Shown here: one piece after another, positions 1 to 64,000 of the stretch
Layout of the letters: each line of letters starts with the position of its first letter
Numbering within the stretch: position 1 is the first letter of the stretch
Source: Okeania sp. KiyG1
GTDB taxonomy: Bacteria; Cyanobacteriota; Cyanobacteriia; Cyanobacteriales; Microcoleaceae
Assembly (NCBI RefSeq): GCF_014132355.1
Contig: NZ_BLZO01000184.1
Location: forward strand, 1 to 64,000
Direction: 5' to 3'
DNA: 64,000 nucleotides
Translations under genes and position numbers: made by a program
Notes under the pieces: generated by a model
The model's input: the letters and a program-made list of their open reading frames with translations, nothing else
Told to the model about the DNA's origin: nothing
Database searches by the model: none

Positions 1-102
1 GGGAGTAGGGGAGTAGGGGAGTACGGGAGTAGGAGAGTAGAGAGTAGGGAGTAGGGGAGTAGGGGAGTAGGGGAGTAGGGGAGTAGGGGAGTAGGGGAAC
101 AA
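1..102. repeat. GGGAGTAG-type microsatellite
   Basis: About a dozen imperfect tandem copies of an 8-base unit (GGGAGTAG/GGGGAGTA). The same satellite recurs near 7376-7500, 49545-49615 and 59690-59745. No coding potential. It directly abuts an M1 element end. Confidence 0.9.
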
Positions 103-144
103 TTTTTGGGCTACTCTCCTGCCCAAAATGCGCTTCATGGATGA

Positions 145-240
145 GCATAAAGCAGCTCAAAACTAGGTACTTTTTCCAGAAGCTCACTCATGCTAAAACC
201 AATATCAGTCAATGCTTTGATATTTAATCAGTAAGCCCTA
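145..240. mobile_element. M1 element, right end only
   Basis: The stretch ending in TTTAATCAGTAAGCCCTA matches the right terminus of the M1 family seen complete at 7523-7979 and 23219-23506. Its left end is lost or replaced by the satellite at the window start. A TTTTAAC/TTTTGAC microsatellite follows at about 286-350. Non-coding, probably a non-autonomous (MITE-like) element. Confidence 0.5.
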
Positions 241-380
241 CCATAAATGTCGATCATTTCCCTAAAGCCTTAGCGATCAATACTTTTGACTTTTAACTTT
301 TAACTTTTAACTTTTAACTTTTGACTTTTGAATTTTGACTTTTGAATTTTAACTTCCGGGTAGTGGCAGTTGTAATTCTT

Positions 381-1487
381 TTAAAAAGATTTAGCAATAA
401 TAAACTCATTTTCCAATTGAGTTAAAAGAGATTCTGCTTCTGCTTTTGTTATGGTATCAGCTTTAGCTTTTTGTTCTAAAGTTGCAGAAATTTCAGCCAA
501 GCGCACTACTCCTAAATTGCCACAACTACCTTTCAAAGAATGAGCCCTTTCTATTAGTGCTTCTGTGGCAGAGTTATCGATCGCCTCTTTAATAGCTAGT
601 AACTGCTGTGGAGTATCTTCAAAAAACAAATCGATTAGTTCCGTTACAACATCTGCTTCGCCATCTATCTGTACTTCTTGGCGAATACTTTCAAGAACTT
701 CTAGCATCACAGAAGGAGAACTAGAAGCAGTCTCTACCTTTGGTGTAGGAGATGACAGAGGAGTAGTTTTTTCTACCTGTTGCAGTTGTGCAGTAGGAGT
801 TTTTTGGCCTATGATTATTTCTCCCCAATTTTCCAGTATTTCCTGTAGCTCTTCAACCTTAACTGGTTTACTCATATAATCATCCATACCCGTTTGCAGA
901 CAAATTTCGCGATCGCCATCCATAGCTCCCGCTGTCATGGCCACAATCGCAGGTCTGTTGTCTAACTCATGGCCATATCTGTCACAAATATGTTTTGTTG
1001 CTTCCAAACCATCCATTTCTGGCATTTGCACATCCATGAACACCAAGTCATAGGGTACTCTATCTATAGCCGTCAAAGCTTCCACACCATCACTAACCAC
1101 ATCAGGACGATAACCCATTCGTTCTAACATTGACAATGCAACTTTTTGATTCACTACATTATCTTCAGCTAGTAAAATTCTTAAAGGTAGGCGTGTCGCC
1201 AGATTGCTATCTGTCTTGAAAACGGCTTGACTTTTAATATTTACTACCTGATTAGCAAAAATCTCCATCAGTACCTTATATAATCGATCTGGCTTAATTG
1301 GCTTATTTAGACAAGCTTGTAAATTGCTTTTATCGCCTTTAGGACAACCGATAGAAGTTAACATCACTATTGGCAGTGTTTTTAGTAAAGGAAGCTTACG
1401 AATTTCAGCAGCTAAAGTTAGACCATCCATTTCCGGCATTTGCATATCTAAAATAGCCAGATCGAACTTCTTACCTTTCTTCAGCAA
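381..1487 (-). CDS. Hybrid histidine kinase, C-terminal part (REC-REC-Hpt)
   Basis: The 3' portion of the kinase that begins at 3187. It starts inside a first receiver domain (phospho-acceptor Asp near residue 14, LAILDMQMPEMDG). A second complete receiver lies at about 102-222 (LLAEDNVVNQK, acceptor Asp about 152, Lys in MSKP). It ends with an Hpt phosphotransfer domain at about 265-360 (AHSLKGSCGNLG, His about 316). Family knowledge: such REC/Hpt tails relay phosphate from the kinase core to other regulators. The apparent start is internal, because the reading frame continues upstream and joins the 1526-3187 frame if one base is added to the T5 run at 1536-1540. It is therefore unlikely to be an independent gene. 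A soluble response regulator/Hpt protein is the alternative. Confidence 0.85.
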   Translation of the reverse strand: MLKKGKKFDLAILDMQMPEMDGLTLAAEIRKLPLLKTLPIVMLTSIGCPKGDKSNLQACLNKPIKPDRLYKVLMEIFANQVVNIKSQAVFKTDSNLATRLPLRILLAEDNVVNQKVALSMLERMGYRPDVVSDGVEALTAIDRVPYDLVFMDVQMPEMDGLEATKHICDRYGHELDNRPAIVAMTAGAMDGDREICLQTGMDDYMSKPVKVEELQEILENWGEIIIGQKTPTAQLQQVEKTTPLSSPTPKVETASSSPSVMLEVLESIRQEVQIDGEADVVTELIDLFFEDTPQQLLAIKEAIDNSATEALIERAHSLKGSCGNLGVVRLAEISATLEQKAKADTITKAEAESLLTQLENEFIIAKSF

Positions 1488-1525
1488 CTCTAAAGCTTTT
1501 ACACTACTATCTACATCTGTAGATA

Positions 1526-3187
1526 TTATATTCCATTTTTATTTTGTATTTTTAGAATCAGCCGATTAGTAGGATTATCATCAACTATTAATACTTGTTT
1601 ACCATCAAGTTGAGGCTGAGGATTTTGATAAACTTTAGGAATGCTAGGAGCAGTTGTAGTTAAGATTGTGAAGTGAAAGGTTGAACCCACAGCCAAAAAA
1701 TTCGCAGAAGCAAAATTATCTTGATTTACCACCAAGGGATTTCCAGCAATATTACCTCCGCTTTCTGCCCACATTTGTCCGCCCATCATTTCGCATAGCT
1801 GCTTACTGATAACTAAGCCTAAACCTGTACCGCCATATTTACGAGTAGTTGAAGAATCTACTTGAGAAAAAGGCTGAAAAAGTCGCTCTAAACCTTCTAG
1901 TGGAATACCAATACCAGTATCTCTGACAGCAAAATGGATTTGGTAGGTGGGAGATAGAGAATTGTCTGAACCAACTTCTTCGGAATTAACATTTATTACT
2001 ACTTCTCCAGAGTGAGTAAATTTAACAGCATTACTGACTAAATTGACTAGAATTTGACGCAGCCGAGTTACATCACCCATAATTGTACAGGGAGTACAAT
2101 CGTCTATAATGTAGGCTAAGTCTAATGCTTTTTCTGTAGCTTGAGTCACTAGCAAATCTAGAGAAGATTCTACACATTCTCGGAGGTCAAAAGCTTGGCT
2201 TTCTAACTCTAACTTATCGGCATCAATTTTTGAGAAGTCGAGAATATCATTAATAATGACTAACAAGTTATCCCCACTACTGCGAATAATTTCCACAAAG
2301 TTTCGCTGTTGAGGACTTAGATTAGTATCTAGCAGCAAACCAGTCATCCCAATTACCCCATTCATTGGTGTGCGTATTTCGTGACTCATGTTGGCCACAA
2401 ATTCTGATTTCAGCTTGGCTATAGATTGAGCTTCCTTTAAGGCCGCATCTAATTCCTGATTTTTTTGTTCTAATTCTGCTGCTATGTTGGTTGTTTTTTC
2501 TTGAGATTTGGCCTTTTCTTCCAGGTAAACTTGAATTTGGTTGACTGCAGGTCTAAATACAAATAGTCCCTCTGATATTAGTAGTAATATTGCAGTTATT
2601 AACAATAAATTTTCGATTCGTCTGGCTTGCTGAATCTTTTGTCGGGCTTCAGTATCATATTGGAAGACAATTTGATTCATCAGTGGGAGAAAAAGGGCCT
2701 CATTTTTCAGAATGGTTTCTACAAAAGGGCTAGCATTTGCTTGTGGTGACTCTGAGTTGATGGTTACTAGCAAACCCTGAGCAGCGTTAACTATTGCTTG
2801 ATAATATTCTTCGATCTCCGCAAACATTTGTTTTACCTTGGGACTATTTTTATTACTGGGTAATTCTAGGTCTGAATCACCTTTCTGTAGTCCCTCATGG
2901 GAGGTTTGGAACACCTGGACAACATTTTCTAGTTCCTGTTGACGTTGTTTTCTGACTTTTGAGTTGGAACTATACTGGATAGCTAATGCTGTTTTGCTAA
3001 GTTTTTGACTCAACATTCGTTGACGACCTGCTATGTTAATTACCCGAGAACTGGTAAACTGATATCTTAGGGACCTTTCTACTAAAATTTGTTCAAATAT
3101 AAATAACCCAGCAATTACACTGAGTCCGACAATATAAAGTACCGTCAGGCGATGAGTTGGAAATGGCTTGCGTAGTTTTTGTGACAT
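1526..3187 (-). CDS. Hybrid sensor histidine kinase, N-terminal part (PilJ-type sensor, HisKA, HATPase)
   Basis: A membrane-bound sensor kinase. Order: membrane segment at about 14-31; a periplasmic PilJ/type IV pilus MCP-like helical domain ([15 protein letters not shown] near 51-65); a second membrane segment at about 194-211; a coiled coil at about 220-258; HisKA with the phospho-His in [10 protein letters not shown] (about 269); HATPase_c with DTGIGIP and GGTGLGL (about 424-457). It then enters a receiver domain ([12 protein letters not shown], about 531-542) and runs into a TAA at 1526-1528. Adding one A (coding strand) in the run at 1536-1540 restores the expected receiver and fuses it to 381-1487, giving a hybrid kinase of about 935 residues. 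Ligand unknown. The lesion may be genuine or a sequencing indel. Confidence 0.9.
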
Positions 3188-3376
3188 TTTTTTATAGTTA
3201 TTGTTGTAGGGAATTTTATCTATACTTCACTGTTTGATAATGACAAGCACTGGGTTTTTATATCTAGATTTTATCTCAATTCAATAAGTGGACTAGACTA
3301 TATATGTATGTATATAGTTATGCCACTTTGGACTTTTGACCACAGCAAAGTGGCTGACTCACTAACTAAATAATTA

Positions 3377-4870
3377 ATGTTTATAACTGATTCTCAGCTA
3401 CTTTCTTATCAACGTTGTCCTAGAAAAGTATTTTTGGATACCTATGGAGATTTTACGCAACAAGATTCTCCTAGTGATTTTTTGCTGAAATTAATTAAAG
3501 ATAGTTCGGAATTTAGGTCGAGTATTATCAAGAATTATATTTATCAAAAGCCTGATTATCCTCGTGGAGATTTAATGGCAGGGGGAAAGGCTACTGAAGA
3601 ATTAATGGCAGCAGGTATTGATGTTATTTATCGGGGAATATTAATTATTCAAGAATCTTCAATCAATTCACTCCCACAAAATCAGACTATTAATTTTGTT
3701 AGCTATCCAGATTTATTGATTAAACAGCCTGGATATTCTCGATTTGGTGATTGGGTTTATATTCCTACAGATATTAAGTTAAGCAAACGTCCGAAATTAG
3801 AATATCAAATAGTTGCTACTTTTCATGCTCAAATATTAGCAAGTATTCAAGAAGTTTGGCCGGAAACTGCTTGGTTGATTCTCCGAAAGAAAGGGTTACA
3901 TAAGGTGAATTTAGAAAAGCGAATTGAGCAAATGCAGGAAACTATTTTTGAGTTAATTGCTATGTTGCAAAATTCTCTAGAACCAGAGGTATTTATTTCC
4001 CGTCAAAAATGTAATCTTTGTACCTGGTATAGTAGCTGTCATGCTGTTGCTGAAACTCAAAAACATTTATGTCTTTTGCCAGGAGTTACTTCTAATAGAT
4101 ATGCTGTGTTGAAGAGCTTGAATTTAACAACTTTAGAATCTTTGAGTCAAACTAATCCTGATGATTTAGAAAGTTACCCTGAATTTGTTGATGGAGTTGG
4201 AATACAAGTTGTCAAGCAAGCTCAATCTGTATGGGAAAATAAGGTGATTCTGAGAAATGAAACATTTGCTGAAGAAATAGATAGTGAAACTTTACCAATT
4301 AATTATTACAAATCAATTAAGCTCGTCAATGCTCCTGTAGAAATATACTTTGATATTGAAGCTCAACCAGATATTAATTTAGATTATTTACATGGTGTAT
4401 TAGTAGTTGATAAACGCCAAGATACCAAAAAATTTTATGTTCATTTAGCTGAAAATCCTTTAGATGAAGAATTGATTTGGTATCAATTTTTAGACTTAGT
4501 TTGGAAATATCCTATCGCTCCAATTTATCACTTCTGTGAATATGAAATTCAAACTGTAAGAAGATTAGCTCAACTTTATCAAACACCAGCTTATCTGTGG
4601 AAACCATTGTTGAAAAGATTTGTAGATATTCATAAAGTTGTTACTCAAACTATTATATTACCTGTAGAAAGTTATTCCCTCAAAAATATTGCTCGTTGGT
4701 TAGGTTTTGAATGGCGGAACCCCGAAGCTAATGGCGCTCAATCTGTTTGTTGGTATTCAGAATGGTTGAAAACAGGCGATCGCTCTTTGTTAGATGCAAT
4801 TATTATTTACAATGAAGATGATTGTTATGCTACTTATTATATTAAAGAATGGCTATTTCAATTGTTATAA
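3377..4870 (+). CDS. TM0106-type RecB-like / RNase H-like putative nuclease
   Basis: A 497-residue protein resembling the TM0106 family. The N-terminal half is Cas4/RecB-like with a conserved early Cys (YQRCPRK, about 14) and a Cys cluster CNLCTWYSSC (about 214-223), a pattern that in Cas4/AddB proteins binds an Fe-S cluster. The C-terminal half looks like a DEDD-type RNase H-fold exonuclease: IYFDIEAQ near 318 and YNEDDC near 480. Family function is inferred to be DNA processing or repair; the substrate is unknown. It is a single gene, divergent from the kinase with a gap of about 190 bp. The last 20 codons form one end of a 290-bp tandem repeat that continues downstream to about 5640, with fragments of this 3' end copied in it. 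Confidence 0.85.
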   Translation: MFITDSQLLSYQRCPRKVFLDTYGDFTQQDSPSDFLLKLIKDSSEFRSSIIKNYIYQKPDYPRGDLMAGGKATEELMAAGIDVIYRGILIIQESSINSLPQNQTINFVSYPDLLIKQPGYSRFGDWVYIPTDIKLSKRPKLEYQIVATFHAQILASIQEVWPETAWLILRKKGLHKVNLEKRIEQMQETIFELIAMLQNSLEPEVFISRQKCNLCTWYSSCHAVAETQKHLCLLPGVTSNRYAVLKSLNLTTLESLSQTNPDDLESYPEFVDGVGIQVVKQAQSVWENKVILRNETFAEEIDSETLPINYYKSIKLVNAPVEIYFDIEAQPDINLDYLHGVLVVDKRQDTKKFYVHLAENPLDEELIWYQFLDLVWKYPIAPIYHFCEYEIQTVRRLAQLYQTPAYLWKPLLKRFVDIHKVVTQTIILPVESYSLKNIARWLGFEWRNPEANGAQSVCWYSEWLKTGDRSLLDAIIIYNEDDCYATYYIKEWLFQLL

Positions 4871-5640
4871 GAAGGAAGAGGTAAGAAGGAAGAAGGAAGA
4901 AGTTAACAAGGAAAAAGTAATAAGCAATAAATAAGATACAAGAAGCTAACAATGAAGGAGTAAGAAGCAGTTATTCAATATTTTAGAATAAGGAAAAAGT
5001 AATCAGCAAGAAAGAATACAGAAGAAGCTAACAAGGAGGCAGAGAAGTAAGAAGGAAGAAGGAAGAAGGAAGAAGGAAAAAGTAATAAGCAATCAAGAAG
5101 ATGATTGTTATGCTACTTATTATATTAAAGAATGATTGTTACAATTTTTAGAAGGTTAAGAAGGAAGAAGGAAGAAGTTAACAAGGAAGAAGTTAACAAG
5201 GAAAAAGTAATAAGCAATAAATAAGATACAAGAAGCTAACAATGAAGGAGTAAGAAGCAGTTATTCAATATTTTAGAATAAGGAAAAAGTAATCAGCAAG
5301 AAAGAATACAGAAGAAGCTAACAAGGAGGCAAAGAAGTAAGAAGGAAGAAGGAAGAAGGAAGAAGGAAAAAGTAATAAGCAATCAAGAAGATGATTGTTA
5401 TGCTACTTATTATATTAAAGAATGATTGTTACAATTTTTAGAAGGTTAAGAAGGAAGAAGGAAGAAGTTAACAAGGAAGAAGTTAACAAGGAAAAAGTAA
5501 TAAGCAATAAATAAGATACAAGAAGCTAACAATGAAGGAGTAAGAAGCAGTTATTCAATATTTTAGAATAAGGAAAAAGTAATCAGCAAGAAAGAATACA
5601 GAAGAAGCTAACAAGGAGGCAAAGAAGTAAGAAGGAATTA
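4813..5640. repeat. 290-bp tandem repeat carrying the nuclease gene's 3' end (about 2.8 copies)
   Basis: The sequence ATGATTGTTATGCTACTTAT from the nuclease gene (4818) reappears at 5101 and 5391. The block AGAAGCTAACAATGAAGGAG occurs at 4941, 5231 and 5521, a period of 290 bp. The units also hold GAAGGAAGAAG microsatellite. Copies of the gene tail carry deletions (AAAGAATGATTG instead of AAAGAATGGC) and are not coding. This is a tandem duplication of a gene end plus intergenic DNA. Confidence 0.9.
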
Positions 5641-6255
5641 TTCATAATCAAGAAAAAACAAGGTGAAAAAAGATCGTGTTATTTATATCAATAGTAAATA
5701 ATATCAGTTTGAGAGATGTTTGCTACAAATCTCTTTTCCTAGCTCCGGTGTTCCCTGTTCCCTTTATTCATCACTAAGAAAAAAGAAGGTGAGGAAAGTA
5801 TTATATTATCTATATCTATATCAATAGAAAATAATACCAGTTTGATAAATGTTTGCTACGAATTCCTGTTCTCTCCTCAGAAGGAAGAAGGAATAAGGAA
5901 GAAGCTAAGAAGGAAAAACCAATTATTCATAATTAAGAATAAGGAAAGTGAGAAAGTATTATGTTATCTATATAAATAGAAAATAATACCAGTTTGATAA
6001 ATGTTTGCTACGAATTCCTGTTCCCTATAACTAGAGTTTAGTAACATTTTTTTCAAATTGGTATAAAGTGGTATTTTTCTATCTTAATAGTAATGCTAAA
6101 GCATATAAAAAAAATTACAATTCTACCAGGCATGAGGTACACCTGTCGCGGGCAAGATGTCCGCACTGGGAACGTTTAATTGTTAATATCTGTACTTCAT
6201 ATACCACCGAATCTGCTGTAACATTTTCCTCACAATCAAAATCAGACTGCTATAT
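5641..6255. other. Intergenic region with M2-type elements, no convincing gene
   Basis: Three related left ends (about 5702, 5831, 5985) share CAGTTTGA-AATGTTTGCTAC, the M2 terminus. Only the third has a matching inverted right end. At 6128-6172 lies a short palindromic dispersed motif (GGTACACCTGTCGCGGGCAAG) that recurs near 40200. An open frame at 6068-6259 overlaps these repeats and has no recognisable features. Confidence 0.6.
5987..6063. mobile_element. M2 miniature inverted-repeat element (77 bp)
   Basis: The left end TACCAGTTTGATAAATGTT and the right end, read on the minus strand TACCAATTTGAAAAAAATGTT, form terminal inverted repeats of about 25 bp around a core of about 25 bp. A second M2 copy lies at 20533-20651. 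Too short to encode a protein; probably mobilised in trans, or a stable hairpin. Confidence 0.6.
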
Positions 6256-7389
6256 ATGAAAATATTTAAACATAGAACTTATAAATACCTAATTATTACC
6301 TTAATTACTTGTTTTATTATTGCTGTAATTACAGGCAGAATAATTAATTCGGCCACTCAAACAACTACTCCTCAAGTCACTTTTTTAGGAGAGGTAAATT
6401 TTCCCACAAGATTAGAATTTAAAAATACAGAAGTTGGTGGGCTTTCTGCCATAACTTACAATCCAGAAAAACAAAATTATTACGCAATTTCTGATGACCG
6501 TAGTAGCAAAGCACCAGCTCGATTTTATACTCTGAAAATTGACCTACAGCAAGATGAAATTTCAGAGGAAACAGTAACTTTTACAGATGTCACAACTTTA
6601 TTAAATGACACAGGTAAACCATTTCCCGCTTTGAGTATTGACCCAGAAGGAATTACTTTTACAGGAGAGACTTTATTTATTTCCTCTGAAGGAGATAGGG
6701 AACGTCAAATACAACCATTTATTAGAGAATTTTCTCTCACAGGTAAACAACTACAAAATTTGCCTATACCTGAAAAAATTCTCATAGAATCAAACAGTGG
6801 AGTTAGAAATAATCTTGCTCTTGAAAGTTTAACTATTACTCCTAGTCAAAAATATCTCTTCACCGCTACAGAAAATGCTTTAGTTCAAGATGGCGAAGAA
6901 GCAACTTTTAGTATGGGTAGCTACTGTCGAATTATACGGTATGATTTAGCTCAAGGTCAGCCAGAAACAGAATTTATATATATCACAGAACCTATTGCTA
7001 CTAATTCTAATAATGTAGGTGGTTTTAGTACCAATGGTTTAGTAGATTTACTTGCGTTAGATGATACTCATCTCTTAAGTTTAGAACGGTCTTTTTCCCT
7101 AGAAACAGGAAATGTAATTAAACTTTTTCAAATAGATTTATCAGGCACAGATAATATTCAAAATATTGAAGGCTTAAATAATCAAATTACTGATATTTCT
7201 CCAGTGCAAAAAAAATTACTCTTAGATTTCAGCACTCTAGAAATAGTCTTAGACAATATTGAAGGTATAACTTTTGGCCCAGACTTGGCAGACGGTCAGC
7301 GATCGCTCATCCTAGTTAGCGATAATAATTTTAACCCTCTACAAGTTACTCAGATTCTGATTTTTAGCTATTTAGGGAGTAGGAAGTAG
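6256..7389 (+). CDS. Esterase-like activity of phytase family protein
   Basis: A 377-residue probable exported or membrane-anchored protein. It has a positively charged N-terminus followed by a hydrophobic stretch at about 12-27 (signal peptide or anchor). The body matches the phytase-like (beta-propeller) family: GGLSAITYNPEKQNYYAISDD near 63-83, DPEGITFTGETLFISSEGD near 128-146, and LEGITFGPD-like GIRNN/NIEGITFGPDL motifs further on. Family members are predicted extracytoplasmic esterases; the substrate is not determinable here. The start ATG overlaps the region of dispersed palindromes and no strong ribosome site is seen. The last residues (LGSRK) and the stop codon are encoded by the GGGAGTAG microsatellite, so the native C-terminus may have been replaced. 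Confidence 0.85.
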   Translation: MKIFKHRTYKYLIITLITCFIIAVITGRIINSATQTTTPQVTFLGEVNFPTRLEFKNTEVGGLSAITYNPEKQNYYAISDDRSSKAPARFYTLKIDLQQDEISEETVTFTDVTTLLNDTGKPFPALSIDPEGITFTGETLFISSEGDRERQIQPFIREFSLTGKQLQNLPIPEKILIESNSGVRNNLALESLTITPSQKYLFTATENALVQDGEEATFSMGSYCRIIRYDLAQGQPETEFIYITEPIATNSNNVGGFSTNGLVDLLALDDTHLLSLERSFSLETGNVIKLFQIDLSGTDNIQNIEGLNNQITDISPVQKKLLLDFSTLEIVLDNIEGITFGPDLADGQRSLILVSDNNFNPLQVTQILIFSYLGSRK

Positions 7390-7500
7390 GGAGTAGGGGA
7401 GTGGGGGAGTGGGGAGTGGGGGAGTAGGGAGTAGGGAGTAGAGGAGTAGGGGAGTAGGGGAGTAGGGGAGGGAGTAGGGGAGTAGGGGAGTAGGGGAGTA
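7376..7500. repeat. GGGAGTAG-type microsatellite overlapping a stop codon
   Basis: Tandem GGGAGTAG/GGGGAGTG units begin inside the last codons of the phytase-like gene and supply its TAG stop. It is the same satellite as at the window start. Confidence 0.9.
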
Positions 7501-7522
7501 GTTAGGAGAAACGAGAAATTAA

Positions 7523-7979
7523 TTAGGGCTTACCGATCTAATCTAAAAGCATTGACATATAAAGATTTTAGCCTTTTTGAGGTCAAAAAAAGTGTGCCTG
7601 TTTCAGCTCTTCATGCTCAAAAAGGAGCGTATTTTAGGCGAGATTTGGGCAGAAACATCAAAGGACAATTTTTACTCCTACCTCCTCTATAATTCCCATT
7701 TTTCCTGTCTCCTGTCTCTTTTTTCATGTCTCCTGTCTTCCCCTCCTGGGAGGGGTTAGGGTGGGTTGTCTCCTACCCTTACCCATAAGACTTTTTCAGC
7801 AAACCCTAATTAGGAGATAGTCGGATATATTTGTCGAACGTGATTTTTCTGCTATCCCCCCTGTCTTTGATATGCTAAGTTTTTGAGGGTTTTCTGTTGA
7901 AAACCAGGCACTTTTTTGTACCGAAAAAGACTGAATCCTTTATATGTCAGTGCTTTTAGATTATATCGGTAAGCCTTAA
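7523..7979. mobile_element. M1 element with long inverted ends (457 bp)
   Basis: The left end TTAGGGCTTACCGAT and the right end (minus strand TTAAGGCTTACCGAT) begin inverted repeats of about 75 bp that both contain TCTAAAAGCA-TGACATATAAAG. A second M1-type end (GACTTTTTCAGCAAACCCTAA, about 7790-7810) lies inside, suggesting one element nested in or recombined with another. The interior carries microsatellite and no transposase. This is the best-preserved copy of a family found at least six times in the window. Confidence 0.7.
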
Positions 7980-8072
7980 ATAGAGCCAAAATGGGTTCTG
8001 TAGAAAAAAATTTACAGAAAAGCTTGACAAATCAAAAGAAAAACCACATAATAGTAAAAGGCTAAAAAATAA

Positions 8073-8146
8073 GGGACTGTAGTTCAACTGGTTAGAGCAC
8101 CGCCCTGTCACGGCGGAAGTTGCGGGTTCGAGCCCCGTCAGTCCCG
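8073..8146 (+). tRNA. tRNA-Asp (GTC)
   Basis: The 7-bp acceptor stem GGGACTG/CAGTCCC, an anticodon stem CCGCC/GGCGG with loop CTGTCAC giving anticodon GTC at 8107-8109, a T-arm with GTTCGAG, and discriminator G fit tRNA-Asp. CCA is not encoded. It lies about 210 bp upstream of gltX on the same strand. Confidence 0.97.
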
Positions 8147-8357
8147 TAGATAAACAACTTTAACCTCAGAATGCTTAAAATGATACGAACAGTAACTACT
8201 GTTTGGTGAAACTCTATATTTTATGGTAAAAGTAGGGAATCAGATAAGCATAAAAATTATAGATTTTAATATCACTCTGGTAAAATAGAAATTTTATCAA
8301 ATTGAACCAGAATGCATAACAAAATCTAAAAACAAAAAAACAAAATCAAACATTGAT

Positions 8358-11291
8358 ATGAGTGTTAGAGTTCGTCTGGCCCCAAGTCCCACAGGAAACT
8401 TACATATCGGTACAGCCAGAACAGCTGTATTTAACTGGTTATTTGCCAGAAACCAGAAAGGAAAATTTATCCTCAGAATAGAAGATACAGATATAGAGCG
8501 ATCGCGTCCAGAATATACAGAAAATATTATGGAGGGATTGACCTGGTTAGGATTAGAATGGGATGAAGGACCATCCTACCAGTCTCAACGATTAGAATTA
8601 TATAAGACAGCTACTCAAAAATTACTAGACAAAGGATTAGCCTATCGCTGCTATTGTACAGCAGCAGAACTAGAAGAAATGCGGGAAGCTCAGAAAGCTA
8701 GAAAAGAAGCACCCCGCTACGACAACCGCCACCGTGACCTTACACCAGAACAACAAGCAGCTTTTGAAGCAGAAGGAAGACAGCCAGTAATTCGCTTTAA
8801 AATTGACAATGACCAAATAATTACCTGGAAAGACCAAGTTAGAGGGACAGTAACCTGGAAGGGGAGCGACTTGGGTGGAGATATGGTCATCTCCCGTGCT
8901 GCTAGTGGCAAGACAGTAGGACAACCCCTCTACAATATGGCAGTGGTAGTAGATGATATGGATATGGAAATTACCCATGTAATTCGTGGTGAAGACCATA
9001 TTGCCAATACAGCTAAACAAATATTACTTTATAAAGCCCTAGAGGGGAAAGTACCAGAATTTTCTCATACACCTCTAATTCTTAATCAAGAAGGACGCAA
9101 ACTTTCAAAACGGGATGGCGTAACTTCAATTTCTGATTTTAAAGAATTAGGTTTCATCCCAGAAGCACTAGCAAATTATATGTGTTTGCTTGGGTGGACA
9201 CCTCCAGACTCAACTCAAGAAATATTTACCCTGACAGAAGCAGCTCAACAGTTCTCTTTTGAGAGAGTGAATAAAGCAGGGGCGAAGTTTGACTGGAATA
9301 GGTTGGACTGGATAAATAGTCAATATTTACATAATTTACCAGTAGGAGAACTGACAGATAGATTAATTCCTGTTTGGCAAAAAGCAGGATATGAACTAGA
9401 CCCACAGAGCGATCGCCCTTGGTTAGAACAATTGGCCGCTTTGATTGGACCTAGTTTGACTCGCCTCACAGATGCAGTAGAAATGAGTAAGTTATTCTTC
9501 TCCCCCACTGTAGAACTGGATGCAGAAGCAATTGAACAAATGCAGAAAGAAGATGCTGTAAAATCTATTAATTCTATTATTGAGGGGATAGATAGTGATG
9601 CACCTCTGCGAGTGGGTGATGCACAAAAAATTATTAAACGGGTGACTCAGGCAATTAAAGTTAAGAAAGGCATTGTCATGCGATCGCTCAGGGCGTCTTT
9701 AACAGGTGCAATGCAAGGACCCGATCTAATTCAGTCATGGTTACTCTTGCATCAAAGGGGTTTTGATGTATTACGCTTCAAAAAAGCTATAGGTCAGGAG
9801 GTTGAAGAAAGCAAAAAAGTAGATGCTTCTGATAATAGTAATAAAGGGTTTGCTGAAATAAAAACAGCAACTTCAAAAACATCTGTTGCACCAAAACAAC
9901 AACCTCAGAAAATAAAAGCATCAAGTACTCTTGCTGGTGAGTCTCAAAGTTTTAAACCAACTATAGATAAAGCACAAGCAACAACTCCAACGGGTAAGTC
10001 TGAAGTTGTTGAACCTACTGTAGAGAAACAGAAACCAACTACGACTCCCGCAGGTGAAACTAAAGTTGTTAAACCAACTATAGATAAAGCACAAGTAACA
10101 ACTCCAACTGGTAAGTCTGAAGTTGTTGAACCTACTGTAGAAAAACAGAAACCAACTATAGATAAAGCACAAGCAACAACTCCAACTGGAGAAACTAAAG
10201 TTGTTGAACCTACTGTAGAGAAACAGAAAGCAACTACGACTCCCGCAGGTGAAACTAAAGTTGTTAAACCAACTATAGATAAAGCACAAGCAACAACTCC
10301 AACTGGTAAGTCTGAAGTTGTTGAACCTACTGTAGAGAAACAGAAAGCAACTACGACTCCCGCAGGTGAAACTAAAGTTGTTAAACCAACTATAGATAAA
10401 GCACAAGTAACAACTCCAACGGGTAAGTCTGAAGTTGTTGAACCTACTGTAGAAAAACAGAAAGCAACTACGACTCCCGCAGGAGAAACTAAAGTTGTTA
10501 AACCAACTATAGATAAAGCACAAGTAACAACTCCAACGGGTAAGTCTGAAGTTGTTGAACCTACTGTAGAAAAACAGAAAGCAACTACGACTCCCGCAGG
10601 AGAAACTAAAGTTGTTAAACCAACTATAGATAAAGCACAAGTAACAACTCCAACGGGTAAGTCTGAAGTTGTCAAACCAACTGTAGAAAAACCTTCAACA
10701 GCAACTCCAACAGTGACAACAACTCCCACAGGAGAAACTAAAGTTGTCAAACCAACTGTAGAGAAACCTCCAACAGCAACTCCAACAGTGGCAACAACTC
10801 CAACGGAAGAAACTAAAGTTGTCAAACCAACTGTAGAGAAACCTCCAACAGCAACAACTATTACTACAAAACCGGAAACCGTAGAACAAAAAGTTACTGT
10901 TCAAGTAGAAACCTCAACCTTAGATGACCAACAACCTGTAGATACAACAACTAATGAAAGCATTGAGAGCGATCAATTACAAAAGATTAAAGAAAAATTG
11001 GTCGATACTTTTGCTAACTTTCCTGATTACATTAGTCAATTCTATCAAACATATCAACGTCAACTTATAGTAATTGGTTCGCTGATATTAATCATATTAA
11101 CCTTTAGGTTAATTCTTGGTTTCCTAGAAGCTTTAGAAGGAATTCCTACTTTATCGACTAGCTTTGAATTGATTGGTATGGGATATTCAGTATGGTTTGT
11201 TTACCGTTATTTACTACGGAAATCTAATCGGCAAGAATTATTAGATAAAATTCAAGACATCAAAGCAGATATTGTTGGTAAAAAGTCTTAA
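8358..11291 (+). CDS. gltX: Glutamyl-tRNA synthetase with repeat linker and membrane CAAD domain
   Basis: It charges tRNA-Glu for translation, and in cyanobacteria also feeds tetrapyrrole synthesis through Glu-tRNA. Residues 1-480 are a class I GluRS: the HIGH-type signature [12 protein letters not shown] at the N-terminus and the KMSKS-type motif KLSKRDG near 255. It then departs from the usual length of about 480. A low-complexity linker of about 390 residues is made largely of a 39-residue repeat (core [18 protein letters not shown] and [18 protein letters not shown]). It is followed by a C-terminal domain of about 100 residues with two hydrophobic segments ([18 protein letters not shown], then [19 protein letters not shown]). 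This tail matches CAAD, the cyanobacterial synthetase-appended domain known to anchor some synthetases to thylakoid membranes. A single frame spans all parts. Confidence 0.97.
9957..10850 (+). repeat. 117-bp in-frame tandem repeats inside gltX
   Basis: CTATAGATAAAGCACAAG recurs at intervals of exactly 117 bp from about 10273 to 10624, with two earlier shorter-spaced copies. It ends in degenerate half-units (ACTCCAACAGTG..). Copies differ by only a few bases, indicating recent expansion or homogenisation. The antisense open frames over this region are by-products of the repeat. Confidence 0.9.
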
Positions 11292-11572
11292 ACTTCTAAT
11301 AGTTTCAGATACTGAAAATAACATGGGGGGAATTAAAAATAAAAGTAAACCAGAAAAATGTTTGCTTCAAAGGTTGTCTGAGAAATCCCATTTGCAACAT
11401 ACAAGACCCCTAAATCCCCCAAAATTGGGGGACTTTTAGAAACAAATTGACTCTTGTTCCCCCCAAAGTTGGGGGTTAGGGGGCAAAATTTAGTATCAAA
11501 AAACTTTTCAGATATCCTCTCAAATTCCCCAATAATTATTTTGAATTTCTTTATCCTAAAACAGGACTCTAA
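11292..11572. other. Spacer with G/C-tract inverted repeats
   Basis: It contains two hairpin-forming units (CCCCCAAAATTGGGGG at about 11417-11432 and CCCCCCAAAGTTGGGGG at about 11460-11476), a dispersed type common in cyanobacterial intergenic DNA. The first could act as the gltX transcription terminator. No gene is seen. Confidence 0.5.
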
Positions 11573-12073
11573 ATGAATAAAAATAAACGAAGAAAAACAA
11601 CATTATTTTTAGTAGTATTATTTTCATTAGCTGGGATACAGAAAATCAGTCCTGTTTTATCTCAAGATTTACAATTGACACCTATATTTGAAGATGTAAA
11701 TTTATATCCAAAATCTCCTCAAAATCGAATGATTATTAGAGGATTAAGTGGAGGACCTGTATCTGCAAAAGAAACAACAGGTAGAAATGACACGGTAACT
11801 GGACCTTGCGTAGGTTTTATCGATCGAAAACCAGATCATAGATTAATTTTAAATGGTTTTTTTCAATCCCTGAAACTTGAAGTTAAAAGTAGTGAAGATA
11901 CAACTTTAGTAATTAGAGGTCCTGGGGGTAGTTGGTGTAACGATGATTTTGAAGGAAAAAATCCTGGAATTATGGGTCAATGGTTTTCAGGTACTTATGA
12001 AGTTTGGGTAGGTTCTTATCAAAGAAATAAATATTATCCCTATGTTATTAAAATTACGAAGGAAGAAGATTGA
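11573..12073 (+). CDS. Hypothetical exported protein
   Basis: 166 residues. The N-terminus has several Lys/Arg then a hydrophobic core (TLFLVVLFSLAGI, about 10-22) and a probable signal-peptidase region near residue 30 (PVLSQD). The mature part is rich in Gly and aromatic residues and contains VIRGPGGSWCNDDFEG and GTYEVWVGSYQ. This recalls small beta-sandwich (pre-peptidase C-like) domains of cyanobacterial secreted proteins, though I cannot assign a named family. Two Cys (in TGPCVGF and SWCNDD) could form a disulfide. It is a single gene. Confidence 0.75.
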   Translation: MNKNKRRKTTLFLVVLFSLAGIQKISPVLSQDLQLTPIFEDVNLYPKSPQNRMIIRGLSGGPVSAKETTGRNDTVTGPCVGFIDRKPDHRLILNGFFQSLKLEVKSSEDTTLVIRGPGGSWCNDDFEGKNPGIMGQWFSGTYEVWVGSYQRNKYYPYVIKITKEED

Positions 12074-12246
12074 TATGTTCTCTGGGGTGAAGTTGTGGAG
12101 ATTTTCATTTAAACAATAATTCTTGATTGAGCGAAAAGAACAAAAGTAAAGATAATTTCAGTCTTTTTTTGGTACTGTCAGTTCTGAAATTTTATTTATA
12201 ACTGATCCGTCCGTTAGCGTAGCTCCCCCGGAGGGGGAATATGATA

Positions 12247-12429
12247 TTAGTCTTCTATAAAATTACGCTTTTTTTCATCTTCAATCCACTTCTTAAAATA
12301 CTCAATTTCTTTTTCTACATAATCTTTGTCTTCCAGAAGTTTTTCTGTATTAAAAATTGGTCGTAATAGTAATGATTCAAGATGTTCTACGATTTTATGT
12401 GTTGCTTCAATATTCTTAGAGCTACTCAA
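12247..12429 (-). CDS. Probable C-terminal fragment of the upstream STAND protein
   Basis: 60 residues from a TTG, highly charged and helical (EKEIEYFKKWIEDEKKRN). The frame is open well upstream of this TTG and reads back through 12476 into the end of the large upstream protein. Adding one C (coding strand) in the CCC run at 12480-12482 changes its ending from KKLP-stop to KKLPLEPYVKND, which continues directly into this fragment. I therefore read it as the displaced C-terminus of the STAND NTPase and not an independent gene. An alternative is a genuine small protein with a TTG start; no ribosome site supports that. Confidence 0.55.
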   Translation of the reverse strand: MSSSKNIEATHKIVEHLESLLLRPIFNTEKLLEDKDYVEKEIEYFKKWIEDEKKRNFIED

Positions 12430-12476
12430 TATATAATCTTCTGAGGAAAGTTCCTTATCATTCTTAACATAAGGTT

Positions 12477-15400
12477 CTAGGGAAGTTTCTTAAAATCTTC
12501 AAATTTCTGATTGTACTTACAAAATAGATCGATAAATTGATAACGTCTTTCGTATGGAAATGTTGTAGTTACGCTAAACAATAATTGCATCAAATGAATA
12601 TCGTTATGTCTATTTTCAATCAGACTTTTTAGCAGTTGATTTTGTCTATCCTCAAAAACAACTTTCTCTTCTTCTGTTACTTCCAAAAAAAATATTCTTT
12701 CGAGGATAGTATTACTAAATCCAGAGTTAGATAATTCCTTTTCTTTCTGATAAATATGCTCAACTACTTGAGTGATTAATTCCTGATAATTTTCAGATTG
12801 CCAAAGAAATGTATAGTTTAGGTCATCTTGGAAATAAGGGGAGTTTGATAATTTTCTTTCCTCATCATATACCCAGTCAATATATTCAATTATGAAATGT
12901 TGGTCAACATTAAGAATGCGGATGAATATATCTTCAGAATTAGACGAGTATCCCCTGATTTTTTGATTTGATAAATATGCTTGTTTTAGTACATCAAGTT
13001 TTTCTGTGAATAATTTAATTAAAAGCTCATTGACCTGAGTGTAAGGATTAAATAAAAAATCGAAAGGACTTAAAAAATTTGTATAATTTGTCTGTTCATT
13101 AATTTTACTCAGAATAATTTTTGTTATCTGAGCAACCACATTTTTATCTAAGTGAAGATATTTGAGAAGAAAGTCAAAATATTGTGGTATTTCACTGAGT
13201 TTACTCTGCCGATATAAGTTATATAGTTGCTCTAAATAATCGGATGTAATTTTATCTTCAGGCAGTAAGTTGTAAAATCCAAATAACCATTTTCTTTTTG
13301 AAGCAAAATCAAATTGATTGAGCAATTCAAAAGCTTTTTCAACTCCAGAAATTTCTATTAATTTTTCAATTAATGTAAATAGAAAATAATTAAGTTTAAA
13401 TGGGTCGCCAAGATTGAGATAATATTTCAGCACATCTAAATAAAGCTCTGAATTTTTGCAGGCGATAAAAATAACTTCTGCTATTCTACCACTGGGAAAT
13501 TCAGAAGAGTAATGGTTTTTCTCTTTTGTTACAGCTTTTATCTCATGGCATTTAGCAAAGAAATCCTGATAATCCTTAAAATCGTAATTAGCAAAATATT
13601 CTTTGATTTGATTTTGCTTAAATTGCTCATATTCTTTCCCTTCTAAATAGCAGTTGTTTCTCTCATTCCAATTATCTGAAAGTATCCTATACACCTCATA
13701 AGTTCCATTGAGAAATCGTTCTCTTATTTCATTATTAAATTCAATTTGACGAGACTCTAGAAAATCCAAATATTTCTGAACAATAAGACAATGATAATAA
13801 TCTTGAGGATTTAAGTTATCTGTAAGAAATTTAAGCACTTCTACAGCATCTTGCTTAATAATTTCACCGACAGAAAACTTAGAATATGATTTACTATATT
13901 GATGAATTATATTGATTACTTCTTTCTCAAAAATATCAATCTGATAGAGCTGAAATATTCCCTGCCAAATTTTATTTCTTAAATCAAATAACTCCGGTGT
14001 AGGTTGTGGGGAAAATTGATGCCATAAACATAAAAATTCTCTGTTATTTTTCAGCTTAGGAGTATTAAATTGAAGATAGAGGTATTTTTCAGCTACACCA
14101 AAAAATAGTTTTGTGAATAATTCGTTTTTTCCTTGATTTACTTCTTCCAATAGCTTATCAATGACTATAGACTGACTAATAAATTTTGTTATGTAGGAAT
14201 CATGTTCAAATCCAAACACTTCAATAAGAAGGCGAAACACCTGTAATAGTTCCTGTGGTTTTTTTGTCAGATATTCAAACAGCAAATCTATAGCAATCTG
14301 AAAATTTTGTTCGTCAAAATTACTCGATAAACTAAGTAAGTCAAGAATAGAATATGGTGGAATGTCAATATTAGAATTAGACGGAATATCTAAGGTTGAA
14401 ATATCTACTGACTCGATTTCCATCTTGTCAATACAATTTTTAGCATATATGAGAATTTCTGTCTGTTTAAAAAACCAAAAAAGTTTCATCAGTTCGATAA
14501 AATTCTTCTTATTTCCTGCCTCCTCATAATTTTTCCAAAGTCTGTCTACATCTGGAGTAAGTATGTTGATAATCTTCTCACTATCAAAAGCACTTAAAAC
14601 AGGATTAAGAGCATCAACAAAATTATATTGAAACTGAGGAAAGAAATTATCTAAGAGAACGGAAAATTTCAACAATTTATCCTTGAAAAAAGTAAGATAA
14701 AACAGATATGTAGCCAGAACCTGGTCAGATATTCTGGCAATCTCATTTTCATATATATCTACCAACTCAAATTCATATAATTTACGAACTGCTTTCCATA
14801 AATTTTCCCTGTCAATATAAAATGTTGTTTGAATCTTTTCCATCATTTCATCGTTAGAGCAATCTACCACTTGGAAAAAAGCAACTATACCAGCAACTTT
14901 CAATAAACTTTCATCCTTAAAATCTGCAATATCTTCTCTAATTGAAGAATAATATATATCATAAACATCAGATACATTTTTAAGAGCTTCGACAGTTTTT
15001 TCTCCCTTTACTACTAAAGCAGTCATTATTGCCAGGCGAGGATTACCTTGAGCTATATCAACAATTCTTTCTATGTATAATTGATTCTGAATTTTGTATT
15101 CTTCTTTAACGAGTTGCTCAATTTGCTTATCTGTTAATGGGTTGATTTTTACTAGCTCTAAATTATTATCATAAGAACACACTACTTCTTTAATTTGCTC
15201 AACTGCATAGTCACGAACTGTAGCTATTATTTTAATTTGCTGATTTTCACGTTTATACAGAAGAAGATTAATAAAATGCTTAAATTCTTTGACTCGGTTA
15301 GCATCATCTACAAAAATTAGATAACTTCCCTCATCTGAAAAATAAACATGGATATCCCCAAAAATATCGACTCCTTGATCAAAAATACACTTAACTTTGT

Positions 15401-15998
15401 AGTCAGAATATTTCTCTACAAATTTCCTACAACACTCTAAAACAAGTCTAGATTTACCTACTCCTGCTTTACCAGAAACTATAACTAGATTATTTCCCTC
15501 AAGTCGTTGTAATATTTCCTTTATTTCATTTTCCCGAAAGTAAAACTTTGTATCTAGAGGAGCAACAATTTTTCTTTTATTATAAGTAGTAATAAACTCA
15601 TCAATATCAACTATTTGACCAGTATCTACCTCAACTCCTAGAAAATCTTTAGCAATACCAGGATAATTTTTATAAAGGTCAAAAGAAATAGAGTCAAGAC
15701 CAAATATATCAAGCTCAACTCCATACTTCTGACATTCCTCTTTCAGAGAATTTTCTTCTTTTGTACTCAGAGTAGAATTATGACATAAAACAATCTTTTC
15801 TATTTCTATTATTAGTACTCCAGTCTTTTCTTCATCAAAACATTTGTCGAGGTCTTTCTTAAATTTTTTGCAGACCCCTTTTTCCTCTGTTGTATACTCT
15901 GCCAAAATGTACTTTCCATTTTCCAGAATAATTAAAGTATCTGGAGTTCCTGTTCTTATTTTTTTAGTTCCCGATACAGACCCTAATGATTTAAGCAA
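12477..15998 (-). CDS. Large STAND-type NTPase with nuclease-like N-terminus (candidate defence protein)
   Basis: 1173 residues as read from a TTG. Near the N-terminus GTPDT and, about 12 residues later, ILAEYTT resemble the D and E-x-K-like parts of a PD-(D/E)XK nuclease. A P-loop NTPase follows: Walker A SGKAGVGKSRL at about 175-185 and Walker B YLIFVDDANR at about 226-235. The remaining 900 residues are helical, Leu/Phe/Tyr-rich and repeat-like without a named domain. This nuclease-NTPase-sensor layout is that of Avs/STAND antiviral proteins; the defence role is inference. Copies of the 5' end in the adjacent array show the true start should be the ATG at 16100-16102, giving MSKINEIQNKLKELSG; an A6 tract at 16013-16018 (A7 in one array copy) puts that start out of frame. 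A second frameshift lies near 12481. Confidence 0.8.
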   Translation of the reverse strand: MLKSLGSVSGTKKIRTGTPDTLIILENGKYILAEYTTEEKGVCKKFKKDLDKCFDEEKTGVLIIEIEKIVLCHNSTLSTKEENSLKEECQKYGVELDIFGLDSISFDLYKNYPGIAKDFLGVEVDTGQIVDIDEFITTYNKRKIVAPLDTKFYFRENEIKEILQRLEGNNLVIVSGKAGVGKSRLVLECCRKFVEKYSDYKVKCIFDQGVDIFGDIHVYFSDEGSYLIFVDDANRVKEFKHFINLLLYKRENQQIKIIATVRDYAVEQIKEVVCSYDNNLELVKINPLTDKQIEQLVKEEYKIQNQLYIERIVDIAQGNPRLAIMTALVVKGEKTVEALKNVSDVYDIYYSSIREDIADFKDESLLKVAGIVAFFQVVDCSNDEMMEKIQTTFYIDRENLWKAVRKLYEFELVDIYENEIARISDQVLATYLFYLTFFKDKLLKFSVLLDNFFPQFQYNFVDALNPVLSAFDSEKIINILTPDVDRLWKNYEEAGNKKNFIELMKLFWFFKQTEILIYAKNCIDKMEIESVDISTLDIPSNSNIDIPPYSILDLLSLSSNFDEQNFQIAIDLLFEYLTKKPQELLQVFRLLIEVFGFEHDSYITKFISQSIVIDKLLEEVNQGKNELFTKLFFGVAEKYLYLQFNTPKLKNNREFLCLWHQFSPQPTPELFDLRNKIWQGIFQLYQIDIFEKEVINIIHQYSKSYSKFSVGEIIKQDAVEVLKFLTDNLNPQDYYHCLIVQKYLDFLESRQIEFNNEIRERFLNGTYEVYRILSDNWNERNNCYLEGKEYEQFKQNQIKEYFANYDFKDYQDFFAKCHEIKAVTKEKNHYSSEFPSGRIAEVIFIACKNSELYLDVLKYYLNLGDPFKLNYFLFTLIEKLIEISGVEKAFELLNQFDFASKRKWLFGFYNLLPEDKITSDYLEQLYNLYRQSKLSEIPQYFDFLLKYLHLDKNVVAQITKIILSKINEQTNYTNFLSPFDFLFNPYTQVNELLIKLFTEKLDVLKQAYLSNQKIRGYSSNSEDIFIRILNVDQHFIIEYIDWVYDEERKLSNSPYFQDDLNYTFLWQSENYQELITQVVEHIYQKEKELSNSGFSNTILERIFFLEVTEEEKVVFEDRQNQLLKSLIENRHNDIHLMQLLFSVTTTFPYERRYQFIDLFCKYNQKFEDFKKLP

Positions 15999-18735
15999 CT
16001 TAACCTGTTCAATTTTTTATCAAGGTAAACATCAGCCAATTTTTGAAGCTCACCACCACTTAATTCTTTGAGTTTATTTTGAATCTCATTAATTTTTGAC
16101 ATAGTAATTCTATAGAGATAAAAATAATATATTTTTCCTCAACTTAAAAGTAGCGATCGCCTTTCTCTATTCTCTCTATTTTAGCAATTAAATTTTTACT
16201 CTCAACTGCCAAAAAGTCATATCTGGACTTCCTTCTTCTTATTTTTAGTTCCCGATACAGACCCTAATGATTTAAGCAACTTAACCTGTTCAATTTTTTA
16301 TCAAGGTAAACATCAGCCAATTTTTGAAGCTCACCACCACTTAATTCTTTGAGTTTATTTTGAATCTCATTAATTTTTGACATAGTAATTCTATAGAGAT
16401 AAAAATAATATATTTTTCCTCAACTTAAAAGTAGCGATCGCCTTTCTCTATTCTCTCTATTTTAGCAATTAAATTTTTACTCTCAACTGCCAAAAAGTCA
16501 TATCTGGACTTCCTTCTTCTTATTTTTTTAGTTCCCGATACAGACCCTAATGATTTAAGCAACTTAACCTGTTCAATTTTTTATCAAGGTAAACATCAGC
16601 CAATTTTTGAAGCTCACCACCACTTAATTCTTTGAGTTTATTTTGAATCTCATTAATTTTTGACATAGTAATTCTATAGAGATAAAAATCATATCTTCTT
16701 CCTCAACTTAAAAGTAGCGATCGCCTTTCTCTATTCTCTCTATTTTAGCAATTAAATTTTTACTCTCAACTGCCAAAAAGTCATATCTGGACTTCCTTCT
16801 TCTTATTTTTTTAGTTCCCGATACAGACCCTAATGATTTAAGCAACTTAACCTGTTCAATTTTTTTATCAAGGTAAACATCAGCCAATTTTTGAAGCTCA
16901 CCACCACTTAATTCTTTGAGTTTATTTTGAATCTCATTAATTTTTGACATAGTAATTCTATAGAGATAAAAATAATATATTTTTCCTCAACTTAAAAATA
17001 GCGATCGCCTTTCTCTATTCTCTCTATTTTAGCAATTAAATTTTTACTCTCAACTGCCAAAAAGTCATATCTGGACTTCCTTCTTCTTATTTTTTTAGTT
17101 CCCGATACAGACCCTAATGATTTAAGCAACTTAACCTGTTCAATTTTTTATCAAGGTAAACATCAGCCAATTTTTGAAGCTCACCACCACTTAATTCTTT
17201 GAGTTTATTTTGAATCTCATTAATTTTTGACATAGTAATTCTATAGAGATAAAAATAATATATTTTTCCTCAACTTAAAAGTAGCGATCGCCTTTCTCTA
17301 TTCTCTCTATTTTAGCAATTAAATTTTTACTCTCAACTGCCAAAAAGTCATATCTGGACTTCCTTCTTCTTATTTTTTTAGTTCCCGATACAGACCCTAA
17401 TGATTTAAGCAACTTAACCTGTTCAATTTTTTATCAAGGTAAACATCAGCCAATTTTTGAAGCTCACCACCACTTAATTCTTTGAGTTTATTTTGAATCT
17501 CATTAATTTTTGACATAGTAATTCTATAGAGATAAAAATAATATATTTTTCCTCAACTTAAAAATAGCGATCGCCTTTCTCTATTCTCTCTATTTTAGCA
17601 ATTAAATTTTTACTCTCAACTGCCAAAAAGTCATATCTGGACTTCCTTCTTCTTATTTTTTTAGTTCCCGATACAGACCCTAATGATTTAAGCAACTTAA
17701 CCTGTTCAATTTTTTATCAAGGTAAACATCAGCCAATTTTTGAAGCTCACCACCACTTAATTCTTTGAGTTTATTTTGAATCTCATTAATTTTTGACATA
17801 GTAATTCTATAGAGATAAAAATAATATATTTTTCCTCAACTTAAAAATAGCGATCGCCTTTCTCTATTCTCTCTATTTTAGCAATTAAATTTTTACTCTC
17901 AACTGCCAAAAAGTCATATCTGGACTTCCTTCTTCTTATTTTTTTAGTTCCCGATACAGACCCTAATGATTTAAGCAACTTAACCTGTTCAATTTTTTAT
18001 CAAGGTAAACATCAGCCAATTTTTGAAGCTCACCACCACTTAATTCTTTGAGTTTATTTTGAATCTCATTAATTTTTGACATAGTAATTCTATAGAGATA
18101 AAAATAATATATTTTTCCTCAACTTAAAAATAGCGATCGCCTTTCTCTATTCTCTCTATTTTAGCAATTAAATTTTTACTCTCAACTGCCAAAAAGTCAT
18201 ATCTGGACTTCCTTCTTCTTATTTTTTTAGTTCCCGATACAGACCCTAATGATTTAAGCAACTTAACCTGTTCAATTTTTTATCAAGGTAAACATCAGCC
18301 AATTTTTGAAGCTCACCACCACTTAATTCTTTGAGTTTATTTTGAATCTCATTAATTTTTGACATAGTAATTCTATAGAGATAAAAATAATATATTTTTC
18401 CTCAACTTAAAAATAGCGATCGCCTTTCTCTATTCTCTCTATTTTAGCAATTAAATTTTTACTCTCAACTGCCAAAAAGTCATATCTGGACTTCCTTCTT
18501 CTTATTTTTTTAGTTCCCGATACAGACCCTAATGATTTAAGCAACTTAACCTGTTCAATTTTTTATCAAGGTAAACATCAGCCAATTTTTGAAGCTCACC
18601 ACCACTTAATTCTTTGAGTTTATTTTGAATCTCATTAATTTTTGACATAGTAATTCTATAGAGATAAAAATAATATATTTTTCCTCAACTTAAAAGTAGC
18701 GATCGCCTTTCTCTATTCTCTCTATTTTAGCAATA
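15960..18735 (-). repeat. Ten-copy 283-bp tandem array of the STAND gene's 5' end
   Basis: The start-codon context (minus strand TTACTATGTCAAAAATTAAT) occurs at 16102, 16383, 16666, 16950, 17233, 17516, 17799, 18082, 18365 and 18648, a spacing of 281-284 bp. Each unit holds about 95 bp of upstream sequence with one HIP1 site, the ATG, about 50 codons nearly identical to the gene's 5' end, then a short divergent tail. The unit next to the gene is the one fused to it. Copies differ mainly in homopolymers: the A tract after codon 27 is A7 only in the copy starting at 16950 and A6 in all others; a second A tract is A5 in one copy and A7 in the rest. A degenerate partial unit sits at 18735-18795. 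Confidence 0.97.
16708..16950 (-). CDS. 80-residue open frame in the only in-frame array unit
   Basis: In this unit the A7 tract keeps the frame open, so it reads MSKINEIQNKLKELSGGELQ, continues through KSLGSVSGTKKIR exactly as in the large protein, then diverges to a Lys/Arg-rich tail ending at the HIP1 site. The other nine units stop after about 40 residues. It may be translated, but it is more simply a by-product of the duplication. It is valuable because it shows the probable ancestral N-terminus of the neighbouring STAND protein. Confidence 0.3.
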   Translation of the reverse strand: MSKINEIQNKLKELSGGELQKLADVYLDKKIEQVKLLKSLGSVSGTKKIRRRKSRYDFLAVESKNLIAKIERIEKGDRYF

Positions 18736-19170
18736 CAGATAAAAATAATTATTCTTCCTCAACTTAAAAGTAGCGATCGCCTTTCTCCCCTATCTCTATT
18801 TTAGATGAAATCTGGTTATACAATTATCCCACTCTCTACTTCCATTCAACGCAGACAAAAAATGTCGGTATATCCCCAGATAATTCCCACTCTTATTCTT
18901 CCTTTCTTCTTTCTCTTTTCTCCTGAATAATACGATAACTAACTATCCAGAATATTTTGTAAAAATTTGCCCCTATAAATATGGCTGAAAACTATAGCAG
19001 TCGAAGGAAAAGGCGCGGAAATATCAAAAGCTTAAAACTCAGACAACACAAAATTTTTTCTTCTGTCCTAGATAACTAAAGCCTTCTATCCTAGATAACT
19101 AAAGCCTTCCTCCTTCTACTAACTTTAGACAATAAAAAAGAGCTAGAGATACTTACACAAATAAACATCC
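18736..19170. other. Intergenic region, no gene seen
   Basis: It contains a degenerate array unit, then AT-rich DNA and a dispersed repeat (TAGCAGTCGAAGG followed by CTTAAAACTCAGACAACACA) that recurs near 21407 and, inverted, near 29613. A CCTAGATAACTAAAGCCTTC direct repeat lies at about 19067-19108. Confidence 0.6.
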
Positions 19171-19349
19171 CTAACTCTTAGTTTTTTCCACTGAATATTT
19201 TATAAACTTATCCTTTTCTTTTGGGTTTAATAACCCATCATCACTGGCGTTTTTTACAATTGGTTGCGGTTTGTAGACGGGGAGCAGCTTGTCGAAGACT
19301 ATCCCCTCCACTTTTTCCAATTTCAGTCCTTCTTCCTTCTTCCTTATTC

Positions 19350-20105
19350 TCACGTTTCAGAAGCAGAAGATTGACTGAGAAAAGGAGTCAAATAAGCAAC
19401 CAAAGCTCCAATCAGAAAAGCTGCAATATTACGAGTCAATGGTAACCAATCTGAAGTTCTCGTAACTACTGGGCCAATTCCGAAAGCAATAAACAAAATT
19501 CCCCACAATGGAGAAAATATTAACGCCCACTGCCAAGAAAAAGCTTGGTCCGGTTTCCGGGGTTGAGCTGCAAAACCACAAACTACTCCACCAATAGCTG
19601 ATGTAATTAAAGTTAAAATCCATTGCTCTCTTGGTAAACCTGGTACAACGTTACAACCACCTTGACGTAAACAAGTTTTAATAGATTCTAATGATTGGAT
19701 AATAGATTGGTCTTCACCTTGGTCTCGCACAAAAAATTGATTACCGTAGCGAGTTTGTAACTCTACCCAAAATGTCCGAGGTAGGAATTCATAGAGAGCA
19801 CGACCCACATTAAAGTTCAGAATATTACCGCCACGGGAGTCCGCTACTAACAAGACACTCTTATTATCAAGTTGCCAAAAATCTTTAACTGCTCTACCTG
19901 GAGTACGGTCGAATTGAGTCAAAACCCTCAGTTTCCAGCCAGTTTCAGTTTCAAATTGCTCTAAATCTTTGGCTAGTATATCTTCTTGAATGTCTGTTAA
20001 GTTTCTTGCTAAGTCAATAATTGGTGTTTTTTGTTCGGGGAGTAACTGAGGATTATCATAAGCGTTGGCAACTCCTGGGGTTAGAGCAAAAATCGATAAT
20101 GCCAC
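19350..20105 (-). CDS. TPM domain (Psb32-like) membrane protein
   Basis: 251 residues from a GTG. After a signal sequence ending near PGVANAYDNP, a TPM domain covers about 25-150 (LLPEQKTPIIDLARNLT, VLLVADSRGGNILNFNVG, LQTRYGNQFF). Two or three C-terminal membrane segments follow (about 166-183, 192-210, 224-243). The family includes Psb32, implicated in photosystem II protection and repair at the thylakoid; that role here is inference. The chosen start cuts the signal peptide short. An ATG at 20152-20154 followed by Lys/Phe codons would give a textbook signal peptide (MKKFFKKISLLITAVFVALS), but the T7 run (coding strand) there is one base too long. A frameshifted or mis-sequenced start is likely. 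Confidence 0.85.
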   Translation of the reverse strand: MALSIFALTPGVANAYDNPQLLPEQKTPIIDLARNLTDIQEDILAKDLEQFETETGWKLRVLTQFDRTPGRAVKDFWQLDNKSVLLVADSRGGNILNFNVGRALYEFLPRTFWVELQTRYGNQFFVRDQGEDQSIIQSLESIKTCLRQGGCNVVPGLPREQWILTLITSAIGGVVCGFAAQPRKPDQAFSWQWALIFSPLWGILFIAFGIGPVVTRTSDWLPLTRNIAAFLIGALVAYLTPFLSQSSASET

Positions 20106-20532
20106 GAAAACTGCTGTAATTAATAAAGATATTTTTTTAAAAAAATTTTTTCATTTTATATTTAGTTTCAAACTCAAAAGTGGACAGTAAATGCTTGTAT
20201 TAAAAAAGGGTTCAGAAAAATCTCATATTTCTTTACATTTATTTACTTTAACTCACATTTATATAAAATGCGCAGCCAACATTAATATTTTTGAAGCTTT
20301 TGACTTAATAATGTTGACTATTGGTAATACAAATCAGAATATAATTATGTATTAAAGATCACAATTGCTGTTTTTTCTGGCCAATACAACAAATATTAGA
20401 CATCTCCAGAAAAGAGGAAGTAGGGACGTTGCATGCAACATCCCTACAAAGTAAGGGGAAATAATTGATAATTTATGTATGGTAATTGATTTTATTTTTG
20501 ATTATTGGAGATATCTATTAGTATTAGAGTTA
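20106..20532. other. Intergenic region, AT-rich, no gene seen
   Basis: It includes the presumed native start of the TPM gene (20152-20154, minus) and a short dispersed hairpin GGGACGTTGCATGCAACATCCC at about 20422-20443. No protein-coding signal. Confidence 0.6.
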
Positions 20533-20651
20533 TACCAATTTGATAAATGTTTGCTACAAATAATTTTCTAGGTGTTAGGTGGTAGGTTTTAGGTGGATTA
20601 TTAGTTATTTACTAGCCAGTTTACTTGTAACATTCTTTTTTCAATTTGGTA
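20533..20651. mobile_element. M2 miniature inverted-repeat element (119 bp)
   Basis: The ends TACCAATTTGATAAATGTTT and, on the minus strand, TACCAAATTGAAAAAAGAAT continue into GTTACAA/GCTACAA, giving imperfect 27-bp inverted repeats. The interior holds TAGGTGTTAGGTGGTAGG satellite. It belongs to the same family as 5987-6063. Confidence 0.65.
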
Positions 20652-20759
20652 TTATAGCGATTTTCACAAAGGTAGACTAAAAAACCTCTGCCCTCTGCCT
20701 TAAAGCCAAAATTTATGTATCCTAATTATTAATGAAAACTGCTGTGAGTAGCAGAAGTT

Positions 20760-21257
20760 CTAGATTTCACTTAACCAACTTGCGGCCAAAGCAATTGCTA
20801 AAGCATCAGCAGCATCATCTGGTTTAGGAATCTCATCTAAATCTAATTCTCTTGCTACTGCTTGTTGAACATCAGACTTATTTGCATTGCCATAATTTGT
20901 TAGTGCTTTTTTAATTTGTGCGGGTGTAAACTCTATTAATGGAATGCCATGTTGGGCTAATACCAACATTAAAATTCCTCTAGCTTGAGCAACTAAAATT
21001 GTACTGCTCATACGATAAAAAAATAGTTTCTCTGTAGCTGCTAAGTCTGGCTTAAAAGTATTGAATATCGTATGTAAATCTTCATAAATTGTGATTAAAC
21101 GCTCGCCCATTTCTTGTTTTTTTGTGGTTTTAATCACTCCAAAATCAACCATAGAAGTAGAATCTATTTTTTCTGTTTTTGAATTATAAACACATTTAAT
21201 TACTCCAAATCCTAATATTGCAAGACCTGGATCTAATCCAATAATTAACTTTTCCAT
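20760..21257 (-). CDS. ruvC: Crossover junction endodeoxyribonuclease RuvC
   Basis: 165 residues, the normal RuvC length. It resolves Holliday junctions together with RuvAB during recombination repair. The RNase H-fold acidic residues are visible: [16 protein letters not shown] (Asp near 8), ATEKLFF (Glu near 71), and [14 protein letters not shown] near the C-terminus. The ATG start at 21255-21257 places the first catalytic Asp at the expected distance. It is a single gene, not linked to ruvA or ruvB here. Confidence 0.96.
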
Positions 21258-22042
21258 CTTGATTTAATCAGTAATAATTTTTGAGGAGAAAATTTACAGC
21301 AGATTCGGTGGTATATGAGCTACAAATATTAATGATTTTGTTTTCAAGATAGGTAATTATTAATTATTGAAATTCTCAATTTGTATATTCCTTAGCAATA
21401 TAATATAGCAGTCGAAGCAAAGGACGCAGACATATAAAAAGCTTAAAACTCAGGCAACGCAATATTTTCCCTTTTCTTCTAGATAACTAAACACCTTCTT
21501 CCTTCTTTTTTCTTCCTTCTTTCTTCTTTGAATAACTTTAAGTAATTACCGAAAAATTGTGGTTGAAAGCCTCCTCTTTTAAGAAGATAAAAAGAAAAAT
21601 TTTCCTTTGAGTCAATCCTCTTTTAAAGGAGAGGTAATTCTAAATTCTAAATTCTAAATTCTTGAATCGCTCTTACTGTTTTGAAATATTATTTATTTCA
21701 CTAAAAATTATTTTTGATGAAATTAGGAGAAGCATCAATACAAGTTTTTTATTGAAAATTAACTCTCAAATGTTTTAATTGTCAAAAACTTGCTTTTATA
21801 CATAATCTGCTTCTCCCTAAAATCTTCAACTACAACTCAGAAGATTAATGATTAATTTATCAAAATAATTGGGTTCTTCACAGCTCAACTAAACTTACTT
21901 ATTAATTATTAATTATTAATTATTAATTATTAATTATTAATTGTTGAACCCCGCCTTTTAAAGCCAAATATTTTTGGAAGATTACTCAAAATCCCTGTGA
22001 CAAAAATAACTTCTGACTTCTGTCTTCTGACTTCTGACTTCG
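21258..22042. other. Intergenic region with M3 element and heptamer satellite
   Basis: It holds the AGTCGAAG dispersed repeat (about 21409-21500), an M3 element (21544-21639), TAAATTC microsatellite (about 21640-21665) and a TTAATTA heptamer tract at 21897-21946. R5-type sequence flanks it. No gene is seen. Confidence 0.7.
21544..21639. mobile_element. M3 miniature inverted-repeat element (96 bp)
   Basis: It starts AATTACCGAAAAATTGTGG and ends AAAGGAGAGGTAATT. The terminal AATTACC/GGTAATT and the CCTCTTTTAAGA-TCTTTTAAAGGAG arms make it largely self-complementary. Related copies occur near 36180-36275, 41455-41535 and 50289-50458. Confidence 0.55.
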
Positions 22043-23149
22043 TTAAACTTCCTCTTCCACTAACCCAAAGACTCGATTAAACACTTTTTTTACCTTATCA
22101 CCAGAATCAATACTTTCCAATGGATCTTTTCGTAGTCGATGTCGTAAACACATTGTAATAACACGACCAATATCTTCCACCGTCACTTCTGTCTTACCCT
22201 CAAAAGCAGCTAGAGCTTTTGCCGCACGGTTAGTAACAATATCTCCCCGTAAACCATCCACATCTAACTCAGAACAAACTTGAGAAATTTTCACTCGTAA
22301 ATCATAATCAACTTCCACTGACTTCAGCTTTTGTTGAGCACCTACAAGCTTATCCTGCAATTCTTCCTGCTGTGTTTGATAATTTAATAAAAATTCTTGA
22401 GAACTTTGGTCAAAAGCTGAACGTTGTTCAACAATTTGAACTCGTAATGAAGGGTCCTTAACAGTCCTAATTTCAGCGTGCATTCCAAATCTGTCCAGTA
22501 ATTGAGGCCGTAACTCCCCTTCTTCTGGGTTTCCCGAACCAACAAGCACAAAACGAGCAGGATGACGAATAGAAATACCCTCCCTTTCTACAGTATTCCA
22601 CCCACTTGCTGCTGAGTCAAGCAAAACATCAACTAAGTGGTCATCTAAAAGATTAACCTCATCAACATATAAAATGCCACGATTTGCCTTAGCTAATAAT
22701 CCAGGTTCAAAAGCTTTGACCCCTTCTGATAAAGCCTTTTCAATATCAATAGTACCACAAACCCGGTCCTCAGTAGCCCCTAATGGTAAGTCCACCATTT
22801 GGACTTTTCTTTTCACTGTGGCAATTTCTTGCTGTTGTGCCAATCTATCTTGCACAGAATCGCTCATTAGATCGGGGTCTTGAGGATCGCTGTTGAAAGG
22901 GTCATCAAGAACAATCTCAATTTCTGGGAGCAGATCGGCTAAAGCACGGATAGTAGTAGATTTACCTGTGCCACGATCGCCCATAATCATCACACCCCCT
23001 ATTTTGGGGTCAATGACATTTAATAGCAAGGCCAGTTTCATTTCTTCCTGGCCGACAATTGCAGTGAAGGGAAAAACAGCCCGAATTCTGGGGACGGCTG
23101 GTTTAACAGATTTATTTACGGTGTTATTGGCTTGAGCGATTGGACTCAC
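22043..23149 (-). CDS. chlI: Magnesium chelatase ATPase subunit I
   Basis: 368 residues. The AAA+ subunit of magnesium chelatase, which with ChlD and ChlH inserts Mg2+ into protoporphyrin IX, the first committed step of chlorophyll synthesis. Walker A is [11 protein letters not shown] (about 57-67). Walker B-type [33 protein letters not shown] and an Arg-finger region follow in order, and the C-terminal helical lid ends [10 protein letters not shown]. Length and motifs are normal and the gene appears intact. The N-terminal 15 residues are variable. No chlD or chlH in this window. Confidence 0.97.
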
Positions 23150-23218
23150 AGTAGACTCTAAATTCTGATTACTAATTTTTATTTTTGCACATTGACGGAC
23201 AATTAGAGTTTCTTAATG

Positions 23219-23506
23219 TAGGGTTTGCGCTCATAAAGTCTTTTTGCTGAGGTAGGGAGTAGGGACCCACCCCTAACCCCGACCGTGGAGGGGAAAAAGG
23301 GAGTAGGGAGTAGTTAAGAGGTAGAATAAATGGGAATTATAGAGTCAGTGGCCATTCATAATAGTCAGAGTGATTTTTCTGCCATAGCTACCCGAAAATC
23401 CTCACATGCATGAATCTGAACAACTGAAAAGCTCATACTTTTTCAAGACATAAAAAGCCTAAAACCAATATCAGTCAAAGCTTTGATATTTAATCAGCAA
23501 GCCCTA
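23219..23506. mobile_element. M1 element (288 bp)
   Basis: It begins TAGGGTTTGCGCTCATAAAG and ends TTTAATCAGCAAGCCCTA. The interior carries GGGAGTAG satellite and a G-rich block. It sits directly between chlI and an IS605-type derivative. Confidence 0.65.
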
Positions 23507-23524
23507 ATGTACTTTTCTCTATAT

Positions 23525-23790
23525 TTGACATCCTCCCCGGCCTAAAGGCACGGGGATTCCTACTGAGCCGTAGCTCTTCGGCGGGTTGACGCTTTGCTTC
23601 GCATAGCTGTCGCTAACACAGGGTGCTGCTTCCTTGGCGGTAGTCTGATGCTTCCCTCCACGTCCGTTTAGAGTTTCCGAGTGCCCCTCGGCAACTAATA
23701 ACAGTTTAGCATATATCCAATTCACTTGCATGCTCAAATAAAAAGTCGCCCTACAAGGGCGAGGCTTTAAACCCAATTTTTCGGTAAGGG
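23525..23790 (-). mobile_element. Internally deleted IS200/IS605 element retaining both ends and candidate guide-RNA region
   Basis: Read on the minus strand, it opens with a hairpin typical of IS605 left ends (GCCTCGCCCTTGTAGGGCGA) and a start-like stretch. It then jumps directly to a TnpB-like C-terminal coding tail (GHSETLNGRGG) and closes with the right-end hairpin CCCCGTGCCTTTAGGCCGGGG just before GATGTCA. Nearly the whole tnpB body is missing. In intact IS605 elements this 3' region encodes the omega/re-RNA that guides TnpB. The 103-residue open frame covering it is a fusion remnant. Such a derivative could still be mobilised in trans. Confidence 0.65.
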
Positions 23791-23901
23791 AATAGGGAAT
23801 AGGGAATAGGGAAGACAAATTTCTGTGCAATATTTGCGTAGCGCCATAAACAAAATACTCTAAAATGCCTATGTTTACTCCTAGTATTATTGATAGAAAT
23901 T

Positions 23902-24729
23902 ATGACAAATCAAACTTCCACTCCAGTAATTGTTAATGGTGCTGCGGGCAAGATGGGCCGTGAAGTAATAAAAGCTGTAGCAAATGCTAGTGACATGACT
24001 CTTTTTGGTGCCATAGACCGCCAACCTGAGTATCTTGGTAAAGATGCTGGCGAATTATGTGGTTGTGGAGAACTAGAAGTGCCAGTGATTAATGATTTAC
24101 AGGGGATGTTAGTCATGGCCGTCCAAGAAAAACAGCCAGCAGTGATGGTTGATTTTACTCACCCAGATAGTGTTTATGAAAATGTTCGTTCTGCTATTGC
24201 TTATGGTGTCAGACCAGTGGTAGGAACTACAGGTCTTAGTCCAGAGCAAATTCAGGACTTAGCAGAATTTGCAGAAAAAGCCAGTATTGGTACACTGATA
24301 ATTCCTAATTTTTCTATTGGTATGGTTTTGCTCCAACAAGCAGCGATCGCCGCTTCTCAGCATTTCGATCATGTAGAAATTATTGAGTTACACCACAATC
24401 AAAAAGCTGATGCTCCTAGTGGTACTGCCATTAAAACTGCACAAATGCTATCAGAACTAGGAAAAACTTACAATATACCTGATGTTCAAGAAACAGAAAA
24501 AATAGAAGGGGCCAGAGGTTGTTTAGCAGACGAAGGAATTCGGATTCATAGTGTACGCTTACCTGGTTTAATTGCTCATCAAGAAGTAATATTTGGTGGC
24601 CCTGGTCAAATTTATACTTTACGACACGATACAACAGATAGGTCTTGCTATATGCCTGGAGTTTTGTTAGCCATTCGTAAAGTCCAATCTTTAACCAAAC
24701 TCATCTATGGTTTAGAAAAGCTACTTTAG
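23902..24729 (+). CDS. dapB: 4-hydroxy-tetrahydrodipicolinate reductase
   Basis: About 275 residues. Catalyses the NAD(P)H-dependent reduction step of lysine/diaminopimelate synthesis. The N-terminal Rossmann motif is [21 protein letters not shown] and VVGTTGLS follow, and the catalytic His-rich segment [18 protein letters not shown] is intact. The ATG at 23902 is preferred to an in-frame TTG 12 bp upstream because it matches the family N-terminus. It is a single gene flanked on both sides by IS605 relics. Confidence 0.97.
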
Positions 24730-24730
24730 A

Positions 24731-25140
24731 GTGACATACTCCCACACTGCCGATCGAGAATTAGATGTAGGCTTCTCAGGGACTTCTCTATGAGAACATT
24801 GACTGAGCTACCAAGGGATGCCCCACCTCTGTAATTGATTTAAAATCGGCTTAATTATACCCCTTTATCAAAATAATATGGGTCGCGCAACCCCGCCTTT
24901 TAAGGCGCAATATTTTTGTAGCCTTGCTCAAATCCCCGTTACAAAAATAACTTCTGTACGGGCTAATGGCCATTCGCCCCTACTAAATTCTGACTTCTGA
25001 CTTAGTTAACTCCTTCAAAATTTAATGGTGGCAAAAAATCTTTTATCAAAACCTGAGCTGCTTTCTTGATATTAATTGCAGTGTTTAAGTCACGTCCAAT
25101 TGATACATTACATTGAGGACAATCATAGTGTGGGGATGAA
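24731..25140 (-). pseudogene. TnpB relic (IS200/IS605): C-terminal zinc-finger tail plus right end
   Basis: On the minus strand, 25140-25002 encodes HPHYDCPQCNVSIGRDLNTA and then INIKK, ending in TAA. This is the last zinc knuckle and RuvC-III Asp region of TnpB. An R5-type repeat (about 24850-24990) separates it from a right-end-like segment at 24731-24840 with GAGAAGCCTACATCTAATTC and GTGTGGGAGTATGTCAC. The rest of the transposase gene is gone. Confidence 0.6.
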
Positions 25141-25151
25141 TGCTAATTAAG

Positions 25152-26138
25152 CTAAGAACTACTGCGTCTACCACGTCTACTTTGGCGAGAACGAGTAGAG
25201 ATATCGTATTCTAAAACAGCACCTATGCCAAACAAAATTGCAGTAAATACAAAGAATACCTCTAATAAACCCCCACTTTCATAATCTCCTTGAGCACGGG
25301 AGTCTGACCACTTAAAATACATATCAGCAATGTAAAGAGAAAATGTAGCAGCAGCAATCATCCGCCAAGACTGAGAAAAACGTCCACCCCAAAAAGCTAG
25401 AAGTAAAGCAGTAGCAATAATTAGTAAAAATACATCAGCAATGATGTAGAACAAGTTTATGCTATAAGCAAATGGTTCTAATTGTCCATCTATACTGAGT
25501 ACCCAAGACGGAGCCAAATTTGCCGATACTTCTTCTACATCTAACTCTTCTAATACTGAAGTATCTGGAGTAGGTGATATACCAAAAAATGAAGGTTCAG
25601 CGACCCAAATAGCCAAAGCAATTCCTGCAACTGCTACTCCAGCTAAAACTCCCCACTGCCAAAATTCTAAATTTAGTCGTTTGGAGGTGACAGCTAAAGT
25701 CATACCCCAACCAATGAACAAATAAGAAAGAACGTAGAAAATATCTGCTAGTGAAACATCGGGGTCTAGTTCCCAAAGTAGTTCCCAACAACCAAAAACT
25801 ACACCAGCAAGAAAGTAAAATAATAATCCTAGACCAATGCCCATCCATACATTGCGCCCACTAACCATTTGAGGACTTTGCCAATTTCTAAAGCAAACTA
25901 TAGAGGCGAATAAGTAAGCTCCCAATTCAAATATATAAGTACCAACAGAGTACCAAAAAGGTAATTCTTCACCTGGTAAAGGCACGCTAAACAGGAGAAA
26001 AAATAATAGGGCAAGTACGCCCCAAATAAGACCAGTAATTACAATACTCTGGGCTGAGAATAAGGACTTAGTCAGGGTAGATGATTTTTCTGAAGTGCTG
26101 CTCATAGGAATATTCTCATCAAGCTTAACTTTGGACAC
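25152..26138 (-). CDS. Conserved multi-pass membrane protein, function unknown
   Basis: 328 residues with about eight to nine hydrophobic segments: near 33-50 (VITGLIWGVLALLFFLLFSV), 63-80, 96-118, 133-150, 156-178, 225-250 and 255-272, and one near 295-312. The cytoplasmic C-terminus is Arg/Ser-rich (STRSRQSRRGRRSS). A loop at about 180-210 is acidic. No family is recognised. GTG at 26138 or ATG at 26105 could start it, and ATG gives the simpler N-terminus. It stands alone, with the stop a few bases from a TnpB relic. Confidence 0.75.
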   Translation of the reverse strand: MSKVKLDENIPMSSTSEKSSTLTKSLFSAQSIVITGLIWGVLALLFFLLFSVPLPGEELPFWYSVGTYIFELGAYLFASIVCFRNWQSPQMVSGRNVWMGIGLGLLFYFLAGVVFGCWELLWELDPDVSLADIFYVLSYLFIGWGMTLAVTSKRLNLEFWQWGVLAGVAVAGIALAIWVAEPSFFGISPTPDTSVLEELDVEEVSANLAPSWVLSIDGQLEPFAYSINLFYIIADVFLLIIATALLLAFWGGRFSQSWRMIAAATFSLYIADMYFKWSDSRAQGDYESGGLLEVFFVFTAILFGIGAVLEYDISTRSRQSRRGRRSSS

Positions 26139-26481
26139 TTATGTTATCTCCATTTTTTACCATTTTTAGTCTTTTTTGAGATTTATCAAAGGTATTAAAA
26201 GGTATTAAGGAGATAAAAATAGACTTACTTTGCTTTTGACCAATCAATATTAAATAAATAGATTTTTTCATCAATCAAATTAAGATTAATGAATTTCAGC
26301 TACTCTTAATAAAGATTGGACACAATAAAATATTGATAGACTATTTGATTTTAAATGCTGTTTAAACAGAGCAATATAATCTGATGCCAAACTTATTATG
26401 TAGCAACATTTTATTTGATTTAGAGCGACCAATATCAATTTTTTACCTAACTCCAGAAGTGATATTGGCAAACTTTTTAAA
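26139..26481. other. Intergenic region, nothing recognised
   Basis: AT-rich spacer between two minus-strand genes. The 61-residue open frame inside it (26286-26471) has no ribosome site or family resemblance. It contains a GGTATTAAAAGGTATTAAGG direct repeat at about 26191-26210. Confidence 0.5.
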
Positions 26482-27153
26482 TTACTTTACTGCCCATTGT
26501 TTACCTTCAGGAAATTGATTCAGCCAAGCCATAAACTGACTTTTATCAGTACTAGACATAGATTCTAAGATTTCATCAATACCTTCAGCAAAATTGGAAT
26601 TACCAAAATATTGTTCACCTAAATGATGGACTTCTTGCAGTAAAGTATATAGATGAACTTCCCGCCAAGAAGGTAGTGGTAATTTTTTCACAGGATCGAC
26701 AGTTAATAAAGCCTTAGTTGCATCAGGAGAATCAGTATTAGGAAAGTTTCTGTTTTGAAGAAGCTTAGTAAAGTCCTTGTGAAAAGACTTAGCCTGTCGA
26801 TTACCTAATAAATCTTCTACATCAAAGTAAACAGCTTGTACTAGCAATAAACAACCCTGAATAAAAGAAGGGGTAATGGTATCCTCATCTTTTGAGTCTT
26901 CATTATTAAGTTGTTCTAAGCGGATTTTTCCCCAAACACTATATCTATCGGGTTCCTCTAGTAAAACACAAGCTTTACCACGATTATCTGTTAAATCTCG
27001 CCAGAAGGATCTAGCTTCTTCTGCTTGCTCGGCCTTAAAAAGACTGATTAAGCGAAAAGTTTGCCCTTGATAATTAAGAATAGGGATCTGTTGATCCTTT
27101 TTTGGGTGTTGAATACTTGTAATTTCAACATCTTGCCTTTTCAGAATAAACAT
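26482..27153 (-). CDS. Conserved cyanobacterial protein (Npun_F0813-like)
   Basis: 223 residues, soluble, no membrane segment or signal. The N-terminus MFILKRQDVEITSIQHPKKD and the motif LLEEPDRYSVWGKIRLEQL resemble a conserved cyanobacterial family of unknown function that I recall as Npun_F0813; the name is from memory. The C-terminus (EGKQWAVK) looks complete. It is a single gene with no obvious partners. Confidence 0.75.
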   Translation of the reverse strand: MFILKRQDVEITSIQHPKKDQQIPILNYQGQTFRLISLFKAEQAEEARSFWRDLTDNRGKACVLLEEPDRYSVWGKIRLEQLNNEDSKDEDTITPSFIQGCLLLVQAVYFDVEDLLGNRQAKSFHKDFTKLLQNRNFPNTDSPDATKALLTVDPVKKLPLPSWREVHLYTLLQEVHHLGEQYFGNSNFAEGIDEILESMSSTDKSQFMAWLNQFPEGKQWAVK

Positions 27154-27446
27154 GACACTTTACATTCGACTCCCATAATTACCTGGGGTACTATTGGGTA
27201 ATTGTAATCTGTTTGAGATTTGTTAACTATTTGTTTACAAATACTTCCTGTTTCTAGCTAGAAGTGTCGGCACCACCTAGTCCACAGGATTTGACTGTCA
27301 CACCTGACCACCAATTAAAAACACGATCTGACAAAAATAGAAATTTTTTCCCTAGTTAGAATGGTTTTATAAGCTTTCAAAGCATTTAGCAGATTCTTGA
27401 CAATAATTAATGAATCCTCTCGCATAGATTTAATTTTATATATATT

Positions 27447-28115
27447 TTTCTTTGACATCCTCCCGACGCTGCACTTGCGTGACAGCGCGGGATTCCTAGC
27501 ATCACTGTTAGAGACTTTCTGTTTCTTAGCACTCGCCTTCCGAGACTTACTCCCTTCGGGTCTAAGCGCGCTCCACAGACTGACACTGCTCCTCCCGCAG
27601 CCAAAATGTTTATACTAGCGTTAATATCTCGATCATGGTGAGCTGCACATTCAGGACAATCCCACTCTCTAATATTTAGAGGTAATTTCTCCACTACATG
27701 ACCACAATTAGAACAACGCGCGCGAACTAGGGAAATATCTATCAATTTTGATTAACTCTCGGCCATACCAATCAGCCTTATACTCTAATTGCCTGACTAA
27801 TTCTCCCCAGTTGGCATTACTACCCACCCCTCTTGCTCCCCTCCCGGGAGGTGGGGGTGGGTTGTGATTCTTGACCATATTTTTTACCGCTAAATCTTCA
27901 ACTACAATAGTTTGATTTTCTCTAATCAGTTGTAGGGGAGCCGTCAGATTGGCGACGTATGTTAGCTTATGAGTATAGTCAAGCCTTGAATCCTTAATTT
28001 TTGCGTGTATCCTAGTTACTTTCAGCCTAGCCTTTTGATAGTTGTTAGACCCCTTAGTTTTTCTTGTCAGAGACTTCCCCGCTAACCTTAGTTTATTTAG
28101 GACTACCCTATGAAT
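27447..28115 (-). pseudogene. Decayed TnpB (IS200/IS605) with right end
   Basis: Reading the minus strand from about 28115: SLTRKTKGSNNYQKARLKV, then a RuvC-II-like IVVEDLAVKNM, then NANWGELVRQLEYK, then the zinc finger CSNCGHVVEKL...CPECAAHHDRDINA with the last catalytic Asp, then a variable tail. It is broken by an inserted G/C-rich ACCCACCC block (about 27820-27862), a frameshift near 27735 and loss of the N-terminal half. The open piece is 27407-27745. Downstream, AGGAATCCCGCGCTGTCACG-type hairpin and GGATGTCA form the right end where the omega/re-RNA of related elements maps. Confidence 0.75.
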
Positions 28116-28343
28116 AATATAACTCCCTTAAGCAAAAGCTAAAATTGTGGACTTGATAATGTTAATGTTATAGATATTATGAAAGATTTACCATACTTTA
28201 ATAATACTATTGTATTGGAGGTTAGGGTAATTAAACTCTTGGGACGTAGAGTCTCAAATCACTCTCGCAAAAATATAGTTTTAGACATTTTTAATTTTTG
28301 GGGTCATTTGACATAATAATTAACCTTAAGGATAATATTACTC
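28116..28343. other. Intergenic region, nothing recognised
   Basis: AT-rich DNA beyond the truncated 5' end of the TnpB relic. No open frame with coding features. Confidence 0.45.
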
Positions 28344-28493
28344 TCAATTCTTAAGATACTTGTACTTAAATAAATCTAAAGATCGACGATCAACTTGCGT
28401 ATTTGGAGATTTGCCAACTAAATGTCGCTCTGGGTCTCCTGTTATAATCTCCCATTTAACGGGAGAGGACTTGCGACCGGAAACAAAACTCAT
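28344..28493 (-). CDS. Possible 49-residue protein
   Basis: A short frame beginning MSFVSGRKSSPVKWEIITGD and ending LFKYKYLKN. It has an ATG start, balanced residue use, and a basic soluble product without hydrophobic segments. AGAG sits just before the ATG but the ribosome site is weak. I recognise no family. It could be a conserved cyanobacterial micro-protein or chance. It stands in a gap between IS605 relics. Confidence 0.35.
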   Translation of the reverse strand: MSFVSGRKSSPVKWEIITGDPERHLVGKSPNTQVDRRSLDLFKYKYLKN

Positions 28494-28559
28494 CTCTACA
28501 GTAAAGTAACTTCAATTATGCTATAATTAATGCCCAAATCGAGTAGCGGTAATACGCAC

Positions 28560-28760
28560 CTGAAAGCCGAACTGATTTGTCGGTAAAATCACAGAAGGTA
28601 GCTAGGTGAGTACAGAACTGGACAATACAAAACGGCGGTGGGTCTCATCGTTGCAGTTTGTGGACGCGCGCGAGGATGCTCAACCAGCAATAAGCAGGAA
28701 GACCTTTTCCGTAAGGGAGGGAAGTCCTTGTTATAGCGCTAGCTTAACGAGTGAGAATAT
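28560..28760 (+). pseudogene. Possible TnpB 3'-end relic
   Basis: On the plus strand, GLIVAVCGR followed, after a frameshift, by EDAQPAISRKTFSVREGSP resembles the variable C-terminal tail of IS605-type TnpB proteins (compare VSVCGARLDPKG in the relic at 27.6 kb). It contains strong hairpins (CTTTTCCGTAAGGGAGGGAAG). No zinc finger or catalytic part remains. It ends about 45 bp before tRNA-Arg. A structured non-coding RNA is the alternative reading. Confidence 0.4.
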
Positions 28761-28805
28761 GACGTAAAGTAATAAAGAGTAATTTCAATCTCATGGTTGA
28801 AAATT

Positions 28806-28879
28806 GGGTGCGTAACTCAGTTGGATAGAGTAGCGACCTTCTAAGTCGCGAGTCGCAGGTTCGAATCCTGCCGCACCCG
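28806..28879 (+). tRNA. tRNA-Arg (TCT)
   Basis: Acceptor stem GGGTGCG/CGCACCC, anticodon stem GCGAC/GTCGC with loop CTTCTAA giving anticodon TCT at 28840-28842, T-arm GCAGGTTCGAATCCTGC, discriminator G. CCA is not encoded. No intron is seen in this copy. Confidence 0.96.
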
Positions 28880-29104
28880 TAGATGCTGAATTTAAAAGTT
28901 TCCTAGATACAGCAAATATTTTAGGTTTTCTCTAGTTACTTCCTTTGACCTTTAATATTAGACTTTTAGCTTTATAATATCACTGCGATCAAGCACTAAC
29001 TTTATATAAACTGTTGCTTGCTAGAGCTTAAAAACATAGACTATCCAAGACTTATATCTACAAAAATGTCTATGTTTTTACGCCATTAATTTGTGTTATT
29101 ATCA

Positions 29105-29340
29105 CATACGTCTGCTAAAATCCTCTGGTTTTAGCAACGATTATGGAGTGTTTTGCACTCGACTTTTCATAAGAATGAAAACCCTAGAGGGAATCCTAAA
29201 CTCAATGTGCTTGAGCGGAACATCAGCCTTCTTTGCCAGTAGACTTATGGACGGGTGAGTCGGAAAATCGCTTTTAGTCACCGATGAAGAGCGTGTCTAG
29301 GATTGTCTAGATTTTTAGAAGGTGTGGATTGATTCATACC
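29105..29340 (+). ncRNA. Candidate structured RNA or 5' leader ahead of the DUF2862 gene
   Basis: Several nested complementary segments: TGCTAAAA/TTTTAGCA (about 29113-29136), closing pair AATCCTA (29192-29198) with TAGGATT (29298-29304), inside it CTCAA/TTGAG and GGTGA/TCACC. The 236-bp stretch is GC-richer than its surroundings and has no open frame. It could be a cis-regulatory leader or an independent small RNA. I do not recognise a known riboswitch class. Confidence 0.3.
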
Positions 29341-29364
29341 ACTAGGAGAACATCATAAACAAAA

Positions 29365-29571
29365 ATGGAAATAGGTCAGAAAGTAAAAGTAAAAGGTATC
29401 ACACAAAAGCCTATACCACCCGCAGCTATAGTTAACCAACTGAAGAAAAGTCCCGTTGGTACAATAAAGGAATTTAAAATGGTAGACGGTAGTGGAATCG
29501 GCTTTTGGGTCGAATTTGAAGAAAACATAGGTACTTGGTTTTTTGAAGACGAATTAACGCCTATCTCTTAA
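29365..29571 (+). CDS. DUF2862 family small protein
   Basis: 68 residues. The sequence (EIGQKVKVKGITQKPIP near the start, GIGFWVEFEENIGTWFFEDE near the end) matches the small cyanobacterial DUF2862 family, predicted to form an SH3-like beta barrel; function unknown. AGGAGA lies 16 bp before the ATG, a long but usable spacing. It follows a candidate structured leader and stands alone. Confidence 0.85.
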   Translation: MEIGQKVKVKGITQKPIPPAAIVNQLKKSPVGTIKEFKMVDGSGIGFWVEFEENIGTWFFEDELTPIS

Positions 29572-29852
29572 CAGATGCCATAGCAGAAGGAAGAAGGAAG
29601 AAGGCAGAAGACAGAAGGAAAATTCAGACAACGTCAGATTTTTTAGCTTTTGATATGCCCTCTCCTTCCCTTCGACTGCTATAAAAAGAGTATTAGGGAC
29701 AATACTGATAAAGGAAAAAAGTATTACTTTTAGTATAAACTTCTATCATAAATTACTTATCCCTATTAGAGCGAGGGCAAGACCCTCCCACTGGTTATAC
29801 CGTGACCAAAATAATTCAGAACGGGAGCAATATGCTCCCACTGGCTATACCA
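29572..29852. other. Intergenic repeats
   Basis: Holds GAAGGAAGAAG satellite (29586-29622), the inverted AGTCGAAGG-family repeat (about 29613-29685) and two short palindromes (AGGGCAAGACCCT-like and GGGAGCAATATGCTCCC). No gene is seen. Confidence 0.6.
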
Positions 29853-32075
29853 TTACAATGTATCACTAGAAGCTTTTAGCTCACAAACCATTCCAGAACA
29901 AGCGGGATCTTGGGGTCCCATCTCTGGTAATTCACTCGCTAACACATAACCATTCATCAACTCGGAAAAATTATCGGACTTACGTCGATCCAAAACATCC
30001 TGTTGCATTTTTTCATATTCTTCCTGAGATATGCGTTCAAATGGCAACCGAGGGAATGGTGCATCAAACCGCGCCAACAATGCTGAGGAAATATAACCTT
30101 CATCATCGCGAATTGCTTCATAAATGCGTTTGCCCAAAGGTTCGATTTCTGCTTCCGTTAATAAAATGGTGCTACTGCTGTTATGAGTTGTCCAATGTTG
30201 TTGTACTCCCATGTAAAAGTCAAACATCGCAGTGGCACTGAACTTCTCAATGGCAATCTCTTCAACTCCAGGTAAATCTATCCAAGATACCTGTACTGGA
30301 ATTTCTACTAACCATTCTTTAGCGCGATCGTCAAAGGGATCGTTGAGTAAATTTCCATTTTCATCTTTGCTTGACTGTCCTGGAATCACGGAATAACCAT
30401 AGTCAAGACAAGCTAATGCTACGGGGTCATTTTTAGCAAAAGTAATCCGTCGTACCCAGCGCAACCCAAAAGGAGGATGCCAACCGGGAGCAGCATTTGT
30501 TAATAGAGATTTGGTATTATGTGACTTCAAAGCACCTTGCCAATACCAAGAGTCGTTATCATCTATACCCTCAATGGCAAAATCATAAGAGTAGTCACAC
30601 ACTGCTCCAATATTAACAGACTCAATTTTGTATGGTGAAAAACTGAATACACGCTTAGGTGGAAGTAGGGGTCGTTCCTGACATTTGATACTGTTCTCAT
30701 TGAGATAATCTAAAGCGTCAGCATTAGACAACATTCGACTCAGACATAATCCCCACATATTCTTCTGTTGGGGTTGCAAGTTCTCACCTTTGGTATTCTG
30801 ATATATGCTGAAACAGAGTCCGATCGCTTCTCCTATTTGTTGTAGGTTGCTAATAAAATCAGAGCTAGCTGAATCTATGGATAGTTTTCCATCCTTACGC
30901 ACACATCCATCAGTATCTATCAGACCACAGAAAAATGATAGTAAGGTAGCTCGTGAAGAGCGACGTAAACTCATAGGTATCCGGTCTAAATCTTTGCTTT
31001 TCTCAGTTTTGGCAAGCTGGTTTAGGTGCAACCAGTCGAATAACTGTCGAGAAGCAAAGGACAATTCAAAACGACCGTTACTAAGGTCATTTATATTGCC
31101 TGCGATGCCAAATAATTTTTTGCCTTTTTCTTGGAGGCAATGCAAAACATCAAGTCTGCTATGAGAAAAACGGACTCGATATTTATTCTGAGAAATGCAA
31201 CCATTCCCAAACAGACAACCTAAAAAGTAAGCTAGGTCTGAAGTCATAGTTGCAGGAGTCACTATTTCTTGGGTTAATACACCACGGTTATGACCTAATG
31301 TTTGAGAGCGTTTTACCCTGGTATAATTTTCTAACTGCAAGGGTATTAGTAAAGCATCTTCTTGTTTTTGATATTCACCAATACTGTAATCAAGCAACAT
31401 TCCTGGTTGAAGATCGCAAGCATATACCCACTTACCTTCGACGCTCATCCGATGGTTGGGAGTCATGCGTAATGTTCGACCATTAGCTAGTTTGATTTCT
31501 ACAAGTTCCAGTGGTTGATTAGCGATCGCTGTGGATGCTCCAATTCCATTACGAACGGTTAATTCTAATCCTACTGTTTCGCCACTACCAGGTGCTACTA
31601 TTTCATCTGCATAGAGTAAACCTTGGTTAAATATTCTCAATGCTGTTTTGTCAAGACAACCGGAAGGTTGAACTGTTGTACAACGGTTTGGACGTTTCAG
31701 GTTGTGGCGATCGCAATATTCCCACACTACTTGATGGACTATTTCGCGCCAACGGGTCAAATATTCTGCTTCCTGTTGTTTAAACTTCAGACCTTGAGCA
31801 GTTGTTGGACGACCTGCTTGCCACCAACGCAACCATTCAATGCCAAAAGCTTTTACAAAAAAGTCAAATAAACCTGTAAAAGATACTCCAACAATTGGGT
31901 CTAATTCTCGACTATAACGATAGCGAGGTTCGACGAATTTATGGTTAAGTAAAGTTGCCACAGAAAGGGCGCCAGCAGTAAAAGCTTCCTCCTGTTCTTT
32001 ATGATTATTTGGGTCAATTTGATTCAGATGAATTTCTGACAAATTGCAGTGGAAGTTTGAGCCAATAATTTCCAA
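29853..32075 (-). CDS. nrdJ: Class II ribonucleotide reductase, C-terminal exon with intein B
   Basis: The 3' exon of the adenosylcobalamin-dependent (monomeric RTPR-type) ribonucleotide reductase that makes deoxynucleotides. The first codon that belongs to the exon is Glu at 32070-32072; the TTG before it is the last three bases of the group I intron. Extein pieces: EIIGSNFHCNLSEIHLN..., then CTTVQPSG joined after splicing to TKSLLTNAAPGWHPP, and a C-terminus with the redox pair CSGMVC. Between them lies a 381-residue LAGLIDADG intein. RTPR parts upstream are in 33324-35525 and 35510-35722, all on the minus strand. Confidence 0.93.
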   Translation of the reverse strand: MEIIGSNFHCNLSEIHLNQIDPNNHKEQEEAFTAGALSVATLLNHKFVEPRYRYSRELDPIVGVSFTGLFDFFVKAFGIEWLRWWQAGRPTTAQGLKFKQQEAEYLTRWREIVHQVVWEYCDRHNLKRPNRCTTVQPSGCLDKTALRIFNQGLLYADEIVAPGSGETVGLELTVRNGIGASTAIANQPLELVEIKLANGRTLRMTPNHRMSVEGKWVYACDLQPGMLLDYSIGEYQKQEDALLIPLQLENYTRVKRSQTLGHNRGVLTQEIVTPATMTSDLAYFLGCLFGNGCISQNKYRVRFSHSRLDVLHCLQEKGKKLFGIAGNINDLSNGRFELSFASRQLFDWLHLNQLAKTEKSKDLDRIPMSLRRSSRATLLSFFCGLIDTDGCVRKDGKLSIDSASSDFISNLQQIGEAIGLCFSIYQNTKGENLQPQQKNMWGLCLSRMLSNADALDYLNENSIKCQERPLLPPKRVFSFSPYKIESVNIGAVCDYSYDFAIEGIDDNDSWYWQGALKSHNTKSLLTNAAPGWHPPFGLRWVRRITFAKNDPVALACLDYGYSVIPGQSSKDENGNLLNDPFDDRAKEWLVEIPVQVSWIDLPGVEEIAIEKFSATAMFDFYMGVQQHWTTHNSSSTILLTEAEIEPLGKRIYEAIRDDEGYISSALLARFDAPFPRLPFERISQEEYEKMQQDVLDRRKSDNFSELMNGYVLASELPEMGPQDPACSGMVCELKASSDTL
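30516..31658 (-). other. Intein B in nrdJ (381 residues, LAGLIDADG)
   Basis: Starts with Cys (CLDKTALRIFNQG) after extein QPSG. A Hint block B follows (RTLRMTPNHRMSV), two LAGLIDADG motifs (YFLGCLFGNGCIS and FFCGLIDTDGCVR), and ends GALKSHN with Thr as the +1 extein residue. All splice-critical positions (Cys1, block-B TxxH, HN, +1 Thr) are present, so it should splice and probably retains homing-endonuclease ability. Confidence 0.93.
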
Positions 32076-33329
32076 TTTTTTTGTTATCCTAAAGGCTTTT
32101 TATCCTCTAGTTCTACAGATTCATTTCCCTGTAGTTCCGAGTACATTTTCTACAAGTGAATGAAAGTAAAAAAGAATTTCTTTGCGATTAGTTTGATATC
32201 CAAGAAGAGCTTTACTTACTGTTCTTTCATCTTTAATGCCAAATTCTTTTTCAATTTGGTCATAAAATGGTTTAAGAACTGATATGATTTTATTGACTTT
32301 ACAACTTAGGATAGACTGAGCATTGTTTTTAGCAAAATCTAAAGCTAACTCTTGGATTAGGAAAGATTTATCGCCAGAGATTTTTGAGAACTGAGCAGTA
32401 TTTGAGCAACTATAAGAGCAATATTTTTGAGGTTTATTCTTTCTAAACAGAACCTCAAACTCTTTTCCACAATGGTGACAGGTAACAAAAACTTGATACT
32501 GTCTAAGCAAGTTATAAGCTTTCAACCGTTCGTTTTGTTTCTGTACCTTTGCACTGTTTTTTCGGCCCTCCAACCATTTACTTTTATACTCTGAATCCTT
32601 CATCCTAGATTTTGCTTTAGCAGAAATTTTAGCTCTAGTGATATTGGAAACCTTGGCTCCATAACGTGAGTTATTTTTACCTGAAGTATCCATACCCAAA
32701 CCTTTCGCTATTTGTTTCCACTCTTGTTTTAGATGCTCATAAACCATTGGTGTAGAAGCAATTAACTGTCTCAAGTCTTTTTCTTGAATTATTTTAACTG
32801 TAACCCCATAGTCTTTTTCAAAACACTTTATTCGGGGTAAATCAGTTTGATAATTAAAACCACCTTTTACCTCAACATAAGAGCCATCAGAAAGCATGAA
32901 ATCAGGTTTGTAGGACCCACCTGTAGATAGGTCGAAAATTTTGACTTCGTATTCCCAGTGGATTTCTTTGTAATCAAGGTATCTGGCATAAATATACTCT
33001 AAAGTTGACTTGAGATAGTGTCCTCTATAATGACCGCAATAGGTTCTTCCATTCATATCTTGTAGCCCGACACTCTTGGGGAATTTATATTCTCTATAAT
33101 ATCCTAAAATTTCAAAATAAAGTAACTATAAATATTACTTTTTTCTGAGTTATTACTAACATTAAAATAATCAAAGCAATGATTTTTGATTAATTTTAAG
33201 GATATGTTGTAGAGTTTCATTCCCTACTCTGTACGGTGCTAGAAGGTATTATCCTCTCTAGTTACCACGGGATTGGCATCGCAGCTTTCCCCGTTTTTGC
33301 CGGGTGATTAACGTGAGGCAAAATCAACT
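32073..33329 (-). ncRNA. Group I intron in nrdJ (1257 nt)
   Basis: The upstream exon ends CCG TGT GGT, so the last base is U as group I introns require. The downstream exon resumes GAA ATT ATT, restoring the reductase motif PCGEIIG in frame. The intron ends in G. Its 5' 270 nt contain core-like elements: CACCCGGC, AACGGGGAAAGCTGCGATGC, ATCCCGTGG and an ACAGAGTAGGGAATGAAACTC region resembling the P7/P3 segment. An endonuclease gene fills the 3' three-quarters. Group I introns in cyanobacterial ribonucleotide reductase genes are known; the class here is inferred from these features. Confidence 0.8.
32121..33056 (-). CDS. Intron-encoded PD-(D/E)XK homing endonuclease
   Basis: 311 residues inside the group I intron, same strand as nrdJ. 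The N-terminal region KPDFMLSDGSYVEVKGG (about 50-66) is a PD-(D/E)XK nuclease core, the fold used by I-Ssp6803I-type cyanobacterial intron endonucleases. A basic linker follows (about 125-180, with NUMOD-like KISAKAKSRM). A Cys4 zinc-ribbon comes next: CHHCGKEFEVLFRKNKPQKY then CSYSC (about 194-220). The helical C-terminus is of unknown role. It probably cleaves the intronless allele to promote intron homing. ATG start; no sign of decay. Confidence 0.85.
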   Translation of the reverse strand: MNGRTYCGHYRGHYLKSTLEYIYARYLDYKEIHWEYEVKIFDLSTGGSYKPDFMLSDGSYVEVKGGFNYQTDLPRIKCFEKDYGVTVKIIQEKDLRQLIASTPMVYEHLKQEWKQIAKGLGMDTSGKNNSRYGAKVSNITRAKISAKAKSRMKDSEYKSKWLEGRKNSAKVQKQNERLKAYNLLRQYQVFVTCHHCGKEFEVLFRKNKPQKYCSYSCSNTAQFSKISGDKSFLIQELALDFAKNNAQSILSCKVNKIISVLKPFYDQIEKEFGIKDERTVSKALLGYQTNRKEILFYFHSLVENVLGTTGK

Positions 33330-35525
33330 ACCACACGGGTTTAACCCTAGACGAGCTAACCGATGTTCAAGTTCATCATTACTAATATTAGGATAGTGTT
33401 CTTGAAACCATTTTTTGGCGTTATCTTGTCCATAAGCTTTAATAAAATCACTCTTTATTTCTGGGGTTGAAACTAGATCGCGATTAGCACGAGCAACTGC
33501 TTCACCTGCCCACTGAATTGCACCTTCACCAGAATAAAACTGTTTTCTCACTGCCTCTACACATTCTTCTAATGTTGGTTTGTGGTGGAAAACATGGGTG
33601 TGATTTGCCATTCGCAGAGCATCTCTTTCTGGATCAATTCCCCAGTTACCGTTTTCATCTTGTCGCCAGAGATTATCCTTCGCTACAGCAAAGAGGCGAT
33701 CGCTACTATTGCCCTGGCGCATCCCGGCACTGTTCGCTACTAAAATTCCCTGACAAACAAATTCATGGATACTGGCAACTTCAATATCATAAGTTGATGC
33801 TTCTCTCACATCCATCTCAACTTTTTTCACTTTTACTGGAATCAAATCTGTGGCATCAGCGATAAAGTTCTTGACAATGCGAACCATCATATGCTTGCGA
33901 TTATTCCAATCAAAAGTATTCACTAAAGGTTGAGCCATTTCCCTGGGAAACCCGTGATCGTGGAAAAAATTAGGTCGCTTACGTTTTTTGACTGGAAACT
34001 GAGTAGAGTAAGTCATCATTACTTTTTCTACTGCTTCAAAAGCACTCTCACCTACAGTTACTAACTCACCTTCCCATTTTCCTGTTCGCTTGCGCACCGA
34101 ACCACACAATCTCGTAGTGATTCCTAAAGATGCGTATAATGCTTGCACCTGTTGCAGGAAATCTTGGTAAACTGAAGCTACGAGTACACCCTGAGAATGA
34201 CAACCATCTGCGTCTGCTAAACCAGCTAAATAAGCTTGACGAATTTCTGTTGTTCCCATCAGAATACAGTCAGGAATAATAATAGAAGTAAATGACTGTT
34301 TAAACTGTGACAGATATTTGTTAAGAGTGCTGCTGTTTAACTGAAGTTCATAAGCTTTGGTTTTACATTGTTCTGGGGTTCTCAGTGTATGTGTTTCTAA
34401 ACCAAATTCTTGAGCAATATTAATCAGTCGTTCCAGAATTTCCCGACTATCCTGGTGGACTCGAAATCTGACTCGCCATCCATCTGAAGCAACCGATCCA
34501 TCTCCATGCAAATATCCCAGAAAGTAAGCAACTTCACTGGTAAGAGCGGGTACTGTTATTGATTTTGCACCATGGGAGGTAACACCTTTCAACTCAGGGA
34601 GTTCGGTGGGAGTACCAGGTATTGCTTGAGGAACAAAAATCAGGCGATCGCCCTCCTGCAAGTCTTTAGCTTTAATCATTTTATAGTTACCATACAAATC
34701 TTGCAGCACGGCAACTTTATGATCGGCAGTACATTCAAAATATCCGTCTTCTGTTTGAATTCGACATAAAGACTGAGTACCCTGATCAAAGAAATTTGTT
34801 ACGGGATAAAATCCTTTGCTGGTTAATACGCGATCGCCTATCCGAATTTTTTCAATTGGTACCAACCCTAATGCTGTATGTACTAAAGCACCTTCTGGTA
34901 AACAGCGGCGAATATTACCAGCAACAATTGTCACTGCAGCTTCGTCAATTAGCAGACAACACTCCACAGAATTTAATTGTCGCCCAATTGCTTGATTTAA
35001 AATATTCCCACAACGTTGATACAATTCTGGCAATTTTACCGGGTTGGCAACACCACCAAATCCTTTTAAAGGTTCTCCTGCAGCTCTAACATCGCTCAAA
35101 TCAATAATGACTTTGACTTCACCGGAAAATCGTTCATCGGTTGACAATTCTAACAATGCCTGATATGAACCTACCCAACCTTGACGACTGTCACCGACAT
35201 AAATTTCTACCTCGTCTCCATCGAATGTTAGTTCTGTGAACTCCCGACGTGACTCAGTAGGGGTAGAACCAATTTCACCCCGCAATATCAGATTTAGCTG
35301 ATTTCTAATTGGTGGCAGTTGATTTATATAATCTCCTTCTAATACTGCTCCGGTACCGCAACCCATCATTGCTAGGTCCATTAATAGGCCAAAAGCACGC
35401 CAGTCCATTATATTTGTGGAGGAACAATTATAGGCCCCGGAAAAATTTTGTGGTTGTGTAATCCATTCTGTGCCGCCTACCCACAACCAACGGCCAGAGG
35501 ACATAGCTTTTAGTTGACTCTGCAT
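33324..35525 (-). CDS. nrdJ: Class II ribonucleotide reductase, central exon with intein A
   Basis: Carries the reductase segment from SQLKAMSSGRWLWVGGTEW (substrate and active-site region, with GAYNCSSTN and MMGCGTG) to LARLGLNPCG, where the true exon ends at 33330; the following AGT TGA is intron. It is interrupted by intein A, flanked by extein AGNIRR and SAGMRQG. The apparent first ATG at 35525 is internal: the preceding coding sequence lies in another frame in 35510-35722 and joins it if one C is added in the CCCC run at 35550-35553 (coding strand), restoring LTPEETDLLYRMQSQ. The gene is otherwise intact and encodes an essential function. Confidence 0.93.
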   Translation of the reverse strand: MQSQLKAMSSGRWLWVGGTEWITQPQNFSGAYNCSSTNIMDWRAFGLLMDLAMMGCGTGAVLEGDYINQLPPIRNQLNLILRGEIGSTPTESRREFTELTFDGDEVEIYVGDSRQGWVGSYQALLELSTDERFSGEVKVIIDLSDVRAAGEPLKGFGGVANPVKLPELYQRCGNILNQAIGRQLNSVECCLLIDEAAVTIVAGNIRRCLPEGALVHTALGLVPIEKIRIGDRVLTSKGFYPVTNFFDQGTQSLCRIQTEDGYFECTADHKVAVLQDLYGNYKMIKAKDLQEGDRLIFVPQAIPGTPTELPELKGVTSHGAKSITVPALTSEVAYFLGYLHGDGSVASDGWRVRFRVHQDSREILERLINIAQEFGLETHTLRTPEQCKTKAYELQLNSSTLNKYLSQFKQSFTSIIIPDCILMGTTEIRQAYLAGLADADGCHSQGVLVASVYQDFLQQVQALYASLGITTRLCGSVRKRTGKWEGELVTVGESAFEAVEKVMMTYSTQFPVKKRKRPNFFHDHGFPREMAQPLVNTFDWNNRKHMMVRIVKNFIADATDLIPVKVKKVEMDVREASTYDIEVASIHEFVCQGILVANSAGMRQGNSSDRLFAVAKDNLWRQDENGNWGIDPERDALRMANHTHVFHHKPTLEECVEAVRKQFYSGEGAIQWAGEAVARANRDLVSTPEIKSDFIKAYGQDNAKKWFQEHYPNISNDELEHRLARLGLNPCGS
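33732..34904 (-). other. Intein A in nrdJ (391 residues, LAGLIDADG)
   Basis: Begins CLPEGALVHTALGLVPIEKI and has a Hint block B (CTADHKVAV) and two LAGLIDADG motifs (YFLGYLHGDGSV and YLAGLADADGCH). It ends CQGILVAN before the extein Ser. The penultimate residue is Ala rather than the usual His, a variant that can still splice in some inteins. The C-terminal block F is STYDIEVASIHEFV. Confidence 0.92.
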
Positions 35526-35722
35526 CCGATACAGTAAGTCTGTTTCTTCGGGGTAAGTTGGCCTAACTTTCTCAGGCCATTAATTGTGCGATCGCATACT
35601 TCTACCCAAGTCTCACGGCCATTTTCTGTTTTACGGCTATAAGTTCGATAAAATACTGGATTTGCTGTAGGTGCTGTTTCGGGGAATTCACCCTGATTTA
35701 CTCTCTCTAGTTCTCGTACCAT
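35510..35722 (-). CDS. nrdJ: Class II ribonucleotide reductase, N-terminal fragment
   Basis: 70 residues starting MVRELERVNQGEFPETAPTA, the conserved N-terminus of this reductase family (YRTYSRKTENGRETW, CDRTINGLRKLGQLTP). After LTP the frame turns to unrelated residues and a stop. One missing base in the G4 run (plus strand 35550-35553) explains it. With it corrected, the three nrdJ pieces would give a reductase of about 770 residues after intein and intron removal. The ATG at 35720-35722 is well supported. Confidence 0.9.
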   Translation of the reverse strand: MVRELERVNQGEFPETAPTANPVFYRTYSRKTENGRETWVEVCDRTINGLRKLGQLTPKKQTYCIGCRVN

Positions 35723-35855
35723 TTATGAAATAGAATCTTTTGGAAATAAGTGACAAGCTATGAGTGTAGCTATTTTTTATATATAGCGTCAAATTGTTGA
35801 CAAATTTAACCTTTAACTCTATATCTTGATTGAGATTCCTAATATTTCAACTTTT

Positions 35856-36140
35856 TTAACTAACTATCAGAAATTCTATATTGGGCAACAATGGGTCTTG
35901 AATAACTCCTACTCCTTGGAAGTCCCACCTTTTTAATATTGCTTTTAACTGAGTAGGTGGAATAGATTCAATGGTGAAGCGATCGCTCAAGTCTGGAGCG
36001 TGGGTATTGAGGTAGCTGTGGGCATCAAAATCTTCTTGGAATAATAATAAAAATTTAACAGTCGAATCTGAGTCTGGATTGGCACTAATATAACTACCAT
36101 CAACTTTAGAACGAAGTAGGTAATAAATTTGGGATAACAT
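35856..36140 (-). CDS. Conserved small hypothetical protein
   Basis: 94 residues from ATG. A soluble alpha/beta product with LLRSKVDGSYISANPD, FLLLFQEDFDAHSYLNTH and IPPTQLKAILKRWDFQGVGV. The pattern looks like a conserved cyanobacterial protein of unknown function; I cannot name the family. It lies 130 bp downstream of nrdJ on the same strand and may be cotranscribed. Confidence 0.7.
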   Translation of the reverse strand: MLSQIYYLLRSKVDGSYISANPDSDSTVKFLLLFQEDFDAHSYLNTHAPDLSDRFTIESIPPTQLKAILKRWDFQGVGVIQDPLLPNIEFLIVS

Positions 36141-36513
36141 GGTTCAACAATGAATAATGAATAATTAATAATTAATAATTACCTCTCCTTGAAAATTATA
36201 GGATTGACTAATCATAAAAATTTTTATTTATTGTCCTCTTAAAAGTGGAGGCTTTAAATCACAATTTTTCGGTAATTTGTGCTTTGAGATACTATTTTTT
36301 TACTACTTATGTATGTAAGTGTTTTTCAAGGCTAGACTGATAAATGATAACTGAAATGGCTTATGTCTGAAAAATGATTAAAAATTGAATAATTAGTCTA
36401 CTTGACAGTTAGTATAATAAAAGTTAGTATATCTAGTATTAAGAACCTCGAAAAATAAATAGCGATACATTTTTAATCGTTTCTAACTTGTTAGAAGTGT
36501 TTAAGAGGTTGTT
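36141..36513. other. Intergenic region with heptamer satellite and M3-type repeat
   Basis: TAATTAATAATTAATAATTA (about 36152-36180) is followed by an M3-type unit (ACCTCTCCTTGAAAA...CACAATTTTTCGGTAATT, about 36180-36275). No gene is seen. The open frame at 36439-36624 overlaps the CRISPR leader and is not credible. Confidence 0.6.
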
Positions 36514-36719
36514 TTTCATCTTTGCATGGTACCCCATCGACGCGCCTCGGAGAATCGCTGAAAGCCTGATTCTTTCGTTGACCCGCGTCGATGCCTTGCT
36601 AGTAAAGGGTTTGAGCCTTGTCATTTTGGCAATTTTTGCCTTGTTGACAAATTAATCAAAGGGGCGCGTCGATTTGGGGGTCTGAAACCCTTGCTACGTC
36701 GTAGCTCCAGAACCGAACT
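36514..36719 (+). promoter_or_regulatory. CRISPR leader
   Basis: Immediately upstream of the first repeat. Contains an ATCGACGCG/CGCGTCGAT inverted pair (36536 and about 36586), AATTAATCAAAGGGGCGCGT and TCTGAAACCCTTGCTACGTC, a layout I associate with leaders of cyanobacterial arrays whose repeats end in ATTGAAAC. Placement beside the most uniform repeats supports its leader role. Confidence 0.65.
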
Positions 36720-38000
36720 CTTTGGAAACCCTAATCCCTACTTAGGGATTGAAACATTAACTGTATTACTATCATAGATGTAATAGGTAAGGCTTTGGAA
36801 ACCCTAATCCCTACTTAGGGATTGAAACCGTTACGCAGGCCACTTGACCAGTCACTTGTTTTTGCTTTGGAAACCCTAATCCCTACTTAGGGATTGAAAC
36901 CATTTGGTGGAGAGTTGACAAAGTAATCCTGATATCCTTTGGAAACCCTAATCCCTACTTAGGGATTGAAACTTCTTGTGCTAACCTGTTGCTTTCTGAG
37001 TTTGGGTCCTTTGGAAACCCTAATCCCTACTTAGGGATTGAAACACAATCAAGAGGCTATATTGGAAACCTCATAAGCAACTCCTTTGGAAACCCTAATC
37101 CCTACTTAGGGATTGAAACCAGTGATCCAGCAAGACCTAAGTATAGGTTCTTCCACTTTGGAAACCCTAATCCCTAATTAGGGATTGAAACAACAGATTT
37201 AACAAAAGAAGTAGAGGAATTTGAGCTACTTTGGAAACCCTAATCCCTAATTAGGGATTGAAACAAAATCCTTTGTTCTCAGACATAAAATTTGCTCCAA
37301 ACTCTGGAAACCCTAATCCCTACTTAGGGATTGAAACTCTCCTCTAAATGAGATAAGGTTTACATTTTTTTATACTCTGGAAACCCTAATCCCTACTTAG
37401 GGATTGAAACTTTTTACTCACGATAAATCAATCCTCTCAGAAATTCTGACTCTGGAAACCCTAATCCCTACTTAGGGATTGAAACTATTTCAAGCATTTG
37501 CTCGAATGAAATTTGGTTTGACATTCTCTGGAAACCCTAATCCCTACTTAGGGATTGAAACGATTTTCCACCACGCTGGTGGAAGGTGGGTTGAAAGCTC
37601 TGGAAACCCTAATCCCTACTTAGGGATTGAAACTCTTGTTGTTGTTTCCAATATTCAGACATTAGCAAACTCTGGAAACCCTAATCCCTACTTAGGGATT
37701 GAAACTGTTCTATCATCATTCGACGCTTCAACTCTTTAAGAACTTTGGAAACCCTAATCCCTACTTAGGGATTGAAACTCTATTGGTTCACCAAGACTGA
37801 CACCAGGAGTATAATTTCCTTAATTATTAATTATTAATTATTAATTATTAATTATTGAAAAACCCTAATCCCTACTTAGGGATTGAAACTCTATTGGTTC
37901 ACCAAGACTGACACCAGGAGTATAATTTCCTTAATTATTAATTATTAATTATTAATTATTAATTATTGAAAAACCCTAATCCCTACTTAGGGATTGAAGC
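36720..38000 (+). CRISPR. CRISPR array: 15 full 36-nt repeats, 14 normal spacers, plus an altered distal end
   Basis: The repeat (36 nt) begins CTTTGGAAACC, has the palindrome CCCTACTTAGGG and ends GGATTGAAAC. Starts: 36720, 36793, 36865, 36937, 37009, 37084, 37156, 37229, 37302, 37375, 37450, 37526, 37598, 37670, 37743. Spacers are 36-40 nt. Repeats 1-8 and 15 begin CTTT, 9-14 begin CTCT; repeats 7-8 have TAATTAGGG. After repeat 15, a 111-bp unit (spacer-like sequence, TTAATTA heptamers, then a repeat lacking its 5' end) occurs twice (37779-37889, 37890-38000); the last repeat ends GAAGC. No cas gene lies in the window. Confidence 0.97.
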
Positions 38001-38033
38001 TGTAAGTTGGGTGGCTCACATAAACGGGAAAAA

Positions 38034-38072
38034 CTTTACAAACCTAAAATCTCTAAAATTAGAGATTGAAAC
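38034..38072 (+). repeat. Degenerate CRISPR-like repeat beyond the array
   Basis: CTTTACAAACC, a TCTCTAAAATTAGAGA palindrome and the ending GATTGAAAC mimic the array repeat with a changed stem. It may be an old trailer repeat or one from a different array type. Confidence 0.45.
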
Positions 38073-38096
38073 AATTTTTCACCCCTAACTCCAGAA

Positions 38097-38339
38097 ATGA
38101 CGATGAAACAAATCACTCTTGCAGAACTTCCCGAACCCATCCAAAACCTAATTAACCAAGCACAAAAAACAGGTGAACCCTTAACTATCATCCAAGATGG
38201 CATTCCCTTCGCTATTATTTCCCCTGTCAAGAAAAAATCCCTCCTGCAAACCCTTTCTACCCTCGAACCTTTAGATGAAGAATTTCCAGATGTGGACGAA
38301 GGATCATTACCTTTAAATAACATCAACTTGTCAAAATGA
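38097..38339 (+). CDS. Phd/YefM-like antitoxin
   Basis: 80 residues. The N-terminal half (ITLAELPEPIQNLINQAQKT, then GEPLTIIQDGIPFAIISPV) fits the Phd/YefM-type fold that binds operator DNA. The C-terminal half is acidic and flexible, as in toxin-binding tails (LEPLDEEFPDVDE). ATG at 38097 or 38103. It overlaps the next gene by ATGA (38336-38339), the usual antitoxin-toxin coupling. The expected PIN-domain (VapC-type) toxin is present only as its first dozen residues in the neighbouring chimera, so this antitoxin may be orphaned. Confidence 0.8.
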   Translation: MTMKQITLAELPEPIQNLINQAQKTGEPLTIIQDGIPFAIISPVKKKSLLQTLSTLEPLDEEFPDVDEGSLPLNNINLSK

Positions 38340-39040
38340 GTTATTTATATTTATTAGATACAAATATCATTTTAATGAATATGATAGGAACAAAACTACC
38401 AACAAATACATGGGTAATAGCTACCTGGGATGAATTTATTGAGATGACGGAAAACCCTGCCTATCAAAAAGCTAAATGCTATTACCACAATGAGTATATC
38501 AGAATTGAAACCATACCCATAGGACCTAATCATTCCAGAGATAATGCTACTATTCTATTTGCCATAAATCTTTTTTGCACTATCAAAAGTCTGGCTTTCA
38601 ATAGTTTGGATAACTGTAGTTATAGGATGGTAGGAGTCAGAGAATGTCAACCAGATATATCTTATTATATTGGCGAGCGTGCGAAGTTAGCACCGAAGGG
38701 AACAGCTATTACAAATCTTGGTACCACACCACCACCAGATTTAGTTATAGAAATTGCTGATTCTACTTTAGCTGATGATATTGGTCAAAAAAGGTTGCTT
38801 TATGAGGAAATACAAGTAGCAGAATATTGGGTGGTGGATGTACAAAAAGCAGAAATTATTGCTTTTGCTATTATCGACAATAATGGTAGTAAGCGAATTA
38901 AAGAATCGTTAGTTTTATCGGGGTTGAATATTGCTATATTGGAAACTGCTTTAAGTCGCAGTCGGACGGAAGACCAAGCACAGGTAGGAAGTTGGTTATT
39001 AGAGTGTTTTTCAGAATTAACCAAACACAAAGATAATTAA
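38336..39040 (+). CDS. PIN-toxin start fused to a Uma2-family endonuclease
   Basis: 234 residues. Residues 1-13 (MSYLYLLDTNIIL) are the start of a VapC-type PIN toxin, including its first catalytic Asp. From about residue 22 onward the protein is a Uma2 (DUF820) putative nuclease: TWDEFIEMTENPAYQKAKCY, GPNHSRDNATILF, CSYRMVGVRECQPDISYYIG, PPPDLVIEIADSTL and YEEIQVAEYWVVDVQ, the last two carrying the PD-(D/E)XK-type acidic core. A deletion or recombination has joined the toxin start, still translationally coupled to its antitoxin, to an unrelated gene. Uma2 proteins are abundant in cyanobacteria with unclear function. The frame is intact. Confidence 0.85.
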   Translation: MSYLYLLDTNIILMNMIGTKLPTNTWVIATWDEFIEMTENPAYQKAKCYYHNEYIRIETIPIGPNHSRDNATILFAINLFCTIKSLAFNSLDNCSYRMVGVRECQPDISYYIGERAKLAPKGTAITNLGTTPPPDLVIEIADSTLADDIGQKRLLYEEIQVAEYWVVDVQKAEIIAFAIIDNNGSKRIKESLVLSGLNIAILETALSRSRTEDQAQVGSWLLECFSELTKHKDN

Positions 39041-39435
39041 TAATTAATAATTAATAATTAATAATTAGAGATAGTTTTCCCATTAATAAAGAATATTAAA
39101 AAGAATGAAGTAAGCATTAGTTTAATTTCTACTACATTTTAAACTCTATCAGGACTTACGCAGAGACTACATATATAGCGAGGGCAAATGCCATTCACCC
39201 CTACAGACGGTGGTTTAAAAGTCAGTTTGTGTAAATTCTGTCTGTAAAGGGTAATGTAAATGTGGCTCGATAAACTGCTAAGGTTAAGTGATGAGCTTTT
39301 AGCCATACTTTATAATTATGTGAAATTTATCAATTGCTTTTTTCTCCTTTTTTATAAGGTAATAAAGCTAATAGCTGATAGCTGATAGCTGACCGCTGTT
39401 TGCGCAGCATTCCGCAGGAAATGCTTACATTATAA
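39041..39435. other. Intergenic region, repeats only
   Basis: TAATTAATAATTAATAATTA heptamers (39034-39066), a tract of GCTGATAGCTGATAGCTGA, and AT-rich DNA. No gene is seen. Confidence 0.6.
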
Positions 39436-40073
39436 TCAACTTAAAATTCCCCTTTTCAACCCCTTTAAAATAGCCAAAACTGTCACTAAATCATCCCCTC
39501 TTCTTAAGCTAAATTCATCAGACAAAGCATACTCAAACTGTTCCCCTTTTACCAACTTTAAAAAGATAAAGTTACTACCATTATTCACCAGTCCAAACAA
39601 AGATTTATCTGCATGAGGACTTCCTAACATATAAGCTAAACATTTTAGAATTTAGAATTTAGAATTTAGAATTTAGAATTTAGAATTACCTCTCCTTGAA
39701 AAGAAAAGGTAATTATTAATTATTAATTATTAATTATTAATTATTAATTGTTGAACATATCTTCCACCATAGGACGCATCGCTAAATTAAAATAATTATT
39801 TTTAACCCGATGTAATTGTTGTTTTTCTCTTTCATTAATCTCTAGTAAATTATCAAAATAATTGGGTCTAATACCCTCCCTTTTAAGGCAAAACGTTTTT
39901 TGAGAGTTGCTCAAATCCCCGTTACAAAAACAACTTCTGACTTCTGACTTCTGACTTCTGACTTCGTTAACTTGCCATTCCCTAAAAAAAGCAGGATTTT
40001 CACTCAATTTAAAATTAAATTTATCTATCAAATCATAAAGCGTAACTCGTTCTGCTTGTATTGTTTCTGTCAT
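39436..40073 (-). pseudogene. Broken restriction-subunit-R-like nuclease gene
   Basis: Two pieces of one cyanobacterial type I restriction R-like (HsdR_N-type) protein. The N-terminal piece (39744-40073) begins MTETIQAERVTLYDLIDKFN and ends RVKNNYFNLAMRPMVED. Its middle is a translated R5 repeat (SQKSEVRS...LKREGIRPNYFD). The C-terminal piece (39436-39630) has SLFGLVNNGSNFIFLKL and RGDDLVTVLAILKGL. The catalytic centre that should lie between is replaced by TAGAATT and TTAATTA satellites. Non-functional as it stands. Confidence 0.75.
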
Positions 40074-40272
40074 AATATTTGATAAATCTTTGCTACAAAT
40101 ATTTAGGTTACTGCTTAGGAGTCAGGAGACAGGAGTCAGAATGAATAGGTTTGATACCATTTTTTATTTAGTAATTTACAGGGTATTTCATATTAGTAAG
40201 GTACACCTATCGCGGGCAAGATGCCCACACTACAAACACTTTATCATTCTTATCGGTAATTTTTAGAAATAT
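40074..40272. other. Intergenic region with short palindromic repeat
   Basis: Contains an M2-like left end (TTTGATAAATCTTTGCTACA) and the GGTACACCTATCGCGGGCAAG motif (40201-40221), which matches the copy near 6134. Confidence 0.5.
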
Positions 40273-41304
40273 CTACTTCAGATTTTCCAATTTAATCCTT
40301 GGATCTACAGCTTTCAACAGTAAATCAGCCAATAAATTACCAATAATTAACATCAAAGCACCCATCATTAAACTTGCCATAACTAAATATAAATCCTGAT
40401 TTCTTACTGCCTCTAAAATTAAAGTTCCTAAACCAGGCCAATTAAAGAAATATTCAGCTATAAACGAACCACCTAATAAACTGGCAAATTCAAATCCCAA
40501 TAGTGTGATTAAAGGATTTATGGCATTTCTCAAGGCATGAACATAAATCACTCGATTCTCTGGAAGACCTTTAGCTCTTGCAGTTTGAATATAATTTTGT
40601 CGTAAAACATCCAATAATTGCCCCCGCATTAATCTCTGTAAACCTGCAAAACTGGTAATACTTAAAGCAACAGTTGGCAAAATCATATGCCAACCCATAT
40701 CTAAAATTTTACCGACAAAAGATAGCTCATCATAATCAATACTTTGCATTCCTCCCACTGGTAATAAAGGAGAAAGATTTTGAGCTAAAAATAATAATAA
40801 TAGAGCAGTAATAAAACTAGGAAAACCTTGACCTGTGTAACTAATTAATTGGAGAAAACGGTCTAAAAAACGGTTTTGATTAACTCCAGCAATAATACCA
40901 AGAGGAATAGCGATCGCCCAGGTCATTATTAAGGAAGAAATTGACAAAACTAAGGTTGCGGGTATTCGTTCCCATAATAGAGCGGACACTGGTTGTTGAA
41001 AGACAAAACTCCTACCAAAATTGCCACTGGTAATAATTTGTGTTAACCAACGTAAATATTGTTCTAAAGGAGATTTATCTAAACCAAATTGTTGCTCAAG
41101 TTGTTGAATAGTATCCTGAGAAATTTGAGGATTTTGACTTAAAGTATCTATATAACTACCTGGAGCTAACTGAATTATTGCAAAACACAAAGCAGATGCG
41201 AGAAATAAAGTCAAAATTGCTTGCAATAATCTCTTTAAAACATAAGCAAAAGTTTCACTGGCAATTAGTTGTTTTAGCTTGTTATACTTCAATTTTTTAT
41301 CCAT
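40273..41304 (-). CDS. ABC transporter permease, peptide/nickel (DppB/OppB) family
   Basis: 343 residues with about six membrane segments (about 23-46, 118-142, 155-178, 205-222, 264-288, 310-332). Inner-membrane permease of a dipeptide/oligopeptide-type importer. Family hallmarks: the N-terminal LKRLLQAILTLFLASALCF, LAPGSY, FGRSFVFQQPV, and the EAA loop region RTARAKGL-like QTARAKGLPENRVIYVHALR that contacts the ATPase. The C-terminus DPRIKLENL is typical. The ATG at 41302-41304 is followed upstream by GAAGGAAGAAG satellite. No ATPase, binding protein or second permease is adjacent, so the rest of the transporter is elsewhere. Confidence 0.92.
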   Translation of the reverse strand: MDKKLKYNKLKQLIASETFAYVLKRLLQAILTLFLASALCFAIIQLAPGSYIDTLSQNPQISQDTIQQLEQQFGLDKSPLEQYLRWLTQIITSGNFGRSFVFQQPVSALLWERIPATLVLSISSLIMTWAIAIPLGIIAGVNQNRFLDRFLQLISYTGQGFPSFITALLLLFLAQNLSPLLPVGGMQSIDYDELSFVGKILDMGWHMILPTVALSITSFAGLQRLMRGQLLDVLRQNYIQTARAKGLPENRVIYVHALRNAINPLITLLGFEFASLLGGSFIAEYFFNWPGLGTLILEAVRNQDLYLVMASLMMGALMLIIGNLLADLLLKAVDPRIKLENLK

Positions 41305-42016
<712 letters not shown>

Positions 42017-42529
42017 TTAATATTCAATCAAACTAACAATTGGCACTTCTGGCAATTTCTGACGCCCACCCAAGTCTTTTAACTCAATAACAAAGCCAAA
42101 CCCTACTAAATTACAATTTGCTTTTTCAATTAATTGAGCTGTAGCTCCTGCTGTACCACCTGTAGCTAATAAATCATCAATTACTAAAACTCTACTACCT
42201 GCTGCCATAGCATCTTGGTGTATTTCCAGCGTATCTTGGCCATACTCTAAATCATAAGTAACTGAATATACTGCTGCTGGTAATTTTCCCGGTTTACGCA
42301 CTGGTACAAAACCTACATTCAACTTATAAGCTAAGGGGGTAGCAAAAATAAAGCCCCGAGATTCCATACCTACTATATAGTTTGGTTGAAATTCTGAGCA
42401 CTTTTCTGCCAAAATGTCAATAGTATAACGTAAACCTTCTGGGTCACTGAGAAGGGTAGTAATATCTCGGAATAAAATTCCTGATTTGGGAAAATTGGGA
42501 ATTTCGCGAATTAAATTTTTTAAGTCCAT
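42017..42529 (-). CDS. apt: Adenine phosphoribosyltransferase
   Basis: 170 residues. Purine salvage: adenine plus PRPP to AMP. Family features in order: N-terminal [20 protein letters not shown], the purine-site segment [20 protein letters not shown], and the PRPP-binding loop [17 protein letters not shown]. Usual length, ATG at 42527-42529, intact. It is a single gene. Confidence 0.97.
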
Positions 42530-42954
42530 AGATTTTAGTCAAAAGTTAAAAATAGAAAGTCAAAAGTCAAAAGTCAAAAGTTATAAGATGTTAGATAAAT
42601 TCAAAAAATTCCTCAGTGGGAAAAGTCAGGAGTAGGGGCGTTAACGATAGTATATGATTTTATATTTTGCGTAAGTCTTGATTAATGATTCTAATTTAGA
42701 CTTAGTATAAAATTTATATAGCAATCCTATTTTATTTGTGTATAAAAATCTTACCGCTTTTAGGGAAAAGGTAACAGAGAACAGTGAACAGGCGGGAGTT
42801 TAAGTTTTTTTATCTACTTTTTGATTACCCGCAACCTATTTAGGATTGCTATAGTTGGGTGTTGTTCTTTATCATAATTAATATTATTTAGTTGTATTGA
42901 CATTTTTACCAAAATAGTATAACGAAGTATTGAATATTGGCAATAAATAAAGTA
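42530..42954. other. Intergenic region with M4 inverted-repeat element
   Basis: AAAAGTC satellite (about 42540-42585), then M4 (42717-42853), then AT-rich DNA leading to the DUF3038 start. No gene. Confidence 0.6.
42717..42853. mobile_element. M4 short inverted-repeat element (137 bp)
   Basis: TATAGCAATCCTA at the left and its complement TAGGATTGCTATA at the right. The core includes ACAGTGAACAGG. Candidate non-autonomous element; only one copy is seen in the window. Confidence 0.45.
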
Positions 42955-43560
42955 ATGGAATTGAAAACTGCCCCCAGTCCGTCCACACCATTAGTATTGA
43001 ATAATTTACCAGATATACTTCTCCCCGATAGTGGGTGTCCCCGTAGAACTAAAACCCAAATTGATTTAATTCTTTTGGCCGTTGAAGCTTTGCAACTTGG
43101 AGGAGCTGAAGTTATGCTGAAAGTTGTCAAAGACCTAGAGCTACAAGGGATTATTCCAAATCGGGTTTTTTTGTGGCGACTGCGTAGTACAAATCCTCTA
43201 CGTCTTAATAGTCAACGTCGTCCCTTGACATTGAATGAAGCTAAAGCTTTAGTGATTATTACTGGTCATTTGGCCAAACGTTTAACTGTTCCGATTCGTA
43301 AACTTTTGTTTGACTACGAGCAGTTAAATCAAAAACAGTTACCCATAGAAAATCATTTACAATTATCTTTTTATTTAGAACAGTTTAGAGCGCATTTTCG
43401 CAGTCGTATGAACCCTAGGCGGTCTGGTGTAATGGCCTACAATTCAGAGGAAAAGTTAAATCAACTGGGATTAGAGTTATTGGGTAAATTATTATTCTGT
43501 ACTGGTACAACGGGTATGCAAAGGTTTTGGATTAGTCTGTTTGATGGGGAAGTTAGTTAA
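42955..43560 (+). CDS. DUF3038 family protein
   Basis: About 201 residues. The body (GCPRRTKTQIDLILLAVEAL, then WRLRSTNPLR, then NPRRSGVMAYN, then CTGTTGMQRFWISLFDGEV) matches a cyanobacterial DUF3038 protein of unknown function. ATG at 42955 is preferred to the TTG 18 bp upstream. It lies 335 bp upstream of a DUF4335 gene on the same strand; the two families are commonly neighbours in cyanobacteria, suggesting a shared role. Soluble and intact. Confidence 0.85.
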   Translation: MELKTAPSPSTPLVLNNLPDILLPDSGCPRRTKTQIDLILLAVEALQLGGAEVMLKVVKDLELQGIIPNRVFLWRLRSTNPLRLNSQRRPLTLNEAKALVIITGHLAKRLTVPIRKLLFDYEQLNQKQLPIENHLQLSFYLEQFRAHFRSRMNPRRSGVMAYNSEEKLNQLGLELLGKLLFCTGTTGMQRFWISLFDGEVS

Positions 43561-43895
43561 AGGAGGGAACAGGGAACAGGGAACAGGGAACAGGGAACAG
43601 GGAGAAATATAAGAACAGAATGTTACTTTTTGTGAGTTATTGTATTATACAAAAATAATGCTCTTCTTCATGAAGACTTTAGTTATTAAGTAATAATAAT
43701 CGTCCAGTAATTTTTGTAACGATTATCGTCATTAAACTAAGATATCTTATGTCTTTGAACTCTACTCTCTACTCCCTTTTTCCCCTCCACCGGAGGGGGA
43801 GGGGCGAGGGTGGGTCCCTACTCCCTACTCTCAAGGAGATGTAGCAAGACTTTTGAGATTTGGTATTAGTTTTAGTTTTATGGAGCAGAAGTGCA
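43561..43895. other. Spacer between DUF3038 and DUF4335 genes
   Basis: GGGAACAGGGAACAGG satellite at 43566-43603 and a hairpin-rich CCCCTCCACCGGAGGGGGAG block (43791-43811) just before a TACTCCCTACTC tract. The GC-rich hairpin could be a terminator or attenuator ahead of the DUF4335 gene. Confidence 0.45.
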
Positions 43896-44984
43896 ATGAC
43901 GATTCAACGTCAGTACAGTTTGCCTAACTGTAAATTGGTTTTACAAGGTTTGAGTGAAACTGGAAGTCCTAATTTAAGTCAAGGACAGGTATTATCTATT
44001 TTGACTAATGCTGAATGTCATATTCAAGGCCAAGAACCATCATTAACTGGGGGGCGAGATTTTTTTGAGAGCTTGGTAAGACAGGTGAGTAGTTATGCTC
44101 AAGAATTTCTCAGTGGAATATCTTTGCCTAGACATCAAAGTGAAAGTCAAGAGTTGGTGCATTTACAGAGAATAGATACTAATCTACACAGATTGACAGT
44201 TTTTGACGGCAATGTTCCAGAGCAAAAACCTGGAAGAGTTGTTGATTTAAACACAGTCCAACTATTTGATTTGGTTGAGGCGGTGGACCAGTTTTTTGCT
44301 GATTCTTTGACTTTACCTGGTTTCTCTCTGGCAGTAAAACCTGTTTCTCGAAAAGAGGCAAAATTAGGAGAACCTGTAGCTCAGAAAGTTATACCTGCTG
44401 CTGTGGGAATGTCTGGTTTGGCATTGGCTAGTTTGGCCTTATTCTTTGTCCCTATTCCAGAGGTACAACGTCCTAAAGATCCTCAACCACAGTCAAATGA
44501 AAGTATTAATAATTTAGAGGCGTCTCCTAACAGTACTTCAGAACCTGGTTTTAATCCTACCCCTACACCTGAAGGTTTGGACTCATCACCGGATGCCACT
44601 ATTAATTCATCAGATGAAGTGGATGGGGTAGATACTTCTGAGGAGACCCTGACTGAAGAAAATTCAGAGACATCTTTGACTACCAGTTCCAAAATTACCG
44701 ACCAAGCAGAGATTCAACGATTAGAGAATTTACTCTTGGAAAAAATTAATAACGCTTGGACAATACCAATTAATGAAGCTTTGATTTATCGTGTGACAGT
44801 AGCTTCGGATGGTTCTATAATTGGCTATAAGCCTATAAATCCGGCCGCTGCTGATGAGGTAGATAAAACTTCTCTGCCAGATTTACTCGATAAGAAAGCA
44901 TTAGGTGAGGAGAATAATCAATCTATAGTTGAGTTTAAGGTGTTGTTTCAAGAAAATGGTTTACTGGAAGTAGAACCTTGGTAA
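43896..44984 (+). CDS. DUF4335 family membrane protein
   Basis: About 362 residues. The N-terminal 160 residues (MTIQRQYSLPNCKLVLQGLS, then LTNAECHIQGQ) fit DUF4335. One membrane segment follows (GMSGLALASLALFFVPI), then an acidic Ser/Thr/Pro-rich linker and a conserved C-terminal domain of about 100 residues (LLLEKINNAWTIPINEALIY, VLFQENGLLEVEPW). ATG at 43896 is chosen over an upstream TTG because it begins the conserved region. It pairs with the DUF3038 gene. Function unknown; the topology suggests a membrane-tethered protein with a soluble domain on each side. Confidence 0.85.
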   Translation: MTIQRQYSLPNCKLVLQGLSETGSPNLSQGQVLSILTNAECHIQGQEPSLTGGRDFFESLVRQVSSYAQEFLSGISLPRHQSESQELVHLQRIDTNLHRLTVFDGNVPEQKPGRVVDLNTVQLFDLVEAVDQFFADSLTLPGFSLAVKPVSRKEAKLGEPVAQKVIPAAVGMSGLALASLALFFVPIPEVQRPKDPQPQSNESINNLEASPNSTSEPGFNPTPTPEGLDSSPDATINSSDEVDGVDTSEETLTEENSETSLTTSSKITDQAEIQRLENLLLEKINNAWTIPINEALIYRVTVASDGSIIGYKPINPAAADEVDKTSLPDLLDKKALGEENNQSIVEFKVLFQENGLLEVEPW

Positions 44985-45730
44985 TTGAAGAATTCAGAAT
45001 TTAGAATTCAGAATTTAGAATTGAGAATTCAGAAGTTATTTTTGTAACGGGAATTTGAGCAACCCTCCAAAAATATTTCGCCTTAAAAGGGGGGGTTTTA
45101 GACCCATATTATTCAGAATTTAGAATTGAGAATTCAGAATTTAGAATTGAGAACTTATCTTTTGTAACTTCGCCTTAAAAGGGGGGGTTTTAGAACCATA
45201 TTATTCAGAATTGAGAATTGAGAATTCAGAATTTAGAATTGAGAACTTATCTTTTGTAACTTCGCCTTAAAAGGGGGGGTTTTAGACCCATATTATTCAG
45301 AATTTAGAATTGAGAATTCAGAATTGAGAATTGAGAACTTATCTTTTGTAACGCAGATTTGAGCAACCCTCCAAAAATATTTCGCCTTAAAAGGGGGGGT
45401 TTTAGAACCATATTATTCAGAATTGAGAATTGAGAATTCAGAATTTAGAATTGAGAACTTATCTTTGTAACTTCGCCTTAAAAGGGGGGGTTTTAGACCC
45501 ATATTATTCAGAATTGAGAATTGAGAATTCAGAATTTAGAATTGAGAACTTATCTTTTGTAACGCAGATTTGAGCAAACCTCCAAAAATATTTCGCCTTA
45601 AAAGGGGGGGTTTTAGACCCATATTATTCAGAATTTAGAATTGAGAACTTATCTTTTGTAACGCAGATTTGAGCAACCCTCCAAAAATATTTCGCCTTAA
45701 AAGGGGGGGTTTTAGACCCATATTATTTTG
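44985..45730. repeat. Seven-copy R5 tandem array
   Basis: CGCCTTAAAAGGGGGGGTTT occurs seven times (around 45083, 45172, 45265, 45383, 45472, 45596, 45690), separated by CAGAATTTAGAATTGAGAAC-type satellite and, in long units, GTAACGCAGATTTGAGCAA. Short (about 92 bp) and long (about 120 bp) units alternate. Single R5 copies occur at about 24850, 39850, 47090 and 50130. Confidence 0.9.
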
Positions 45731-46176
45731 ATAAGAAATTTCTGAAAATTTTGTGGGGAGCAGGGGAGCGGGGAGCAGGGGAGCAGGGAGTAGGGGAGAA
45801 GAGAGAAAGAGCCAATTTAGCTAAGTAAAACTATTTAAGTTTTCCAAAAATTTACTTTTCAATACATGATTTTTGAGGAAAAAGCCTCTCAAACACAAAC
45901 ACATAACTTGTTTATTTTGTCAAGTTTAATCTTAAGAAAGATGTTGATAAAGCATAGGACTTTCCTAGTTCATGCTGCGCAAACAGGTAGAGGTACTGAT
46001 AACTGTTAACGCAGTTCCTCCGATAGGAGGCTAACTGATAACTGATAACTGAAATGACAGTGGGGTATTCAACCCGCAAAAGAAAAGATAAAGTTATACT
46101 CCAGTATATTGTCTTATGTATCAAATTCAGTTTTTGAGGTAGTATCAAATCAGAATAATCATCGAATGGAAAAACC
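45731..46176. other. Intergenic region upstream of the OmpA-family gene
   Basis: GGGGAGCAGGGGAGC satellite (about 45755-45800), then a CTGATAACTGATAACTGA tract (about 46031-46050). An antisense open frame at 45912-46148 consists of repeats and is not credible. Confidence 0.55.
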
Positions 46177-47043
46177 GTGAGTAAATCTTCTCCCGACCGG
46201 ACTCCTAATACTAGGTCTCCGGGGATGGGTTTGTTAATACTATCCTTAATATTTCGATTTTTACTACTGGTGGTAGCTAGCGGTTTTTCCTGGGTTTTGG
46301 GAATGGCGATCGCTTTTCAATATCCTTCTACTACCCAAGAGATACCCATAGCAGAAAAATTACTCCGTGGTGTTAGAAGTATAGTATCTCAGAAAAAGTT
46401 ACCTCAGTCCTCAAGGTCTACCCCTGTATCTACTCCAGAAATTATTACGCCTCAAGTTGAACTGACTCAAGCACAAAGAAAGGAACTACAAACAGAGCTT
46501 CAAGAGTTACAAACAGAGTTAAATAATTTAATTGGTCGTACCAGGACTTTAGAAAATCAACTAGGTGTGAGAAAATCGGATGGAAATTTAGAGGCAAGAT
46601 TGGACATAATATCTCAACAGTTAGCTTTGCCTATATCTGCTGGTAAGAATAAAGAAGTAATAAGTAAATCTTCTCAACCAGTTTTTAGTGAAAATACAAT
46701 GATGGTTACTCTTCCTAGTGATGTTTTGTTTGAGTCTGATAGTAATACAATTCGTTCTGAGGGAAGGTCAATTTTAGATAATTTAATTAGTGAATTGAAA
46801 AATTATCCAGAAATGACAATTAGTGTTTCTGGTCATACTGATAATCTAGGTAAAGTCAAGGTAAATCAGGAAAAATCATTTTTGCAGGCAGAAAGAGTAG
46901 CAGAATATTTCTCAAAAAATATGGGCGATCGCTACCGTTTTTTGGTTATTGGTTATGGAGAATCTAATCCTATAGTAGAAAATAATTCTAAGACTAATCG
47001 CCAACGTAATCGTAGGATTGAGGTGAAAATTCATAAAAAATAA
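46177..47043 (+). CDS. OmpA-family peptidoglycan-binding membrane protein
   Basis: 288 residues from GTG. One membrane segment at about 18-45 (GLLILSLIFRFLLLVVASGF), a coiled coil at about 92-130 (QTELQELQTELNNL), then an OmpA_C/MotB-type domain at about 165-288: ESDSNTIRSEGRSILDNLI, SVSGHTDNLGKVKVNQ (the Asp that contacts diaminopimelate in this family), QAERVAEYF, and the terminal RQRNRRIEVKI. Family role: non-covalent tethering to peptidoglycan. Inner-membrane anchoring with a periplasmic binding domain is predicted, resembling MotB/TolR-like topology but without the Asp-bearing proton channel segment. It stands alone. Confidence 0.88.
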   Translation: MSKSSPDRTPNTRSPGMGLLILSLIFRFLLLVVASGFSWVLGMAIAFQYPSTTQEIPIAEKLLRGVRSIVSQKKLPQSSRSTPVSTPEIITPQVELTQAQRKELQTELQELQTELNNLIGRTRTLENQLGVRKSDGNLEARLDIISQQLALPISAGKNKEVISKSSQPVFSENTMMVTLPSDVLFESDSNTIRSEGRSILDNLISELKNYPEMTISVSGHTDNLGKVKVNQEKSFLQAERVAEYFSKNMGDRYRFLVIGYGESNPIVENNSKTNRQRNRRIEVKIHKK

Positions 47044-47385
47044 GGAAGAGGGAAGAGGATTAACGAAGTCAGAAGTCAGAACTCAGAAGTCAGAAGTTAT
47101 TTTTGTAACGAAGATTTAACAAAAATATTTCGTCTGAAAAGGCGGGGTTTTAGACCCAATTATTGCTCTGCTGATTAAATCTAAAAGCATTGACATATTA
47201 CAGCGGTTTTCATTTCAGTAGACCACAGTAGGGGTGAATGGCATTCGCACTTTTGGTTATGAGGATGTGTTCATCAATTTGAAAAGCACTTTCAATAATT
47301 AATAATTAGGGTTTGCGCTCAAAAATCTTTTAGTAGGAGCAGGAGACAGCTATTGTCTCCTGTTTATAGTCCATGTTTTCCAGCT
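47044..47385. other. Intergenic region: R5 and M1-type ends
   Basis: R5 sequence (about 47080-47165), an M1 left-end-like CTGCTGATTAAATCTAAAAG (47168-47187) and an M1-like TTAGGGTTTGCGCTC near 47307. The element is degenerate. No gene. Confidence 0.55.
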
Positions 47386-48711
47386 TTAGCAAGCAGCAGT
47401 ATTATCAGATTCAGTATTATCAACTTCAAAGCGATCGGCATCAGGCAACTCTCTCTCTACCCTCCGTAACTCTGGAGTACGATAGGCAACTAACACTGCC
47501 CCAATATTCAATAGACCCATCAATACAAATAATAAAGCCATTCCCCGGCCATCTCCAACTCCAATAATTCTTCCTACGCTACTTGCTAACATTCCATTTT
47601 CACTCATCAATGGTTTCATAAATTCCACTAAAGGTGCTGCACTTAAATGAGTAATTACTAATAAAGACTTTTCCATCATATTCTGCAACGCAAAAACTCG
47701 TCCTTGTAAATCTTGAGGTACTTTCTTTTGCCAAATCGTATGATTCAAACTAACAATAACTGCCCTAGAAAATAAATAGCCAAAACCACCAATTGCAGCT
47801 AATATTACAGCAGTTTTGAATCCTCCTAAACATAAACATAATCCCTGGATAAATGTAAAAATTAAAATTCCTTCTATTCGACGCTTAGTACCTCCCCATA
47901 AACTTACTGTGGCACTACCTAGTAACATTCCAATGCCACTAACAGACATTACCATTCCTAATTCTTTTTCAGAAGCAAAACTTAATACCATTGGGAAGAA
48001 TAAAACTTGCAATACTCCCGCACTTAGGTAGATAACACCAAAGAATATAGTCAACTTCCGTAAACCAGAACGTATAACTACATAATTCCAACCTGAAACA
48101 ACTTCCTGCCATAACTCTTCAATACTAACTCTACGTCTGGTAATTTTCTTTTCTCTTCTCGGGAATTTTATACTCAACAGAGTCAACAACCCAAACAGAT
48201 AAGTACCAAAGTCTACTAATAATACTCCATGAAGATGGATTTTAATAATCAAGAATCCAGCTATAGTTGGACCTAGTATTCTTGCTGTTGCCATTGCACC
48301 TTGTACCATGCCATTGGCGCGACTCAGGTTTTGCACTGGAACAAGTTGAGGGATGGTAGAGATGTAAGCTGGCCATTGAAAAGCGTTGCAGACGGAACTA
48401 ATACCTACTGCTATATAAATATGCCAAACTTGCAGTTGCCCGGAGAAGACCAATAACATTACTGCAAATGCTGTTACTCCAGTGATTGAGTCACTGACAA
48501 TCATTACCCTGCGATGACTCCAGCGGTCTACCATTGCACCAGCAAATGGTGAAATTAAGAGACTAGGTAGATGAATGAATAAGGATAACAGAGTATAATG
48601 GGTAATTGAATCTGTGGTTTGATAAACCCATACTGCTAGAGCGAATTCACTCAGACTAGAACCGAATAGGGAAACAATTTGTCCCAACCAGATAAATAAG
48701 AATGTTTGCAT
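47386..48711 (-). CDS. MFS transporter (MFS_3 / EntS-like exporter)
   Basis: 441 residues with about 11-12 membrane segments. The N-terminal LFIWLGQIVSLFGSSLSEFA and the MFS loop motif GAMVDRWSHRRVMI (about 58-71) place it in the major facilitator superfamily, closest in feel to MFS_3/enterobactin-exporter-like proteins. NGMVQGAMATARILGPTIAG in segment 5 supports drug/siderophore exporter type. The cargo cannot be deduced. The C-terminus is acidic and soluble (VDNTESDNTAAC). ATG at 48709-48711. It is a single gene with no biosynthetic neighbours. Confidence 0.88.
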   Translation of the reverse strand: MQTFLFIWLGQIVSLFGSSLSEFALAVWVYQTTDSITHYTLLSLFIHLPSLLISPFAGAMVDRWSHRRVMIVSDSITGVTAFAVMLLVFSGQLQVWHIYIAVGISSVCNAFQWPAYISTIPQLVPVQNLSRANGMVQGAMATARILGPTIAGFLIIKIHLHGVLLVDFGTYLFGLLTLLSIKFPRREKKITRRRVSIEELWQEVVSGWNYVVIRSGLRKLTIFFGVIYLSAGVLQVLFFPMVLSFASEKELGMVMSVSGIGMLLGSATVSLWGGTKRRIEGILIFTFIQGLCLCLGGFKTAVILAAIGGFGYLFSRAVIVSLNHTIWQKKVPQDLQGRVFALQNMMEKSLLVITHLSAAPLVEFMKPLMSENGMLASSVGRIIGVGDGRGMALLFVLMGLLNIGAVLVAYRTPELRRVERELPDADRFEVDNTESDNTAAC

Positions 48712-49514
48712 AACCTTGAGTTGCTAGAGGAATGGAAAAAGAATGGAATAGCATTAATTCAGTAGACTTATTAATACCTAATTATAACTTCCTAAAGTTA
48801 TCTGATTAAGTATGTGTTAATCTGTGGATTTTTTTGATGACTGCTACAGCTATTAAAAATTTCGTTTTTGCCTGATGGATTAATTTTCTGCTAGCTATTC
48901 AAGTAGATTTACCTAATTAAATTAATAACTACAATTATTTGGTTTATTAGGTTTTTAGTTTATTAGGTTTTTAACTAATAGTATTTTTAGTATCTCTATT
49001 TACTTTAACTGGATATTTTTTAACTAGCTTAAAGATTATATTGTCTTAATATTTTTATAAGTAAGTTTGATCGAATATTTTTTGTAATACTATTCTTCAA
49101 AGGAATTCAAGAAGTATTGTTGCAAAAGACACAAAAAAATATAGAAAATTCCATAGAGCTTTCAGAATATAATTTTGAGAAAAACAATCAGAATGTTATT
49201 TAAGTTGATTCATATACACAAAGTTAATTTTTGGGAAAAAACTAGGGAAATTTTTCAAGTAAATTTAGATGAGGGTGGAGTTGAAGAAAATTATCTGTAG
49301 TTCATATCAAATTTTAAGTAGTTTCTAATTGATATTTTCCTCGATTCCATATGTCTATAATTAGGGTAGTCATACCAATTTTGTAAGTATTTACTACAAA
49401 TATAGCGTCTATTTGGTTATTGATATATGCCTGTTTTTCTTATTTTTCAGTATGAGAATTGCTATAAATAGTAAAAGCAAATTAATTGTATATTTGATAG
49501 TCAACTTAAATAAG

Positions 49515-49752
49515 TAGGGTTTGCTGAAAAAGTCTTTTTTCAGGAGTAGGGGACCCACCCCTAACCCCTCCAGTGGAGGGGAAAAAGGGAGTAGGGGAGT
49601 AGGGGAGTAGGGGAGAATTTTTTTGCCCAACTATGGGCTAAAAATGCTAACTTTTTGAGCATGAAGAGCTGAAAACCATGTACTTTTTCAATACCTAAAA
49701 AGGCTAAAACCTTTATCTGGTAATTATTTAAGATTTAATCAGCAAACCCTAA
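49515..49752. mobile_element. M1 element (238 bp)
   Basis: Left TAGGGTTTGCTGAAAAAGTC, right TTTAATCAGCAAACCCTAA. Interior GGGAGTAG satellite and GAGCATGAAGAGCTGAAAAC, which also occurs in other M1 copies. Confidence 0.7.
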
Positions 49753-50288
49753 GGAGGAAAAATAATTTTTAGATTGACATCTTTAGCACAAAAGTATGTT
49801 TTTTCCCTATTCCCTATTCCATGTTCCCTGTTCCCGACTAACAAATGTTAAATTAATTTTGCACAGGTATTTATCTTGGTAGTCCTGCTCGTGTAATGGT
49901 ATACAGCAAAAAGGAATACCTGGCACGGGAGCAAGATGCTCCCACTGCTTTTATCTTTTATCCTTGACTAAAATAATTACAATAGACCACCATTACAATG
50001 CACCACCACCAAATTAAAGAAGCAAAAGTTGATAGCTGATATGCTTTGTTACTAATTTTTATCTTTTTCCTTTAGGTTTAATACCCTACACCTCATAAGC
50101 GATGTTTACAATTGATCGGGGTTTTATCAAAATAATATGGGTTGCTCAACTCCACCTTTTAAGGCGCAATATTTTTGAAACCTTGCTCAAATCTCCGTTA
50201 CAAAAATAACTTCTGACTTCTGAGTTCTGAGTTCTGACTTCGTTAATCCCCATCCACTTTTTCCTTTTTTCTTCTTCCTTCTTCCTCC

Positions 50289-50458
50289 TTACCGAAAAAT
50301 TGCGGTTGAAAGACTCCTCTTTTAAGAGGATAAAAAGCGGTCGATCTTCGCAGCTTCCCGAAGGGTGGGATGGATGGGTTTCCTAACCATATCCAATCGA
50401 CCAAGAGAAGAAAAATTTTTATGATTAGTCAATCCTCTCCTTTAAAAGAAGAGGTAAT
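50289..50458. mobile_element. M3 element with internal insertion (170 bp)
   Basis: TTACCGAAAAATTGCGG at the left and GAAGAGGTAATT at the right match M3. The centre is expanded by about 65 bp carrying the palindrome GGTCGATC...CGATCGACC-like arms and a CCCGAAGGGTGGGATGGATG segment absent from the 21.5-kb copy. Confidence 0.5.
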
Positions 50459-50497
50459 TCTAAATTCTAAATTCTAAATTCTTGAATTTTTCCTTCT

Positions 50498-50989
50498 TCA
50501 AAAGATTTGAGTAATCTGTTCTTGCCAAATTTTCACTAGGTTAGTAACTGCATTATCCCAACTATATTTAACAACAGATTCTTGGGCATTAATACCCATT
50601 TGAATCCGTAGATTATTATCTTCTATTAATAGCTTCAACTTCTCACAAAAATTTTCCTGATTTCTGGGTGTAAATAATAAACCATTCCATCCATCTTGAA
50701 TATTTTCCACGACTCCTCCTGCTTGAGGAGCAACTACTGGAATTCCTGCGGCAAAAGCTTCTAATACTGTTAAACCTCTGGTTTCTTTTTCTGAAGCAGT
50801 GACATGAAAATCGCTATTTTTCAAAATATTAGGTATATTCTCTGGAGGTACTCTACCTAATAAATATACATTTTGTTTCAGTTTAGTTAATCTATTTGAT
50901 ATTTCATCGCGCATCGGACCGTCACCAACAATGATTATGGCAATATTTTCCATATTTACTAATTGCTGAAGTCTGACAAAAGCATCCAA
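50498..50989 (-). CDS. Glycosyltransferase family 4, C-terminal part
   Basis: 163 residues corresponding to the GT-B C-terminal (nucleotide-sugar binding) half: IAIIIVGDGPMRDEISNRL, YLLGRVPPENIPNILKNSD, and the EX7E-type signature in ASEKETRGLTVLEAFAAGIP. The frame upstream of its first ATG reads LGRLTEDKGWQFTLDAFVRL, which belongs after KIVF in the neighbouring N-terminal half. The two are one gene separated by a missing base in the A6 run at 51027-51032. Confidence 0.88.
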   Translation of the reverse strand: MDAFVRLQQLVNMENIAIIIVGDGPMRDEISNRLTKLKQNVYLLGRVPPENIPNILKNSDFHVTASEKETRGLTVLEAFAAGIPVVAPQAGGVVENIQDGWNGLLFTPRNQENFCEKLKLLIEDNNLRIQMGINAQESVVKYSWDNAVTNLVKIWQEQITQIF

Positions 50990-51024
50990 AGTAAATTGCC
51001 AACCCTTATCTTCAGTTAATCTGC

Positions 51025-51720
51025 CTAAAAAACTATTTTTACTTTGTTGGTTAAATTAGGAATTTGATAATTTGATTCCCAAAAATTAGCTGTTACTCTT
51101 GCTGACTGAAATTTTTCAACATCAAAACCATGAAAATTGGTATACTTAACATTCTCGATACCAATATTCACAATTTTTTGATATGTGACACTGCTAGAAA
51201 CCAAGGTTAAATCATATTGATTGTAAATAGAGACAAAACTTTTTTCAAAGATTAATTTCAACATCAAGTTAATCCCTTTTGGTAAAGGTAAAAAATCTTC
51301 AAAATAGTCTAAAAAGTTAGTTCTGAAAGTACAAACACAGGGAATATTATTTTGTCGAGCAAATTCGATGCCAGCTAAACGGAAAAAAGCAAAAAATAAT
51401 CTTTCTGGTTCATCTACATGAATAATTTCCGGCTGAAATTTTTCTAATTCTCGGCGGACTATTTTATAAGTGTTAAATCCTACATTTCTTTCAAAATCTA
51501 GGAATGGCGTACTAGGTAAATTAATAACTTGAACTCCAGGAAAAATATTACCCGTATAATCTTTCCAATTAGGATACAAATGAGCAAGGGGACTATAGTC
51601 TGGGCAAAACAATAAAACTTGATGTCCGAATTGACTTAATTTTTGGACTCGATAAAAACCACTGACAGTTACTCCATCTAATACAGGTAAAAATCCAGAG
51701 GCAATAATGGCAATTTTCAT
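51025..51720 (-). CDS. Glycosyltransferase family 4, N-terminal part
   Basis: 231 residues from the ATG at 51718-51720 (MKIAIIASGFLPVLDGVTVS); the in-frame extension upstream to 51774 is translated GAAGGAAGAAG satellite and is rejected. It forms the acceptor-binding Rossmann half of a GT-B enzyme: GHQVLLFCPDY, EIIHVDEPERLFFAF, CTFRTNFLDYFEDF. It resembles alpha-mannosyl/sulfoquinovosyl-type transferases (SQD2/MgtA-like); substrate unknown. It ends KIVF-stop because of the homopolymer lesion shared with 50498-50989. The full protein would be about 400 residues. Confidence 0.88.
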   Translation of the reverse strand: MKIAIIASGFLPVLDGVTVSGFYRVQKLSQFGHQVLLFCPDYSPLAHLYPNWKDYTGNIFPGVQVINLPSTPFLDFERNVGFNTYKIVRRELEKFQPEIIHVDEPERLFFAFFRLAGIEFARQNNIPCVCTFRTNFLDYFEDFLPLPKGINLMLKLIFEKSFVSIYNQYDLTLVSSSVTYQKIVNIGIENVKYTNFHGFDVEKFQSARVTANFWESNYQIPNLTNKVKIVF

Positions 51721-51829
51721 AAATGAAGGAAGAAGAAAGAAGGAAAAAGGAAGAAGGAAGAAGGAAGAAGGCAAAAAATATAAATCTTAAGCTAAGGAAT
51801 TATTAATATACTATAGAAAGGCGATCATA

Positions 51830-52012
51830 TTATTGTTTCTGATTCAATTTGGCTTGAAAAATTGCCTCAATTTCTTCTCTTTTCATTTCTGATGGTGGAG
51901 GATACTTAAAACTTTCCGTTTTCCGATTCATTAATAGTTCTAATGCTTGACTAAACTTTTCTTCATCATTGCGATTTTCTGAAAGATATTGGCGAAGTTC
52001 TCTATTACTCAT
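51830..52012 (-). CDS. DUF6887-like small protein
   Basis: 60 residues (MSNRELRQYLSENRNDEEKF near the start, PPPSEMKREEIEAIFQAKL near the end). It looks like the small DUF6887-type family found next to DUF6888 proteins in cyanobacteria; the assignment is from memory. The ATG lies 17 bp downstream of the preceding gene's stop, so the two form a two-gene unit. Confidence 0.7.
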   Translation of the reverse strand: MSNRELRQYLSENRNDEEKFSQALELLMNRKTESFKYPPPSEMKREEIEAIFQAKLNQKQ

Positions 52013-52029
52013 TTGTGAAAGTGATTTGT

Positions 52030-52215
52030 TTATGTTTCAAAATCCCAATTTTCATCTTGGTTGATTAAAATTTCTAAACCATCATTTATCCCTACTAGAA
52101 TATAAATTATTTTTAGTCTTATATCGTCACGAAATAAATTGATGGGCTGATAAAGATTGGATAGCAATTGACAAATAAAAATTGCAGTTTCTTTTTGTTT
52201 ATCTGTTGGCAACAA
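52030..52215 (-). CDS. DUF6888-like small protein
   Basis: 61 residues (LPTDKQKETAIFICQLLSNL, then QPINLFRDDIRLKIIYILVG, ending in a Trp/acidic tail). Its organisation fits DUF6888-type proteins, which in cyanobacteria accompany a DUF6887 gene immediately downstream, as here. Whether the pair is toxin-antitoxin-like is unproven. ATG start; no decay. Confidence 0.7.
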   Translation of the reverse strand: MLPTDKQKETAIFICQLLSNLYQPINLFRDDIRLKIIYILVGINDGLEILINQDENWDFET

Positions 52216-52322
52216 TTAACTCCTTATTAAGACTTAAAAGTTGACTGACAGTTAGTTCAATTAAATTCTAACTTTTGAACTTTTGAATTTTGAATTTGAA
52301 GTTTTGACTTCCCTGAAAAGGT

Positions 52323-52889
52323 TTATCGCTGTCGAGTCATTGCTATTATCCGTTCAACTGTAAAATCTGAAATATTGTCTAGGGTAGGAAGTATGTCATT
52401 TCCGGCAAAGACCATTGGTAGTTCTTGGTTTTCCCAAACCCAAATTCGCTGTCGCTGAATGTCGATTAACCAAGTAAGTTGAGTCCCTTTGCTCAAACAG
52501 TGCAGAATTTTGTTTTGTAGGTCTAATGTGCTTTGGTCTGGGGAACGTATTTCTATTAACCAGTCTGGCGATCCTTGGAGTGGGCCATCTTCATCCGAGA
52601 GGCGATCGCTTTTAACAACTACAATATCCGGCACAGGGGATAAGGGGGGAATTATGCAGCGGAGTTCTTGAATAGCTTCGTATACTTGGGTTTTATTGTT
52701 AATGGCATTTACAAGGTTGCGCTGGAGACGGCAATGAAACAGGGTTGGCATGGGTTTTTGTTGAGCTTGTCCATGGATAAATTCCCAAGCAGGAGAAGCT
52801 TCTATGTTGGGTTGTTGGAGAAAGGTGTCTAAGGAATTAGTAATACTTGGTGATGGTGGCATAATTAAGTTATCCGCAAAAGCATACAT
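52323..52889 (-). CDS. Uma2 family endonuclease
   Basis: 188 residues. Uma2/DUF820 family: SPAWEFIHGQAQQKPMPTLF, VPDIVVVKSDRLSDE, GSPDWLIEIRSPDQSTLDLQNKI-type core with PD...EIRSPDQ (the acidic and helix residues of the PD-(D/E)XK-like fold) and LTWLIDIQRQRIWVW. ATG at 52889 or 52862 (MPPSPS). Family members are numerous in cyanobacteria and may act as nucleases of mobile or defence nature; the function is not established. It is unrelated in detail to the chimera at 38.3 kb. Confidence 0.9.
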   Translation of the reverse strand: MYAFADNLIMPPSPSITNSLDTFLQQPNIEASPAWEFIHGQAQQKPMPTLFHCRLQRNLVNAINNKTQVYEAIQELRCIIPPLSPVPDIVVVKSDRLSDEDGPLQGSPDWLIEIRSPDQSTLDLQNKILHCLSKGTQLTWLIDIQRQRIWVWENQELPMVFAGNDILPTLDNISDFTVERIIAMTRQR

Positions 52890-53061
52890 TGGATGTGCTA
52901 TTTACTGACAGAATATGGGTTAGTTTGTTGAGTTTCTTTGCCTCTACTAAATCTACAAATAGTACTTATTTTACTTACTTATTATCAAAGCGGTGCGTTA
53001 CATTTCACTGCGAAGCACCTTACAAGATGGCACCCTACAAGATTGCCATCGCACTATTGTT

Positions 53062-53284
53062 TCAAAAAGATAGTTCACGTTTGCTACTGACACAATCTTG
53101 AAGGTATAAATTAATTAATTGTTGATACGAAATTCCTTTTTCTTGTGCTTTTTTTTTCAAAATATTCTATTACTTCAACCCCTAAAGATAAATTTACTTG
53201 TTGCTTTAGTTTTTTTGCATAAGGATTAGGACGACTTTTCATCTTAGTTAGGTCATATTCTGGTTTCATAATTTTATTTTCCAT
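53062..53284 (-). pseudogene. brnA: BrnA-like antitoxin, frameshifted
   Basis: Begins MENKIMKPEYDLTKMKSRPN and continues YAKKLKQQVNLSLGVEVIEY. After the A9 run (T9 at 53149-53157) the frame is lost; removing one A gives AQEKGISYQQLINLYLQDC and a stop at 53062. This is the size and ribbon-helix-helix layout of BrnA antitoxins. The ATG overlaps the end of brnT, as in other brnTA operons. Confidence 0.7.
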
Positions 53285-53556
53285 ACAGTTGACTTTCTTT
53301 TTTAGTTGCTTTGCGGGCAGAAATAATTCTGATGACGGATTCTTGTTGTCGATAACAATTAACTATCAATAATATTCGCATTTTTGAGCTTATACCAAGC
53401 AATAAAAATCTATCCTCTAACTCAGAGTGTTGTTCATCCCAGAATTGAATGGCATTATCATCATAAAACACTGATTTTGCCTCTTCAAATGAAACACCGT
53501 TTTTTTTGATTAATCAGATTCTTTTCCCGGTCCCACTCAAATAGCAATTGACTCAT
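53274..53556 (-). pseudogene. brnT: BrnT-like toxin, frameshifted
   Basis: The ATG at 53554-53556 gives MSQLLFEWDREKNLINQ. The A8 run (T8 at 53500-53507) is one base too long; removing it yields NGVSFEEAKSVFYDDNA and continues to RIISARKATKKESQLYG, the BrnT RNase toxin signature. The open remainder is 53274-53471. With both toxin and antitoxin shifted, the module is inactive unless the indels are artefacts. Confidence 0.75.
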
Positions 53557-53820
53557 CTTTATATTTTAAAATAAACCATTTGATTAATTTAGAGTCTTTG
53601 ATTTTATCAATTCAATTTACCGAATAATTGTTAATTGCTGAAAAAGCTTTATAGATCAAAACAACTTTGTTTATATAATCGCTTTTGAAGGGTATTGATT
53701 AATATCTATTGCTCTTCTAAGGAATTTTTTTTAACTGTTGTAATGGCTTGTTGAAAAGCTGAAGTCTTGATCATAATTCCTTAGTAATTTTGATTTAATC
53801 TTCCTTCTGTTTTATCGTAA

Positions 53821-54245
53821 TTATTTGAAAAATCGTATAATATTACACCACAAAAAAGCAGACGGTGTAATACCTTGGTACTCTTCCAAAATCGCAATTT
53901 CTTGCCACGATAAACCTTGAATTTCTTTGTAGTTTAAAAGTCTTTGTTCCTCTAGAGTTAACTTTTTTAAAGCTTCGTTTAATAGCTCAACTTTATTATT
54001 TGCCTCTTCAACCCGATCTTGTATAGTTCCATCTTGCTGTAACAAATTAAGGCTTTTTATTACATACTTAGATTCTTTTTACTAAGCTCTTCAAAGCTTT
54101 TTGTTTTAGATTTTTTCCTACTAAGCTCTCTAATATAATTATATGCTGTTCCACGAATCCACCCTGAGGCACTGTTTATAGTTTTTCCTTCTTCCAAAGC
54201 TTTAATACCTCTCAAGTAAACTTTATTGAGAATAAGGATAGGGGT
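53821..54245 (-). pseudogene. Decayed sigma-factor-like paralogue
   Basis: On the minus strand, 54245-54060 encodes LNKVYLRGIKALEEGKTINS and WIRGTAYNYIRELSRKKSK (sigma region-2-like). A stop and frame change follow. 53821-54045 then encodes LLNEALKKLTLEEQRLLNYK and IQGLSWQEIAILEEYQGITP (region-4 helix-turn-helix). Every segment has a counterpart in the better-preserved gene at 55301-55860. It lacks the N-terminus and the last helix. Confidence 0.7.
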
Positions 54246-54697
54246 TATTTGCCGATAATATTAAACTGACAAACAGAGCTATTAAAAATAACTATAAAAT
54301 CAAAAGTCTAGAATAATTAAAGTTCAATTTTTTTCTCTTTACTTTGGCAACGAATATATTTTTTTAGAAAAGTAAAAAAGTAGGATGCTTTAGGGGTTTT
54401 AGTTGATAAAAATAGATTATTTGACAACATTTTGAGCCACAGTTGCACCGCACTTATGGGTTAATAATCTTTCAGTTTCTTTTTGTAGATAGATATTGAA
54501 CCTATCCCACTATTCTTGAACCTTATGTTCAGGTGATATAAAAGTCGTGAAATACCCAAGAATTATATTAGCTGGGATAGGCTCGTGCGTTACATTTCAT
54601 TTACACACCTCACTGGACTAATGGCTCAAAAGCTCGTAGTGATTTAGGTGTCCAAGCAATTTTTATAATCGATCACAGTTCTTCTAGAACTTATATT
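54246..54697. other. Intergenic region, R6 copy, no gene seen
   Basis: AT-rich. R6 motif GTGCGTTACATTTCA at about 54586 followed by CACACCTCACTGG. Confidence 0.5.
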
Positions 54698-54789
54698 ATC
54701 CCTAATTAGGGATTAGGGTTTCCAGAGAGATTATAAATAGTGTCTCAAACTGGAGTCGTTACATGGTTTCAATCCCTAAGTAGGGATTA
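54698..54789 (-). CRISPR. One-spacer CRISPR relic
   Basis: On the minus strand: the 3' part of a repeat (54789-54766, AATCCCTACTTAGGGATTGA then AAC), a 38-nt spacer (54765-54728), then the 5' part of a repeat (54727-54698, CTCTGGAAACCCTAATCCCT then AATTAGGGAT). The repeat family is that of the array at 36.7 kb, but in opposite orientation, with outer halves of both repeats missing. No leader or cas genes. Confidence 0.75.
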
Positions 54790-55300
54790 TTACTTCTAAC
54801 AGACTAGCTACTTTTTACAATCAATAAATGATAAGAAGCTTATTACTATTTATTTTTTTAGCTTTTCGACTTTACCAATGATAACTTTCACATTTCAGCC
54901 TGTCAAGTGGACTAAAAATCAATTTTTTATACTCTTTCTGTTAATTTTCAGTTTTCAGTACTTCTAGCTTAAGTTAGACAGCGTATTATACCACAATATA
55001 ATTCAGTTAAGGATTTTTTTTGCCTGTTCTGTAATTTGAAAAGCTCATCTAATGCTTCCATTCCTTAATATAGTCATTTAACTTTAGATTGAGACAAAGC
55101 TTTCTTGCTCTGAGGAAGTTTCAGACGAAAAAACTTCTCATTTTTAAGTTAAACAACTATAGTTCCAGTCTTATCTGATCCGTATTGCTGTGTAAGCTTT
55201 TTTTTAAATAAATAGGGATGCTCCATAGAACATCCCAATATTTTACTTATTTCAAGATTCCGAGTATTTTCAGCTCCAGAGGAGTATCTGTACTATGGAT
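54790..55300. other. Intergenic region, no gene seen
   Basis: AT-rich spacer downstream of the sigma-factor gene, including a probable terminator hairpin at 55212-55235. Confidence 0.5.
55212..55235 (-). terminator. Probable terminator of the sigma-factor gene
   Basis: GGGATGTTCTATGGAGCATCCC forms a hairpin about 65 bp past the sigma gene's stop, followed by TATTTATTTAAA on the minus strand. The T tract is interrupted, so efficiency is uncertain. Confidence 0.4.
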
Positions 55301-55501
55301 TTACTTAGCTTTACTATAGAAAGAATAGCAAAACTTGCGCAATTTCTTAATAATCCTTTCTTTGCGTTTCCTCAAAGCAGACGGTGTAATACCTTGGTAC
55401 TCCTCCAAACTCGCAATTTCTTGCCACGATAAACCTTGAACTACTTTGTGGTTCAAAAGCTTTTGTTCATCAGGAGTCAGCTTTTTTAAGCCCTCTTTCA
55501 A
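55301..55501 (-). CDS. Sigma-70-like factor, C-terminal part (region 4)
   Basis: 66 residues: LKKLTPDEQKLLNHKVVQGL, then the helix-turn-helix SWQEIASLEEYQGITPSALR and a basic tail KRKERIIKKLRKF. This is region 4, which reads the -35 element. The true frame continues upstream of its first ATG (VEQLNNKVELLKEG) and joins 55567-55860 if the A9 run at 55599-55607 gains one base. Confidence 0.8.
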   Translation of the reverse strand: MKEGLKKLTPDEQKLLNHKVVQGLSWQEIASLEEYQGITPSALRKRKERIIKKLRKFCYSFYSKAK

Positions 55502-55566
55502 TAACTCTACTTTATTATTTAATTGTTCAACTTGAGCTGGCAGAGATACCTTTTGCTTGCTATCCT

Positions 55567-55860
55567 TTAGATAATCAAGGCTTCTTGTGATATCCTTATT
55601 TTTTTTTCCTTCCGGCTAAATTCTCGGACGCAATTAAACCCTGTTGCACGCACCCAACCTGAGAAACTATGTATAATTGTACCTTTTTCCAAAGCCTTAA
55701 TAGTTCTACAGTAAACTTCATTAAGAATGTCGTTTGGTTCATAGAATTTGTCTAGGTGAAATTGCTTTAGAGTCCTTTTAAGAAAGGCATACAATAAATA
55801 ACTTTCTGGATCATCTCGACGTAATAACTTTTCAAAGTATGAATCAAATTTTTCTTTCAT
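55567..55860 (-). CDS. Sigma-70-like factor, N-terminal part (region 2)
   Basis: 97 residues from ATG: MKEKFDSYFEKLLRRDDPES, then region-2-like FYEPNDILNEVYCRTIKALE and SFSGWVRATGFNCVREFSRK (core-binding and -10 recognition helices). It ends prematurely after the homopolymer. The corrected protein is about 186 residues, an ECF-sized factor with regions 2 and 4. Divergent, 230 bp apart, is a pair of small helical genes (56090, 56457). A decayed paralogue lies 1.5 kb downstream. What it controls is unknown. Confidence 0.8.
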   Translation of the reverse strand: MKEKFDSYFEKLLRRDDPESYLLYAFLKRTLKQFHLDKFYEPNDILNEVYCRTIKALEKGTIIHSFSGWVRATGFNCVREFSRKEKKIRISQEALII

Positions 55861-56089
55861 GCAAAGCTCCTTCTAACTTATGTGAAATTGGGAATTGCTA
55901 TCTATGATAGTGCATAATGATTTTCTCAGCTAAAACTTTTTGAGAAATACCATTCAATTATTCACCACTACCTATACATATATTAAGTGTAGCTTGACTA
56001 CTCATTGTGACAGCCGATCGTGTCACAAATATAAGTTAAGTCTCACTAAGTATATGTAAAGCTTTTAGTGGAGAACGTAACTATTTAAA

Positions 56090-56431
56090 ATGAATCAGAC
56101 AGCAAATTATTCAATGACTTTAACTCTTAGCTTGAAAAAGCTGATTAATGAGTATGTCAGGTTAGCTTCTTTGCCTGAATTAAATCTGGAACAAGAAGAA
56201 AAATTAGGTGAAATACTTGAGCAAGCTAGTCAGAACGAAATCCTTAGTTTTTGGATTTCTGAAGTAGACTATATTTTGGGCGAAAGTTTAGGTTTGTTAA
56301 AGCCAGAAGACCTCAATTACTATGAAGATCAAAAAGCGCTTTTAAAGGAACAATTTTTTAGCAACCTAAAACCCTTAGATATTAATAAGTCCGGTATTAA
56401 TAAGCTAGAAAATCATAGGAATCAAACATAA
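56090..56431 (+). CDS. Small helical protein, first of a tandem pair
   Basis: 113 residues, acidic, Leu/Glu-rich, no membrane segment: MTLTLSLKKLINEYVRLASL, then LNLEQEEKLGEILEQASQNE, then GLLKPEDLNYYEDQKALLKE. The frame is clear with ATG (56090, or 56114 at MTLTLS) and GGAG nearby. I recognise no family. It is divergently oriented to the sigma factor and followed after 25 bp by a truncated near-copy. A role as an anti-sigma or partner is speculation from position alone. Confidence 0.6.
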   Translation: MNQTANYSMTLTLSLKKLINEYVRLASLPELNLEQEEKLGEILEQASQNEILSFWISEVDYILGESLGLLKPEDLNYYEDQKALLKEQFFSNLKPLDINKSGINKLENHRNQT

Positions 56432-56456
56432 AATTGTTCAAGCACAAAATTGTTCA

Positions 56457-56669
56457 ATGACTTTAACTCCTAACTTAAAAAAGCTCATTAATGAGTCTGT
56501 CATATTAGCTTCTTTGTCTGAATTAAATCTGGAACAAGAAGAGCAATTAGGTGAAATACTTGAGCAAGCTAGTCAGAAGGAAATCCTGGCTTTTTCGATT
56601 TCTGAGGTAGACTATTTGTCGATAGATGGTGCGTTACATTTCATTAACGCACCCTACTGGACTCTCTAA
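56457..56669 (+). CDS. Truncated second copy of the small helical protein
   Basis: The first 53 codons (MTLTPNLKKLINESVILASL...ISEVDY) match the preceding gene closely. The frame then runs into an R6 repeat (GGTGCGTTACATTTCATTAA) that supplies an unrelated tail and stop. A tandem gene duplication followed by repeat insertion; probably a pseudogene, although the helical core could still be made. Confidence 0.55.
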   Translation: MTLTPNLKKLINESVILASLSELNLEQEEQLGEILEQASQKEILAFSISEVDYLSIDGALHFINAPYWTL

Positions 56670-56689
56670 TCAACATCTGAAAAGTTTTA

Positions 56690-57275
56690 ATTATCAATCT
56701 CAGCTTCTTTGAAAGAAAATTTAAAAGATTGTCACCAACCTCTGACAAAAAAAATCCTAAAAATCCCTAAAAATCCCTAAACTCCTCAACATAGTTTCAA
56801 TGGTTTCAGCCTTATTTTTAAATTATGTGATATTCTATACTTACTGTATAATCTATAGATATTTTATTACCTAATAAGATTTTAACGCCTGAAATACCTA
56901 TAAATTGGTTGTTTAAACCAGCGATCGCCTCATTTTTATTTAACCATGATGAACTAATTTTTCTCAGCCTCTCTAACAGGTATTTGACCTATTTACAACT
57001 ATGTGGTATTCAAGAAAAACTTACCAATACAATACTCTAAACATTAATCTACTCAAAAAAATCCTCAAATGCCTAAGTACTCAACAATACTAGATATCCT
57101 AAACCATCGCTCACAAAATCTACCTAATCAAATTGCTTATACATTTTTGCCAGATGGAGAAACTGAATCTGGAAGCTTAACTTATCAACAATTAGATACA
57201 CAAGTACGAGCGATCGCTGCTCACCTCCAATCAATCATCATCCCACAAGACCGAATATTAGTCGTTTATCCCTAG
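56690..57275 (+). pseudogene. Duplicated promoter region and 5' end of the acyl-AMP ligase gene
   Basis: 57069-57275 encodes MPKYSTILDILNHRSQNLPN... to RILVVYP, nearly identical to the first 67 codons of the full gene at 57918, then meets a TAG and a CAGTTATCAGTTATCAG satellite. Similarity extends about 380 bp upstream (ATCTCAGCTTCTTTGA-AGAA at 56698 and 57560). Offset between copies is 849 bp. Confidence 0.85.
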
Positions 57276-57540
57276 ACTGCTAGGTCATTTCAGTTATCAG
57301 TTATCAGTTATCAGTTATCAGTACCTCTGCCCGAAGTCAGAGGCTTGAAATATTGAACTTGATTTTTTTTCATCCCCTTGAAAGGGGAGGCTTGAGACCT
57401 TATTTTTTGGTCAAGAATGGTTTGATTTCTTCTTGTCGGTGGGTGGTGCGTTACATTTCATTAACACACTCTACAAGATCGGCGATCGCACTCTAACTTA
57501 ATTGTTGAATCAAAAATGATGTAATCGTTATTTTTTGAAG
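57276..57540. other. Spacer with satellite, M3-like fragment and R6 copy
   Basis: TTATCAG heptamers (57294-57323), an M3-like CCTTGAAAGGGGAGGCTTGA stretch and R6 at 57449. This material lies exactly at the end of the truncated ligase copy and probably interrupted it. Confidence 0.6.
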
Positions 57541-57917
57541 ATAAAGTTTTACTTATCAATCTCAGCTTCTTTGACAGAAAATTTAAAAGATTGTCATCAA
57601 ATCCTGACAAAAACTCGCCAAAAATGGCTAAACTCGTCAACAGAGTTTCAATGGTTTCACCCTTGTTGCCACATCCTGTGATAGGATAATTCAAGGAAAG
57701 ATCCAAGGGAGTGTTATTGCCTAATCAAATTTTAACGCCCGAAACATCTATAAATTCGTTGTTTAAATGACTGATCGCCTCATATTTATTTAACCAAGAT
57801 GAACTAATTTTTCTCAGCCCCTCTAACAAGGGTTTGACCTATTTACAACTATGTGGTAAGCAAGAAAAACTGACTAATACAATACTCTAATTATTAATCT
57901 GCTGAAAAAATCCTCAA

Positions 57918-59714
57918 ATGGCTAAATACTCAACAATACTAGACATCCTAAACCATCGCTCCCAAAATCTTCCTAATCAAACTGCTTATACGTTTTTGCC
58001 CGATGGAGAAACCGAGTCTGGTAGCTTAACTTATCAACAATTAAATACCCAAGTCCGAGCGATCGCTGCTCACCTCCAATCAATCATCATTCCACAAGAC
58101 CGAATATTAGTCGTTTATCCCTACACTGCCGGACTAGAATTTATCGCTAGTTTCTTTGGTTGTATCTGTGCAGGAGCGATCGCCGTAACTAGCAACCCTC
58201 CCCTCAACAACGACGCAATAGCCAAACTCCAAGAAAGAGTCGAGTCCTCCCAACCAAAAGCCATTCTCACCACAGAATCTTTTTTACGGGAAATTCAAGA
58301 AAAATTAGCTAAAAATCCAGACTTAGCTCCTAAACTCAACCAATTACCCTGGATAGCCACAGATAAAATTGATTTTTCTGAAGCACACCATTGGATAGAA
58401 CCAAAAATAGACTCAGACACCCTCGCCTTTTTCCAATACACCTCCGGTTCCACAGGCAAACCAAAAGGAGTAATGGTCACTCACCGCAACGTATTGCATA
58501 ACTCAGAAATTATTTATCAGTCATTTGAACATTCCCCAGAAAGTCAGGGCGTAATATGGCTACCCATGTTCCACGATATGGGATTAATTGGTGGAGTAAT
58601 ACAACCTTTATATGGAGGTTTTCCCGTTACCCTCATGTCACCCGTGGCTTTAATTCAAAAACCCATACGTTGGTTAAAAGCTATTTCTCAATACAAAGCA
58701 ACAACCAGCGGCGGACCCAACTTTGCTTATGACTTAGTTTCTCGGCAAGTAACGCCAAAACAACTGAAAAATTTAGACTTAAGTAGTTGGGATGTCGCAT
58801 TTTCTGGAGCTGAACCCGTGCGAGCTGCAACTTTAGAAAGATTTGCCGAGACTTTTGCACCTTGTGGGTTTCGGCGAGAGGCTTTTTATCCTTGTTATGG
58901 AATGGCAGAAACTACCTTATTTATCAGTGGCGCAACAAAAACAAAACCTCCAGTTATTAAATATGTAGATTCTGAAGCTTTAGCAGAAAACCGAGTTGTG
59001 GTTGGTGGTGAAAAAAGTAGAGCAGTAGTTAGTTGTGGTTTTGCTTGGTTGGGCGATGAAATTATGATTGTTGACCCAGAATTATTAGTTCCACGTCCAG
59101 ATGGTGAAGTTGGGGAAATTTGGGTATCTGGCGCTGGTGTAGGTAGGGGTTATTGGAATCAACCGGAGGAGACGGAACGAACTTTTAATGCTTTTTTGGC
59201 AGATAAAGGACCTTTTTTACGAACCGGAGATTTAGGATTTTTACAAGATGGGGAATTATTTATTACTGGTCGGATTAAAGATGTAATGATTTTGTGGGGT
59301 AGGTATCGTTATCCTCAAGATATTGAGCTGACAGTGGAAAAGTGTCATCCCGCTTTACGGTCTAGTTGTGGGGCAGCTTTTTCTATAGAAGCAGAAGATG
59401 ATGAGCGGTTGATAATTGCTCAAGAGGTGGAACGTAGTTATTTACGAAAATTGAATGTTGAGGAAGTAGTTGGAGCAATTAGACAAGTAGTGGCCGCAGA
59501 GCATACAGTAGAAGTTTATGCTATTAATCTGTTGAAGACTGGTAGTATTCCTAAGACTACCAGTGGTAAGATTCAGCGTGGAGTTTGTCGTAGTCAATTT
59601 TTGGAAGGTTCCCTAAATGTAGTAGGTCAATGGCAACTTCAGACTGAAAAGGGTAGTGTATCGGAATTAGCTGGTAATTATATAGATAGTAGGGAACAGG
59701 GAGTAGGGGAGTAG
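57918..59714 (+). CDS. Fatty acyl-AMP ligase (FAAL)
   Basis: 598 residues. Adenylate-forming enzyme that activates a fatty acid as acyl-AMP, usually for loading onto an acyl carrier protein of a lipid or polyketide/lipopeptide pathway. Motifs: A3 YTSGSTGKPKGVMVTH (about 173-188), A5-like YPCYGMAETTLF, A7 FLRTGDLGFL, A8 GRIKDVMILWGR and A10 SIPKTTSGKIQRG with the catalytic Lys. The absence of a C-terminal carrier domain indicates a free-standing enzyme. No carrier protein or synthase is adjacent. The final residues (SREQGVGE) and stop come from GGGAGTAG satellite, so the native C-terminus was probably slightly different. The 5' end exists in a second truncated copy 849 bp upstream. Confidence 0.93.
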   Translation: MAKYSTILDILNHRSQNLPNQTAYTFLPDGETESGSLTYQQLNTQVRAIAAHLQSIIIPQDRILVVYPYTAGLEFIASFFGCICAGAIAVTSNPPLNNDAIAKLQERVESSQPKAILTTESFLREIQEKLAKNPDLAPKLNQLPWIATDKIDFSEAHHWIEPKIDSDTLAFFQYTSGSTGKPKGVMVTHRNVLHNSEIIYQSFEHSPESQGVIWLPMFHDMGLIGGVIQPLYGGFPVTLMSPVALIQKPIRWLKAISQYKATTSGGPNFAYDLVSRQVTPKQLKNLDLSSWDVAFSGAEPVRAATLERFAETFAPCGFRREAFYPCYGMAETTLFISGATKTKPPVIKYVDSEALAENRVVVGGEKSRAVVSCGFAWLGDEIMIVDPELLVPRPDGEVGEIWVSGAGVGRGYWNQPEETERTFNAFLADKGPFLRTGDLGFLQDGELFITGRIKDVMILWGRYRYPQDIELTVEKCHPALRSSCGAAFSIEAEDDERLIIAQEVERSYLRKLNVEEVVGAIRQVVAAEHTVEVYAINLLKTGSIPKTTSGKIQRGVCRSQFLEGSLNVVGQWQLQTEKGSVSELAGNYIDSREQGVGE

Positions 59715-59989
59715 GGGTGTGGGGAGTGTGGGGAGTGTGGGGAGAAATTAAAAATATATATCTTTTTTACCATTATGAGAGCAGGACAACCAAAAAAATT
59801 AAATCAATTATCGTACTCTTATTCATCAATTATTTCCCCCTACTCCCTACTGCCTCTTTTGGAGGAGATGTCTAATAAACATCTGATAAAAATCCAAAAT
59901 AAAATCAATTCTCACACAGAAATTATCAATTATTTCCCCCTACTGCCTACTCCCTCTTTTGGAGGAGATGTCTAATAGTAAACAGCATA
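59715..59989. other. Intergenic satellite and 120-bp direct repeat
   Basis: GGGGAGTGTG satellite, then CAATTATTTCCCCCTACT...TTTTGGAGGAGATGTCTAATA in two copies (about 59828-59876 and 59927-59976). No gene; the plus-strand frame at 59775 is repeat-derived. Confidence 0.55.
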
Positions 59990-60604
59990 TCAACCTTCTA
60001 AAATTCCCACCATAATCTGTAATAACTCTGTCAAGTCTGCTGGAACTCGATATACATTTGTATCTTGTATAACTTGTTTTTGTTGAGTATCCAAAACAGC
60101 AAATTGCCAAATATTACCCATCGAAACTGCACCGTATAACATAGAATAGTTGGCAAATTCTGCTTTTTCTACAGCAATTAATTCCACTGCTAATTGTGTG
60201 AAACCTCTTTGTAAGTCAGCATTTTTTGCTTCAATAACTAGAAACTGAGTTTTGGTCTGGAGAAAATAATCTAATTCACCTTTCAACTGTTCATTAATTT
60301 TTAAAGAATACCCCACTTTGATTTTGACTTGGGTGTAGTGAATTAATTCCATCAAAACAGGAGCAATCAGAAATTCTCTTCTAGCCATTTCGCTAGTTAA
60401 GCTGACACAAGGTAAAATTTCTTCCAAGCGTTGTTTTAAATTATCTAAGCGTTCAAGTTGACAATGGGTTTGGGGTAAATTTAGCGATCGCGATTCATAT
60501 TCATAGCCAAAGTATGATAGAATATCGTCTGGTTCAGAGTTTAATTTAAAGTAGTCAGCAAAGGTATAAGACTGAGTCGGATTAATAATTGGAATTATAG
60601 ACAT
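59990..60604 (-). CDS. Putative PD-(D/E)XK-like nuclease protein
   Basis: 204 residues. N-terminal TQSYTFADYFKLNSEPDDIL, then a core with GELDYFLQTKTQFLVIEAKN (about 108-127) in which D...E-x-K matches a PD-(D/E)XK nuclease active site, then LAVELIAVEK and GNIWQFAVLD. This arrangement is common in cyanobacterial proteins of unknown role related to restriction-type nucleases. ATG at 60602-60604. It is a single gene between an FAAL and an M1 fragment. Confidence 0.75.
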   Translation of the reverse strand: MSIIPIINPTQSYTFADYFKLNSEPDDILSYFGYEYESRSLNLPQTHCQLERLDNLKQRLEEILPCVSLTSEMARREFLIAPVLMELIHYTQVKIKVGYSLKINEQLKGELDYFLQTKTQFLVIEAKNADLQRGFTQLAVELIAVEKAEFANYSMLYGAVSMGNIWQFAVLDTQQKQVIQDTNVYRVPADLTELLQIMVGILEG

Positions 60605-60782
60605 ATTTCAACTCCAAAAAAGCTAAAGCCTTTATATATAGATCCTTTAAGATTTAATCAGCAAACCCTAATTAATAACTTATTTTATGGTAGCCAGTTA
60701 ATATCTAATAATTGTTCAAGATTATAAGGGCAGTTTTCTGAAAAAATTATCTCATATCCTGTCTTTTGCCTGACATACTAGA
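60605..60782. other. Spacer with M1 right end
   Basis: AAAAAGCTAAAGCCTTTATA followed by TTTAATCAGCAAACCCTAA (about 60652-60670) is an M1 right terminus next to the nuclease-like gene's start. No left end nearby. Confidence 0.55.
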
Positions 60783-61163
60783 TTAGGGTTTCGTCCAGCC
60801 TTTAAAAGCTTCAACTAAAATATTAGCTACTGGATTGTCTAAAGCTTCCTTCAATGCTTGAGTCCCCACAGATTTCAACAAACCAACGACCCGCTCCTTT
60901 AATGTTGGCTTACTGTTAACTATCTCAATAGCTTTTTTGGCAACTTCCATTTGACCTGCTATTGTGTTGGTAGGGTTAGATTCTTCTAGTTGCTTGAGGA
61001 TTTCTTGTATTTCTGCTGCTGTCTCAGCCAAACTCTTTGATTGGGCTTCGTTAGTCGTCTCATATACTTCATAGTGGTTTTTACTATTTAGGCCACCAGC
61101 AATTTGACCATTATTGGTTAAACTATTGCTCTTGATAGAAACCCCATTGTTAGTTTCATTCAT
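60783..61163 (-). CDS. Small protein with TNNGQ motif, partner of the FHA membrane protein
   Basis: 126 residues. The N-terminal 25 residues contain VSIKSNSLTNNGQIAGGL. A central helical segment (AETAAEIQEILKQLEESNPT) and a C-terminal one (KERVVGLLKSVGTQALKEAL, then DNPVANILVEAFKGW) follow. The C-terminal part resembles small cyanobacterial proteins often encoded next to signalling or effector genes; no family name is certain. It lies 25 bp downstream of the corrected end of the FHA gene, whose C-terminus carries the same ANTITNNGQMVGGI-type motif, so the two products may interact or share a fold. Confidence 0.7.
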   Translation of the reverse strand: MNETNNGVSIKSNSLTNNGQIAGGLNSKNHYEVYETTNEAQSKSLAETAAEIQEILKQLEESNPTNTIAGQMEVAKKAIEIVNSKPTLKERVVGLLKSVGTQALKEALDNPVANILVEAFKGWTKP

Positions 61164-61369
61164 TCTGCTTTCTCCCTTTTAGTTAGCTTATTTGTTGGAA
61201 GGTTTGTTTACAGTCTGATTAAAGATAGCTTGCGCATCGATGCCACCAACCATCTGACCGTTGTTTGTAATTGTATTAGCATCAATCATTAACCCATTAT
61301 TGATCATTAATCCATTATTGATGACTTGTTTGAAATATTCAAATTCTGATGTATTAACTCCCCAATTTG

Positions 61370-63181
61370 CTAGTGTCTTAACTGTACTATTAAATATGGT
61401 AGTTTGAATAGTTTTCCAATAAAAAAAGTATCTTGGTTACAGTAATAATCAAAATTGATTTTCATCTCTCTATCAACTTTAAGAAAGACGTTAAAATTCT
61501 TGTTTACTAAAATCGCAAACGAAAGTGGTATCCAAACTAAGAACGATGACAAAAGTGTAATAACTATTATAAAAATACCTATGGGGTTCAGGTAAAGAAC
61601 TGGGTTAAAAATTATTGTTGTTATTTTAAAATCTGAGCCTTTCTCTTTTAAATTTTCTTTTCTTTTAAAGAATAAAGGTTCTGCAACATACTCTCGCAAG
61701 GTTTTCTCAATACCATAATTATACTCCTCTTGAAGTTCTGCGGATTTTTTTTGTCGAAAATTATTAAGCTGCCAGGAAATGACTTTATGAATAAAAATAC
61801 CAATATGAATAATAGCTATTAAGCCAGCTAAGTATAAGTTACCCAGATATATACCAATAATCATGGCTTTAATTAACCTTAAAAACTTAGTATCTTGAAG
61901 GGTAGAAATTAAGCTAAACCGCTTGCGATCTATACCCGTCAAAATGTAAGCAGCAGACTCAACAAAAGTAACCGAACCAGCATTTATAAAGCGCAAAAAG
62001 TGAGTCAGAACGTAATCACGTTCAGTATCAGTGTATTGATAAACTCGATAAGCTCGCTTGAGACTTCCTACTGTATTATGCTCTTCATTTAAGAGTGGGT
62101 CTTCTAGATAAGTTACTCCTGGCTGAGTAGTAGGAAAGGCCAAAAATTGACTGTCTTTTAGCTCAAAACCATCAACAAATAAGTAGGAAAACTTTTGTAG
62201 TTTTGGTAATTGTTTTTGAGCAATTTCAGCATCAACAGATTTATAAAATTCAGAAACAGGAATATTAACTCTACTATTTGAATCTTTAGATTTTGAAGCT
62301 TTTGCTAGTCTGTCTATTGGTACAGTCCAACTAGATTTTGGAATCAACTCCCCATAACCAGTAAAGGGATAGTTACCACCAAAAACAATAACATTTTGGG
62401 CTGGTTCTACCTGCATTACTTGCTGCCGAAAGTGGTTTACTAATGGTTCGAGAAATTTGAAAAAGCTAACTTGATAATTTTGCGTGTAATTCTTTTTAAT
62501 GAATTTTCTAGCCATGAACCATCGCAAATAAACTAGCTCGAATCCTACTAATAGCCCTGCAACGATGCTAACCAGAGAAGCCAAGTTTGAAAAACCAGTG
62601 TCGATTATTATTAAAATTTGTACGCATACTGCGGCTAAGGCTAATATTGAAAACAATAGTGTAATTAAAGCCGAACGAGCAGCGTGACCTGCTATTTCAT
62701 CCAAATCAAGGCTAGATGAGGGAATTTTCGCTTTGTAAGGATCGACTTGCAAGTAATCCAGCAGCTCAAAACTACTAAAAATTCCTTTTAAGTAAGCATA
62801 GCCTGACAATAACCGTGTTGATGTTATTAACTTTTGCGACAATGGTGGCGAGCTTTCCGTTTCGTCAGACTTAGCTCTAGGTATAGCTAATAATGCCTGC
62901 CCTTCTGTAATTTCTATGCGAGTTTCCCCTAAAATAGGAACCTCTTTGTCTTCCATTGCCCCTTCATTGAAGGTAACATTCTTATTGCCATCTAAGTTTT
63001 TTACACACCATTTTTTAATTGATTGGTCATATCTAAACTCTAAATGAAGGGTTGCCACATGACCAATACTAGGAAGGATAATATCGCAGTCAGAATCTTG
63101 GCCAACTGTACAAGTGCGGTGTGGGTGCAGAGTCCAGGTTAAATTCGCTCTCTCAAGAGCTAAAATTAGGTTTGTCTTCAT
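61370..63181 (-). CDS. FHA-domain multi-pass membrane protein
   Basis: 603 residues from ATG. FHA-type N-terminus (about 1-105: CTVGQDSDCDIILPSIGHVA, a phospho-Thr-binding loop pattern), membrane segments at about 170-195, 200-222, 435-470 and 540-572, and a large soluble middle part (about 240-420). No named family for the rest. The C-terminus as read (LIVQLRH) is false. Adding one T in the T7 run (plus-strand A7 at 61431-61437) continues as YWKTIQTTIFNSTVKTLANW through INNGLMINNGLMIDANTI to a stop at 61188, giving about 663 residues. It probably acts in membrane-linked phospho-signalling, with the 126-residue gene downstream. Confidence 0.75.
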   Translation of the reverse strand: MKTNLILALERANLTWTLHPHRTCTVGQDSDCDIILPSIGHVATLHLEFRYDQSIKKWCVKNLDGNKNVTFNEGAMEDKEVPILGETRIEITEGQALLAIPRAKSDETESSPPLSQKLITSTRLLSGYAYLKGIFSSFELLDYLQVDPYKAKIPSSSLDLDEIAGHAARSALITLLFSILALAAVCVQILIIIDTGFSNLASLVSIVAGLLVGFELVYLRWFMARKFIKKNYTQNYQVSFFKFLEPLVNHFRQQVMQVEPAQNVIVFGGNYPFTGYGELIPKSSWTVPIDRLAKASKSKDSNSRVNIPVSEFYKSVDAEIAQKQLPKLQKFSYLFVDGFELKDSQFLAFPTTQPGVTYLEDPLLNEEHNTVGSLKRAYRVYQYTDTERDYVLTHFLRFINAGSVTFVESAAYILTGIDRKRFSLISTLQDTKFLRLIKAMIIGIYLGNLYLAGLIAIIHIGIFIHKVISWQLNNFRQKKSAELQEEYNYGIEKTLREYVAEPLFFKRKENLKEKGSDFKITTIIFNPVLYLNPIGIFIIVITLLSSFLVWIPLSFAILVNKNFNVFLKVDREMKINFDYYCNQDTFFIGKLFKLPYLIVQLRH

Positions 63182-63415
63182 CCAACTTCGACTAAAGAAT
63201 TATTTAGGCCTAGTATATCATCAAATCTAGGAGTTGTTTAATGCTCTTAGATCCTGAGAGACCATCTTAATTGACAATGCAGACAAATACGGTTTTGAAA
63301 TGTCATTTCCTGAAAACAACTCTCAAGGAGTAAGTTATGAACCTTGGCACTGGCGTTTTTTCAAGTATGATGGCTTTCGATAGTTTAAAGTTGATTCCTG
63401 ACGGGTTTGATATTA

Positions 63416-64000
63416 TTACTCACCCACAACCTTTTTCATATAATCCCCCCATAACTGAGCCGCTTGTCCGCTACTGCTATAAGTAGGAGAGTTATCATCA
63501 TTTCCCAACCAAATACCTGTAACCACACTTTTCTTAGGAATATAACCAACAAACCATAAATCTACTCCTCTATTAGTCGTACCCGTTTTACCAGCTTCAT
63601 CTAATCCTACATAAGCTCCACGACCAGTACCATATTCCACTACTCCTTGGAGCATTTGGGTCATGGTATCTGCTATTTGTGGTCGTAATATCTGGCGGTT
63701 AGCTTGAATATCTCCTTGAGGGTTTTCACAGCTTGGGTCTGAATTATAGGAATAAATACAACGACAAGTGTAGATATTATTGCGATCGCTACAGTCGCTA
63801 CTATCAATAATCTTTCTAATGGTATGAGGGCGGTTTCCTACTCCACGATTAGCGATCGCTCCATAAGCGCCAGTTATTTCTAAGACATTAACTTCACTTT
63901 GACCCAATATTAATCCTGGTACAGCATCTAACTTAGATTTAATCCCTAAACGCTTCGCCATCCTGACTACATTACCTAAACCCACTTGTTGAGCAACTCG
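63416..64000 (-). CDS. Penicillin-binding protein 1A-type transpeptidase, C-terminal part (runs off the window)
   Basis: The 3' end of a class A penicillin-binding protein: the frame is open to the window edge (RVAQQVGLGNVVRMAKRLGI). The transpeptidase domain is recognisable by ILGQSEVNVLEITGAYGAIA, QMLQGVVEYGTGRGA and the KTG triad (EAGKTGTTNRGVDLWFVGY). It cross-links peptidoglycan in the periplasm. A Cys-rich insertion (SSDCSDRNNIYTCRCIYSYN) sits between conserved blocks. The catalytic Ser and glycosyltransferase domain lie beyond 64000. It ends KKVVGE. Confidence 0.9.
   Translation of the reverse strand, partial: RVAQQVGLGNVVRMAKRLGIKSKLDAVPGLILGQSEVNVLEITGAYGAIANRGVGNRPHTIRKIIDSSDCSDRNNIYTCRCIYSYNSDPSCENPQGDIQANRQILRPQIADTMTQMLQGVVEYGTGRGAYVGLDEAGKTGTTNRGVDLWFVGYIPKKSVVTGIWLGNDDNSPTYSSSGQAAQLWGDYMKKVVGE

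Follow-up and report, generated by a model that had tools for sequence, protein, structure and literature searches.

Tandem copies of a gene start upstream of a STAND NTPase gene in the cyanobacterium Okeania: a possible stack of promoters

In Nostoc sp. PCC 7120, NsiR1 is present in 12 tandem copies upstream of hetF, each provided with its own promoter; these copies are small RNAs of ~60 nt, opposite to hetF and with DIF1-type promoters, and the seven central ones are identical while the peripheral ones are divergent (PMC9045159, PMC8406250). The NsiR1 array is the closest known analogue of the locus reported here, which likewise belongs to a filamentous cyanobacterium and shows tandem copies upstream of a gene with a promoter-like core in each unit. 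However, the Okeania units, mostly 217 or ~284 bp long, each reproduce the promoter region and initial codons of the gene that they precede, and their conserved cores point toward the gene, on the same minus strand, whereas NsiR1 is antisense to hetF.

Two further classes of repeats are relevant. In silent-cassette systems, such as pilS/pilE and vlsE, the copies supply variant protein segments; the Okeania array resembles them in having partial gene copies near an expressed gene, with a possible transfer into it, but here it is the start region that is copied, most copies are broken, and a transfer is no more than suggested. Promoter-region VNTRs, or minisatellites, are a general class of tandem repeats upstream of genes. 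As in these, the number of units upstream of the gene differs between genomes; unlike in these, every full unit comprises a whole promoter-like core together with the gene start, and one clade has conserved this core.

Layout of the array and its surroundings

The window, i.e., the whole stretch of 64,000 nucleotides of Okeania sp. KiyG1 that was analyzed, contains the following features:

12247–12476, minus strand: C-terminal part of the nSTAND3 gene, shifted to a different frame by a one-base homopolymer difference
12477–16102, minus strand: nSTAND3 NTPase gene, whose frame is open from TTG 15998 in the assembly (1173 aa), ATG 16102 being out of frame
15938–18734, minus strand: tandem array of ten ATG-anchored units of ~283 bp (leader of ~118 bp plus the first 55 codons), reading toward the nSTAND3 gene
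15938–16220, minus strand: gene-proximal unit, which comprises the promoter region of the gene itself, its start codon (ATG 16102) and the codons that follow
16178–16205, minus strand: core TTGAGA-N16-TAAAAT of the gene-proximal unit
16459–16486, 16742–16769, 17026–17053, 17309–17336, 17592–17619, 17875–17902, 18158–18185 and 18441–18468, minus strand: the other exact copies of the core (nine exact in all)
16786–17068, minus strand: the sole unit with an A7 tract, with an open frame of 80 aa from ATG 16950
17352–18483, minus strand: four identical units (ATGs 17516, 17799, 18082 and 18365)
18484–18734, minus strand: outermost unit (ATG 18648), its leader cut at the array edge, without the –35 half of the core
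18733–18804, minus strand: partial leader copy of 72 bp, 90% identical, at the outer edge; an outer-edge copy is also present in G002, G003 and G005
19138–19179, minus strand: terminator-like hairpin located between the array and the gene of the TPM-domain protein (a single site, versus 0.9 expected from shuffled sequence)
19350–20105, minus strand: gene of a TPM-domain protein, the upstream neighbor

An earlier note on this DNA had recognized ten tandem copies of the gene's 5' end, and this was confirmed: TRF describes positions 15938–18734, directly upstream of the nSTAND3 gene on the minus strand, as 283 bp × 9.9 copies with 99% matches, and ten units are anchored by ATGs at 16102, 16383, 16666, 16950, 17233, 17516, 17799, 18082, 18365 and 18648, spaced by 281–284 bp. 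A full unit measures ~118 bp of leader plus ~165 bp (55 codons) of gene start, rather than the ~95 bp and ~50 codons given in the note. Compared with the four identical units, five others differ at 1–5 positions and the edge unit at 22, nearly all of them in the leader. Nor do the units differ mainly in homopolymer length, as had been stated, since the differences include one C/T site and one unit with three further substitutions, in addition to one A6/A7 and one A7/A5 difference. The view that this is neither a transposon nor a CRISPR array holds: the units are contiguous, gene-derived, devoid of spacers and confined to a single locus, with neither a repeat-spacer structure nor a unit present at many loci, and outside the locus unit DNA gave only short, weak matches among 62 family genomes.

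The gene was correctly identified as that of a STAND NTPase, the nSTAND3 domain (PF20720) being matched at 36.6 bits against a cut-off of 27.2, while the nuclease that had also been proposed is at most hinted at. In fact, Pfam gave no match for residues 1–150, and an AlphaFold model of the N-terminus (192 residues, five sequences) is of low confidence (pLDDT 54.6); with this model Foldseek retrieved as best match Avs4 (PDB 8dgf, E 0.005), then the EcoT38I restriction endonuclease, and nothing at E ≤ 0.001, and a nuclease fold is considered here a lead only. The protein shares with Avs4-type antiviral proteins the STAND NTPase and this best fold match, but PADLOC at E ≤ 0.1 returned only a weak mad8 match and no Avs, and its antiphage role is putative. 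No sequence match to the orthologue of G012 was found in the PDB at E ≤ 0.1. Several orthologues are damaged, by a stop in G003 and by a deletion in G017, for instance, so that some lineages may have little use for the gene, a point against the promoter stack proposed below.

The locus in relatives and its promoter-like core

Arrays precede the orthologues of five close relatives (G002, G003, G004, G005 and G017, one genome per species), always between the STAND gene and a TPM-domain gene that lies upstream on the same strand in these genomes as well as in G012 and G022. The units are mostly ~284 bp long in the arrays of four relatives and 217 bp in that of G017, and are arranged head-to-tail in up to ~15 copies across marine Okeania-type cyanobacteria; N gaps are present inside the arrays of G004, G005 and G017, and in G022 one unit is seen before the contig changes at an N. 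The gene also occurs with no array, namely in the close relative G012, which has a single copy, and in the distant homologues of G078, G103 and Nitrosovibrio; relatives of this kind had been named in the note as evidence against its view. In a unit tree test, clades made of the units of one species were rejected for G002 (p 0.005), G003 (3e-6), G004 (3e-5) and G005 (2e-5); because the units do not group by species, the array predates the G002–G005 species, unless it was exchanged among them.

The core is 28 bp long, fits the sigma-70 consensus at 10 of 12 positions with a TG before the –10 element, and lies on the gene's strand, pointing toward the gene, in nine of the ten window units. With up to three mismatches allowed, 30 copies (27 exact) were found in 5 of 25 genomes, all at this locus and nowhere else in the 25, and a regulon reading was discarded since the core is confined in this way. 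Its conservation was measured on unit classes set by the array-edge junction and not by the core motif: over a total of 18 non-edge units and gene starts, 2 changes were counted in the 28 columns against 22.3 expected, and none of 213 other windows has fewer than 8, these rates assuming a tree although the units recombine. Inclusion of the four edge-type units lowers the contrast to 15 versus 27, most of the excess being due to the row G002_u4, whose leader does not align; units chosen by a motif inside the core, a biased selection, give mean differences of 0.008 versus 0.115 and 2 versus 23 changes. Within the core, the 16-bp spacer varies as little as the two hexamers do, a degree of conservation beyond what a bare promoter requires. 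Furthermore, a promoter scan detected 20 sites (13.3 ± 3.2 in shuffled sequence), of which ten lie on the opposite strand, one per unit, and no terminator-like site was found within the window array. The proposal that promoters have been multiplied gains support: in the window's clade the core has changed less than any other segment of the unit and the coding part decays, but in the 217-bp array of G017 the core is not conserved (18 changes versus 16.3 expected) and its –10 is often TCAAAT.

Competing explanations of the array

None of the 18 upstream units of G002–G005 with a readable start is open from its ATG past codon 50, and only one of nine is in the window. The N/S ratio in the units, 0.57 (bootstrap, 40 of 103 pairs, 0.32–1.27), does not differ from that of intact gene starts, 0.64 (0.34–1.35), and is uninformative; with the frames broken, peptide-coding units were rejected. 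Because the core is nearly invariant while the reading frames are broken, the reading that we favor, with a probability of about 0.5 and on the basis of sequence comparison, is that of a tandem promoter or regulatory block kept upstream of the STAND gene. Duplication of the promoter of an Avs-like STAND gene, along with its first ~55 codons, would have given rise to an old tandem repeat retained in front of the gene in Okeania-type cyanobacteria. Every full unit would initiate transcription toward the gene, or, in an alternative form, the array would be a stack of regulator sites overlapping promoters; unequal crossing over between units could change their number and set expression or its noise, and the start codons and short frames that recur from unit to unit would be by-products.

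The array looks more like such a stack of promoters than like an on/off switch. The earlier note had offered, as one possibility, a reservoir of in-frame and out-of-frame starts, and had pointed to an A6/A7 difference. A6 is found in nine of the ten window units. One of these nine is the first unit of the gene itself, and in the assembled sequence its ATG is therefore not in frame with the rest of the gene; in six relatives, the gene's reading frame continues across the tract. When ORFs of at least 150 aa were compared between the window contig (G000) and the corresponding regions in G004 and G005, 6 of 38 (G004 queries) and 6 of 41 (G005 queries) were frameshifted in G000, whereas the reverse and control tests gave 1/39, 0/42, 0/46 and 1/44. 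The seven distinct cases are one-base losses, five in and two beside a homopolymer; one is the 3' end of the STAND gene itself, and two of the others affect what we take, from their sequences, to be a ribonucleotide reductase and a penicillin-binding protein. Six other genes of this contig thus show one-base homopolymer losses, which are rare in relatives. The A6/A7 difference is therefore probably a sequencing error and the frame switch is not supported, which is a warning, as it was this feature that drew attention to the locus.

A switch could also operate by recombination, with damaged start cassettes turning the gene off and on by exchange with its start. An insertion in the G005 gene start is common to array units of several species, the G002 gene has the same ATG-to-ATT change as array units, and the unit tree joins G005_gene to G004_u4 and places G002_gene among array units, all of which suggests gene-array exchange. 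As a reservoir of lesions, however, the array is an unlikely explanation: a single clade of the gene starts is not rejected (p 0.065 for seven genomes, 0.093 for the five of the genus), the N gaps in the G004, G005 and G017 arrays make chimeric joins possible, the window's own A6 is probably an error, and no on/off pair of strains was seen among the genomes compared. Intact in-frame donors, the mark of silent cassettes, amount to the 0/18 and 1/9 open units already mentioned.

Because long tandem arrays are common in this genome, the main rival is a neutral runaway duplication, also raised in the note, in which slippage and unequal crossing over would produce a functionless, minisatellite-like array that includes the gene start by accident. 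A sample of 410 kb (the window and 20 stretches) gave 48 TRF rows of period at least 60, corresponding by our own count to ~27 distinct arrays, a number that includes in-gene repeats and a CRISPR-like array; a second array of the window (4814–5637) consists of copies of the 3' end of the preceding gene, and the lack of a conserved RNA structure in the units and of a conserved core in G017 would also be expected. We consider neutral duplication a real possibility that nonetheless falls short of even odds, since it is at variance with two observations: in the window's clade the 28-bp core has hardly changed while the rest of the unit decays, and arrays have persisted at one locus across species. 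A set of small-RNA genes, each unit releasing a short RNA sense to the gene's 5' end, would agree with an anatomy like that of NsiR1, in which each tandem unit has a promoter-like core, several successive copies are identical and the one at the edge diverges, yet it is very unlikely given the lack of terminator-like sites. Moreover, alifold detected no conserved fold in the leaders of either group (z –0.7 and –0.6), the pooled set reaching z –3.5 but with only a 3-pair hairpin, and Rfam at E ≤ 1 gave no match in the array and three sub-threshold snoRNA matches inside the STAND gene. As for an assembly artefact, the homopolymer losses of the contig and the N gaps in three relatives' arrays might raise the suspicion, but 283-bp repeats cannot arise from one-base losses and five other assemblies carry related arrays of different, mutually diverged units, making it extremely improbable; the existence of the array is well supported, but not its exact unit numbers.

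Possible meaning for the dose of a defense gene

A more elaborate version of the promoter stack can be envisaged, in which it is selected, its variable number of units sets the dose of an antiphage STAND protein, and unequal crossing over alters that number and sometimes moves lesions into the gene start, producing heritable high, low or off states; in this complete form we regard it as doubtful. Costly innate-immune genes need dose control. The persistence of promoter cores, together with coding copies that are rotting, at one locus and in several species, is the basis for the idea that Okeania-type cyanobacteria may possess what, if true, would be a natural promoter-number rheostat, whose setting could be changed by ordinary recombination.

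The array and its gene

The array and the gene that it precedes occupy the following positions in the window:
12477-16102, minus strand: STAND gene, nSTAND3 domain (PF20720, 36.6 bits against a cut-off of 27.2)
15938-18734, minus strand: ten units, each of about 283 bp and arranged head to tail, made of a leader of about 118 bp and the first 55 codons of the downstream gene

Residues 1-150 of the STAND protein gave no Pfam match. A scan for terminator-like sites, of which shuffled sequence would give 0.9, found one, located between the array and the TPM-domain gene upstream of it, and none inside the array. The outer edge is marked by a 72-bp partial leader, also present there in three relatives (G002, G003, G005). 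On the plus strand (16096-18671), one TTGACA-N18-AAAAAT site per unit overlaps the start codon; these sites are probably due to chance, since a start-codon change in many relatives' units would alter them.

The STAND protein was matched in 12 genomes out of a set of 60 that contains the window's own; clear orthologues (79-87% identity) occur in seven genomes besides the host, and the remaining four matches are distant. The relatives comprise four genus mates, Okeania SIO2B3 (G002), O. hirsuta PAB10Feb10-1 (G003), SIO2C9 (G004) and SIO1I7 (G005), the Microcoleaceae MAG MO_207.B10 (G012), and SIO3I5 (G017) and SIO2F4 (G022), which are also named Okeania but are assigned to another genus (g7); the SIO2F4 orthologue is a piece lacking the 5' end. 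With the N-terminal part as query, matches were obtained in 10 of 149 genomes, the two added ones (G078 and G103) being 63-65% identical. In Nitrosovibrio sp. Nv6 (9110-9471 of its stretch), a 42% identical homologue begins about 430 bp past a tmRNA gene, where mobile islands often integrate.

The 5' end of the gene is readable in seven genomes (the window, G002-G005, G012 and G017); of these, G003, G004, G012 and G017 have an in-frame ATG. The frame of the gene body runs without premature stop in G002, G004, G005 and G012. Absent constraint, 5.9-10 stops would be expected on each of six end branches. A stop follows codon 371 in G003, the G017 protein is shorter (924 aa), and in the window the last ~75 residues are shifted to another frame by a one-base homopolymer loss. 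Pairwise dN/dS values of 0.51-0.77 point to weak constraint or to fast evolution, the latter being possible in defence genes.

Distribution, age and turnover of the units

In G002, G003, G004, G005 and G017 the orthologue is preceded by unit DNA, only a single copy is present in G012, and G022 shows one 217-type unit before the sequence changes at an N. The ATG-anchored spacing is 268-285 bp in G002, 275-347 bp in G003, 265-285 bp in G004 (plus two gaps of ~512 bp broken by N), 271-285 bp in G005 (plus one of 510 broken by N) and mostly 217 bp in G017; unit numbers in the relatives are uncertain because of N gaps in G004, G005 and G017. TRF detected the arrays of G002, G004, G005 and G017, reported just a 74-bp repeat on G003, and found no such array on the G078 and G103 stretches. 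The same TPM-domain gene, on the same strand and 86-97% identical, stands upstream in all seven orthologue genomes. In a set of 62 family genomes, the unit is confined to the STAND locus, short weak matches aside; the start-region query gave one match each in G078, G103 and Nitrosovibrio, and no unit DNA was found in G001, which belongs to the genus but lacks a match to the STAND gene.

A total of 49 start regions were extracted, leaving out N-cut units without a readable start, and 46 entered the unit tree, three having been dropped for N. Units of G002-G005 are intermixed across species, the outermost ones of G002, G003 and G005 cluster together, and the window's ten units cluster with one another; a one-species-one-clade constraint was rejected for each of G002-G005 (p 0.005 to 3e-6). 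The mixed units and the rejected species clades indicate that the array predates the G002-G005 species, or that alleles were exchanged among them; the window's copy has been homogenised recently. The gene starts of G005 and G002 fall among array units, with lesions common to those units, suggesting exchange between array and gene; a chimaeric assembly could give the same pattern, and a single clade of gene starts was not rejected (p 0.065 and 0.093).

Core conservation and A-tract length

Upstream units open from an ATG past codon 50 number 0 of 18 in G002-G005 and 1 of 9 in the window. The 28-bp promoter-like core of the leader, TTGAGAGTAAAAATTTAATTGCTAAAAT, occurs 30 times with at most 3 mismatches (27 exact, 2 with one, 1 with two) in 5 of 25 genomes, every time at the STAND locus. 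Over the non-edge units and gene starts of G002-G005, 18 in all, the core underwent 2 parsimony changes, where 22.3 would be predicted from the remainder of the unit, and none of 213 other windows had fewer than 8. When four edge-type units, whose leader is cut by the array-edge junction, are retained, the figures become 15 against 27, the excess arising mostly from one row, G002_u4, non-homologous there. In the 12 usable units of G017 the core-matching segment is not conserved (18 changes, 16.3 expected), so constraint on the core shows in the window's clade and not in the 217-bp array.

The earlier note pointed to an A6/A7 difference between units and raised, among other ideas, a switch by in-frame or out-of-frame starts. 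The difference is present in the sequence but is quite probably an error, since the contig carries one-base homopolymer losses, a pattern typical of uncorrected long reads. Among testable genes, 6 of 38 and 6 of 41 are affected, compared with 0-1 in G004 and G005; seven of the losses are distinct, and one of these lies in the 3' end of the STAND gene. In six relatives, the frame of the gene passes through the A-tract. Several conserved genes are broken in this way, and frame-based findings from this assembly need comparison with relatives.

Origin and role of the array

Other repeats are found in the window:
4814-5637: tandem array, 290 bp x 2.9, its units copying the 3' end of the preceding 497-aa ORF (3377-4870), with AAGAAGG-type simple repeats
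8358-11291: 977-aa ORF, presumably glutamyl-tRNA-synthetase-like, with a long C-terminal extension of 57-117-bp in-frame repeats; relatives' stretches carry similar repeats of other lengths at the end matching it
36720-37998: CRISPR-like array whose repeats are spaced 72-73 bp apart and end in GGGATTGAAAC; its last part contains a 111-bp tandem duplication, exact and with TTAATTA runs
45077-45727: array, units of ~92 bp in which 7-bp repeats are nested

In 410 kb of the ~11 Mb host genome (the window and 20 stretches), TRF gave 48 rows with a period of at least 60, counted as about 27 distinct arrays, in-gene repeats and a CRISPR-like array included. Given such frequent arrays and the gene-end array at 4814-5637, this genome may be prone to duplicating the edges of genes; whatever the array upstream of the STAND gene does now, its origin is likely to be neutral.

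Searches of open-licence PMC papers turned up no description of this array. As presented there, the NsiR1 array consists of tandem copies with individual promoters, identical mid-array and divergent at the edges (PMC9045159, PMC8406250; further: PMC4734099, PMC6133370); it is the nearest published arrangement, yet different in kind. Both have one promoter per unit, predicted in Okeania from the promoter-like core, but NsiR1 units run opposite to hetF and produce small RNAs.

The switch reading is weak. A functionless minisatellite is a tentative second choice behind a promoter or regulatory block, to be weighed with the unconserved segment of G017 and against the core counts of G002-G005. The array itself is real and old within this group; it probably began as a neutral duplication, and its most likely present role in one clade, with a probability of about 0.5, is that of a tandem promoter/regulatory block.
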